Positions 1 through 35,286 of a DNA stretch of 35,286 nt are shown here, piece by piece. Within the stretch, counting starts at the first letter, position 1; each line of letters begins with the position of its first letter. The position numbers and the translations under genes are program-made. A model generated the notes under the pieces. The model saw only the letters and a program-made list of their open reading frames with translations, was not told the origin of the DNA and did no database searches. Source of the stretch: a virus; IMG/VR virus record IMGVR_UViG_3300037358_000198, positions 1 to 35,286 of that record; one strand, given 5' to 3'.

Positions 1-447
1 CAACACGTCCGCCGGTTTCGCCTGCGCCATCACGTGCTGGCGCAGACACCCCTCCGGCACAAATCCCAAACGCAGCCCCATGCCTTTCACGAACAGCCGG
101 TTCGACGCCAGAATCACGGAGATAATCTTCCGCGCTCCCAGAGCGAACATCCGCTCGATCCCCAGCCCCGCCGCGCGCGCCCCCGAGCCGAAAAACGCGG
201 GCTTGAGAATGATGTGAATACTCCAAACCCCGTCGCAGGCGGGCTCGAACATCACGACTCCGCCCAGCTCCGCATCCCGCCACACGCCGAAGGTGCGCCA
301 CCCCGTCCGCCTCATCTGGTGTTCGACATAAGAGGCCTGATCTTGCGGCATGCCGTCGCCCATCGAGACGGATCGGGACGGCTCGATCCAGGTCCAGGCG
401 AGCGGCCAGAAGGCCGGAGGGAAAGGCGACTCGATGCGAACGTCCAC
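1..447 (-). CDS. GNAT-like acetyltransferase-fold phage protein (3' end outside window)
   Basis: Reading the minus strand from about 447 gives an open frame of about 149 codons with no stop before the window edge, so the C-terminus is missing. The sequence has the feel of a GNAT N-acetyltransferase fold: a strand-rich centre (GVVMFEPACDGVWSIHII), a loop FFGSGARAAG in the position of the acetyl-CoA pyrophosphate loop, a helix with GIERMFALGARKI, then the typical end SNRLFVKGMGLRLGFVPEG. GNAT-like proteins without known substrate are common in phage tail and internal-protein clusters. The start is uncertain: GTG at 447 follows the tailspike stop closely, while a TTG at 477 would overlap the tailspike end. 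It is probably translated with the upstream tailspike gene. The fold call is moderately sure; the substrate is unknown. Confidence 0.6.
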   Translation of the reverse strand, partial: MDVRIESPFPPAFWPLAWTWIEPSRSVSMGDGMPQDQASYVEHQMRRTGWRTFGVWRDAELGGVVMFEPACDGVWSIHIILKPAFFGSGARAAGLGIERMFALGARKIISVILASNRLFVKGMGLRLGFVPEGCLRQHVMAQAKPADVL

Positions 448-461
448 ACCGGTCTTGTCGC

Positions 462-3008
462 CTACAAGTGGTCGCAAATGCCGCTCGTCCAGTGCGTGCA
501 GGTCGATCCGGTCACGCCCGAGACCGGAGTAACATCGGTTCCGTTGTAGGTCAGCGCGCCCGCCGCGAGAGATCCGCCGCCCAGATAGGACGCCATCTGC
601 GCTGGGGTCCAGTTCACATACCCGGTGGTTCCCCAGGCGATCGGCGAGTTGTTCGCGCTGTACCCGCCGTTCGACTCGAAGACGGCCAAGGTGGACGGCG
701 TGAAGTATTGCCAAGCGGTGCCGGTCCAGCCGAGAGGGACCGCGTTGGTCGACGGCGCGGTGAAGCTCGCCGCGCACTGGACCAGGACGTTCGCGCTCGA
801 ATTACACACCGCGCCGGCGGTCCCGTTGAAGGCGTTGAAGGTGATGCTGGTGTTCGAGAGAACGAGCCCCAGCGCCGGCGTGAACTGGATCGCGGGCCAT
901 CCGCTAAAGGACATCAGGCCCGCCGGTCCGCCGTACGCCAGCATGAAGAAACCGCCCAGGTCCATGGAAAAGAGGCTCGCGCCCGCGCCCGTGCCGGCGT
1001 CGAAAGCGGAGCCCGTGGCGACAGAGCACCCCGCGCAAAATCCCCCCGCCGTCTGATCGCTCGACGCCGCGTTGTTGGCCCACATCGCGAGCGCGCCTCC
1101 GGAGCCGAAGCCCGGATCGTGCAGGCGCTGCCACAGCCCGCCCTCGTCGGGCAGGCCGAAGGTGGTGGTGTTATTCGAGCCGCCGCTGAAGACGCTGAAT
1201 CCATACGTGGGCGAGTCGCCGCCGTTGTATCCCACCGTCAGGCCGCTTTCGGCCGAGACCGCGCCCAGCACCGCGTTACCGAGCATGTTTTGCAGGGCGC
1301 GGGTGTTGCCCCACGAGGAAACCGGGGCCTGGATGTCGGTGAGCAGCATGCCGTACGACTTCACGTAGTACATCTGGTATTGGCTGCCGGAGTAGGTGAC
1401 GCACACGTGGCCGCCGCCGATGACGATCGCGGGAGGCGATCCATACCCGCCGCCGCCGCTGGTGAGGGTCAGGGCCGTCACCACGCCGCCGGCCACGGTG
1501 GCGAGGGCGGCGCCGTTATTAAACGGGAACTCGACCAGAGCGCCGGACGTATAACCCGAGCCGCCCGCGGTCAGCGCCAGGGTGGCGATCACGCCGCCGG
1601 AGATAGTCGCCGTGGCCGTCGCTCCGGAGCCTGGTCCGGTGGGCGCGAGCGAAAGGTCGCAGTTATTGGATTCGTCCAGGACCAGGGCGCCCGGCCCGTT
1701 GCCGGATATGTTGCGGATATCTACCGCTCCCGAGCCGTTGAGTAAGTGCACCACGTTCTGCACGCCTCCGCCGCCCGTGAAGGACTGGCCCGTGACGTCC
1801 TCGACTTCCACCCCGCCGCCGCCGATCTTCACGCAGTCCGCGCCCGACGGATCGGCGGCCGACGCGGACGCGGGCTGGTAGGGGTCCTCGCAGTGGCCGT
1901 GCTTGGCGCTGAGGTTGTTTCCGCCGTCGAAGAAGACTCCCGCTCCGCCGTTGCCGTACTGGTCCGCGTAGTTGCTGGTGAGGGTGAACCCGTCCACCTG
2001 GAAACGCGAAATGCACTGGTAGCAGTGGAAGCCGTTCGATCCCGGATAGCCCGCGCCGCCGGCGACAAGCTCGTAAGCGCCCGAGTTCTGAATGCTGAAG
2101 GGGTTGGCCGGGTCGCCCCACTCGAACGCGTCTCCGCCGTGGTTGTAGCAGCCGACGTGAAAGATCCGGCTTTGCTCCTGAGCCCCGAGCGCTTGAATGC
2201 ACGTGGTCCCCGGGGGCGCTTCCGCGGTCAGGTGAGCGCCCGAAGAGTGGGCCACGGTGAACACGCCCGACACGTGGCCGGGGTCCATGATGGTGACCCG
2301 CACGATCTCGCAGGAACCGGTTGTAATGAGCGGAGAGCCCACCGGCGCCGCCGAACCGCAGGCGTAGGCGTATCCCGTCTGACCCGCCGGAGCGATGAGC
2401 AGCGCATTGACGACGGCCACCGTCTGAGGGCTCGCCGACGCGCTCACGTTCGCGCTGAAAGTGGTGGGCGTGCCGCTATTGGCCCCGAAGGCGATGCCCA
2501 TCTCCTCGATCCCCGCCGCGTCGATCGCGCTCCCGGTCGGCCCGATGCGGAACAGGATCGTGTTCGCGGGAATGGTCCAGGGGGCGCTGAAGCCGGAAGA
2601 ATGGAAGTCGTCTCCGACCAGGCGCGTGCCGTTGGGGATGTCGATGGGGTAAGTGCCGCTCGGATCGAGCGAGCCACATCCTTGCGGAACGCGCACCACG
2701 CCGCCGCCATTACCGTAGATCGGGCCGGTGGCCGCCGTGGTCTGCGCCGCGAAAGCCAGCGCCGCCTGCAACGCCCCGTCGTTGACGTACTCGCCGCCCG
2801 AGCACACGCCCACGTTCGATCCCGTGTTGGTGAAAGCGGCCAGGTCGATCTCGAAGCTGGTGGCTTCCTGCACGCTGAGCGAAGCGGCGTTGGCCGGCTG
2901 CACGATCATGCCGGAAGTGGCGGGCTGCACGAAGGTATTCACGCGGCTGGCTTCCGATTGAGCGAAGACCGCCAGGGGCAGAAGGAGGGAGAGAAGCAGT
3001 TTGGTCAC
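462..3008 (-). CDS. Tailspike-like right-handed beta-helix protein with N-terminal signal peptide
   Basis: 848 residues from a GTG start. The first 17 residues (VTKLLLSLLLPLAVFAQ) form a textbook Sec signal peptide: a lysine, an 11-residue leucine core and a cleavage-like FAQ. From about residue 55 the protein resembles pectate-lyase/tailspike N-terminal regions: a set-up region with NDGALQAALAFA, then GGGVVRVPQG and NGTRLVGDD, followed by short beta-rich glycine-rich coils. Two tandem glycine-rich inserts (GGSGYTSGALVEF and GGGGYGSPPAIVI) lie mid-protein. The C-terminus is a fibre-like domain. Expected role: receptor or capsule binding, possibly depolymerising, at the tail tip. The signal peptide is odd for a virion protein and is shared with two other tail genes here. 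It is the last large gene of the late operon and overlaps or abuts the GNAT-like gene. No catalytic residues can be assigned. Confidence 0.7.
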   Translation of the reverse strand: MTKLLLSLLLPLAVFAQSEASRVNTFVQPATSGMIVQPANAASLSVQEATSFEIDLAAFTNTGSNVGVCSGGEYVNDGALQAALAFAAQTTAATGPIYGNGGGVVRVPQGCGSLDPSGTYPIDIPNGTRLVGDDFHSSGFSAPWTIPANTILFRIGPTGSAIDAAGIEEMGIAFGANSGTPTTFSANVSASASPQTVAVVNALLIAPAGQTGYAYACGSAAPVGSPLITTGSCEIVRVTIMDPGHVSGVFTVAHSSGAHLTAEAPPGTTCIQALGAQEQSRIFHVGCYNHGGDAFEWGDPANPFSIQNSGAYELVAGGAGYPGSNGFHCYQCISRFQVDGFTLTSNYADQYGNGGAGVFFDGGNNLSAKHGHCEDPYQPASASAADPSGADCVKIGGGGVEVEDVTGQSFTGGGGVQNVVHLLNGSGAVDIRNISGNGPGALVLDESNNCDLSLAPTGPGSGATATATISGGVIATLALTAGGSGYTSGALVEFPFNNGAALATVAGGVVTALTLTSGGGGYGSPPAIVIGGGHVCVTYSGSQYQMYYVKSYGMLLTDIQAPVSSWGNTRALQNMLGNAVLGAVSAESGLTVGYNGGDSPTYGFSVFSGGSNNTTTFGLPDEGGLWQRLHDPGFGSGGALAMWANNAASSDQTAGGFCAGCSVATGSAFDAGTGAGASLFSMDLGGFFMLAYGGPAGLMSFSGWPAIQFTPALGLVLSNTSITFNAFNGTAGAVCNSSANVLVQCAASFTAPSTNAVPLGWTGTAWQYFTPSTLAVFESNGGYSANNSPIAWGTTGYVNWTPAQMASYLGGGSLAAGALTYNGTDVTPVSGVTGSTCTHWTSGICDHL

Positions 3009-3022
3009 ATACTGCGTTCGCC

Positions 3023-3038
3023 AATTATTTAAATAATT
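3023..3038. repeat. Perfect 16-bp all-A/T palindrome
   Basis: AATTATTTAAATAATT is its own reverse complement and lies between the stop of the 174-residue gene and the tailspike start, overlapping that stop codon. All-A/T stretches are rare in this GC-rich window. It may be an operator, a duplex-melting site or part of a promoter for the tailspike gene; no convincing -35/-10 pair was found beside it. Confidence 0.75.
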
Positions 3039-3561
3039 AAGCCGGAAAGCTGGTGAAGCTGCTCACGCCGCCCGGCCCGAGCACGATCTGAGGAGACGCG
3101 CCGATCGCGCGGAACTGGATCGGCACGCAAATCGCCTGCCCGCCCGTGAGGTCCCACTTGGTGGGATCGATGTTGGGATAGGCGTACCAGGTGCCCAGCG
3201 TGATCTGGACGCCGCCGCCCGCGGGCTGCACGATCCACAGCGCTCCCGCCGCATAGCCGGCGGCGTTGATGGGGTTCGCGATCACGAACGGTCCGCCCGC
3301 CGGAAGAACGATCTCGAAGTTAGTGCCTTTTGAGAAGTCGGGCGTGAAGGTCGTCACGGCGACGAGCGGCTTTACCCACACTCCCAGCACCGAAGCCGGG
3401 GGCGCGGCCGCCGCGCTCGAAGCGGAGCCGGTGGACGCGGGCGCCGGCGCCGCCGAACCGATGAGCAGTTGTATTGTGCGCAGCCTTTCGTTCAGCAGAG
3501 CCGGGGTGATGGCCGCGCCGCTCGGGATCTCAAGAGAAGTTCGCGCGCTGTTCGATGGCAT
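3037..3561 (-). CDS. Small tail/fibre-associated protein of unknown function
   Basis: 174 residues from ATG. The N-terminus (ALLNERLRTIQLLIGSA) is a short helix, followed by an alanine/proline/serine-rich linker (residues about 35-57) and a beta-rich C-terminal domain with repeated glycine-proline turns, ending VLGPGGVSSFTSFPA. This layout (helix, flexible linker, small beta domain) is typical of small virion decoration or fibre-accessory proteins, but I do not recognise a family. It lies between the giant tail protein and the tailspike. The 134-bp gap upstream is unusually long for this operon and contains the parS-like site. The ribosome-binding site before the ATG is weak. Confidence 0.6.
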   Translation of the reverse strand: MPSNSARTSLEIPSGAAITPALLNERLRTIQLLIGSAAPAPASTGSASSAAAAPPASVLGVWVKPLVAVTTFTPDFSKGTNFEIVLPAGGPFVIANPINAAGYAAGALWIVQPAGGGVQITLGTWYAYPNIDPTKWDLTGGQAICVPIQFRAIGASPQIVLGPGGVSSFTSFPA

Positions 3562-3586
3562 GTTAGAGTCTCATTTACTAAGTCGA

Positions 3587-3602
3587 TGTTTCACGTGAAA
3601 CA
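3587..3602. promoter_or_regulatory. parS: parS-like ParB-binding site, exact consensus match
   Basis: TGTTTCACGTGAAACA is a perfect 16-bp palindrome (18 bp with the flanking A and T) identical to the well-known chromosomal parS consensus bound by ParB/Spo0J. It lies in the 134-bp gap between the giant tail gene (3696-7787) and the 174-residue gene. A 16-bp exact match is not expected by chance in 35 kb. I saw no other full copy in the window and no parA or parB gene, so any ParB would come from the host or from outside the window. Its function in the phage is inference; it could also be the target of a phage regulator with the same specificity. Confidence 0.85.
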
Positions 3603-3641
3603 TGCGCTGCTATTGCTTTCTGCGTAAGTCGGGTACTTCAA

Positions 3642-3662
3642 AGGCTCAAGTTATCTGAGCCT
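3642..3662 (-). terminator. Hairpin after the giant tail gene (weak terminator candidate)
   Basis: AGGCTCA and TGAGCCT form 7-bp arms around a 7-nt loop in the gap downstream of the tail gene. On the minus strand the stem is followed only by TTTGAAG, so the U-tract is poor. It may act as a leaky terminator or processing site ahead of the last late genes. Confidence 0.35.
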
Positions 3663-3695
3663 GTATAAGTCAAGTGTGAAGGGGATGAAGAAGCT

Positions 3696-6600
3696 TCACG
3701 CCTCCCCTATCGGGATGTCCACCCACTCGAATTTATCCGTGGTGGGTTCCACGTTAAACTCTCCCCACGTCCACTGCGGGTCGGTGGGGCTCACGTTGAA
3801 ATCGGACCAGGCCCACACGGGGCTGGTGGGCTGCACCGGTAAATCGCTCCATTGGAACTCGGCCGGCGTGGGCTCGACCGGCAGCGGCTTCCACTCCGCG
3901 AGAGTCTGGCTCTCTTCCATCGGGAAGGCCGCCCAGCTCCAGGACGCCCCCGGTTCGTTCAAAGGCCGCATCCACAGCCGCAAGCCGTAAAGCCGCCCGC
4001 TCGAAGCGCCCGTGATCTCGACCCGCGCGAGACGCCCGCGGATGTTGATGGGCATGACAAATTCGAGCGTTTGCCGGAGACCTCCGGTATTCACCACCGT
4101 GGTGTACTGCGCGGCCATCGAACCGGTCTGGTTGGTGAAGAGTGTGAGAGTCAGAGGACCGTCTGTCTGGAAGTCGGCTTCCAGCTTCTTCACGGTCTTC
4201 ACCCTCTCGGTTCCGGCGTCCCAATCGAGGGTGCGGAAGGTATCGGAGACGTTGGCCGCGAGATAGCGCCCGATCTGCCGGCAGAAGGTCTGGCCCTGGT
4301 ACACCCGGAAATCCGCGTTGCTCGATAAGGTGACCCGGATCACGCGCCCCTCGGTGTCGCCGGCGATGCCGCCCGGCATCTCGACCGTGGCCCAGCTCCG
4401 CCCGCTCGTGCCCGTGGTGAGGATCGCGGTCCAGCGCAAAGTCAGCTTCTCGCCGGGGAGGTCGGTGTAGATCGCGCACTCGACCGGGTTCGGCGCGTCG
4501 AGCTCGAAACGGAGCTGGTCGACGACCACGTCCTTGCCGCCGGCGATGGTGACCACCGTCGAATCCCAGATCGCTCCGGCCTGGCCTTCGTAGGCTTCGA
4601 CGTACGTGCCGATCGGACGCCAATTAATCCTCGCGCCAAACAGTTTGAACGCGCCCGCGCCAGTCACCGTCACCCGCGCGAGACGGCCGAATAAGTACGG
4701 CGAATTCTCTGGAAGCGGCACGCTGAATTTCCTGCGGCCGCCCGTGGCCGGAACGTTCACCGTGAGCTGCGTGGTCATCGTGTCGCCGGGCAGATCGAGG
4801 AGTAAGTTCACGGTGATCTGCGCGTAGGCCCACAGGTCGAGCTCGATGTCGCGGATCTCCTTCGCGCTGCGCGTGCCGAGATCCAGCTCCGTCGTATCCC
4901 AGAAGCCGCCCTGCCCGGCTTCGCTCGAATCGAGGTATTCGCCGAACTGGCGCAGTTCGAGCCGCGCGCCGTACATGCGGAAAGCCGCGGATCCCGAGAT
5001 CAGGAGCCGCCACAAGCGGCCCTCGAGCTGAGGCAGCACCAGGTGCACCTTCTGCCGTCCGGAAGTCGCGAAGGTCTTGGTGGCCACCACCTGCATGACG
5101 AAGCCGGGGAAGTCCGACAGCACCTGCGCGGTCACGTTGCCCGTGGTCTCGATATCCATTTGCAGCTCGCGCGCCTCCTTCACCTTGGCCGAGCCGAAAT
5201 CCATCTCGCGCGAGTCGTAAGTCGCCCCGCCGGCGGATTCGACGGCCTCGATGTAAGCGCCCATCTCGATCACTTCGAGTCGCGCGTCATAGAGGATGTA
5301 TTGCTGCGTGCCGGCGAGCTTTAGCCGGAAGAGCCGCCCCTCGATCATGGGAGTAAGTCCCTGCGGTAAAGGCAGCGTCACGATCTGCCGCGCTCCGGAC
5401 GCGGGAATGGTCTGGGTGAAGGCCAGCGTCATCGTGCCCGAAGGCAGATCGGAATAGAGCTGGGCCGTGATCGCGCCGTCCGCCTCGATGTCGAACTGGA
5501 GGTTCTTGGCGCGCTTCACCGGGTCGCGGTACATGTCCGCCGGGAAGCGCTTCAGGTGGCTCATGTCCTGTTCGAGCGAGTCCCACACGTAGCCCGCCGC
5601 GGCTTCGTACGCTTCGACGAAGTTAGCCAAGGGGCGCACTAGGGCGCGCAGGCCGTAGAGCCTGAAAAGAGAGGTGGAATTGACGGCGAAGGACCACAGC
5701 CGCCCGGTCCACGTCTGCGTGGTGGGCAACTGGAACATGCGGCGTCCCGTCGATTGCGAAGCTACGAGGGTGTCCCGGGTCGCGATCTGGTTGCCGGGAA
5801 GGTCGCTCTGAATCGTCAGGGCGGCCGGGCCGTTCGAGCAGTCGATGTCGGCCTGGATTTCCTTGATCTGTTTCACGCGCGCGTGCCCCAGGTCGACCGG
5901 GATGGTGGCTACCGTCTCGGTGAGCCGCGCTTCGACGTAATAGCTGAAGTAAATCGAGTAGATTGTTACCTGGTTGCCGAAGGCCGAGCATTCGAGGCGC
6001 ACGGCCATATTGAAGGCCTCGCTGCCGTCGTCGCTCAGCGGGAAAGTAGTCTTGCCGCGCGCCGAGTTAGTGAGCGTTCCCAGGGTCAAAGGCACGCTCG
6101 CTCCGTTGTCGTAAACCACCTGCACCGTCACGCCCGCGCAGACGGCGGAGGTGCAGCCGGAGGCCTCGATCGTCACGTCGAGAAATACTTTCTGGTTGTC
6201 CGGCTTCCCGCAGTCCTCGTAGCGCGACTGGTACTCGAGCGAGATGGCGGTGTTCGAAAAAGCGCCGGTGGCGCCCACCGGCACGGCCGCGAACTGGTAG
6301 GCGTCCTCGAAGCCGCTCTCGAGTTGGCCGGCGATCGCGAGGCCGCCCACCCACATGGCGGGGTTCACGTAGAGGAACGAGGTGAAGCCGCCCGCGTATT
6401 CTCCCGGCTCGGTCGTCCACGTGTACCAGCGCTGGCTCGCGATGTGATAAATCAGGGCCGTCGAATTGCCGGTCTGCCCCACTTCCGCGTAGCTGAAGTA
6501 GATGCGGCCGTCGGCGTAACCGATGGCCGCGCGGTAAGCCTGCGAGTAGTCCATGGGCTGCACGGTGAGCGAAGCGGAGATCACGACGGGACTCGCGTTC

Positions 6601-7787
6601 GCGCCGCGGAAGATGGGATCGAGCGGCGTCGAGATCCTGGTCGCGGTGTCGCCGTCGAACGAGTAAAGGCCCTCGGTCCCGATCAGGTAATCGTATTGGC
6701 CGGCGCCGCACGCGCCGTTCACTCCGGTCGTGCCGGTGGACGCGTCCGAGCGCTGTAAGTAGCCCGTGATGGGGTCGCCGATCAGCCGCCAGATAGAGCG
6801 CTCCTTGTAGATCACGAGCATGCTGGCGTGCGCCACGCAGGTGAGAATCGCCTCCCCGTCGTCGCCCACGTCGAACCATTGGCCGGTGGTGAGCTGCGCG
6901 CCGGGGAAGTACTGCGGCTGGTTGGGGAGCGAATACCACATGCGGTTCACGCGCGGCGCGCCCAGCTGCGTTGCGTTCCACAGTAAGAAATAGCCAAGAT
7001 AAGGTCCCACGCATCCCGCCGCCGCGGGCGGCGGATCGTGATTGATGGGCATCGGAATCCCCAGCAGCGTGGCCGTCAGGTCGCTCATCGAATCGAGAAA
7101 TAGGAAGGTCACCAGGTCGTTGATGGAGCCCACCTGGTAGGCCTGGCCCAGCGTGCCGCCCGTGCGGTAGATATTGCGGCCCACGATCAGCGCGTTGGTG
7201 GTGAAGGTCGGGAACAACAGGTAGATGTCGCCCGCCACCATTTGGGACAAGCTGACGGGGCTCGGGTTCGATTCCGAGCCGTCCGCGTAGTAGAAGGTCC
7301 AGTACCACTGGTAAGTGCCCTGGAGGCCCGCGGTGGGGCCGCCGGGATCGGGAATGGCGGCGCCCGGCAGAATCGCGTTGGTGGGCGGCACGACTCCCCA
7401 CGCGTTGACGTTGGTTCCGTCGTCGCGGATCTGCGCGCCCTGATTCATGAACCACGAGTAGCCCGCGTAGGCGCAGCTTCCGATGGGGTTGCCGTCGAAG
7501 CCGGTCTGGATCGGCCCCACCTGATTCGCGCGGTAGAGGTGCGTTCCGCATCCGAAGTAGTAAGTGGACGCGCGCCGCGCCATAGTGTGCACGTACTGAC
7601 CGATGCCGCCCGCGTCCACCGCGCCCGGCCATGCGAGGCCGAGACCGCCGCGCCCCACCAGCGCGCCGTTCTGGTCCACGCGCCAGTTCTGCATCTGCGT
7701 GCCGTCCGCCTCGGGGATCTTGTCGCCCGGCGCCAGTAAGTTCAGCGAGCCCGAGAGCACGCGCTTTGATTCGCGCATGTAACTCAC
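3696..7787 (-). CDS. Giant modular tail protein (1363 residues) with six tandem jelly-roll-like modules
   Basis: The largest gene in the window. It starts at a GTG directly after the preceding stop (an ATG three codons in is an alternative). Residues about 1-600 look like a beta-propeller or tail-tube/hub domain (LNLLAPGDKIPEADGTQMQN, ADGSESNPSPVS, MWYSLPNQP, IYKERSIWRLIGDP), resembling large proteins encoded beside podovirus tail adaptors. From about residue 620, six modules of about 100-110 residues follow, each with D(L/F)PG, a GR..R segment and an ending such as F.(L/M)YGAR...R..G.Y.EA.E....WD. The last 80 residues hold short tryptophan repeats (QWSDLPVQPTSP, WAWSDFNVSPTDP, WTWGEFNVEPTTD). 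It probably forms the tail hub or needle and displays binding modules. The assignment rests on position, size and repeats, not on a recognised family. Confidence 0.7.
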   Translation of the reverse strand: MSYMRESKRVLSGSLNLLAPGDKIPEADGTQMQNWRVDQNGALVGRGGLGLAWPGAVDAGGIGQYVHTMARRASTYYFGCGTHLYRANQVGPIQTGFDGNPIGSCAYAGYSWFMNQGAQIRDDGTNVNAWGVVPPTNAILPGAAIPDPGGPTAGLQGTYQWYWTFYYADGSESNPSPVSLSQMVAGDIYLLFPTFTTNALIVGRNIYRTGGTLGQAYQVGSINDLVTFLFLDSMSDLTATLLGIPMPINHDPPPAAAGCVGPYLGYFLLWNATQLGAPRVNRMWYSLPNQPQYFPGAQLTTGQWFDVGDDGEAILTCVAHASMLVIYKERSIWRLIGDPITGYLQRSDASTGTTGVNGACGAGQYDYLIGTEGLYSFDGDTATRISTPLDPIFRGANASPVVISASLTVQPMDYSQAYRAAIGYADGRIYFSYAEVGQTGNSTALIYHIASQRWYTWTTEPGEYAGGFTSFLYVNPAMWVGGLAIAGQLESGFEDAYQFAAVPVGATGAFSNTAISLEYQSRYEDCGKPDNQKVFLDVTIEASGCTSAVCAGVTVQVVYDNGASVPLTLGTLTNSARGKTTFPLSDDGSEAFNMAVRLECSAFGNQVTIYSIYFSYYVEARLTETVATIPVDLGHARVKQIKEIQADIDCSNGPAALTIQSDLPGNQIATRDTLVASQSTGRRMFQLPTTQTWTGRLWSFAVNSTSLFRLYGLRALVRPLANFVEAYEAAAGYVWDSLEQDMSHLKRFPADMYRDPVKRAKNLQFDIEADGAITAQLYSDLPSGTMTLAFTQTIPASGARQIVTLPLPQGLTPMIEGRLFRLKLAGTQQYILYDARLEVIEMGAYIEAVESAGGATYDSREMDFGSAKVKEARELQMDIETTGNVTAQVLSDFPGFVMQVVATKTFATSGRQKVHLVLPQLEGRLWRLLISGSAAFRMYGARLELRQFGEYLDSSEAGQGGFWDTTELDLGTRSAKEIRDIELDLWAYAQITVNLLLDLPGDTMTTQLTVNVPATGGRRKFSVPLPENSPYLFGRLARVTVTGAGAFKLFGARINWRPIGTYVEAYEGQAGAIWDSTVVTIAGGKDVVVDQLRFELDAPNPVECAIYTDLPGEKLTLRWTAILTTGTSGRSWATVEMPGGIAGDTEGRVIRVTLSSNADFRVYQGQTFCRQIGRYLAANVSDTFRTLDWDAGTERVKTVKKLEADFQTDGPLTLTLFTNQTGSMAAQYTTVVNTGGLRQTLEFVMPINIRGRLARVEITGASSGRLYGLRLWMRPLNEPGASWSWAAFPMEESQTLAEWKPLPVEPTPAEFQWSDLPVQPTSPVWAWSDFNVSPTDPQWTWGEFNVEPTTDKFEWVDIPIGEA
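3970..5930 (-). repeat. Six tandem ~100-110-residue protein modules in the tail gene
   Basis: The encoded modules share anchors at similar spacing: a WDS/WDT/YDS entry, VK.(I/L)+E(I/L)Q.DI, a D(L/F)PG loop, GR.(W/F)R and a (Y/F)GAR/YGLR exit. Nucleotide identity is low, so these are old, diverged duplications rather than recent DNA repeats. The boundaries are approximate. Confidence 0.7.
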
Positions 7788-8438
7788 TTACTGGCCCTCC
7801 CCGAAGTAATGCGTGAGCACCTTCTCGTACATCTCGACGCGTTGGTCGAAGTGGTCCGCCATGTCGGCCATGGTGTGGTCCGACTCCTTGCGCCGCGCGC
7901 CCGCGAGCATGGTGTAGCCGAAGTAATCCGCCACCGGCGAACACACCGGGATCGCGCTCGCGCCCGCCTGGATCTGCGGAAGGTACTCGTGCATAATGAC
8001 GGCGAGAACGCCCGCCGCCGTGGGGATCGCGTAGACGAGGATGGTTCCGTTGCCGCCGCCGTCCATCGAGTAGCGCGTGGCCGGCCCCGACGTCGCCGGC
8101 CAGGTGGAATCGAGCGAAGCGAGCTCCTGCACGCTCGAAGGCAGCAGCTTCGTGGTGGGGACTACGGTGACGTGGATCGTGTCCACGTGCCCGGTGGGCG
8201 TGGGGTAAACCGCCGTGCCGGCGGTTAACTTAGTCGAGGTGTCGCGCGCGACGAAGACGCCGATGCGGTGCGAGAGGCGCTTGGCCGCTTCGTCGGCCCA
8301 CTGGAAAAGCTCCGCCTGGGTGCACCAGTCGAGATCCGCGAGACTCGTCGCTCCCAGCGTTGGCAGGATATTGGTGATGGTGTTCGCGAGGTCTACCCCC
8401 GCGATCGCGGGGCCTTGCGGAATGATCGCCAGGAGCAC
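7788..8438 (-). CDS. Head-tail adaptor-like protein, paralogue of the 10136-10822 product
   Basis: 216 residues from a GTG start. The N-terminal half is helical (LGATSLADLDWCTQAELFQWADEAAKRL), followed by a beta-rich middle and a helical end (YFGYTMLAGARRKESD, DHFDQRVEMYEKVL). The middle part ELASLDSTW..TSGPATRYS, with a later IY-x-x-P, matches the pattern ELEDLDSLDSSW..QPTRYA..IYQQP of the product at 10136-10822, so the two are paralogues. This arrangement is typical of phage adaptor or tail-completion proteins that sit below the portal. It is followed at once by the giant tail gene (TAA then GTG). The exact role is unknown. Confidence 0.6.
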   Translation of the reverse strand: MLLAIIPQGPAIAGVDLANTITNILPTLGATSLADLDWCTQAELFQWADEAAKRLSHRIGVFVARDTSTKLTAGTAVYPTPTGHVDTIHVTVVPTTKLLPSSVQELASLDSTWPATSGPATRYSMDGGGNGTILVYAIPTAAGVLAVIMHEYLPQIQAGASAIPVCSPVADYFGYTMLAGARRKESDHTMADMADHFDQRVEMYEKVLTHYFGEGQ

Positions 8439-8444
8439 GGGGCT

Positions 8445-8810
8445 TTAAAACTCCACGCACAGGTCGTGATCTTCGCTCTCGGCTATCAGCTCGCGGGTCG
8501 CGCGCGGCATGACGATGCAGCCGTGGGAGGCGCCCCCGGGTTGCGCGATCGAATCCCCGTGGATGAAGAAGGCCGAGCGCCCGAAGGTATTGGTCTCCGG
8601 ATACGGCTCGAGCGGCATCGCGACCGGCCCCAGATGCGGATGATCGAAGGCCGCGTGAATAATCCACAGGCCCCGCGGAATCGGGCCGGCCGCCTGCACG
8701 ATCTGCATGGCGGGGACGTTCTTCCACTCGGCGTAGCCCGAGTAGCCGGTGCCGGCGAGAGCTCCGGACGGATCGGCCATATTACCCGAAGACTGGCTGT
8801 ATCGCCACAT
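8445..8810 (-). CDS. L,D-transpeptidase-like (tlde1/DUF2778-type) peptidoglycan enzyme
   Basis: 121 residues, starting at an ATG that overlaps the upstream stop as TAATG. The product begins with the family's usual opening (MWRYSQSSG, then LAGTGYSGY), has GPIPRGLW and ends with the catalytic block FFIHGDS...GGASHGCIVMP. The conserved His and the SHGC cysteine motif are those of YkuD-fold L,D-transpeptidases; the compact form is known from tlde1-type type VI effectors and related phage proteins. Likely activities are cleaving or exchanging D-Ala in peptidoglycan stems. Here it sits between structural genes, so it could be a virion-borne wall enzyme for DNA entry or the lysis enzyme; no holin was found. 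It has no signal peptide. The family call is fairly secure; the biological role is inference. Confidence 0.78.
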   Translation of the reverse strand: MWRYSQSSGNMADPSGALAGTGYSGYAEWKNVPAMQIVQAAGPIPRGLWIIHAAFDHPHLGPVAMPLEPYPETNTFGRSAFFIHGDSIAQPGGASHGCIVMPRATRELIAESEDHDLCVEF

Positions 8811-10012
8811 TAGATCCAGTACCCCCATGCGGTGATGTCGCCGGTCGAGCCCGCGCCGCTCGTGTATTCGAGGACGTTATTGACCGCGCTCGAAGGGATG
8901 GGCCGCGAAGGCGTGACCACCAGGCCGCCGGTTTGCGGCGTGCCGCTGTAGACGGTGCTCGCGCTCGCGTTGGTCTCGTCGAAAATAGTCACCGCTCCCG
9001 AGGCGGTGGGCGTCACGATGTAGCCCTCCAGATAAAAGGTGTGGCCGGAAGGCGGCGTGTAAATCGCCTGGCCGGTCTGGCTCGCCGTGTAGGCCACGTG
9101 GGCTTTCCAGGAGTTGGCCGAAGGGGAAGGCTGCACTTGCAGCGGATTGCATCCGCCGGCGGTTAAGAGGTTCCCTAGCTCCGCGCCCGCCTGAGTGCGC
9201 AGGTTGACGTGCAGGCCGCGCAAGGGAGTGATGCGGGCCGCGCTCAATTGATTCGCCGCCGGGTTGCCCGCCGGAGTGTCGTTGTAGACGCCGGCGATCA
9301 CGTTGGCGTAGGTCGTTCCCTCGGTGAAGCCGGTCTTGTCCTGGGCGCTGAGGGCCGCGCCCACCGGCGAAACCAGCGGGACCACGTTGAGCCCCTTGGT
9401 GCCGGAGATACTGCCCACGGTTGCCGTATTGACGCCGTCCGTCACTTCGATGGGCCACGCGTTCGCCACCGCCGCCGGCGCGCCCTGGGCGCCCGTCACC
9501 GTGCCCGAGACCGCAGAGGTCCCGGTCAAAGCCACCGAGCCCGTCACGGTCACCGGATTCGTGATAGTGGCCAGAGAGCCGACGTTCCAGGTACCCGATT
9601 GCGCGACGGCCGGAGTGCCTGAAATTCCCACGGTCCCCGAGACCGGCACCGTAGCCGCAATCGAAACGGGAAGGGTGTCCACGTTTCCGGCGCCGTTCGA
9701 GATGCGCACCGAAACGGGAGTGGCGATGGGAGCGCTTACAACCAGGGTGCCGCCCGCCGCGTTGGCCACCGGTACGGTCGCGCCGCTGGCGTTGACCATC
9801 ATGTTGCCGGGAACGGTGTTGACGACGGGAAGGGCCGCTACCGCCCCGCTGACCTGCACCAGGAGCCCGTTGCCCACCGTCGCGGTGAGAAGGTTATCCG
9901 AGCCGGCGATGCCTTCGGCCAGTTTCACAACCTGCATATTGGCGCCGGAAGCGGTGCCGAGGTCGGTGCGAATCAACTCGCCCGCGCCGGGCGTGATGGG
10001 AATTGTGCTCAC
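8810..10012 (-). CDS. Beta-rich virion structural/fibre protein
   Basis: 400 residues from a GTG start. The N-terminal 150 residues are short repeating beta elements rich in V, T, S and G (VPVSGTVGISGTPAVAQSG, TVTGSVALTGTSAVSGTVTG), a composition common in phage baseplate or fibre-anchoring proteins. The C-terminal 150 residues form a more compact domain (GHTFYLEGYIVTPTASGAV, PSSAVNNVLEYTSG, ending ITAWGYWI). The stop overlaps the start of the L,D-transpeptidase-like gene. No family is recognised. A repeat-bearing hairpin region and a run of ten G lie just upstream. Confidence 0.6.
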   Translation of the reverse strand: MSTIPITPGAGELIRTDLGTASGANMQVVKLAEGIAGSDNLLTATVGNGLLVQVSGAVAALPVVNTVPGNMMVNASGATVPVANAAGGTLVVSAPIATPVSVRISNGAGNVDTLPVSIAATVPVSGTVGISGTPAVAQSGTWNVGSLATITNPVTVTGSVALTGTSAVSGTVTGAQGAPAAVANAWPIEVTDGVNTATVGSISGTKGLNVVPLVSPVGAALSAQDKTGFTEGTTYANVIAGVYNDTPAGNPAANQLSAARITPLRGLHVNLRTQAGAELGNLLTAGGCNPLQVQPSPSANSWKAHVAYTASQTGQAIYTPPSGHTFYLEGYIVTPTASGAVTIFDETNASASTVYSGTPQTGGLVVTPSRPIPSSAVNNVLEYTSGAGSTGDITAWGYWI

Positions 10013-10074
10013 GCCCGTTGCTTCGCCCGCGGCGTGTTAGAATTTTCCCGCGTGGAGAGCCCTCGCAGGGATGT

Positions 10075-10134
10075 GGGGGGGGGGTGTTCTCCGTTCGCCC
10101 CGCCGGGAAGCGTTTTCTCCGTTCGCCCGGCGGG
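10075..10134 (-). terminator. G-run and duplicated GC-rich hairpin element between virion genes
   Basis: The gap holds two copies of TTCTCCGTTCGCCC (10087-10100 and 10115-10128), each beside a GC block. CCCGCCGGG (10099-10107) and CCCGGCGGG (10126-10134) are perfect 9-bp inverted arms. A run of ten G (10075-10084) follows on the plus-strand side. The element could be a leaky terminator or an RNA-processing hairpin separating two late genes. There is no U-tract on the minus-strand transcript, so intrinsic termination is doubtful. Confidence 0.45.
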
Positions 10135-10135
10135 A

Positions 10136-10822
10136 CTACTTTCCCAGCCGCGCGATCTTGCTTCTGTCGAACCTTCTCAGCTCGAACGGCAGAATGTCGT
10201 ACCCGCCGCCGACGTTGCGCGCCCGGACGTAATCGGCCATGCGCTGGGCCTCGTCGAGGAACCGGTTGAAGTAGCCGAGCGTCTTGGCGAACTCCTGCGC
10301 GCCCTCCTTCTGACGCACCTTGTAGATCGCATAGTCCACCAGCGACGGGTGATACTCCTGGTAGATCTGCGGGGTGTCCGTGTCCGCGATCATGAGCGCG
10401 GGCTGCTGCGCGTAAGTGACGTTCACGGTGGTCCCCGCCTTCGCCGGCTGCTGGTAAATGGCGAAGAAATCGAAGCCGAGCGATGCGTAGCGCGTGGGCT
10501 GCGCGCCCGCCGGAAGCGGGCTGGCCTGCCACGAGGAATCGAGCGAGTCGAGGTCCTCCAGCTCCGACGGGAAGATCTTCTGCCCCGTGGCGCTCGTCAC
10601 GCGGAGCGGCAGAATCCAGTCCTCGAAGGTTGGACGCATGTGATAAAAAGTGGTGGCCGCCGCCAGCGCGAAGGGGATCGTGATCTCCAGGCACAGCGTC
10701 AGAAGCACGAAGAATCCCTGCGCCTCGTTCAGCGCGGCGTTCACTTCCGCCGTCGAATAGTAGGTCGCGGTGAGCTCGTTCACGCGCTGAAGGACGCGGG
10801 TCCGCATATCGGAAAGCTGCAC
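10136..10822 (-). CDS. Head-tail adaptor-like protein, paralogue of the 7788-8438 product
   Basis: 228 residues. It opens with a helical region (MRTRVLQRVNEL, TAEVNAALNEAQGFFVLLTLCL), as seen in phage adaptor proteins where an N-terminal helix bundle contacts the portal. A beta insert contains ELEDLDSLDSSW and QPTRYA, and the C-terminal helices contain LVDYAIYKVRQKEGAQE and YFNRFLDEAQRMADYVRAR. It resembles the 7788-8438 product in order and motifs, indicating duplication within the tail cluster. It lies next to another virion protein (10824-11786) in the same orientation. Role: probable head-completion or tail-adaptor protein; the family name is not certain. Confidence 0.6.
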   Translation of the reverse strand: MQLSDMRTRVLQRVNELTATYYSTAEVNAALNEAQGFFVLLTLCLEITIPFALAAATTFYHMRPTFEDWILPLRVTSATGQKIFPSELEDLDSLDSSWQASPLPAGAQPTRYASLGFDFFAIYQQPAKAGTTVNVTYAQQPALMIADTDTPQIYQEYHPSLVDYAIYKVRQKEGAQEFAKTLGYFNRFLDEAQRMADYVRARNVGGGYDILPFELRRFDRSKIARLGK

Positions 10823-10823
10823 G

Positions 10824-11786
10824 CTAAGCTCCCGGGCCCTGTCCGCCCAGCCATCCGGTCCAGCTGGTCCCGCGCCGCAAGCGATCCGAGCGGTGACGGC
10901 TGATGTGCTCCGCCATCTCGATCCGCGTGGCCCCGATCCGGAACGACTCCGTGCGGATCATCTCCTGCATGCGCGCCTTAAATAAAGCCTCGTGCCCCTC
11001 CGCGGCCGTGAATTTTTCCTGCCACAATCGAACGTCGGCCGCCACGCCGCTATTGAGCGCGGCCGGCCGCACGAAAGGCAGCGCCGCCACGCTGGTCTGG
11101 CCGGGGCCGTAGTTCACATCTTCCGCCGTGACCTTCACCGAGTAGCCGGTCAGCTCCATGGGAATGGGGTAGAGCTCGATCTGCATCACCGGCGGCGTGG
11201 TCTCGGAGTCCATATAGGAGGACCAGTATTTGGCGTCTCCGTAATCGGAGCGCGAAGGCGCGCTGGCGTTGAGTTGAGCCTGGCTGATGAAGTCGAGGTC
11301 GTAATCGTTATCGAGATCCCGCACTCCGCTGATGAGCCGCACGCTGGGAGGCATCTGGTAAATGGCCTGGTCGAGCTGATAGTCGAGGCCCGCGGTGGGA
11401 GTCACCGGCGGCGGCGGGCTCGCGCCCTCGAGCTGGCCGCCGAAGAATCCGTCGTACGCGCGGTCGAGCGTGCCCTGCACGGGGCTCACATAGGTGAACG
11501 AGAAGTAGGCGTCGTCTCCCGGCAGCCGGAAGTAGCAGCCGGTCTGCGCCGGCGTCCACGCCGTCCCGGCGCCGAAGACCACGTTCGATCCGATCTCGAC
11601 CGTCACCGTTCCCGCGTTCACTTCGTTGGGAGCCTGGATGGTGACGTTGGCTTCGATGCGCGTCCACGGGAGCTGATCGAGCAGCGCCTGGTAGCGGTCC
11701 ATGATCCAGCCGTCCAGTAGCTCGATGGGAGCCTCGGGAAACTGCTGCTTGAGACGGAGCCTGGTCTGGCCGTAGGTGGCTACCAC
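10824..11786 (-). CDS. Virion structural protein, tail adaptor-like
   Basis: 320 residues from a GTG that overlaps the end of the upstream gene by 7 bp. The N-terminal helix pair (LRLKQQFPEAPIELLDGWIM) is followed by a small beta domain (TVTVEIGSNVVFGAGTAWT, then CYFRLPGD) that I recognise as a recurring module of phage tail-accessory proteins (a V.G.GT.WT..Q.G turn with a strand). Next come a linker, a domain with LYPIPMELTGYSVKV, and a helical end (EGHEALFKARMQEMIR). Its place between the adaptor-like gene and the fibre genes fits a neck or tail-connector role. Function is by position and module only. Confidence 0.6.
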   Translation of the reverse strand: MVATYGQTRLRLKQQFPEAPIELLDGWIMDRYQALLDQLPWTRIEANVTIQAPNEVNAGTVTVEIGSNVVFGAGTAWTPAQTGCYFRLPGDDAYFSFTYVSPVQGTLDRAYDGFFGGQLEGASPPPPVTPTAGLDYQLDQAIYQMPPSVRLISGVRDLDNDYDLDFISQAQLNASAPSRSDYGDAKYWSSYMDSETTPPVMQIELYPIPMELTGYSVKVTAEDVNYGPGQTSVAALPFVRPAALNSGVAADVRLWQEKFTAAEGHEALFKARMQEMIRTESFRIGATRIEMAEHISRHRSDRLRRGTSWTGWLGGQGPGA

Positions 11787-13390
11787 TTCATCCGCCCGCT
11801 TGTTTTGAGATTCTGGAGCGTCTCGCCGCCGCCCGCCAGCCAGTTACCCGCGTAGTTGGTCTGCCAGACGATCACTTCGGAGTAGTTCTGCGACTGCGCT
11901 CCGCTATCGTGCTGCGAGCTTTGAATGTCCGCCACACCCCACTGGCCGTTGAAGCTCGAATGCGAGAAGCCGCCGTAATAGGCGGGGAAAACGCCCGAGA
12001 CGCCGGGGAACCATGCGAGTTCCCACGCCGTACCCCGCGTCTGCTGGTCGGTCATCCGCGCCCAGCTCACGCCGTCCAGGAGGTTGAAGATACTGAACTC
12101 GGTGAGTTGGTGCAGCGTACAGCCTCCGAAGGGCGAGGACTGAGCCACGCAATCGTCCACCGTCGCCGGCGGAATGAAGTGATTCGACTGGACGTACATC
12201 ATCTGCCCGTTTCTCGAGATCTCGAACTCCTCGTAGCAGGTGTTATTGCCGTTGGGGCTGAGGCAGTTGGTGAGCGCGTTCGTTCCGGTCGTCGGAATCA
12301 CCGCCGTGTAACTCGCCGGCGGATTGATCATTTTCACGCTCGCGCCGAGCGGCGGGCTAGTCATCGTGAAGCTCATCGAGCCCGAGACTTCGACGCCGTC
12401 CTGATGCACCCCCAGCCCTAAGTTTTCGCAGGTGACCGCGCCCGTCGTGTAAGTGTCGAACTGCGGGATCTGGTTGGCCTGGGTGTACATGGTCAGCGTG
12501 CCGTTGGGGTTCAGGACCACGCTCGAAGCCTTGTAGTAAACGTCGCAAGGCCCGTCGCTGATGGCCGTCGCGTGCGCGGCCAGCATGGTCTCAAAGGCCG
12601 CAGTCTGGGGACACCAGGCCGTGTCGCTCACGATCGCCGGAATGCCGCCCGTTCCGCCGGTCCAGTTCACCAGGGCGAAGTGCTCGACCCAGGGGATGAT
12701 GTAACTCGACGAATAGGTCGCGCACGCGGCGGGAATCGTGACGGGATTCCTCTCGGTCCAGTAAACGTAAGTGCCCGCCGTCCAGCCGCCCGTGGCGGTG
12801 GCGAGGGTGAAGGTGTGCGCGTCGATCGACGACCCGCCCGTCGTGTTCAAATTACTGATCACGCCGCAGCCGTAAGTGCCGGTTCCGCCGGTGCAGGCGG
12901 TGGAAGTTCCATTGCCGATCGAGGTGATGCTGTTGGCGAGAACGATCTGGTATCCCGTGCCCGGACCCGGAGTCGTCGCGCTGCTCACGTTGGCGGCCGT
13001 CTGCGCGGTGGCCACCAGGTGCGTGCCGTCCGTATCCGGATCGCCGATCGAGGCGTCGGCGTTCAGCACCGCGCTCGCGCCGTGCAGCGCGCTCGTCAAA
13101 TTCACCAGCGTGGGGGCGGTCGTCCAACTGCCGCCCGCTTGCGTGGCTTCCCATACGTCCCATTGCCCGGTCCCCCGGTAGTCGGGCTTGCCGCCGTTGG
13201 TGTACAGGCAGCTCGGAGGCTGCACGTTCACCGCGTTCGGGCTCAGCACCGTGGTCTGCGAATCGAAGATAATGTGCGTCGAGTCCACCCACGAGGCCCG
13301 TGCGCCACACGAGGAGATCACCGTGCCCGTGGTGGGAATAATCTGGGCCGCGAGAGGCAGCGCCGCGAGAAACAGCAGAAGCGCGCGCAT
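11780..13390 (-). CDS. Exported-looking virion-cluster protein with signal peptide
   Basis: 536 residues. I chose the ATG at 13390 because it overlaps the upstream stop as TAATG and gives a classic signal peptide (MRALLLFLAALPLAAQ); the longer open frame upstream reads through another gene. The mature part is beta-rich with many cysteines (for example SCGARASW, PPSCLY, TACTGG, YGCGV), more than usual for phage cytoplasmic proteins and consistent with disulfides in an oxidising compartment. Segments such as QWDVWEATQAGG and FEISRNGQMMYVQSNHF suggest a propeller-like or adhesion fold, not identified. It lies between the tail fibre and an adaptor gene. The export signal is seen directly; a role as a receptor-binding or surface protein is inference. 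Confidence 0.65.
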   Translation of the reverse strand: MRALLLFLAALPLAAQIIPTTGTVISSCGARASWVDSTHIIFDSQTTVLSPNAVNVQPPSCLYTNGGKPDYRGTGQWDVWEATQAGGSWTTAPTLVNLTSALHGASAVLNADASIGDPDTDGTHLVATAQTAANVSSATTPGPGTGYQIVLANSITSIGNGTSTACTGGTGTYGCGVISNLNTTGGSSIDAHTFTLATATGGWTAGTYVYWTERNPVTIPAACATYSSSYIIPWVEHFALVNWTGGTGGIPAIVSDTAWCPQTAAFETMLAAHATAISDGPCDVYYKASSVVLNPNGTLTMYTQANQIPQFDTYTTGAVTCENLGLGVHQDGVEVSGSMSFTMTSPPLGASVKMINPPASYTAVIPTTGTNALTNCLSPNGNNTCYEEFEISRNGQMMYVQSNHFIPPATVDDCVAQSSPFGGCTLHQLTEFSIFNLLDGVSWARMTDQQTRGTAWELAWFPGVSGVFPAYYGGFSHSSFNGQWGVADIQSSQHDSGAQSQNYSEVIVWQTNYAGNWLAGGGETLQNLKTSGRMKW

Positions 13391-16134
13391 TATTGGAGCC
13401 TCGTGACCGCCGCGTCCACGGTGAAGGTCGGAGTGCCGGTACCGCACGCGGTGAAGGCCACCGCGTATTGAATAATGGTCCCGTTGGTGATCACGTTGTA
13501 GTCGCCGCTCGATGAGGAGGTCGCAATGTTCGCCGTGGTGGTGAACGGGTAAGTGCTGGCCCACGCGGTGGCCGTGGCGCTGGTTTGATTGAGAGACTGG
13601 GGAACCACCGCCGCATGTTGAACCGCGCCCGCGTCGGTCCAGGTCAGCGAGAAGACGGCCGCACCGGTCGAGGGCGTGGCGCAGCCCACCGTTTGGACGA
13701 TCGACCAATGCACGTGATACTCGCCGGCGTTGCCGCACTGGGTGGCCCCGGAGCCGCAGAGAGTGGACGTCGAGATGGCCGCGCTCTGGCTGGTGCTCAC
13801 CGCTCCCAGCGTGATGGGATGGCCGACGCCCGCGGTGGTGAGTAAGTCGTCGGTGACCTGAAGGCCGCTGGTGGACCACTTATCCCAGACCGTGCCGCCG
13901 CCGGCGTTGGTGAATTCGACGAAGCCCGCCGCGCCGGCGCTCCCGCCGCCCGCTCCGGCGTTGGGGACCTTGAACTGGTAGTAACCCGCGGCGCCGTTGG
14001 TGCCCGTGCCGTTGCCGCCCTGTCCGCTCGAGAACACGCAAGGGCCGCCCGCTCCGCCCGTGGCCGTCGTTCCCGTGGCCGCGCCGCCCGTTCCGCCGCA
14101 CGTGACGGCGACGGTGCCTCCCGCCCCCCCGGTAGCCGAGTTGGCGCTGGTAGCCCCGCCGCCGGGAGTGCTGATGGTGCTCGACGCGCCCACGCCGCCG
14201 TTGCCGGTCGAGACCGAAGCCGGAGCCGCCGATCCGGAGAGCGAGTATCCGCACGATGCGTCCGGGGTCGCGCCGTTGCACGTGACGGCCAAGGTCGCCG
14301 CCACGCCGGCCGCGCCGTTCTTGACCGTGATCACGTTCTCGGTCGTAGCCGCCGTGCCGGTCCCGCTTCCTATCCCAAAGCCGGCGTTGCCGCTCGGGTC
14401 CTCGTAAGTCGCGCCCATGATGGTGGGGGTGTTGAGGGCGGGGCTGGTGAGGGTCTTATTGGTGAGCGTCTGCGTAGCCGCCAGTCCCACGGCCGTGTCG
14501 TTGATATTGGCCGGGAAGGTCCACGTGTTCGATCCCGCGGGAGTCGCGCTCAGCACGAAGTCGGTCGAGAAAACTCCCGTCGAATCATACGCGAACCAGT
14601 TGCCCGTGGCCGACGTGTTGGTGGTCTGGAGAATTGAAAACGATCCCGTCCCCGCGCCGCTCACGTCGCCCGACTGATCCGCCGTGGCCGTCGCATAAGT
14701 GGTCTGGACGCCGTCGGTGGTGTAGAAGACGGCGAGCTGGTTGACCAGGCTCGAAGGCGAAGCGGTGTGGTTGTAATTAATCTGGCCGGCCACGCTGGCG
14801 AGGGTGGTGAGGTTCGCGGAGTAGGCTTGGACGTTGGTGCCGATGGCCAAGCCGAGATTCGTGCGCGCGGTGGATTCGTTGGTCAGGTCGGAGAGGTTGT
14901 TCGCGATGTTAGCGGGCGTGAATCCCAGCGCGGCCTGGAAGTAGGCCGTGGTCTGAGTCGCCGCGGTACCGAGACCGAGATTGGTGCGCGCGGTGGAAGC
15001 GCTGGCCAGGTCCGATAGATTGTTGGCCGCCTGCGCGAAAAACGCCGTGGTCTGAGTCGCCGCGGTACCGAGACCGAGATTGGTGCGCGCGGTGGACGCG
15101 GCGCCGATATCCGACAGGTTGTTCGACGCCTGCAGAAAGAAAGCGTTGGCCTGGACCGCCGCCGCGCCTAAGCCGAGATTGGTTCTCGCGGTGGACGGGC
15201 TGCCGAGATCCGACAGGTTATTCGACGCCTGAAGGAAAAACGCGGTGGTCTCGGTCGCCGCCGCGCCGAGACCGAGATTCGAGCGCGCGGTGGAAGCCGA
15301 CGCGAGATCCGAAAGATTGTTGGCGTCCTGCAGAAAGCTGGTGGGTCCGTAGGCGCTGATGACGATGGCCGAGCTGCCGGACCCGACGACGAACAGGCCG
15401 CCGGTCAGGCCCGAGCCGTTCACATTTCCGCTGCCCGTGCCGCACGTGCCGCCGTTATCTACGAGGTCTCCGGCCGAGCCGATGGAGACGCAGTGGGTGT
15501 AAGTCAGCGTCCCGGTCGAGGTCGCGATCTTAGCTCCGGTTCCGGTCTGCGTTTTCGCGGAAAGGGCGTCGAGCTCCGCCGACCACGCTTCGACGTTGGC
15601 TCCGATGGCGAGTCCTAAATTGGTACGCGCGGAAGATGCGCTCACAAAGTCCGCGCCGTTGTTGGCGACGTTGGCCGGGGTGTAGCCGAGAGAAGCCTGG
15701 ACGCCGGTGAGCTGCGAGTAAGTGGCCGATCCCGCGATCTGCGAGAAGCTCAGTTGGCCCAGCGTCCACGCCGTGCCGGTGTAGTAGGCGAGGTAGTTCG
15801 GCGCGCCCCCCAGCGGGAACTGGGTCACGGCGATATTGCCGGTGAGCGAGCTGAAAGCCGATGCTCCTCCGCCCGAGGAGTTGGCCGCCCAGAGGCCGTT
15901 GAAACAGGTGAAATGATTGCCCGACGCGAGGCTCACCACCTCCTGGTACTTCTGCGGATAGAGCGTGCAGGCCCCGCCTATAGCCGGATCGGCGGCCACC
16001 ACGGGCGGAAACCACGCGATCGCGCCGGAGGCGTCCACGGTCGAGGAAAACAGCTGGGGCGTCGAGCCCGGTCCGTTGAACGTGTTCTGAGCGAAAAGGG
16101 AAGAGGCGATCAGTAGTAAGATGGGAAGCCGCAA
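13390..16134 (-). CDS. Long tail fibre with NLSDL/ARTNLGLG repeats and signal peptide
   Basis: 914 residues from a TTG start with AGGAG upstream. The first 16 residues (read as MRLPILLLIASSLFAQ) are a Sec-type signal peptide. After a beta-rich head come about six 33-residue repeats with NNLSDL...STARTNLGLG, the shaft repeat typical of phage tail fibres. Then a fibre segment resembles the exported fibre of many prophages (GLAATQTLTNKTLTSP), followed by a glycine-rich stretch (GGAGGTVAV, GGTGGAATGTTATGGAGG) and a C-terminal beta domain with several cysteines. Predicted role: trimeric receptor-binding fibre. The signal peptide is the odd part: fibres are normally assembled in the cytoplasm. The gene heads a fibre/exported-protein pair and is followed by the 536-residue product with overlapping stop and start. 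Confidence 0.82.
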   Translation of the reverse strand: MRLPILLLIASSLFAQNTFNGPGSTPQLFSSTVDASGAIAWFPPVVAADPAIGGACTLYPQKYQEVVSLASGNHFTCFNGLWAANSSGGGASAFSSLTGNIAVTQFPLGGAPNYLAYYTGTAWTLGQLSFSQIAGSATYSQLTGVQASLGYTPANVANNGADFVSASSARTNLGLAIGANVEAWSAELDALSAKTQTGTGAKIATSTGTLTYTHCVSIGSAGDLVDNGGTCGTGSGNVNGSGLTGGLFVVGSGSSAIVISAYGPTSFLQDANNLSDLASASTARSNLGLGAAATETTAFFLQASNNLSDLGSPSTARTNLGLGAAAVQANAFFLQASNNLSDIGAASTARTNLGLGTAATQTTAFFAQAANNLSDLASASTARTNLGLGTAATQTTAYFQAALGFTPANIANNLSDLTNESTARTNLGLAIGTNVQAYSANLTTLASVAGQINYNHTASPSSLVNQLAVFYTTDGVQTTYATATADQSGDVSGAGTGSFSILQTTNTSATGNWFAYDSTGVFSTDFVLSATPAGSNTWTFPANINDTAVGLAATQTLTNKTLTSPALNTPTIMGATYEDPSGNAGFGIGSGTGTAATTENVITVKNGAAGVAATLAVTCNGATPDASCGYSLSGSAAPASVSTGNGGVGASSTISTPGGGATSANSATGGAGGTVAVTCGGTGGAATGTTATGGAGGPCVFSSGQGGNGTGTNGAAGYYQFKVPNAGAGGGSAGAAGFVEFTNAGGGTVWDKWSTSGLQVTDDLLTTAGVGHPITLGAVSTSQSAAISTSTLCGSGATQCGNAGEYHVHWSIVQTVGCATPSTGAAVFSLTWTDAGAVQHAAVVPQSLNQTSATATAWASTYPFTTTANIATSSSSGDYNVITNGTIIQYAVAFTACGTGTPTFTVDAAVTRLQ
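14860..15660 (-). repeat. Tandem ~100-bp tail-fibre shaft repeats
   Basis: About six units of about 99 bp encode NNLSDLxxxSTARTNLGLGxAAT. Several neighbouring units share near-identical DNA (for example the block reading ACCGAGATTGGTGCGCGCGG on the plus strand recurs), so the array may expand or contract by recombination and change fibre length. Confidence 0.8.
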
Positions 16135-16177
16135 GGGGAATGCTCCTGCGGATTACTTCGCCGCCGGAGGCCCGCGC

Positions 16178-16582
16178 TTATCCGGGGAAGACTTCGCAGG
16201 AGAGCGAATAGGTGTAGCTCGAAGCGTCTCCCACGGCGACGTTCACGTCCCAGTTGTAAGGCAGGAACCGCGCCGCGGAATCGTGGATGCCGGCGGAAAC
16301 GGCTCCCACGCTGAGCCCCAGATCGAACAGGTAAAGCCCGGTGGCGGTAATGGCCGCGCCGCCCGTATTCAAGTTCGCCGCGACCGGCGTGTTTCCGAGC
16401 CGCATGCTGATCGGATCGTAGCCGCGCACCTGCACGGTGAGTCCGCCCGTGCCGCTGGCCGCGGTGACGTTCAGATACACGCGGATGGCCTGCTGCTCGG
16501 GATCGGCGAATTTCTGGCAGGCCGCGGCGGCGGTGCGCGCCAGCATCGGAAGCAGCGCGCGGATGGTTTTGATGTCGCTCAC
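16178..16582 (-). CDS. Small virion structural protein
   Basis: 134 residues. It has an N-terminal helix (TIRALLPMLARTAAAAC) followed by a beta sandwich with VYLNVTAASGTGGLTVQVRGYDP, NWDVNVAVGD and SYTYSLSCEV. The YLNVTAA.GTGGLTV.(I/V)RGYDP signature is one I know from phage virion proteins encoded next to fibre genes, with no fixed name. It is encoded between the 212-residue protein and the tail fibre, one base from the upstream gene's stop. The family resemblance is good; the function is unknown. Confidence 0.6.
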   Translation of the reverse strand: MSDIKTIRALLPMLARTAAAACQKFADPEQQAIRVYLNVTAASGTGGLTVQVRGYDPISMRLGNTPVAANLNTGGAAITATGLYLFDLGLSVGAVSAGIHDSAARFLPYNWDVNVAVGDASSYTYSLSCEVFPG

Positions 16583-16583
16583 A

Positions 16584-17222
16584 TTAACCTTCGGTGAGGA
16601 TCGTGAACCAGACGGTGACGATGGCCGTCGAGTTGCCGGCCGCGAAATCCGCGGTGGCCGCGTACAGGCTCACTCCGGTGTTTAGCGAGAGGGAGAGAGC
16701 GGCGGCGGGAGCGCCGGCGGAAATCAGCGCGTTGGCCGCCGCTTGAATGGTGGCCGCGGCTACCGATCCGCCGAGCAGGTTGGCGGTGGCGCCGGCGTAA
16801 ACCGGGTTGACCGCGCCGCCTCCCGTGAATTGGACCGTGCCGTAAACGAACTGGAAGGTCATGGCGTCCACGGCGATAGCCGTGCCCGCTCCCTGGGCCG
16901 CGATGAGGGGTATTCCCACGCTATGCAGCGTCGTGATCTGCGCCGCCGTCAGGGCAACGCGCAGGACGCACTGTTTGGCGTTGACCGCGCCCGATTGGAT
17001 CACGTTGCCGGACTGATCCACGGCATAGAGAATTCCGCCGCTCGGGGTCTGGACCTGAAACGCGTTAACGCTCTGCGTTGAGGGCACCAGGATGTCGAAC
17101 GGGACGGTGGTACCCGAGCCGATGGACTGTTCGTGCCCGTCGCCCTCGGTGCCGCGCGGGGCGATTTCGACGAGCCGGAACCGGGTGCGCGCCGGGGTGG
17201 AACTGGGTGAGAGAGCGGCCAT
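16584..17222 (-). CDS. Virion structural protein downstream of the capsid gene
   Basis: 212 residues. Its ribosome-binding site lies in the leader just upstream (AAAGGACAAGG). The product has a short N-terminal arm, a beta core with NAFQVQTPSGGILYAVDQSG (pseudo-repeat PSGGILYAVD), an alpha/beta middle (CVLRVALTAAQITTLHSVG) and a C-terminal beta domain ending AIVTVWFTILTEG. The phrase FQVQTPSGG.LYAVD.SGN resembles phage appendage or fibre-tip modules. A perfect inverted repeat lies between it and the capsid gene, so it may be expressed at a different level from the capsid. No specific family is assigned. Confidence 0.55.
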   Translation of the reverse strand: MAALSPSSTPARTRFRLVEIAPRGTEGDGHEQSIGSGTTVPFDILVPSTQSVNAFQVQTPSGGILYAVDQSGNVIQSGAVNAKQCVLRVALTAAQITTLHSVGIPLIAAQGAGTAIAVDAMTFQFVYGTVQFTGGGAVNPVYAGATANLLGGSVAAATIQAAANALISAGAPAAALSLSLNTGVSLYAATADFAAGNSTAIVTVWFTILTEG

Positions 17223-17255
17223 ATTTTTCCTTGTCCTTTAATGAGGGTGGAAGGA

Positions 17256-17276
17256 GGGTGAAGAACTTCTTCACCC
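17256..17276 (-). terminator. Perfect inverted repeat after the major capsid gene
   Basis: GGGTGAAGAA, a central C, then TTCTTCACCC give 10-bp perfect arms in the 69-bp gap between the capsid stop and the next gene. In RNA it would form a strong stem with a small loop. There is no long U-tract on the minus-strand transcript, so partial termination or transcript stabilisation of the abundant capsid message is more likely than full termination. Confidence 0.55.
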
Positions 17277-17291
17277 CTCTTCACGCCCCGC

Positions 17292-18212
17292 CTAGCTCGG
17301 GATACCGTAGGTACCGTAGAAGCTGTTGAAGCCGCAGCTGAACTGCATCCAGCCCGCGATCATCTGCGAGCGGCTCTTGAAGTCCACGTCGGCCACGGTG
17401 TTAAACTTTTCGCGCCAATAAAAGCGCACTTCGGTGTCGGTCGGATCGGCCAGGATCATCCAGGCGTCCGGATCGGTGAGGTAGTCGTACACCATCCAGC
17501 TCTCGAACGAGGGCATGCCGCTGCGGCGCCTGAAAGCGTTGATGGTGCGGTTGGCGGTATCGGCGCGATCGACGCCTCCCAGAAGCTCGGCCACCACGAA
17601 TTCGTTGTTCGGGCTGCACACGAGGGTCTTGGGCACGATCTTCTGTTTCTTCCCGCGGTGATCGACCGTCGTCCGGATGGCCGCCAAAGAAAGCTGAATG
17701 CTCGTCACGTCGGGATCGGTCGCGTAACTCAAAACGTTGGACTGCGTGCCGCCGCCGGCGAGGACGTGGGCGGAGTTGAACAGGCACACGCCGTCGGGGC
17801 CGGTATAGGCCGAGTTCCAGCCCTGGTTGTAAATGTTGGCGGCGTTGACCTCGACGGTCTCGCGCGCCGACTTACCCAGTTCGATGGAGGCCTTTTTCAC
17901 GATATTGAACTTGTCGTTCATCGCGGCCTGCTTCGAGACCTTGAACCCGAGCGACCACTGCGCGTGCTTGTAGGTCTTGTTATAGACCGGCAGGAGCTGG
18001 TCGAAGCGGGTGTCCTGGGCTTCGGGAATCTGAACGAACTGCCCGAAGCCGGTGACTTCGGTGGTCTGCTCGACGGAACGGTCCGAAGTCTCGACGTTGA
18101 AGACGTCGACGTACTCTTCGGGATACCGGTTGTAGCGGCCCATGATGACCGCGTCGATGGCCGGAAGCATCGTCTCCGAGTTCAAATCCGGCAACAGGCT
18201 GCGAACGTACAT
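17292..18212 (-). CDS. Major capsid protein (Mu gpT-like family)
   Basis: 306 residues. Recognisable stretches run in the usual order: YNKTYKHAQWSLGFKVSKQA (the FG.RVS.EA type segment), IELGKSARETVEVNAANI (the LG.SAR.T.EV.AANV helix), GPDGVCLFNSAHVL, then GKKQKIVPKTLVCSPNNEF, AFRRRSGMPSFESW with a Y(L/D)TDPDAWMIL segment, and YWREKFNTVAD. These match the Mu gpT-like major head subunit and its relatives in many prophages, an HK97-fold group. Length fits the family (about 300). It is encoded after the scaffold-like and head proteins and before a strong hairpin, as expected for the most abundant virion protein. No signal peptide. Confidence 0.85.
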   Translation of the reverse strand: MYVRSLLPDLNSETMLPAIDAVIMGRYNRYPEEYVDVFNVETSDRSVEQTTEVTGFGQFVQIPEAQDTRFDQLLPVYNKTYKHAQWSLGFKVSKQAAMNDKFNIVKKASIELGKSARETVEVNAANIYNQGWNSAYTGPDGVCLFNSAHVLAGGGTQSNVLSYATDPDVTSIQLSLAAIRTTVDHRGKKQKIVPKTLVCSPNNEFVVAELLGGVDRADTANRTINAFRRRSGMPSFESWMVYDYLTDPDAWMILADPTDTEVRFYWREKFNTVADVDFKSRSQMIAGWMQFSCGFNSFYGTYGIPS

Positions 18213-18249
18213 AGAATCTTATGCCCCTTTTTCCTTTTCGCGCCGCGTC

Positions 18250-18831
18250 TTAGACGCCCGCGCTGCCCATCGCGTACTGGTGCTTCATGATCACGACCTC
18301 GAAAATCTCGTTGGCCAGGTCGTCCACGTTGGCGAACTCGTTATAGCCGTTGATCAGGCGAAGGTCGAGTCCGGCGGTGGTGGCGATCGAGGCGGTCGAA
18401 ATCTGGATGCCCGAGAGCTTGGCCACGGTGGTGTTGCCCGCGGTCGCGATCGAGATATTGGCGTTCATGCCGGCGGCGGCCGAAACGTCTTCCACGTCGG
18501 TCGAATCGGTCTGGCAGATGAAAACCGCCGTGGGCGAGTCGATGATCGAATGGAAGGTCTGCGTCGACGCGAGGCCGTAGTTGAGCGAAGAGCCCAGCCA
18601 GAGCGAAGTGCCCGGCGTGGCGTTATAAGCCGACTTGCAGCCGGGAGACGGCAGGCCGCCTTCGAGCGGCACGGCGGCTACGTTCGCGACCTTGGTGACG
18701 AGGTCGTTGGTGAAAATCGCGTAAGTGTCGCCCACCAGCTTGCAGTACTGAGTAACCCGCGAAGGTCCCCCCTCGAGGTTGTAGAGCATCGGCCTGCATC
18801 CGAACGGCTGATTAACGTTTACCTGTGACAT
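18250..18831 (-). CDS. Head decoration/capsid-accessory protein
   Basis: 193 residues, with an AAAAAAGGGGCAGC leader just before the start. The opening MSQVNVNQPFGCRPM followed by YCKLVGDTYAIFTNDLV is the pattern of a common phage protein encoded beside capsid genes (N.PFG.RP...  ...A.Y.GD.V), generally taken as a head decoration or cement protein. The middle has ICQTDST and the end NEFANVDDLANEIFEVVIMKH. It lies immediately upstream of the major capsid gene, separated by 37 bp. The structural role is likely; direct binding to the capsid is inferred from position. Confidence 0.65.
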   Translation of the reverse strand: MSQVNVNQPFGCRPMLYNLEGGPSRVTQYCKLVGDTYAIFTNDLVTKVANVAAVPLEGGLPSPGCKSAYNATPGTSLWLGSSLNYGLASTQTFHSIIDSPTAVFICQTDSTDVEDVSAAAGMNANISIATAGNTTVAKLSGIQISTASIATTAGLDLRLINGYNEFANVDDLANEIFEVVIMKHQYAMGSAGV

Positions 18832-18867
18832 GCTGCCCCTTTTTTAAAGCTTGAAATCTTTGTTCGC

Positions 18868-19458
18868 CTAGCCGAGAAACTTCGTTTCACCGGTCTCGAA
18901 ATCGGTGAACTCGCCCGCCGGCATATCGCCCGGCTCGAGCACGTGCAGCCCCGCCGATTGCGCGTCCCGCTTGATGCGGCGCACGTCCTCGGCGTAGCTC
19001 TCTTCGATCGAGGAAACCGCTTCGGTCGATTCGGTCTGGTAGTGCTTGTGGCGATGATCCGTTACGGTTTTCGGAATCGAGCCCAGCATCATGCCGCCCA
19101 GCATCACCTTCTCGCCGCGCGAGTCGATGACCGGCTCGTAGCCGCGGAGACCTTTGATCTTGGTGGCCACCGAGCCCAGCAGCTTGAACGACAGATGCGG
19201 GTTGGCCGCTTGATAGGGATCGATGAGCTCCGCCAGCGGATTCGGATTCAGAAGCGGATCGAGGTGGCCGCCCATGCCTTCGGTGCGGTCGAAAATTCTC
19301 TTGTCCTCGCCGTCGCGCCCGAACTCGATTACGGGGAAGCCCGACGCCTCGCGCTTGTCGCGGATACGCTTGTCCTTCGCTTCGACCTCGTGCGCCGGGG
19401 GTCCCGAATGAACGCTGTCGGCGAAAGGGCTTTTAGTGGTTTTGGTGGCTGTTGGCAT
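18868..19458 (-). CDS. Conserved phage head-region protein of unknown function
   Basis: 196 residues, starting directly after the stop of the scaffold-like gene (TAA then ATG). It is hydrophilic and charged with a disordered N-terminus (TATKTTKSPFADSV, EAKDKRIRDKREA) and helical stretches later (SIEESYAEDVRRIKRDAQ). The C-terminus holds GEFTDFETGETKFLG. No signal peptide, membrane segment or known motif is visible. Its location between the scaffold-like gene and the decoration gene suggests a role in head assembly. I do not recognise a family. Confidence 0.5.
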   Translation of the reverse strand: MPTATKTTKSPFADSVHSGPPAHEVEAKDKRIRDKREASGFPVIEFGRDGEDKRIFDRTEGMGGHLDPLLNPNPLAELIDPYQAANPHLSFKLLGSVATKIKGLRGYEPVIDSRGEKVMLGGMMLGSIPKTVTDHRHKHYQTESTEAVSSIEESYAEDVRRIKRDAQSAGLHVLEPGDMPAGEFTDFETGETKFLG

Positions 19459-20175
19459 TTACCGTCTCTTGTCCGCGCCTTCTTCGATCACCATGGTTTT
19501 GCGGGAGGCTTTGAAGCTGTCCTCGCTGATGCCGAAGCGTTTGATCATCGCCTTGTCTTCGGCGGTGAGCGTGTCAGATTTCTCGCGGTCCGCCGGAGTG
19601 CGCCGGCTGCGATCCCCGCCCTGCGCTCTCACGCGGTCCAGGCGATCAGACTCCTCGTCCTCTTTCGACTGGATCTTGCGTTTACCGGAACGAAGCTCGG
19701 CCAGCTCGACCTTCTCGGCCGCCATTTCCATGGCGATCGCGTCCCCGACGCCCAGCTTCTTGAGCGCGATGTACTCGGCGCTGGTGGCTTTAAAAAAGTC
19801 GCTCGACTTATCCTTCAGGTCCGGATAGCGGTCGACGAGCTGGTTCTCTTTGATGAGCTGGACGCTCTTCTGCTGCACCAGCTTCTCGACGTCGGCCTTG
19901 GTCATTAGGCCCTGCTTGTCGAGCCACGCCTTGAAGCTCTTGCCGCCCTTGCCGATCAGCTCGAGTAAGTCCTCGTCCTCTTCGGTCGCGGCTTCCTTCT
20001 TCTCTTCGGGTTTGGCGTTGGCCTTGGCGTACCAGAACTCGGCCGCCTGGTTCTTCTCGGCCGCGGTGGCCTTCGAGGCCGAGAGTTCCGCGGTGAGCCG
20101 CGCGATCTCGACCGCCGGGTCCGGTTTCGCCGCGGCCGCCGCCGCGTCCGCTGTCGCTTGCTCTTCTGGTGTCAT
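19459..20175 (-). CDS. Scaffolding-like protein
   Basis: 238 residues, very charged and predicted almost wholly helical. It starts with an alanine-rich coil (TADAAAAAAKPDP), has coiled-coil-like stretches (IARLTAELSASKATAAEKNQ, EDEDLLELIGKG, KVELAELRSGKRKI) and a basic C-terminal part (KMVIEEGADKRR-like ending) typical of scaffolds that bind capsid subunits. It has no hydrophobic core or enzyme motif. Its position just before the head proteins and capsid fits. The ATG overlaps the upstream stop (ATGA). The call rests on composition and position; sequence families of scaffolds are too variable to confirm. Confidence 0.65.
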   Translation of the reverse strand: MTPEEQATADAAAAAAKPDPAVEIARLTAELSASKATAAEKNQAAEFWYAKANAKPEEKKEAATEEDEDLLELIGKGGKSFKAWLDKQGLMTKADVEKLVQQKSVQLIKENQLVDRYPDLKDKSSDFFKATSAEYIALKKLGVGDAIAMEMAAEKVELAELRSGKRKIQSKEDEESDRLDRVRAQGGDRSRRTPADREKSDTLTAEDKAMIKRFGISEDSFKASRKTMVIEEGADKRR

Positions 20176-20516
20176 AAATTAAGCCGTCGTCCGAACTGCG
20201 TGGCGCCGTAAACATCCCGCCGCCTGGCCACATACGAGTCACAGCAGCGTTTGCAAAGCACCTGGTAAATGCCGTCTTTCGGCACCACGTACATCCTTGT
20301 TTCGACTCCGCCCGAAATGTTTTGCAGATCGGCGAGCGAGTAGCCGCAGCCTTGGCACCCGGTGGGCACGTCTCCGGAGAGAACGCCGAGGGCGATCCAG
20401 TGCTTCTCCATGCAGTGCTTGCAGACGAAACCGCGCCCGGGGGCGCCCATGAGGTCCCCCGGATCGCGGAACTTACTGCACATGCGGCAAAGGCCCTGCG
20501 CGGTCTTGAGGAGCAT
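20172..20516 (-). CDS. Four-knuckle zinc-ribbon-like phage protein
   Basis: 114 residues with four CxxC pairs: C10-C13, C32-C35, C54-C57 and C88-C91 (plus C92). This is enough for two zinc ribbons. The start overlaps the upstream stop (TAATG) and the stop overlaps the scaffold-like gene (ATGA), so it is translationally coupled. Its place between a head-region protein and a scaffold-like protein is unusual for a zinc-binding protein. It may bind nucleic acid, regulate late expression or be a virion component. The metal-binding motif is seen directly; the function is unknown. Confidence 0.6.
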   Translation of the reverse strand: MLLKTAQGLCRMCSKFRDPGDLMGAPGRGFVCKHCMEKHWIALGVLSGDVPTGCQGCGYSLADLQNISGGVETRMYVVPKDGIYQVLCKRCCDSYVARRRDVYGATQFGRRLNL

Positions 20517-21085
20517 TACTGTCCGAACGGCACCATGGCCGCGCGCACCGCGTCGCCGATGGTGATAGCCGCGGCGGCCAGAGCCTCGGCCGCGGCCGCG
20601 ACCGCTTCGGCCGGCGTGGGCGTGGGTGGCTGCATGTCCGTGCGGATCACGTGCCAGTTCAGCGGATCGAAGGGAGTTGCCGGTCCCACCAGCCGCTCGT
20701 TCGCGAGCAGCGCGCGCATCGGCTGCGCCTGGTAGTTGTAAGGTCCGCCCACGTTGGGAGTGAGCGGCATATTGGTCTCGGAAGCCTGGAGCGCGGAGAT
20801 CTGGTAACCCGCGGCGGGCTCGACGATCACGTCGTGCGCGGGGTCCCAGTAACCGGGATAGGCGATGATGGCGCCCGATGCGAGCTCGCCCATGGTGATG
20901 TTCGGGTCGGCCCAGGCCTGCGGCGGACTGAGCGGGTTGAGCGCGCCTTGCTGTGTGTGCGCCCCAAGCGCCTGAGCGGCGGACACGTAAGTCGTGCCGA
21001 AGAATAAAGCGCTGATCGGGTAAGAGGCGAGGTTCGGCTGCGCGGGCGATCCGCCGGCCTCGACCACGTTGGGAGATGGCGTCAT
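20516..21085 (-). CDS. Phage head-region protein of unknown function
   Basis: 189 residues, rich in proline, alanine and aromatic residues (WADPNITMGELASGAIIAYP, GYWDPAHDV, NYQAQPMRALLANERLVG), with an alanine-rich helix near the end (AEAVAAAAEALAAAAI). No membrane segment or catalytic motif is visible. It is encoded upstream of the zinc-ribbon and scaffold-like genes in the same run of overlapping genes, so it is probably a head-assembly or minor virion protein. No family recognised. Confidence 0.5.
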   Translation of the reverse strand: MTPSPNVVEAGGSPAQPNLASYPISALFFGTTYVSAAQALGAHTQQGALNPLSPPQAWADPNITMGELASGAIIAYPGYWDPAHDVIVEPAAGYQISALQASETNMPLTPNVGGPYNYQAQPMRALLANERLVGPATPFDPLNWHVIRTDMQPPTPTPAEAVAAAAEALAAAAITIGDAVRAAMVPFGQ

Positions 21086-21088
21086 TAG

Positions 21089-21361
21089 TTAGGCCGTGGG
21101 CGTCCCAATCATGCTTAAGACGGAGGTGGTGGCTAAGCCGGTGATGTTACCGGCGCTGCCCGTAGTGGACGGAACCGGCGTCGCGGCGGGAGCCGCCGCC
21201 ATGAAGACGCCGATCAGCTCGGGCACCAGCTCTTCGGCCAAATTCAGATACATTAAACCGGCGCTGGAATGAATGGCGACGGTGGCGACGGTCTCGCCGG
21301 TCAGAAGGAAAGCTTCGAGGAGCTTGCCGAAAATCGAAAGTTTGGAAGTGGTAGGAGTCAT
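21089..21361 (-). CDS. Small hydrophobic phage protein
   Basis: 90 residues. It has a mildly hydrophobic middle (ETVATVAIHSSAGLMYLNLA, then LVPELIGVFMAAAPAA), separated by acidic residues, and a small-residue C-terminus (GSAGNITGLATTSVLS). The segments are not clearly transmembrane; a holin-like role is possible but weakly supported. It is the first gene of the second half of the late run, just after the interrupting plus-strand cassette. I do not recognise a family. Confidence 0.45.
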   Translation of the reverse strand: MTPTTSKLSIFGKLLEAFLLTGETVATVAIHSSAGLMYLNLAEELVPELIGVFMAAAPAATPVPSTTGSAGNITGLATTSVLSMIGTPTA

Positions 21362-21414
21362 CGCTCACACCTTCGCCGGGGCGCGCTTTTGTTTTCCGCA
21401 GCGGACAATAGGCT

Positions 21415-21759
21415 ATGAAGACGACCATGCTCATCGTGCTCGCCGCGCTCATGGCGCTCGACGCCTCACTCAAGCGCTGCCACGCTCAAACGAGGGCGGC
21501 CTCCCCGTCGCTCGACGTTTCGTCCGATCAGTTCCTCGTGGTGAGGGGCGAAGCGCTGCCTGCGTGGATCGGCCACCGGTGGAAAGACGTGAACCACGTG
21601 CACAGGAACGGCCTGCTCATGCGCAAGACGGCCGACTACAAGGTCTGGTGCACCGCCGCGCAGGCCAAGCCCCCGCTCCCCGATTCCTGCCTGATTATTC
21701 CCGTGGGATGGAAGGCCGCGCGCACGGACTGGTTCACCGCCGATGGCGTCCCGCGATAG
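21415..21759 (+). CDS. Exported small protein in a plus-strand cassette
   Basis: 114 residues. The N-terminus has a hydrophobic stretch (MLIVLAALMALDAS) followed by a likely cleavage region (CHAQ, then TRAASP), so it looks secreted or periplasmic. The mature part has aromatic-rich stretches (GEALPAWIGHRWKDVNHVHR) and a cysteine pair (VWCTAA, PDSCL). No family recognised. It is the first gene of a four-gene plus-strand block lying opposite to the late operon, and its stop overlaps the start of the LuxR-type HTH gene by 17 bp. It might be a lysogenic-conversion (moron) product acting on the cell envelope; this is inference. Confidence 0.55.
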   Translation: MKTTMLIVLAALMALDASLKRCHAQTRAASPSLDVSSDQFLVVRGEALPAWIGHRWKDVNHVHRNGLLMRKTADYKVWCTAAQAKPPLPDSCLIIPVGWKAARTDWFTADGVPR

Positions 21760-22012
21760 CCCACCGCGAACGTTGCAGCCCAAAACCTGCATAGCCTGCG
21801 GCAGCCGCGGCCTGGTGCTCACCGACCGGGAAATCGAGGTGCTGCGCGCGCTCGCCGACGGGCTTTCCGATTCCGAGATCGGCGCGAAGCTTCATATGTC
21901 GCGGAAGACTGCGTTCACTCACCGCGCGAATATTCAGCTGAAGATGGGCCAGACGACGCTCCCCACGCTGCTGCGCGAAGCTTACCGGCATGGCGTCGTC
22001 GCCCTCTTCTGA
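21743..22012 (+). CDS. Small LuxR/GerE-type helix-turn-helix regulator
   Basis: 89 residues. Residues about 27-72 are a complete GerE-type HTH: LTDREIEVLRALADGLSDSE, then IGAKLHMSRKTAFTHRANI, with the family's (L)T.RE.EVL...A.G.S..EIA motif. The N-terminus carries CIACG, a possible metal site, instead of a receiver or ligand domain, so it is a stand-alone DNA-binding unit. It overlaps the upstream exported protein's gene. Likely a transcription regulator of the cassette or of phage genes; its target is unknown. Confidence 0.8.
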   Translation: MASRDSPPRTLQPKTCIACGSRGLVLTDREIEVLRALADGLSDSEIGAKLHMSRKTAFTHRANIQLKMGQTTLPTLLREAYRHGVVALF

Positions 22013-22047
22013 GAAAGGCGCATAATTGAGGCTGCAAGGAGCACCTC

Positions 22048-22287
22048 ATGCAGCAACCAACGATGACGGTTCCCACCGCCGGGATTCCCCTCGCGGTACA
22101 ACACGCGCTCGGCAACACCCGCGCGTATATCGAGAAACAGTGCTTGACGATCGCCGGCGATGCCGAACGCGAGACGTTCTTCCATTGCCTGGCCCAGTGG
22201 TTCGCGGGCTACGGCGAACTCTCGCAAGAGAAGGCGGAAGGCGCGGGCGGCGGTTCCACCGGAGGCCTCGGCCGCACGGCGGCCTGA
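22048..22287 (+). CDS. Small phage protein in the plus-strand cassette
   Basis: 79 residues with a good ribosome-binding site (GCAAGGAGCACCTC before the ATG). It contains a helical core (PLAVQHALGNTRAYIEKQCL, RETFFHCLAQWFAG) and a glycine-rich tail. No motif is recognised. It lies between the HTH gene and the 86-residue gene in a short operon. Codon use is similar to the neighbours. Confidence 0.55.
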   Translation: MQQPTMTVPTAGIPLAVQHALGNTRAYIEKQCLTIAGDAERETFFHCLAQWFAGYGELSQEKAEGAGGGSTGGLGRTAA

Positions 22288-22293
22288 GCCCTT

Positions 22294-22554
22294 ATGCAGC
22301 CAACGCTCGGCCGCATCGTCCACTTCGAATCCCGGCTCGGCCCTCGCGCGGCCATCGTCTCGAAGGTCAACCAGGACGGGACTCTCGACCTGACCGTGTT
22401 CGGTATCGACCGGACGCACAGCGGGAGCCAGTTGTTAGAGAACGTGCGGCCGGGCGCGGAAGAAGGGGAGCCCGGCTGCTGGAGATGGCCGGGCTACGAC
22501 AATCTTCCGCCCGCGCCTCCCGGTCCGCCGTCCGTGGAAGACACCGCCCTCTAG
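22294..22554 (+). CDS. Conserved small phage protein (MQPxxGRIVHF type)
   Basis: 86 residues. The start MQPTLGRIVHFESRLGPRAA, then DGTLDLTVFG and a C-terminal GCWRWPGYD, resemble a small protein seen often in temperate phages and prophages, usually unnamed. It looks like a short SH3-like or beta-barrel fold. It is the last gene of the plus-strand cassette and its stop overlaps the stop of the convergent 22551-22781 gene by 4 bp. Function unknown. Confidence 0.6.
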   Translation: MQPTLGRIVHFESRLGPRAAIVSKVNQDGTLDLTVFGIDRTHSGSQLLENVRPGAEEGEPGCWRWPGYDNLPPAPPGPPSVEDTAL

Positions 22555-22781
22555 CGGCCCGGCGTCAGTTCGTCCCAGAGTATCTGCGGCACGAGGAGAG
22601 CCGCGCGCAGCGCGCCCACCGCGCCCTGGGCTTTCCTCACGTCCGTCTCCAGTTCCGCGCGCTCGCACAGTTCGCGGTGCCTCTCCAGCATGGTCTTGAT
22701 CCGCGCAGCCACCAGCTTCCACGCGGGGCTGTGCATCAGCAGCTCCATCTCGTATTGGCCTACCGGATCGGCCGGTATCAT
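22551..22781 (-). CDS. Small helical late protein downstream of the portal
   Basis: 76 residues, mostly helical: PAWKLVAARIKTMLERHREL and RAELETDVRKAQGAVGALRA form coiled-coil-like segments. It starts in an ATGA overlap with the 44-residue gene and is convergent with the plus-strand cassette. Such short helical proteins next to the portal are common, possibly chaperone or accessory. No family assigned. Confidence 0.55.
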   Translation of the reverse strand: MIPADPVGQYEMELLMHSPAWKLVAARIKTMLERHRELCERAELETDVRKAQGAVGALRAALLVPQILWDELTPGR

Positions 22782-22912
22782 ATGATGCCGTCGTCCTCGT
22801 CTTCCGGATCGTACTCGAGCTCGAACATGGCGCGCTTCTGTTTCGCGCGCTGCGACCGCTCCTCAAACCCGTCCGCTTCGGTGAAGCCGTTCATGCGGGA
22901 ATCTTCGGTCAT
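22778..22912 (-). CDS. Short acidic 44-residue protein coupled to the portal gene
   Basis: A small gene of 44 codons on the minus strand. It starts MTEDSRMNGFTEADG, ends EYDPEDEDDGII and is very acidic. Its ATG overlaps the portal stop as ATGA and its stop overlaps the next start in the same way, which makes it very likely to be translated. Its length and coupling suggest a small adaptor or packaging-associated protein. No family recognised. Confidence 0.6.
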   Translation of the reverse strand: MTEDSRMNGFTEADGFEERSQRAKQKRAMFELEYDPEDEDDGII

Positions 22913-25137
22913 ATTTCTACCCTCGGCTGCTGGTACACCTGCGGATTGGTCGCCGCCGTGTTGCCCGTGGGCTGCGGCATCACCGGCGTGGCGCCGAAGA
23001 TACCCGGAGGCACCATGGGCTGGCCGCCCGGCCCAGCCTGCCCCGATTGCAGTCCGGGCACCGCGCCCGGCGTCCCCTGCCCCAGCGCTCCCAGCGCGCC
23101 CAGCTGCCGCACCGCGGTGATGGCCTGCTCGGTGATGGCCTGCATGATCTTCTTGTGCTGAAGCTGCTGGAGCTGCTCGAGGTAGTGGCCCTTCATTTTG
23201 TCGATGGGCTCCTGAGGCACCGTCTCGGGATCGGCCTTGTTGTCGGCGGTCGCCTGCTGGAGGTCCTTTTGATGCCGCTGCAAATGTAGCTCGTCGTTGT
23301 CACCCGGATTGACGTGGATGTCGTCGCCTTGCAGGCAGCGCGTCCATTCGACTTTTGGATCCACGGGCAGATCGGGCTCGGGAGGCTCCGGCACCAGGTC
23401 CGCGAAGTTGGGATCTCCGAGCGCCTTGTGCGCCTCGGCCGTCACCCGCCACAGAGCCTGCGGGTTGTGCTGGATCAGCGGATTCTGCAGATCGAGCTGG
23501 TATCTGGCGAGCGTGAGCTGCTTGGCCGCCTCGCGCGAATGAATCGAATTCGCGAACTTGATCGAGAAATCGTAGTCCGCCTCACGGTCCTCGTCGGTCA
23601 TGTCCGCGCCGCCCTGCTGCACCGGAAACAGGCCGTTGGCGTCGTCCTCGGTGACGCGGAAAAAGGTACTCTTGGGCGAGAACATTCTCTCGAGGTCCCA
23701 AAAATGGCTAAGCACCAGGCCCATGTCTTCCTGGAGCACTTTCGTATCGAGCGAGATGCGCACGTTGCCCTCCTCGAGCAGCGCGTCGGTCTGGCGCGCG
23801 GTGCGCGGCGCGTTCGGCCGGTCCGCCTGCCTGCCCATCGACATGTCGGTTTGTCCGCTGAGCCGCTCGCCGTAGGCGAGCAGCTTTTGCTCCGTCTCGG
23901 AGGTAAAATTCAGGTCGGCTACGAAGCGCTCGACCCGGACGTCGGTCGCGGGGTTGTCGCACGGAATCGCGGTGCGCGGTTCGAGTTTGAGCGTTTTGGG
24001 ATTGATCCCAGCCGCCGGACGGTAGAAGACCACTGGACCAACGCTGATCTCGCCCGCGTCCTGGCCGAGATTGTAGTTGGCGCGCAGCTCGTCTTCGATG
24101 TCGATCAGCAGCTCCGCCATGCCGGGCGACCAGTAACTCCCGTCCTTGAACATGGAGCTCTCGACGATGGGCCGCCGGTTCTTCATGTTGGGGTAGAGCT
24201 CTTCGAGATCCTGGATGCTCACGACCTTGTACATTTCCCAGATCATGCGGATGACCAGCTGGCTTTCGTGGAGCTCGCGCCGCGAGATATCCTTCTCGTC
24301 CCCGTCGATCTCGGGGTCCTTGAGCATGCGCCATTTGCCGTACCACTCGAGGACCATCAGCGTCTCGTCCGAGCTCTGCGGCCGCGTGTAGCTTAGGGCT
24401 TCCGAGTCGTCCTGCTCGAGCTTGACCTGCTCGCCCTGCGGCTCCCTGTTTTCGCCGCGCCACGAGGTGTTGACGATATCCTGAAAATCGTCGGCGATGC
24501 CGAAGTAGCGCCCTTCCTCTTCGCCCTTTAACAAATCTTCGGGAGTGCAGCGGAAGCGCCGGATGACGAAGCTGAAATCGTGGATCGTCTCCACCTCCTC
24601 GACGGGGACGATGATGTCGTCGGGGTACTGCGGCTCGAAGCCCGGCCCCTCGTAACTCACGATCTCCTTGCCCCGAACGGTGTACGTCTCGCGTTGCCAC
24701 GGAGAGAAGGCGAAGGCCCTGCCGAATACCAGCTTGCGCAGGATGAACACGCAGAAGCGATTGAGCGCCTTCATCGAATCGAATACGCGCCAGGTCATGT
24801 ACAGGCCGACTTTCTTGTCCTTGCGGTAGTCGCTCGCGCCTACCGGATTGGCGACCACCTCTGCATCATCCCCGAACAGGGAGTCCATCTCCTTCGATAG
24901 CGCCGTGAGCACGTTCCAGCGGATGTAAGGCAGCGGGAAGTTACTCAGCTTTTCTTCACCCACCGCCGGCATCTCGGCTTTGGCGCGCCAGCGCCGCATG
25001 AACTCCTGGTTTTTCACCATGCGCTGGTTGTGGTCCGCGATCGCGGAGTGGTAGTCGGCTTGAATGCGGCTCGCCAGGCGCGCGATCTCGGCGGTCGAGA
25101 GCGTGTCGAGCTGCTCCTGCTTTTTGCTTCGGCTCAC
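22909..25137 (-). CDS. Portal protein, large P22-like size
   Basis: 742 residues. I chose the GTG at 25137 because it overlaps the upstream stop (GTGA) and gives an ordinary portal start (SRSKKQEQLDTLSTAEIARL); a longer frame upstream adds an arginine/proline-rich stretch that looks untranslated. The N-terminal helices lead to NFPLPYIRWNVLTALSKEMD and GDDAEVVANPVG, then KDKKVGLYMTWRVFDSM and KLVFGRAFAFSPW, features of podovirus-type portals; the middle has RELHESQLVIRMIWEMYKV and the C-terminus is a long helical barrel region (HLQRHQKDLQQATADNK, EQLQQLQHKKIMQAI) ending in a proline/glycine-rich tail. It sits between the two small genes after terL and the head genes. Role: dodecameric gate for DNA packaging. 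Confidence 0.8.
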   Translation of the reverse strand: MSRSKKQEQLDTLSTAEIARLASRIQADYHSAIADHNQRMVKNQEFMRRWRAKAEMPAVGEEKLSNFPLPYIRWNVLTALSKEMDSLFGDDAEVVANPVGASDYRKDKKVGLYMTWRVFDSMKALNRFCVFILRKLVFGRAFAFSPWQRETYTVRGKEIVSYEGPGFEPQYPDDIIVPVEEVETIHDFSFVIRRFRCTPEDLLKGEEEGRYFGIADDFQDIVNTSWRGENREPQGEQVKLEQDDSEALSYTRPQSSDETLMVLEWYGKWRMLKDPEIDGDEKDISRRELHESQLVIRMIWEMYKVVSIQDLEELYPNMKNRRPIVESSMFKDGSYWSPGMAELLIDIEDELRANYNLGQDAGEISVGPVVFYRPAAGINPKTLKLEPRTAIPCDNPATDVRVERFVADLNFTSETEQKLLAYGERLSGQTDMSMGRQADRPNAPRTARQTDALLEEGNVRISLDTKVLQEDMGLVLSHFWDLERMFSPKSTFFRVTEDDANGLFPVQQGGADMTDEDREADYDFSIKFANSIHSREAAKQLTLARYQLDLQNPLIQHNPQALWRVTAEAHKALGDPNFADLVPEPPEPDLPVDPKVEWTRCLQGDDIHVNPGDNDELHLQRHQKDLQQATADNKADPETVPQEPIDKMKGHYLEQLQQLQHKKIMQAITEQAITAVRQLGALGALGQGTPGAVPGLQSGQAGPGGQPMVPPGIFGATPVMPQPTGNTAATNPQVYQQPRVEI

Positions 25138-25331
25138 TGGGGTTTCCCGAGGACCTGGCGCGAGATGAGGACCTGGCGCGATAAATCCTCGAGGGCCGCG
25201 AGCGCTTCGTAGGCGCGTATCTGCCACTTCTCGCCGGCCTCTACCGCGCGCAAGAGTAGCTCGCGAGTCTGGGCCAGCTCCGCTTCGGTGAGGGCGAGCT
25301 CGGCCTGGGCAAGCTTCAGCTGGTTACTCAT
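25134..25331 (-). CDS. Small coiled-coil protein between terL and portal
   Basis: 65 residues, nearly all one coiled-coil (LKLAQAELALTEAELAQTRE, LLLRAVEAGEKWQIRAYEAL). Its start overlaps the end of the 70-residue gene by 8 bp and its stop overlaps the portal start. Small coiled-coil proteins near the portal can be assembly chaperones. No family recognised; presence is well supported by the coupling. Confidence 0.6.
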   Translation of the reverse strand: MSNQLKLAQAELALTEAELAQTRELLLRAVEAGEKWQIRAYEALAALEDLSRQVLISRQVLGKPQ

Positions 25332-25536
25332 GCGCGGGTCCGCCGTCGTCCGCCAGGCGGTCGAGATCGTGATCGCCGGGATCGATGCCGATCGTGTAAA
25401 GGCGGCCGGGGGCCAGCGCGCGGAAAGCCGCGTCGTCCTCGATCGCCACCGCGAACGAGTTAGCGTTTTCGCCCTGCGAGAACGTGGCTATATTGCCGTC
25501 GGCCGCCACGCCGGTGAGCACTACCTGGATCTTCAC
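25324..25536 (-). CDS. Small beta-rich phage protein downstream of terL
   Basis: 70 residues. The start MKIQVVLTGVAADGNIATFS, then SFAVAIEDDAAFRALAPGRL and YTIGIDPGDHD, shows alternating strands and turns suited to a small OB-like or decoration fold. No catalytic motif is visible. A 54-bp gap separates it from terL, the longest gap in this segment. No family assigned. Confidence 0.5.
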   Translation of the reverse strand: MKIQVVLTGVAADGNIATFSQGENANSFAVAIEDDAAFRALAPGRLYTIGIDPGDHDLDRLADDGGPAHE

Positions 25537-25590
25537 GTGTTTCTCCTAGTTATTGGGAAGGGCGCCGCCGGCACAAGGAGGAAGCGACTG

Positions 25591-27324
25591 TCAGCGGCGC
25601 TGTCTTCCCCTGCCGGGCCGTTCGCCGCCGCCGCCGTACTTTTGCACCTCGGGCCGCCCCTGGAACTCGCCGCGCACGGCCGCGGGCCGCGGCATCTCCG
25701 CGATCCCCACCAGGGCCAGACCCAGCCCGATCACGCAATCATCGTGGCAGCCCGACTGCGCTTCGGCTTTGCCGGTGGTCTTGATCACGAACGTATTCAA
25801 TTCGCTGATGGTGATCGGATCGTGGAGGATGATCGAGCCCTCGCGCAGCGCGGCGTCGACTTTGCTCACGAGCTGGGGCCGCGTGACCTGGGTCGTCTTC
25901 CAGCCGATGAGATCCGAGCGCGTCCAGGGATCGCCGTCGGGTGCGTCCCTGCGGTGGTATATGAGTCCCGAGGGATAGCCCGCGCGCAGCAGCTCGTCGA
26001 TGCACGCGAGGCCCGGACCGTTGGCCTCGGGCACCACGCCGGCGTTGTTGTACCAGCGGGCTAAAGCGTCGAGGGTGCGCCCGAACTCGGCCGGCTGCAC
26101 TCTCCCGCGCCACACAGCCACCTGCTCGCCAGTATCGCGGTCGAAGACGGGCGCAACGGAAAAATCGGCGTCGGGATTGCCATCGCCCATATTGGCGTCG
26201 ATGCCCTCGCTCACGTCCGCGCCGATAACGTAATGCCGCCCGGGCTGCGGTCTGCGGTAGATTACCAGCGCGCCCCGGTCTTTCTGGCCGAAGACGATCC
26301 TGCGCTCGCCACCGTAAGTCACGATCTCGAGATCCCCGCGCGGGGCGTCGGCGACGGCTGAATGCCGCGCGATCGCGCGCAGGTCGAAGCGGGGCCGGCC
26401 ACTCGAAATGAAAGCCTGCTCGGGGTTTGAGGGATACTCCTGGTGGAATCGATCAATCGAGCCCTCGCAGTTATTTTCGATGCACCAGCGGCGCCACTGG
26501 AGCTGCTCGAGCCGCAGCGAGTAGCGGCCCATCTCCTCGCGCTCTTCTTCGTCTAGCGAGTGCTGGAAGCGGTCGCGCGGCAGCACCAGTGGCATCGAGT
26601 ACTCGGGTTCTTCCCACCACGCAAAAAACACGCCCACGAAATCGGACTCGGTGTTGGCCGGGTCCATGACGCGCTGCCAGAGCTTGTGGAAGGGATTGCC
26701 GAGCCCGTTGGCGGTCGACGGAATGATTATGTTCGTGTCCGGATCGTTGGGCACAGCCTGCATGATGCCCGTCATGAGCGTGGCCGAATCCTCGTAGAAG
26801 GCGAACTCGTCGAGCTGTAAATTGTGGAGCGTGAAGCTGCGGCCGAAGTGCGCGGAGCTTGCGGATTTGACCTTGATCCATGAGCCGTTGTCCCAGCTCA
26901 AGGCGTCTTCCGCGTCTTTGATCCGCTTCGGGATTTTGATGATTCCGCCGAACCTCTTGTAGTTGTCGGCGAAGATGCGGTAGCGCTGAAACACGCCGAT
27001 GGCGGCCTCTTCGTTGTGCGCGATGACGGCCGTGTGCCGTCCCGCGCGGAAAGCCGTGTCCTGGAAAAACTGGGACGCCACGCCGGTCGTGACCTTGACC
27101 TGGCGCGCTTTCAGGTTCACGATGCGGACCGCGCGCTCGGCCTCCCGCTGCTTTTTGACGGCGGCGTTCAGCCGGCGCTGCGCCGCGCTCGGCTCCATAG
27201 TCACCAGCAGCCCGCCCACCTTGAGCGAGACCATGAGCGACTGCCGGCAGAACTCGCCGTGATCCGAGAATGCCTCGTAGATGCGGCGCTGGTCGGGCTC
27301 CGCAGTGGTACTAAGTAAGGCCAT
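25591..27324 (-). CDS. terL: Terminase large subunit (packaging ATPase-nuclease)
   Basis: 577 residues. The ATPase domain has a deviant Walker A at residues 71-80 (LKARQVKVTT, with R74/Q75 as in many phage TerL), Walker B at about 169-173 (LQLDE, D172/E173) and a coupling motif STANG at 203-207. The nuclease domain has the RNase H-like acidic set: IGADVSEG (D370), the PEANGPG segment (E433) and HDDCVIGLGLA (D528/D529). Length is normal for the family. The start codon overlaps the end of the sigma-factor gene by 14 bp, so the two are coupled. It packages DNA into the head through the portal, using ATP, and cuts the concatemer. The C-terminal tail is rich in Gly and Arg. Confidence 0.92.
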   Translation of the reverse strand: MALLSTTAEPDQRRIYEAFSDHGEFCRQSLMVSLKVGGLLVTMEPSAAQRRLNAAVKKQREAERAVRIVNLKARQVKVTTGVASQFFQDTAFRAGRHTAVIAHNEEAAIGVFQRYRIFADNYKRFGGIIKIPKRIKDAEDALSWDNGSWIKVKSASSAHFGRSFTLHNLQLDEFAFYEDSATLMTGIMQAVPNDPDTNIIIPSTANGLGNPFHKLWQRVMDPANTESDFVGVFFAWWEEPEYSMPLVLPRDRFQHSLDEEEREEMGRYSLRLEQLQWRRWCIENNCEGSIDRFHQEYPSNPEQAFISSGRPRFDLRAIARHSAVADAPRGDLEIVTYGGERRIVFGQKDRGALVIYRRPQPGRHYVIGADVSEGIDANMGDGNPDADFSVAPVFDRDTGEQVAVWRGRVQPAEFGRTLDALARWYNNAGVVPEANGPGLACIDELLRAGYPSGLIYHRRDAPDGDPWTRSDLIGWKTTQVTRPQLVSKVDAALREGSIILHDPITISELNTFVIKTTGKAEAQSGCHDDCVIGLGLALVGIAEMPRPAAVRGEFQGRPEVQKYGGGGERPGRGRQRR

Positions 27325-27904
27325 CGATCCCGACGCGCCTCAGCAGCACGCGCATCTTCGCGTGGCCGCTTTCCGCCTGGCGGAACGCCCAGGTCGTGGA
27401 TCTCGACCGCGACATCCCGATGCGCGAATACTGCATATCGTGCAGCGCGTGCTGCACCACGGCGTGGCGCTCATCATCGGTGAGATCGCGCATCAGCCGC
27501 GAGAGGTGCCCGCGCACCTCGTTGCGCAGCGCCACGCCCATGGTGGGGTGATTCCACTCGTCGCGGAGAATGGCCTTGCTTTGATCGTGGAGCGGGCCCG
27601 GCGCTTCATCCGCCTTCTCGATATCCAATTCCTCGTGCAGCTCGTAGTGGTAGTTCTTCCGCCGGTGCGCGTCGTATATCGCGCCCAGAATCCGCTTCGA
27701 GGCGTAACTCGAGAACTTGATTCCGCGCGCGGGATCGAATCTCGAAGCGGCCTGCATCAGGCCGATGCGCCCGGTCTGGATCAGGTCGTCGATGTCGAGC
27801 CAGCGGGGCAGCCGCTGCGCCGCGCGCCTCGCCAGCGCGTCCACCAGCGGCAGGTGGTCTAGAACCAGCTGTTGGGCGGCTAGATGGTCCAGGACGGCGC
27901 TCAC
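27311..27904 (-). CDS. Phage-encoded sigma factor (sigma70 region 2 plus region 4-like)
   Basis: 197 residues from a GTG that overlaps the small-terminase-like stop (GTGA). Residues 12-85 are a clear sigma region 2: VLDHLPLVDALARRAAQRL, then DIDDLIQTGRIGLMQAASRF, DPARGIKFSSYASKRI and LGAIYDAHRRKNY, close to region 2 of group 3 (FliA/WhiG/SigB-like) sigma factors. The C-terminal part (LTDDERHAVV, then IGMSRSRST) is a shortened region 4-like HTH for -35 binding. Region 1 is absent and region 3 is small or missing. It is probably a late-transcription sigma factor for the structural operon, or an anti-host factor. Its position between the small-terminase-like gene and terL is unusual. The promoter it would use is not known from this sequence. 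Confidence 0.85.
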   Translation of the reverse strand: MSAVLDHLAAQQLVLDHLPLVDALARRAAQRLPRWLDIDDLIQTGRIGLMQAASRFDPARGIKFSSYASKRILGAIYDAHRRKNYHYELHEELDIEKADEAPGPLHDQSKAILRDEWNHPTMGVALRNEVRGHLSRLMRDLTDDERHAVVQHALHDMQYSRIGMSRSRSTTWAFRQAESGHAKMRVLLRRVGIDGLT

Positions 27905-28443
27905 CCGCCCCCCGTTTTGCTCACCGTTGTGCGCCGATACATCACCATGAATTCCTCCCACGTCACCCCCACCATCGAGTCGCTTGCACGCTCGGGCTGC
28001 AGCTGCCCCGTCATGCGCGCCATGAGCGAAATGTTCTTGCGGCACTCGGCCAGCGCGCGCAGCGCGTCATGCGGAGATTGCCACCCGAGCTTCGCTATTT
28101 GCCCCGTTTCATCCATCGGTTGCACCGGCATGGGCATCGTCAGGGAGAGGATGTCGAGCGTTTTACCGTGCAATGCTTCGATTTCGGCGAGCAAGCGGCC
28201 ACTTAGTTCCTGCTTTTTTGCTTGAGCTAACTCCCGTAAGTCGTTTACAACGCACTTACTTACGTGCCTTTGTAAAGATTGGTGGCTGACTAGAAAGTGC
28301 TTCGCGGTGCTCCGCACCGAGTTACCGCGCGCGAGGGAGGCGGAGATATCAGCCGCGGCGGGGTTGGTGCAGATCGAGCAGGCTCTTGCCACACCACGGA
28401 TTTTGCACTCGGAATTGGGAAAAAAATAATAATCGGCCGACAA
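27901..28443 (-). CDS. Small-terminase-like DNA-binding protein
   Basis: 180 residues from a TTG start. The N-terminal part holds RACSICTNPAAADISASLAR, then GNSVRSTAKHFLVSHQSLQR and H, the pattern CSIC..P....I...L..G.S.R.IA..F.VS..SL.RH found in phage terminase-small-subunit-like and related DNA-binding proteins; C13/C22/C25/H60 could bind zinc. The rest is helical (KQELSGRLLAEIEALHGKTL, LGWQSPHDALRALAECRKNI). Its place directly upstream of the sigma factor and terL supports a packaging-recognition role. Start choice is uncertain: no convincing ribosome-binding site was seen, and a GTG within the N-terminus is an alternative. An inverted repeat inside the gene may be a packaging site. Confidence 0.6.
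   Translation of the reverse strand: MSADYYFFPNSECKIRGVARACSICTNPAAADISASLARGNSVRSTAKHFLVSHQSLQRHVSKCVVNDLRELAQAKKQELSGRLLAEIEALHGKTLDILSLTMPMPVQPMDETGQIAKLGWQSPHDALRALAECRKNISLMARMTGQLQPERASDSMVGVTWEEFMVMYRRTTVSKTGGG
28236..28264. repeat. Inverted repeat inside the small-terminase-like gene
   Basis: GTAAGTCGTT (28236-28245) pairs with AACG and ACTTAC (28249-28259) with one bulged base; overlapping CGTAAG/CTTACG arms (28235-28240 and 28259-28264) and a tandem ACTTACTTAC follow. Terminase-small genes in several phages carry the pac or cos recognition site, so this is a candidate. Nothing else in the sequence proves it. Confidence 0.4.
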
Positions 28444-28464
28444 TTACTATAGAGGCGCAAATGT

Positions 28465-28668
28465 CTGCCAAATACGCTGATCGGAACCAAGGAAGTGGCC
28501 GTGCGGCTGGGCGTGAGCGAGCGCACCGCGTGCAGGCTGCTGGCAGAGGGCGCGGTGCAGGGCTTCCGCTTGCGCGGTAAGTTGTGGCGCACCACGCCCG
28601 CGGCGCTGGAGAGCTATATCGATACGATGATGGTCCAGGGCAGGCCCATCTACGCCCCTGGACTATAG
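28465..28668 (+). CDS. Excisionase/MerR-type HTH protein with a disturbed start (CTG start or frameshift)
   Basis: The frame encodes IGTKEVAVRLGVSERTACRL, then LAEGAVQGFRLRGKLWRT and PAALESYIDTMM, a compact helix_turn_helix_17/excisionase-like DNA-binding domain of about 60 residues. The start is odd. The only nearby ATG (28461, with AGAGG upstream) is in another frame; joining it would need removal of one base near 28476, giving MSAKYLIGTKEVA, which looks natural. Otherwise the frame begins at CTG 28465 or a GTG inside the domain. Hence it is either a recent one-base insertion, a non-AUG start or a sequencing error. It lies divergent to the late operon and directly upstream of a strong promoter. 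Likely a regulator of lysogeny or excision, if functional. Confidence 0.6.
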   Translation: MPNTLIGTKEVAVRLGVSERTACRLLAEGAVQGFRLRGKLWRTTPAALESYIDTMMVQGRPIYAPGL

Positions 28669-28724
28669 GTCCGGCCCACGTTCCGCGCGCGCTGATTTCA
28701 ATCAAAAATTGTTTAAAAAACTTC

Positions 28725-28753
28725 TTGACACTCCGGCCCGACTGAAGCATAAT
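28725..28753 (+). promoter_or_regulatory. Strong sigma70-like promoter
   Basis: TTGACA (28725-28730), a 17-bp spacer, then CATAAT (28748-28753). An A/T-rich stretch (28694-28723) just upstream looks like an UP element. The predicted transcription start, about 28760, coincides with the first base of a hairpin in the leader of the 28801 gene. It would drive the plus-strand accessory block. No experimental support. Confidence 0.85.
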
Positions 28754-28759
28754 TGAAAA

Positions 28760-28782
28760 GTGAGCAAGCGAAAGCGGCTCAC
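28760..28782 (+). repeat. 5'-UTR hairpin copy 1
   Basis: GTGAGC and GCTCAC form a 6-bp stem; inside it, GC-GAAA-GC gives a GNRA-type tetraloop. The hairpin would start at the predicted transcript 5' end. A second copy stands before the 29347 gene. It may protect the 5' end or regulate translation. Confidence 0.75.
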
Positions 28783-28800
28783 ACAAAGGGGAGATACGAA

Positions 28801-29208
28801 ATGGCCACCGAAAACAAAGAGTTCTATTTCAGAGTTTTGGACGACGGAGACGCGATGGTGATGGTGATCGACGCCAACGGCAACTATAGCCAGCACATGA
28901 GCACGGACGCCACGGAGGACGACGGCGACGGGGCGTTTGGCCCGTATCACTGGAACGAATCGCAAGCGTGGACGAAGACCACTCGCGAGCACGCCGAATC
29001 GATGCTCCAGTTCACTTTTACCGACAACACGGTCGATATCGCCACTGTCGAATATTACAGCGAACTTTCCACGCGTTCGCTGAGCGGGCAGACGAACGAA
29101 ATCGCGATGCGTGAATATCGCGAAGCAACCGACTACAACCTGACCGCGGCGACGAAAGAGCAGTTGGATGCCATCGACGCCGGAAGGAAAGCCCCCTGTT
29201 TGTCGTAA
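28801..29208 (+). CDS. Accessory phage protein of unknown function
   Basis: 136 residues from the ATG at 28801, preferred over an upstream in-frame TTG at 28753 (inside the promoter -10) because of the AAAGGGGAGATACGAA ribosome-binding site. The product is acidic and beta-rich at first (KEFYFRVLDDGDAMVMVIDA), then has a DATEDDGDGAFGPYHWNES segment and a longer helical C-terminus (NEIAMREYREATDYNL, KEQLDAIDAGRK). No motif is recognised. First in the plus-strand block behind the strong promoter, so it is likely highly expressed. Nature of the function unknown; a counter-defence role is possible but unsupported. Confidence 0.6.
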   Translation: MATENKEFYFRVLDDGDAMVMVIDANGNYSQHMSTDATEDDGDGAFGPYHWNESQAWTKTTREHAESMLQFTFTDNTVDIATVEYYSELSTRSLSGQTNEIAMREYREATDYNLTAATKEQLDAIDAGRKAPCLS

Positions 29209-29283
29209 TTTTGCGCATAGCCGCTTAAGCACGGCATGAAGGGTAAAGGCCCGCGCCCTATTGCGCAAGAGCGGGCTAGAAAA

Positions 29284-29305
29284 GTGAGAAGCGAAAGCGG
29301 CTCAC
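29284..29305 (+). repeat. 5'-UTR hairpin copy 2
   Basis: GTGAGAAGCGAAAGCGGCTC followed by AC repeats the hairpin at 28760-28782 with one base missing; the stem GTGAG/CTCAC and the GC-GAAA-GC loop are kept. It lies 42 bases before the ATG of the 29347 gene, with no obvious promoter of its own. Confidence 0.7.
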
Positions 29306-29346
29306 ACACAAAGCGCACCTCGGCTAACAGGGGTAAAGGAGAGAGT

Positions 29347-29586
29347 ATGCAGATATCGGTCGAACACCTCGAAGACTTTTCGCAAGTCCCTGAAATAGAG
29401 TCGGTTGAGGACTCCGGTAAACGACTTCGCGCGAGAATCAATGACGCGATTTACGACCTCGACGATGAGGATGAAGAATCCCTCATTTCGCGTTTGCGGG
29501 AAGTGACTGGCGTGAACTACGAATGGCGTGACGACTATGAGCCCCAGGAAGACGGATCTACCACTGTCACCTTGGAGCGTGTCTAG
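29347..29586 (+). CDS. Small acidic accessory protein
   Basis: 79 residues. The ATG follows TAAAGGAGAGAGT, a good ribosome-binding site; an upstream in-frame ATG (29236) lacks one and would read through the hairpin. The product is acidic (DFSQVPEIESVEDSGK, DLDDEDEESLISRLREV) and probably alpha/beta. Highly acidic small phage proteins are sometimes DNA mimics that block host nucleases or repressors, but nothing proves that here. It shares the hairpin leader with the 28801 gene, so the two may be co-regulated. Confidence 0.6.
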   Translation: MQISVEHLEDFSQVPEIESVEDSGKRLRARINDAIYDLDDEDEESLISRLREVTGVNYEWRDDYEPQEDGSTTVTLERV

Positions 29587-29662
29587 ATGTCCTGGATGCG
29601 GCGACTGGCCGGAGCCTCCCCCCGAACTCATCGACGAGGCGCGCGAGGCGGCTAATGCCTGA
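29579..29662 (+). CDS. Candidate 27-residue zinc-knuckle microprotein
   Basis: A GTG at 29579, overlapping the end of the 79-residue gene, opens a 27-codon frame with CPGCGDWPEPPPELIDEAR. It ends in an overlap with the ATG of the next gene (ATGCCTGA). Possible CxxC metal site. The GGAG before the GTG is too close to the start to be a good ribosome-binding site, so translation is uncertain. It is short and might be an artefact. Confidence 0.35.
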   Translation: MSRCPGCGDWPEPPPELIDEAREAANA

Positions 29663-30086
29663 TCGCTACATCTGGCACGAAACGATCCAGACACAACACA
29701 CCCGGCGCAGCTTCCGCTCGGAGGTTGCGCCCGGCATCCTGGCGACGGTCGGCGGGTGGCTCAAATCGGACTCCATCGAGCTGCCGGGAGGGTATGTATG
29801 CCGCATTGTCTATCGCTCCGCGCATTGCCTCGAGGCCGAGGTGCTCACCCCCGCTGCGGTCCGGCTTGTGGTCGTCGGTGTCGCATCCCACACGCGCTGC
29901 GGCCAGCCTCTCTGGGAGCGCATCGGGGGCGCGCCCACGACGCGCCCGGCCGAGCCGTGGTGCGGCATATGGCTCGATCCCGAAGGTCTGGCCGCCGACC
30001 CGGCCGCGTATGTGTGGCTTGGCGATTTCGAGCGCTGTCTCGCGTGGGCGTTTATCGAGGCGTCCGATGAGGCGTCCGATGATTAG
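29655..30086 (+). CDS. Accessory phage protein of unknown function
   Basis: 143 residues. It starts MPDRYIWHETIQTQHTRRS and has a beta-rich core (GILATVGGWLKS, GYVCRIVYRSAHCLEAEVL) and aromatic-rich end (EPWCGIWLDPEGLAADPAA, then YVWLGDFER). Several cysteines are scattered; no catalytic pattern is visible. It overlaps the candidate microprotein upstream and the small ORF downstream, indicating an operon. No family recognised. Confidence 0.55.
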   Translation: MPDRYIWHETIQTQHTRRSFRSEVAPGILATVGGWLKSDSIELPGGYVCRIVYRSAHCLEAEVLTPAAVRLVVVGVASHTRCGQPLWERIGGAPTTRPAEPWCGIWLDPEGLAADPAAYVWLGDFERCLAWAFIEASDEASDD

Positions 30087-30150
30087 CTTGCACTCTGGCG
30101 CGCGCCTGACCAGCGGAGGAGGTCGAAGCGGAGACGAAACATTCCGATGA
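30079..30150 (+). CDS. Candidate 23-residue small ORF at a repeat junction
   Basis: The ATG overlaps the stop of the 29655 gene (ATGATTAG), giving a 23-codon frame that includes GARLTSGGGRSG. The 17-bp DNA segment encoding ARLTSG recurs at the start of the 30705 gene, so this may be the remnant of a gene start rather than a working gene. Translation is possible by coupling; no function is known. Confidence 0.35.
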   Translation: MISLHSGARLTSGGGRSGDETFR

Positions 30151-30165
30151 ACGCCAGCAAGCCAG

Positions 30166-30182
30166 CAGATTGGCGGAATCTG
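30166..30182 (+). repeat. Small inverted repeat upstream of the 30231 gene
   Basis: CAGATT and AATCTG arms separated by GGCGG, 48 bp before the ATG. It may be an operator or a weak hairpin. No clear -35/-10 pair is seen beside it. Confidence 0.4.
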
Positions 30183-30230
30183 TAGCTGACTAACAGCCCT
30201 CCCGATGCGGGGGCGGAAAAGAGACTCGAC

Positions 30231-30704
30231 ATGTCTGAAACCAAAGAAAGCACGATCCTTGAGCAGTTGACGGCGGCAGTTGCGGCCCGGAAAGATAGTC
30301 TGATCGCATTGCGCGCCAGAATTGAAAGCCTGATTGAGCCGATTCCTGTCGGGGTTACCCTCGCTGATGATGAGGGTGTAATTGGCAAGATCAAGAGAAT
30401 TTGCACTGGCGCGTCCCAATGGAGCAACCGCACTTGGGATGTCACTATCCAAGGTAAAGGGTTGATCGCCGATGGCGGCTTCCTTGTGGCGGACATATGC
30501 GACCGCTCCTACTGGGACGGCAACAATATGCATCATCACTCGACCGAGGGTTTTTATCTGGGCAGTGATTCGGAGGGATCGTCTCTTTGCTGGCTCTCTG
30601 GCAAAGAGACCAGGAAAATTGCTCTGCGACTCCCGCGCGCGATTGAGCGCTACATCGAGGAGTGCAAGGCCGAAACTGCAGCCAACTCTTCCACGGCGGT
30701 GTAA
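30231..30704 (+). CDS. Accessory phage protein of unknown function
   Basis: 157 residues with a modest ribosome-binding site (GGAAAAGAGACTCGAC before the ATG). The first 45 residues are a helical, coiled-coil-like region (ILEQLTAAVAARKDSLIALR), followed by a domain with IGKIKRICTGASQWSNRTWD, an aspartate-rich ICDRSYWDGNNMHHHS segment with three histidines in a row, and a C-terminal helix (LPRAIERYIEECKAE). The HHH cluster near aspartates could be metal-binding, but no known enzyme motif is evident. It is bracketed by the 17-bp repeats, so it may be a recently inserted cassette. Confidence 0.55.
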   Translation: MSETKESTILEQLTAAVAARKDSLIALRARIESLIEPIPVGVTLADDEGVIGKIKRICTGASQWSNRTWDVTIQGKGLIADGGFLVADICDRSYWDGNNMHHHSTEGFYLGSDSEGSSLCWLSGKETRKIALRLPRAIERYIEECKAETAANSSTAV

Positions 30705-31028
30705 ATGAGTAGGGCGCGCCTGACCAGCGGGAAGTCAGCACCCCTCCCTCTTAACACCATCGACGAGACCGGCCACACCTACGGCGATCTCACCGTGCTC
30801 GATTACTCGCACGCGGACCCGGCGCAGAAGGCCATGTGGCGCTGCCGGTGCGTGTGCGGCGCGATCTGTATCCGTGCGGGGCGCAAGCTCCGCGCCGCCG
30901 CCTGCGCGTCCTGCGGATGCCGCAAGGCCGATCCGCTCTACCGGAGCGCGGTGCGGATGCAGATGCCCGCGCGGAAGCGGAAGGCTATCGCGCGGCTGGC
31001 GGCCGCGGCCAGGTGGCGCTCAAAATAA
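30705..31028 (+). CDS. Zinc-ribbon phage protein (AP2/HNH-accessory domain type)
   Basis: 107 residues. The core DETGHTYGDLTVLDYSHA, then MWRCRCVCGAICIRAGRKLR and CASCGC, matches the GxxFG.L.V....  W.C.C.CG......L..G...SCGC domain common in phage AP2-like or HNH-associated proteins: four cysteines form a compact zinc site. The C-terminus is basic (RMQMPARKRKAIARLAAAAR). It would bind DNA. It starts directly after the stop of the 30231 gene and converges with the minus-strand HNH gene, the two overlapping by 9 bp. The nuclease part of typical AP2-HNH proteins is absent. Confidence 0.7.
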   Translation: MSRARLTSGKSAPLPLNTIDETGHTYGDLTVLDYSHADPAQKAMWRCRCVCGAICIRAGRKLRAAACASCGCRKADPLYRSAVRMQMPARKRKAIARLAAAARWRSK

Positions 31029-31364
31029 TTCCCCCTGGTCTGCCTTGACCACCGCCCGCGGCCTCATCCAAGCCGCATACGGCGCCCATTCGATTTCGGG
31101 CAACAGCCACCACTGGCCCACTCTCTTCGCGCGGCTGCGGCGCGTCATCGCCCACCGCTGGTGCGAGTCCATGGTGGCGTGGCAGCTCGGACACATCAAC
31201 GCCACCAAGCCGCTCCTGGGGTTGTGGGTGGTGTGGGCCACGTTGATGCGCGGATGCGCCAGGCCGCACCGCACGCAGCGGTTGCCGAGCGCGGCGATGA
31301 GCACGATCCGCCGCTTGCGCCAGGTGGCGCCGTAGAATTTTCTAAGTTCGGGACGGATCGGCAT
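31020..31364 (-). CDS. HNH-type phage protein (possible homing or packaging nuclease)
   Basis: 114 residues. YGATWRKRRIVLIAALGNRC leads into CVRCG (C30/C33), then NVAHTTHN (H44/H47), and finally MCPSCHATMDSH (C58/C61/H62, H68). The paired CxxC knuckles around an AHxxH motif are those of HNH-fold nucleases, with TMDSH in place of the usual second Asn/His. It lies last in the early operon, not next to terS/terL where packaging-associated HNH genes usually sit. Thus a homing or recombination function is an alternative. The fold is fairly clear; activity is not proven. Confidence 0.72.
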   Translation of the reverse strand: MPIRPELRKFYGATWRKRRIVLIAALGNRCVRCGLAHPRINVAHTTHNPRSGLVALMCPSCHATMDSHQRWAMTRRSRAKRVGQWWLLPEIEWAPYAAWMRPRAVVKADQGELF

Positions 31365-31369
31365 CGGGA

Positions 31370-31876
31370 TCAGTCCGTCGAGACGAAGTAGTAATAAGGG
31401 TAGTCGCCGCTAAGCGCACTGCCGCCGCGCGCGATATTACTCTCCCGCCAGTCTTCACGGGTCGCAATCCCGGTGATGAGGAGCGCAGGCATCGACTCAG
31501 GTGGGATTATTTCGCCGTACTGGTTAAAAGATAAACAAGGCCTGCCGCAGTGGATACAGCCGCGGCCACAGATCGAGCCCACCGGGTGCGGCATCACGAA
31601 GCCCCAAACCAGGGGTCTATTGGTGTTTTCCACAGGTGATGGAAGAGCCTGGAAGCGCTTCTTCATCCCCTTCTTCATGGGGTGGGCCGACAGGCTGCGC
31701 ACGATGCCGTTCAGGCGGTCCGCCTCGGCCTGGGCGTGCCTCTTCAGCTTCCACGTGCCGCGTTTCACGGCGTGCGCCTCGGGCTCGTAGTAGCCGGTGC
31801 GCTTGTTCTCGCCGGCGACGTGGAAATTGCCGGGCGTGTCTTCGCGGGAGTTGGGGTGGACGCGGTAGCGGGTCAT
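31370..31876 (-). CDS. Cysteine-cluster phage protein of unknown function
   Basis: 168 residues. The N-terminal third is basic (AVKRGTWKLKRHAQAEADRL, AHPMKKGMKKRFQ). A cysteine cluster, ICGRGCIHCGRPC, sits in the middle and could hold zinc or an iron-sulfur cluster. The C-terminal third (MPALLITGIATREDWRESNI, SALSGDYPYYYFVSTD) is aromatic. It is coupled to its upstream neighbour (ATGA) and lies five bases from the HNH gene. No family recognised. Confidence 0.5.
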   Translation of the reverse strand: MTRYRVHPNSREDTPGNFHVAGENKRTGYYEPEAHAVKRGTWKLKRHAQAEADRLNGIVRSLSAHPMKKGMKKRFQALPSPVENTNRPLVWGFVMPHPVGSICGRGCIHCGRPCLSFNQYGEIIPPESMPALLITGIATREDWRESNIARGGSALSGDYPYYYFVSTD

Positions 31877-32094
31877 CGGAATCCCTCGATAAATCGACGC
31901 GCCTCTGTCTCATTTCTCGTCGCGATCAGAACACCGAAGCCACCCATTCTTTCGGCGATTCCCCGAAGCTCCTCGTGTTTATCCAGATCGCACAGCATCG
32001 TCGTCACCGCGTTAACCACGTTGTAGTTCGGACCGTGCTCCAGGTGCTTCAGCGCGTCCGCCTTCGCCCAGGCCAAGTGCTCGTCGCGCGTCAT
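31873..32094 (-). CDS. Conserved small phage protein (MTRxEHLAWAK type)
   Basis: 73 residues. The opening MTRDEHLAWAKADALKHLE followed by AVTTMLCDLDKHEEL and an ending ARRFIEGF is a pattern I recognise from a widespread small phage protein in temperate phages of high-GC hosts (MTR.EHL.W.K.RAL......A...M..DL.KH.E ... RRFIEGF). The function is unknown. It is coupled by ATGA overlaps on both sides within the early operon. Confidence 0.72.
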   Translation of the reverse strand: MTRDEHLAWAKADALKHLEHGPNYNVVNAVTTMLCDLDKHEELRGIAERMGGFGVLIATRNETEARRFIEGFR

Positions 32095-32612
32095 CCCAGC
32101 GACTCCTCGACCTCGGGCCGGAACGCCTCCAGGTCTTCACGGTGCACGAAGTACTCTTTGCTCCAGCGGTGCGCCCGCAGCCGCCCGCTCTTGATCGCGT
32201 GCACCAGCAGCCGGCGCGGAAGCCCGCTCGCTTTTGCCGCCTGGTCGAGCGTGTAATTCATGGGCGGCGCCGCCGGCCGGATCGCCGCCGCGATGACATC
32301 GACCAGGGCCGGCACTTTCTGCGCCAGCCCCTCGGCCACCTCGGTCGAGATGGGCGGCGGCAGGATCATCGAATGCGAAGGCTCGCGGCTGCGCTTCTCC
32401 CGCTCCACATCCTCGCGGCTGATGATCGTCACCCGGCCTTCCGCGCTCTGCCGCTCGAGTTTCCGCAGCTTGCCCTCCGCGCACATGGTCTGGATCGTGC
32501 GCGTCGAGACTCCCAGGTAATCCGCGGCTTGCTGCTTGGTGAGCCAGTCCTCGCCGCGCGCGTCCAAAGCCCGCGCCTGCCCTTCGCTCAGCACTTCCGT
32601 TGGTGTTGCCAT
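32091..32612 (-). CDS. Double-HTH DNA-binding protein (excisionase/MerR-like)
   Basis: 173 residues with two HTH units: residues 22-70 (WLTKQQAADYLGVSTRTIQT, then GKLRKLERQSAEGRVTI) and 118-160 (TLDQAAKASGLPRRLLVHAI, then SGRLRAHRWSKEYFVHREDL). Each looks like a helix_turn_helix_17/excisionase-type module. Between them is an acidic helical linker. The protein could bind two operator half-sites or link replication and excision. The start follows the previous stop by 3 bp and a good AAGGGGGAATG site. It may regulate the early operon or act as the excisionase/lysogeny switch; the true role is unknown. Confidence 0.7.
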   Translation of the reverse strand: MATPTEVLSEGQARALDARGEDWLTKQQAADYLGVSTRTIQTMCAEGKLRKLERQSAEGRVTIISREDVEREKRSREPSHSMILPPPISTEVAEGLAQKVPALVDVIAAAIRPAAPPMNYTLDQAAKASGLPRRLLVHAIKSGRLRAHRWSKEYFVHREDLEAFRPEVEESLG

Positions 32613-32615
32613 TGC

Positions 32616-32846
32616 TCATTCCCCCTTGTCTATCAGCCATGACTTGAACCCCGATGGCGTCAGACTCTCCATCGGCACTTCGTACGCCCACGCCCGGATT
32701 ACGTGCAATACCTCGTCCTCCGGAAAACGCTCCCCCGCGATGGCGATCAGCGAATCCGGCATGGAGTCCTCGACCGGGATTCTGGCGTCCGACACGTCCT
32801 CCAGAATGGCCAGTATTCGAGCTCTGAGGGGCATAGGAGCGTTCAC
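32616..32846 (-). CDS. Small early phage protein
   Basis: 76 residues from the GTG that overlaps the upstream stop (GTGA). It is helical and acidic (LRARILAILEDVSDARIPVE, then FPEDEVLHVIRAWAYEVP, ending SGFKSWLIDKGE). A longer open frame upstream overlaps the hexapeptide gene and looks spurious. No known family. In the early operon it may be a regulator or replication accessory. Confidence 0.5.
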   Translation of the reverse strand: MNAPMPLRARILAILEDVSDARIPVEDSMPDSLIAIAGERFPEDEVLHVIRAWAYEVPMESLTPSGFKSWLIDKGE

Positions 32847-33409
32847 CGGGCGCTCCCTGGTGTCTGGAGACCCTCCGATCGCTCCTGGGGGCTCCTGGGG
32901 CCGATTTCGCCCTCCTCCGGATACGCGGCCATCCACGCTTCCGCGGCGTTCAAATAGCCGGTGTATTCGGCGATTTGCGCGGGGGTGTAGTTATTGGCTT
33001 TAGCCCTGCCCAGGACGCGCCACTCGGCGATCGTCCACTCTTCACATCCGCTGCGGAGGATGCCTTTTCGAGGGATGCAAAGTAGGCTTCTACTCCCGAC
33101 GATGTACAGGGGTGAGATCGAAAAACGAGCCCCCGCGCCGATCCTAGCCCGCGCGCCGATCTCGGCCCCATCGCCGATCCTGGCCCCATCGCCGATCCTG
33201 GCCCCATCGCCGATGCTGGCCCACTCGCCGATCACGGCCCCATCGCCGATCCTGGCCCACTCGCCGATCACGGCCCACTCGCCGATCACGGCCCCATCGC
33301 CGATCACGGCCCCATCGCCGATCACGGCCTCATGGCCGATCTCGGCCTCATGGCCGATCTCGGCCGACTTGGCTATTTTGGCCGAATTGGCTATTTTGGC
33401 CGAGATCAT
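32843..33409 (-). CDS. Hexapeptide-repeat (left-handed beta-helix) early phage protein
   Basis: 188 residues. Residues 4-93 are 15 near-perfect hexads of the type A-x-I-G-x-x (AVIGDG, AVIGEW, ARIGDG, AEIGHE), enough for about five coils of a left-handed parallel beta-helix, as in acyltransferases such as LpxA. After the helix, a conserved C-terminal region (SPLYIVGSRSLLCIPRKGIL, RSGCEEWTIAEWRVLG, then ANNYTPAQIAEYTGYLN) matches other phage hexapeptide-repeat proteins of the VGSR...GC...EEW...A..Y type. The function of this phage family is unknown. No acetyl-CoA site is evident. It is coupled by ATGA and GTGA overlaps to its neighbours. Confidence 0.85.
   Translation of the reverse strand: MISAKIANSAKIAKSAEIGHEAEIGHEAVIGDGAVIGDGAVIGEWAVIGEWARIGDGAVIGEWASIGDGARIGDGARIGDGAEIGARARIGAGARFSISPLYIVGSRSLLCIPRKGILRSGCEEWTIAEWRVLGRAKANNYTPAQIAEYTGYLNAAEAWMAAYPEEGEIGPRSPQERSEGLQTPGSAR
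33129..33400 (-). repeat. 18-bp tandem repeats encoding hexapeptide coils
   Basis: On the plus strand the unit reads gccgat followed by a two-base variable step and ggcc(c/t)(c/a)(a)(t/c)(c/g), repeated about 15 times with near-identity. The units are recent enough to recombine, so the coil number may vary between strains. Confidence 0.85.
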
Positions 33410-34431
33410 GAAACCCTCTTTCCCTTGCTAAGTATTTGCCCGATTTCGGATCGGAAGTCTTCGCCCGCTGCGGCCGCTTGGCTCTTCGGCTTGCCGCCGG
33501 AGAGCGCCTTGAGCATCAGCGCCAACCCATCCCCGCCGGCCTTGAACTCCTCGGGCGGAATGCCGTGCAGCCGCTCGGCGGCGATCACCGGAAACCAGCC
33601 GTACGAGTACGCCACCTGGCGCTCGGCGCGCAGCTCCAGGAGGAGGCCCTCCAACTCCCGAATCGAGCCCATCGCGAGGAAGAGTTTTACGAGTCTGGCG
33701 GGGGGCGCTTCTTGCGGCGGGATCCGGCACAAATGGGGCGTGCGGAGGTAGCCCTCCATGAGGCCGCGGGCTCTCTCGATCGCCTCCGGTCCGGCTTCGT
33801 CAGTTTTTGCTTTCCAGCGCAGCTGGATGGATTGATCAATCAGTTTTAAATCCAAATCCTGATCGGATTGCCGAGCGCGCGTAGCGCGCGTAGCGCGCGC
33901 GAGGGCTTCCCGCGCAAACTCTTTAGAATCAACGATTGAAAGGTCGAGAAGGCCCTGCGAGTGGTCGGATTTTCCGACCAGTGGGGAGCTCGAGTGGTCG
34001 GATTTTCCGACCAGTGGGGAGCGCGAGTGGTCGGATTTTCCGACCAGTGGGGAGCGCGAGTGGTCGGATTTTCCGACCAGTGGGGAGCGCGAGTGGTCGG
34101 ATTTTCCGACCAGTGGGGAGCTCGAGTGGTCGGATTTTCCGACCAGTGGGGACTCCGGGGGTTCGTATTCGAGAGTCCGCAGCCATTCGAGCCGGTACCA
34201 CGCCGCCGACCGCCTGGAGTCGCCCCGCTGCATCGTCACCAATCCCGCCCTTGCCAGAGCGCCCAGCGCCAATACAACCGTCTCTCTGCTCATACCGCTT
34301 CGCCTCACGATTTCGGACACGCTCATCTGCACCACCCAGCCGTCGATTTCACGTGCGGCGCTCGTCAGCAAGACCGCGACATACAACTCAGCCCCGCTCA
34401 AGCCGCGGGCAATTCGTTCCAGCCTGCTCAT
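33406..34431 (-). CDS. Replication-initiator-like winged-helix protein containing an iteron array
   Basis: 341 residues from the ATG at 34431, the only plausible start after the upstream gene (AAGGA is adjacent). Residues about 10-85 form a winged HTH (LSGAELYVAVLLTSAAREID, then SVSEIVRRSGMSRETVVLAL, GALARAGLVTMQRGDSRRSA). Residues 94-159 are six 11-residue repeats SPLVGKSDHS(S/R/Q) encoded by the 33-bp DNA repeats. The C-terminal 150 residues are helical and acidic/basic (LMEGYLRTPHLCRIPPQEAP, AERQVAYSYGWFPVIAAERL). This arrangement (DNA-binding domain, origin repeats within the gene, C-terminal interaction domain) parallels lambda O-type initiators. Its stop overlaps the next start (ATGA). 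The replication role is inferred from this architecture. Confidence 0.72.
   Translation of the reverse strand: MSRLERIARGLSGAELYVAVLLTSAAREIDGWVVQMSVSEIVRRSGMSRETVVLALGALARAGLVTMQRGDSRRSAAWYRLEWLRTLEYEPPESPLVGKSDHSSSPLVGKSDHSRSPLVGKSDHSRSPLVGKSDHSRSPLVGKSDHSSSPLVGKSDHSQGLLDLSIVDSKEFAREALARATRATRARQSDQDLDLKLIDQSIQLRWKAKTDEAGPEAIERARGLMEGYLRTPHLCRIPPQEAPPARLVKLFLAMGSIRELEGLLLELRAERQVAYSYGWFPVIAAERLHGIPPEEFKAGGDGLALMLKALSGGKPKSQAAAAGEDFRSEIGQILSKGKRVS
33962..34145. repeat. Six 33-bp iterons with perfect palindromes (candidate replication origin)
   Basis: TGGTCGGATTTTCCGACCA (perfect 8-bp arms around a 3-nt centre) recurs six times at exactly 33-bp spacing, starting at 33962, 33995, 34028, 34061, 34094 and 34127. 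The units are almost identical in between (agtggggagc[g/t]cgag). All lie inside the replication-initiator-like gene. Six evenly spaced palindromes, three helical turns apart, are typical of initiator-binding iterons. Confidence 0.9.
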
Positions 34432-34477
34432 TCCTTGCGCTAAAGTCAGCTCAGCCTGCTTTCCGCCCCGCCCGTTT

Positions 34478-34747
34478 TCATTGCACGCTCCCAAAAAACT
34501 CGTCATAGAAGTTGAAACCGGAGACCCGGACCGGCTTGACCATGAGGCTCGCGTCGGTGCCGCCGCGGAAGTAAGTGCCATCGGGAAACACGAGTTCCAC
34601 CATGTGGACCGAGTAGTCCTTGAGGACCTCCCGATGGCTGTGCACCAGCCGTTCAAGGAACGGACCCTCCGCCGGCGGCTCGGGGACCTCGACGGTCTCC
34701 CGGCACACGAGGACGCCGTCTCCGTAGAGTCGGCAGATTATGCGCAT
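34478..34747 (-). CDS. Small first gene of the early operon, unknown function
   Basis: 89 residues with a strong ribosome-binding site (GGAGGTGCGCG before the ATG). The product is beta-rich with basic and acidic patches (RIICRLYGDGVLVCRETVEV, then HSHREVLKDYSVHMVELVFP, DGTYFRGGTDASLM) and looks like a small alpha/beta protein. It is the first gene after the tRNA-side junction and is followed 46 bp later by the replication gene. No family recognised. Confidence 0.55.
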   Translation of the reverse strand: MRIICRLYGDGVLVCRETVEVPEPPAEGPFLERLVHSHREVLKDYSVHMVELVFPDGTYFRGGTDASLMVKPVRVSGFNFYDEFFGSVQ

Positions 34748-34761
34748 CGCGCACCTCCGGC

Positions 34762-34818
34762 TGCTGGCGTCCTGCTGGCAAAACTGCTGGCAAAACTTGC
34801 AGTGATTCGCTGCAAGTT
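34762..34818. promoter_or_regulatory. TGCTGGC direct repeats and a 9-bp inverted repeat (operator or tRNA terminator)
   Basis: TGCTGGC occurs three times (34762, 34773, 34785) and AACTTGCAG (34794-34802) pairs with CTGCAAGTT (34810-34818) around a 7-nt loop. On the minus strand the hairpin lies downstream of the tRNA and is followed by a short T-run (GTTTTG), so it could be the tRNA terminator. It also lies just upstream of the early operon and could be an operator. Neither role is proven. Confidence 0.5.
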
Positions 34819-34866
34819 CGCCGTTTTAAGGGAAGGGTTGGAGGAGCTAAAGGCCAGAAAACTTAG

Positions 34867-34940
34867 TGGGCGCGATGGGACTCGAACCCATGACCATTTG
34901 CTTAGAAGGCAAATGCTCTATCCACCTGAGCTACGCGCCC
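34867..34940 (-). tRNA. tRNA-Arg, anticodon UCU
   Basis: On the minus strand a complete cloverleaf can be traced: acceptor GGGCGCG/CGCGCCC, D-arm, anticodon stem (ATTTGC/GCAAAT) with loop CTTCTAA giving anticodon TCT, and the T-arm GGGTTCGAGTCCC. The discriminator base is A and CCA is not encoded. Its 3' end points toward the phage genes, the usual orientation for a tRNA used as an attB site. Confidence 0.95.
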
Positions 34941-35007
34941 GCCGGCTCCGCTCTCTCCAGTCTAATGGAACAAAAGCCGCGGAAAAAAACCGCTGCTCAC
35001 CGCTACC

Positions 35008-35286
35008 CTACTGCACCACCACCGGCAAACTCCCCAACGTCGCCGCCGCCGATTCCGGATCCGGCGCGTCCGCGTCTTGCAGATAGAACGTCATCCCGTT
35101 GCGCACCCAATCGCCGGTGCGCGCCGAACCCGACGATCCGACGTTACCCATGAGCGGGCCGTTCGGTCCGCCGATGCGGATCTGCACCCGCTTGGCGGTC
35201 GTGGTCCAGATGATGGTGGTCTCGGCGGGGCCCTCGGCCGTCAGGATGGGATCGGGATCGGCCCGCAGCGTGGTACCCGGCCGCAC
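35008..35286 (-). CDS. Host-like exported-protein C-terminal domain (5' end outside window)
   Basis: 92 residues visible; the frame is open to the window edge, so the N-terminus is missing (a GTG at the edge is not a trusted start). The visible part has AEGPAETTIIWTTTAKRVQI, RIGGPNGPLMGNVGSSGSA, then TGDWVRNGMTFYLQDADAP, a beta-sandwich-like domain I associate with secreted proteins of acidobacteria and relatives (SGSA.TG.WV..GM.FYLQ). It lies upstream of the tRNA on the same strand, separated by 67 bp, and probably belongs to the host chromosome. This supports a prophage junction at the tRNA, but a phage origin is not excluded. Confidence 0.55.
   Translation of the reverse strand: MRPGTTLRADPDPILTAEGPAETTIIWTTTAKRVQIRIGGPNGPLMGNVGSSGSARTGDWVRNGMTFYLQDADAPDPESAAATLGSLPVVVQ

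Follow-up and report, generated by a model that had tools for sequence, protein, structure and literature searches.

ParB binds parS, closes as a clamp with CTP and slides along the DNA. For phage phi29, Spo0J of the Bacillus host reportedly brings the phage DNA into the spore (Meijer et al. 2005, as cited in PMC9437464), and action of a host ParB on phage DNA has been reported only for this phage. The island SGI1 carries parS-like sites that bind the ParB of IncC plasmids and stabilise SGI1, and these parS mimics also destabilise the helper plasmid (PMC10954446). Our literature search found no paper on host ParB used by a phage; most subscription journals and preprints were outside its scope and a published survey may exist. 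The phi29/Spo0J precedent is tied to sporulation. The same kind of site is now found in phages whose hosts are not known to sporulate, which raises a general question: do phages without ParB borrow the host centromere system, and for what? This study was concerned with one perfect parS 16-mer in a tailed phage. The 16-mer probably serves as a site at which the ParB of the host, itself probably a member of the Acidobacteriota, is loaded, in the manner of phi29/Spo0J and SGI1/IncC.

The parS site, its setting and its lineage

The DNA analysed, referred to here as the window, is one linear IMG/VR contig (G000) of 35,286 bp. Its gene content is that of a tailed phage, with a terminase, major head protein, SU10-type adaptor, tail fibre, sigma factor and O-like replication protein. 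The genome is incomplete: terminal repeats are lacking, and the left end of the contig falls within an acetyltransferase-like gene. The sigma factor, a sigma-70 region 2 protein (27311-28045, minus strand), adjoins the terminase gene. A 188-aa hexapeptide-repeat protein (IGDGAVIG...; PF00132) is encoded at 32843-33409 on the minus strand, and its family is also present in phages (phrog_5353). The minus-strand ORF at 33406-34656, which has replication-initiator O-like matches, contains six tandem 33-bp repeats with TGGTCGGATTTTCCGACCA at 33924-34187, and these look like the iterons of a lambda-type origin. An excisionase-like HTH protein is encoded at 32091-32612, near a tRNA-Arg (tct) identified by ARAGORN and Rfam at 34866-34940 (minus strand), which may serve the phage as a tRNA or mark an attachment site. 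The first-pass annotation had spoken of related prophages. That the phage is itself a prophage is not evident, as no integrase was noticed, though the tRNA-Arg and the excisionase-like protein are present.

The identification of the palindrome with the bacterial parS consensus, made in the same annotation, was borne out. The 16-mer TGTTTCACGTGAAACA at 3587-3602 is an exact match and is the sole match at three or fewer mismatches in the whole contig. Shuffled windows contained a mean of 0.07 matches at that threshold, and base composition predicts 1.3e-6 occurrences of the exact word per window. The full perfect palindrome around it is 18 bp (ATGTTTCACGTGAAACAT, 3586-3603) and extends one base past the 16-mer on each side.

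The site lies in a gap of 134 bp (3562-3695) that separates two minus-strand genes. Upstream is the gene for a 1363-aa virion structural or tail-tip protein (3696-7787, minus strand; phrog_3287 and phrog_511). Downstream, in the same operon direction, is the gene for a 174-aa protein with no family match and no assigned function (3037-3561, minus strand), followed by the gene for an 848-aa probable virion protein (462-3008, minus strand; weak match to phrog_19630). The gap had been called unusually long. It is the longest in the structural block (462-21361), although only modestly so, since a gap of 123 bp is found at 10013-10135. It is also A+T-rich, with a GC fraction of 0.43 versus 0.64 for the whole window. 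No promoter-like or terminator-like sequence was found near parS in the gap, and RNA folding of the gap gave no significant structure (z -1.1).

The site is not shared by the relatives of this phage. The closest relative (L122/L123) is 68-71% identical in the tail protein and 79-80% in the adaptor. In L122 the gap at the syntenic place is about 15 bp (12104-12118) versus 134 bp in the window, and L122 contains no parS-like word within four mismatches. None of 10 related viral records, several of them short and not reaching the syntenic place, contained parS at two or fewer mismatches. A terminase search identified no close relative among viral contigs, and all named phages were below 60% identity. 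The first-pass annotation had proposed a search for the palindrome at the same position in related prophages and had taken its absence there as counting against its reading. It is absent from L122 and from all other relatives found, so position conservation is rejected and, as far as this lineage goes, the result counts against that reading. This pattern suggests that the window phage acquired the site or that its relatives lost it. In the related record L124, an opposite-strand gene for a D12-class DNA methyltransferase sits after the tail genes, which indicates that accessory DNA enters at that place.

Lone parS sites in other phages

The exact 16-mer was present in at least 120 IMG/VR stretches, versus 1 for the reversed palindrome of equal composition. 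In addition, 315 of 50,697 named phage records hold parS versus 0 and 4 for two scrambled palindromes, in a search that used the 18-bp core as query and counted matches of 16-18 bases. The carriers include phages of Gordonia, Microbacterium, Arthrobacter, Listeria, Bacillus, Lactobacillus, Butyrivibrio, Ruegeria and Clavibacter, as well as phi29-like phages, Microviridae and inoviruses. Fragmentary records, possibly of bacterial DNA, are numerous in the Listeria set (LM 4-11-1, LM 4-14-1); the Pecentumviruses, P100 for example, are sound. Contamination of IMG/VR by fragments of bacterial chromosomes was considered, and is possible for single contigs. It cannot account for the isolate genomes, the complete microviruses or the contigs with parS adjoining terL that carry the site. 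The Pseudomonas-type site TGTTCCACGTGGAACA was found in 58 records, among which Pseudomonas phages were the most frequent, versus none for the reversed palindrome used as its control. One of these carriers, Tunturi_2, infects an Acidobacteriota isolate. Ten are Klebsiella records, where the site lies in jumbo-phage coding sequence wherever annotation is available, and these do not fit host matching in any simple way. Lone parS sites span actinobacteriophages, Pseudomonas phages (with the Pseudomonas variant) and single-stranded DNA phages of 4-6 kb.

These counts bear on whether the palindrome has anything to do with ParB at all. It could be a chance occurrence, a captured fragment of host DNA, a hairpin or terminator, or the operator of some other protein. 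Its absence from relatives and the greater length of the gap in the window than in L122 would agree with such an origin, as would some Gordonia phages, in which the same core lies within longer, hairpin-like perfect palindromes of up to 36 bp with differing arms. In Woes (L149) and PatrickStar (L150) the cores are centred in perfect palindromes of 30-36 bp, the outer arms of which vary between copies and phages, and these may have a hairpin function in that clade. A long hairpin of this type is rejected for the window: its palindrome stops at 18 bp, and the gap has, as noted, no remarkable RNA fold. Given also the minute expectation for the exact word and a database-wide excess of parS more than 100-fold over control, an origin unrelated to ParB is very unlikely.

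The position of parS in other phages was also analyzed. With simple ORF calls, the site was wholly intergenic in 43 of 121 contigs versus 8.7 expected; the nominal p value of 2e-19 is too small, as the contigs are not independent. In at least 17 contigs, which share 62-83% DNA identity, parS lies near the start of a terL gene. These belong to a marine family with a lone parS directly upstream of terL (L007, L019, L027, L029, L042, L066, L083, L093, L097, L101, L119, L120 and others). To guard against selection bias, 80 loci were fetched by TerL alone, regardless of parS. Among these, 14 of 39 close TerL relatives had parS at one or no mismatch 56-164 bp upstream of terL, and 3 of 38 distant relatives had it 54-168 bp upstream. 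Three control palindromes were never found upstream of terL in these loci, even at three mismatches. Presence or absence of parS varies between relatives that are 74-100% identical in TerL. The relatives without it contained no decayed remnant, the best matches, where listed, mostly having five to six mismatches. Thus parS is present or absent as a whole and patchily, as in the window lineage. A link between parS and gap length in this family was rejected, as the medians were no different (143.5 vs 180.5 bp).

Isolates with parS in comparable gaps between structural genes are Butyrivibrio phage Arian, Voltaire and KPP25. The site follows the major tail protein in Arian, precedes it in Voltaire and adjoins the major structural protein in KPP25. 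Such positions raise the alternative that the site binds host ParB for local gene control, with clamps in the gap damping transcription of the last late genes, or insulating it, much as KorB does. KorB is a ParB-fold protein for which long-range silencing is reported (PMC11790492). Promoter-like positions are common, upstream of terL in the marine family and after the major tail protein in Arian and KPP25. However, the window site has no promoter-like or terminator-like sequence near it, and parS positions vary between phages, the microviruses and inoviruses having one to six copies in varied places. Local gene control as the main role is therefore considered unlikely.

Copy number is relevant to another proposal, in which the site acts as a decoy, titrating ParB or drawing SMC away, and so disturbs host segregation without placing the phage DNA. 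The dual effect of the SGI1 mimics on island and helper plasmid (PMC10954446) lends this some plausibility, and replicating phage DNA would multiply the decoy. Most carriers, the window phage included, have a single copy, however, which would be weak for titration early in infection, and a decoy is accordingly a distinctly unlikely explanation. Higher numbers do occur. For example, five exact copies lie within about 0.8-0.9 kb in each of L017 (2657-3444, upstream of terL) and L044 (10535-11462), neither record having a ParB. Bajarodino virus 3 (L158, PQ006097), an inovirus of 6.2 kb, has six exact copies and no ParB. Phi29 has four sites with one mismatch each (TGTTTCACGTGGAACA).

The partner protein and the probable host

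No parA or parB had been seen in the first reading of the window, and profile searches agree: the contig, a fragment, has no match to ParB_N (PF02195) or to the ParA-type AAA_31 (PF13614). Since the contig is truncated at its left end, this negative result does not extend with certainty to the complete phage genome. The possession of both ParA and ParB that defines phage-plasmid ParABS systems of the P1/N15 type was likewise not seen in this fragment. Among 120 parS-bearing viral contigs, ParB_N exceeded the curated cut-off in 3, and about 97% had no ParB domain. Because many of these contigs are fragments, this count of ParB carriage is a lower bound; the complete small genomes are not affected by this. 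In the named phages, ParB_N was found in 2 of 19 in a first set (KaiHaiDragon and Warren, both weak matches) and in none of 5 in a second set (Pseudomonas/Tunturi). No ParB domain was found in the complete small genomes of B103, Voltaire, CUB-FM, Spiroplasma phage 4 (SpV4), phi-CA82 and bajarodino virus 3.

The partner could nevertheless be a ParB-like protein encoded in the missing part of the phage genome. The truncation of the contig leaves room for one, and in the related record G006 (L251, 1539-3029) one gene specifies a 496-aa protein that carries ParB_N and HTH_ParB domains. G006 itself, however, has no parS of the window type at two or fewer mismatches and no AAA_31 ParA, and most parS-bearing viruses, including the complete B103, Voltaire, CUB-FM and SpV4, are without a ParB domain. 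A phage-encoded partner thus appears highly improbable.

The only cellular relative of the phage adaptor lies on a contig in an Acidobacteria MAG (L133, 45% identity). This one MAG contig points to Acidobacteriota as the likely host phylum. In 149 sampled Acidobacteriota genomes, parS at one or no mismatch was present in 54, and the reversed palindrome in 3. The other 95 had no match at this threshold, which leaves room for a variant site in the true host. A strong ParB_N gene lay within 6 kb of parS on the same contig in 16 of 17 genomes tested. The loci that were read have the classic order mnmG-rsmG-parA-parB, in which parS falls at the end of rsmG or within that end, and the ParB proteins have ParB_N, HTH_ParB and ParB_C domains and match solved ParB and Spo0J chains with E values down to 1e-61. 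Because these sites lie beside the bacteria's own parA-parB, the phage 16-mer is the chromosomal parS of this phylum. The phage thus has a site of true chromosomal type, no detected ParA or ParB and a likely host phylum with the same site, which makes recruitment of host ParB, as proposed in the first-pass annotation, the natural reading; conservation of position was the part of that proposal that was not upheld.

Interpretation and comparison with known systems

The 16-mer is exact, matched to the host type, mostly found without a phage ParB, enriched more than 100-fold over controls and repeatedly gained; loading of host ParB is the function that best explains it. Several points stand against this reading. 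First, the site is not shared by relatives of the phage. Secondly, it is present in a single copy. Third, the host phylum comes from one MAG contig, and 95 of the 149 Acidobacteriota genomes had no site at one or no mismatch. Fourth, the contig is a fragment. Lastly, a ParB-like protein is encoded in G006.

If host ParB does load at the site, ParB-CTP would recognise the 16-mer on infection, close into a clamp and slide over the adjacent phage DNA, and the phage genome would become a second partition complex. ParA, and possibly SMC loaded by ParB, would then tie the phage DNA to the nucleoid or cell pole, and, should lysis be delayed, the DNA would pass into daughter cells or resting cells. 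We infer that ParB binds the window site in vivo. The commonest benefit would be partition or retention of phage DNA where lysis is delayed, with dormancy, DNA condensation, late-gene control and interference with host segregation as further candidates. Phages probably borrow the segregation machinery of their hosts, to judge from the sites that they carry. We lean slightly towards the broader view that a lone, host-matched parS is a widespread means of using the ParB of the host chromosome, gained repeatedly across unrelated tailed phages, microviruses and inoviruses and extending beyond phi29, with the Acidobacteriota-type window phage as one recent gain. If this is true, host ParB could underlie the placement of phage DNA, its persistence in cells that grow slowly and superinfection incompatibility.

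The locus can be compared with four kinds of known site. The parS of Acidobacteriota chromosomes is the same 16-mer; the chromosomal copies lie in or near rsmG-parA-parB, whereas the phage copy lies in the tail-gene operon. The phage-plasmids P1 and N15 and cyanophage Mic1 (PMC7156551) also have a partition site on a phage genome. However, they have their own ParA and ParB and their own site sequences, whereas in the window neither gene was detected and the site has the chromosomal consensus. SGI1 is similar in being a mobile element without ParAB that mimics the parS of another replicon, but it is a mobilisable island using a plasmid system, and the window is from a phage with a chromosomal site. 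Lastly, phi29 is, like the window phage, a phage without ParB that carries a chromosomal-type parS. It differs in having a sporulating Firmicute host and several imperfect sites, whereas the window phage has one perfect intergenic site and an apparently non-sporulating host.
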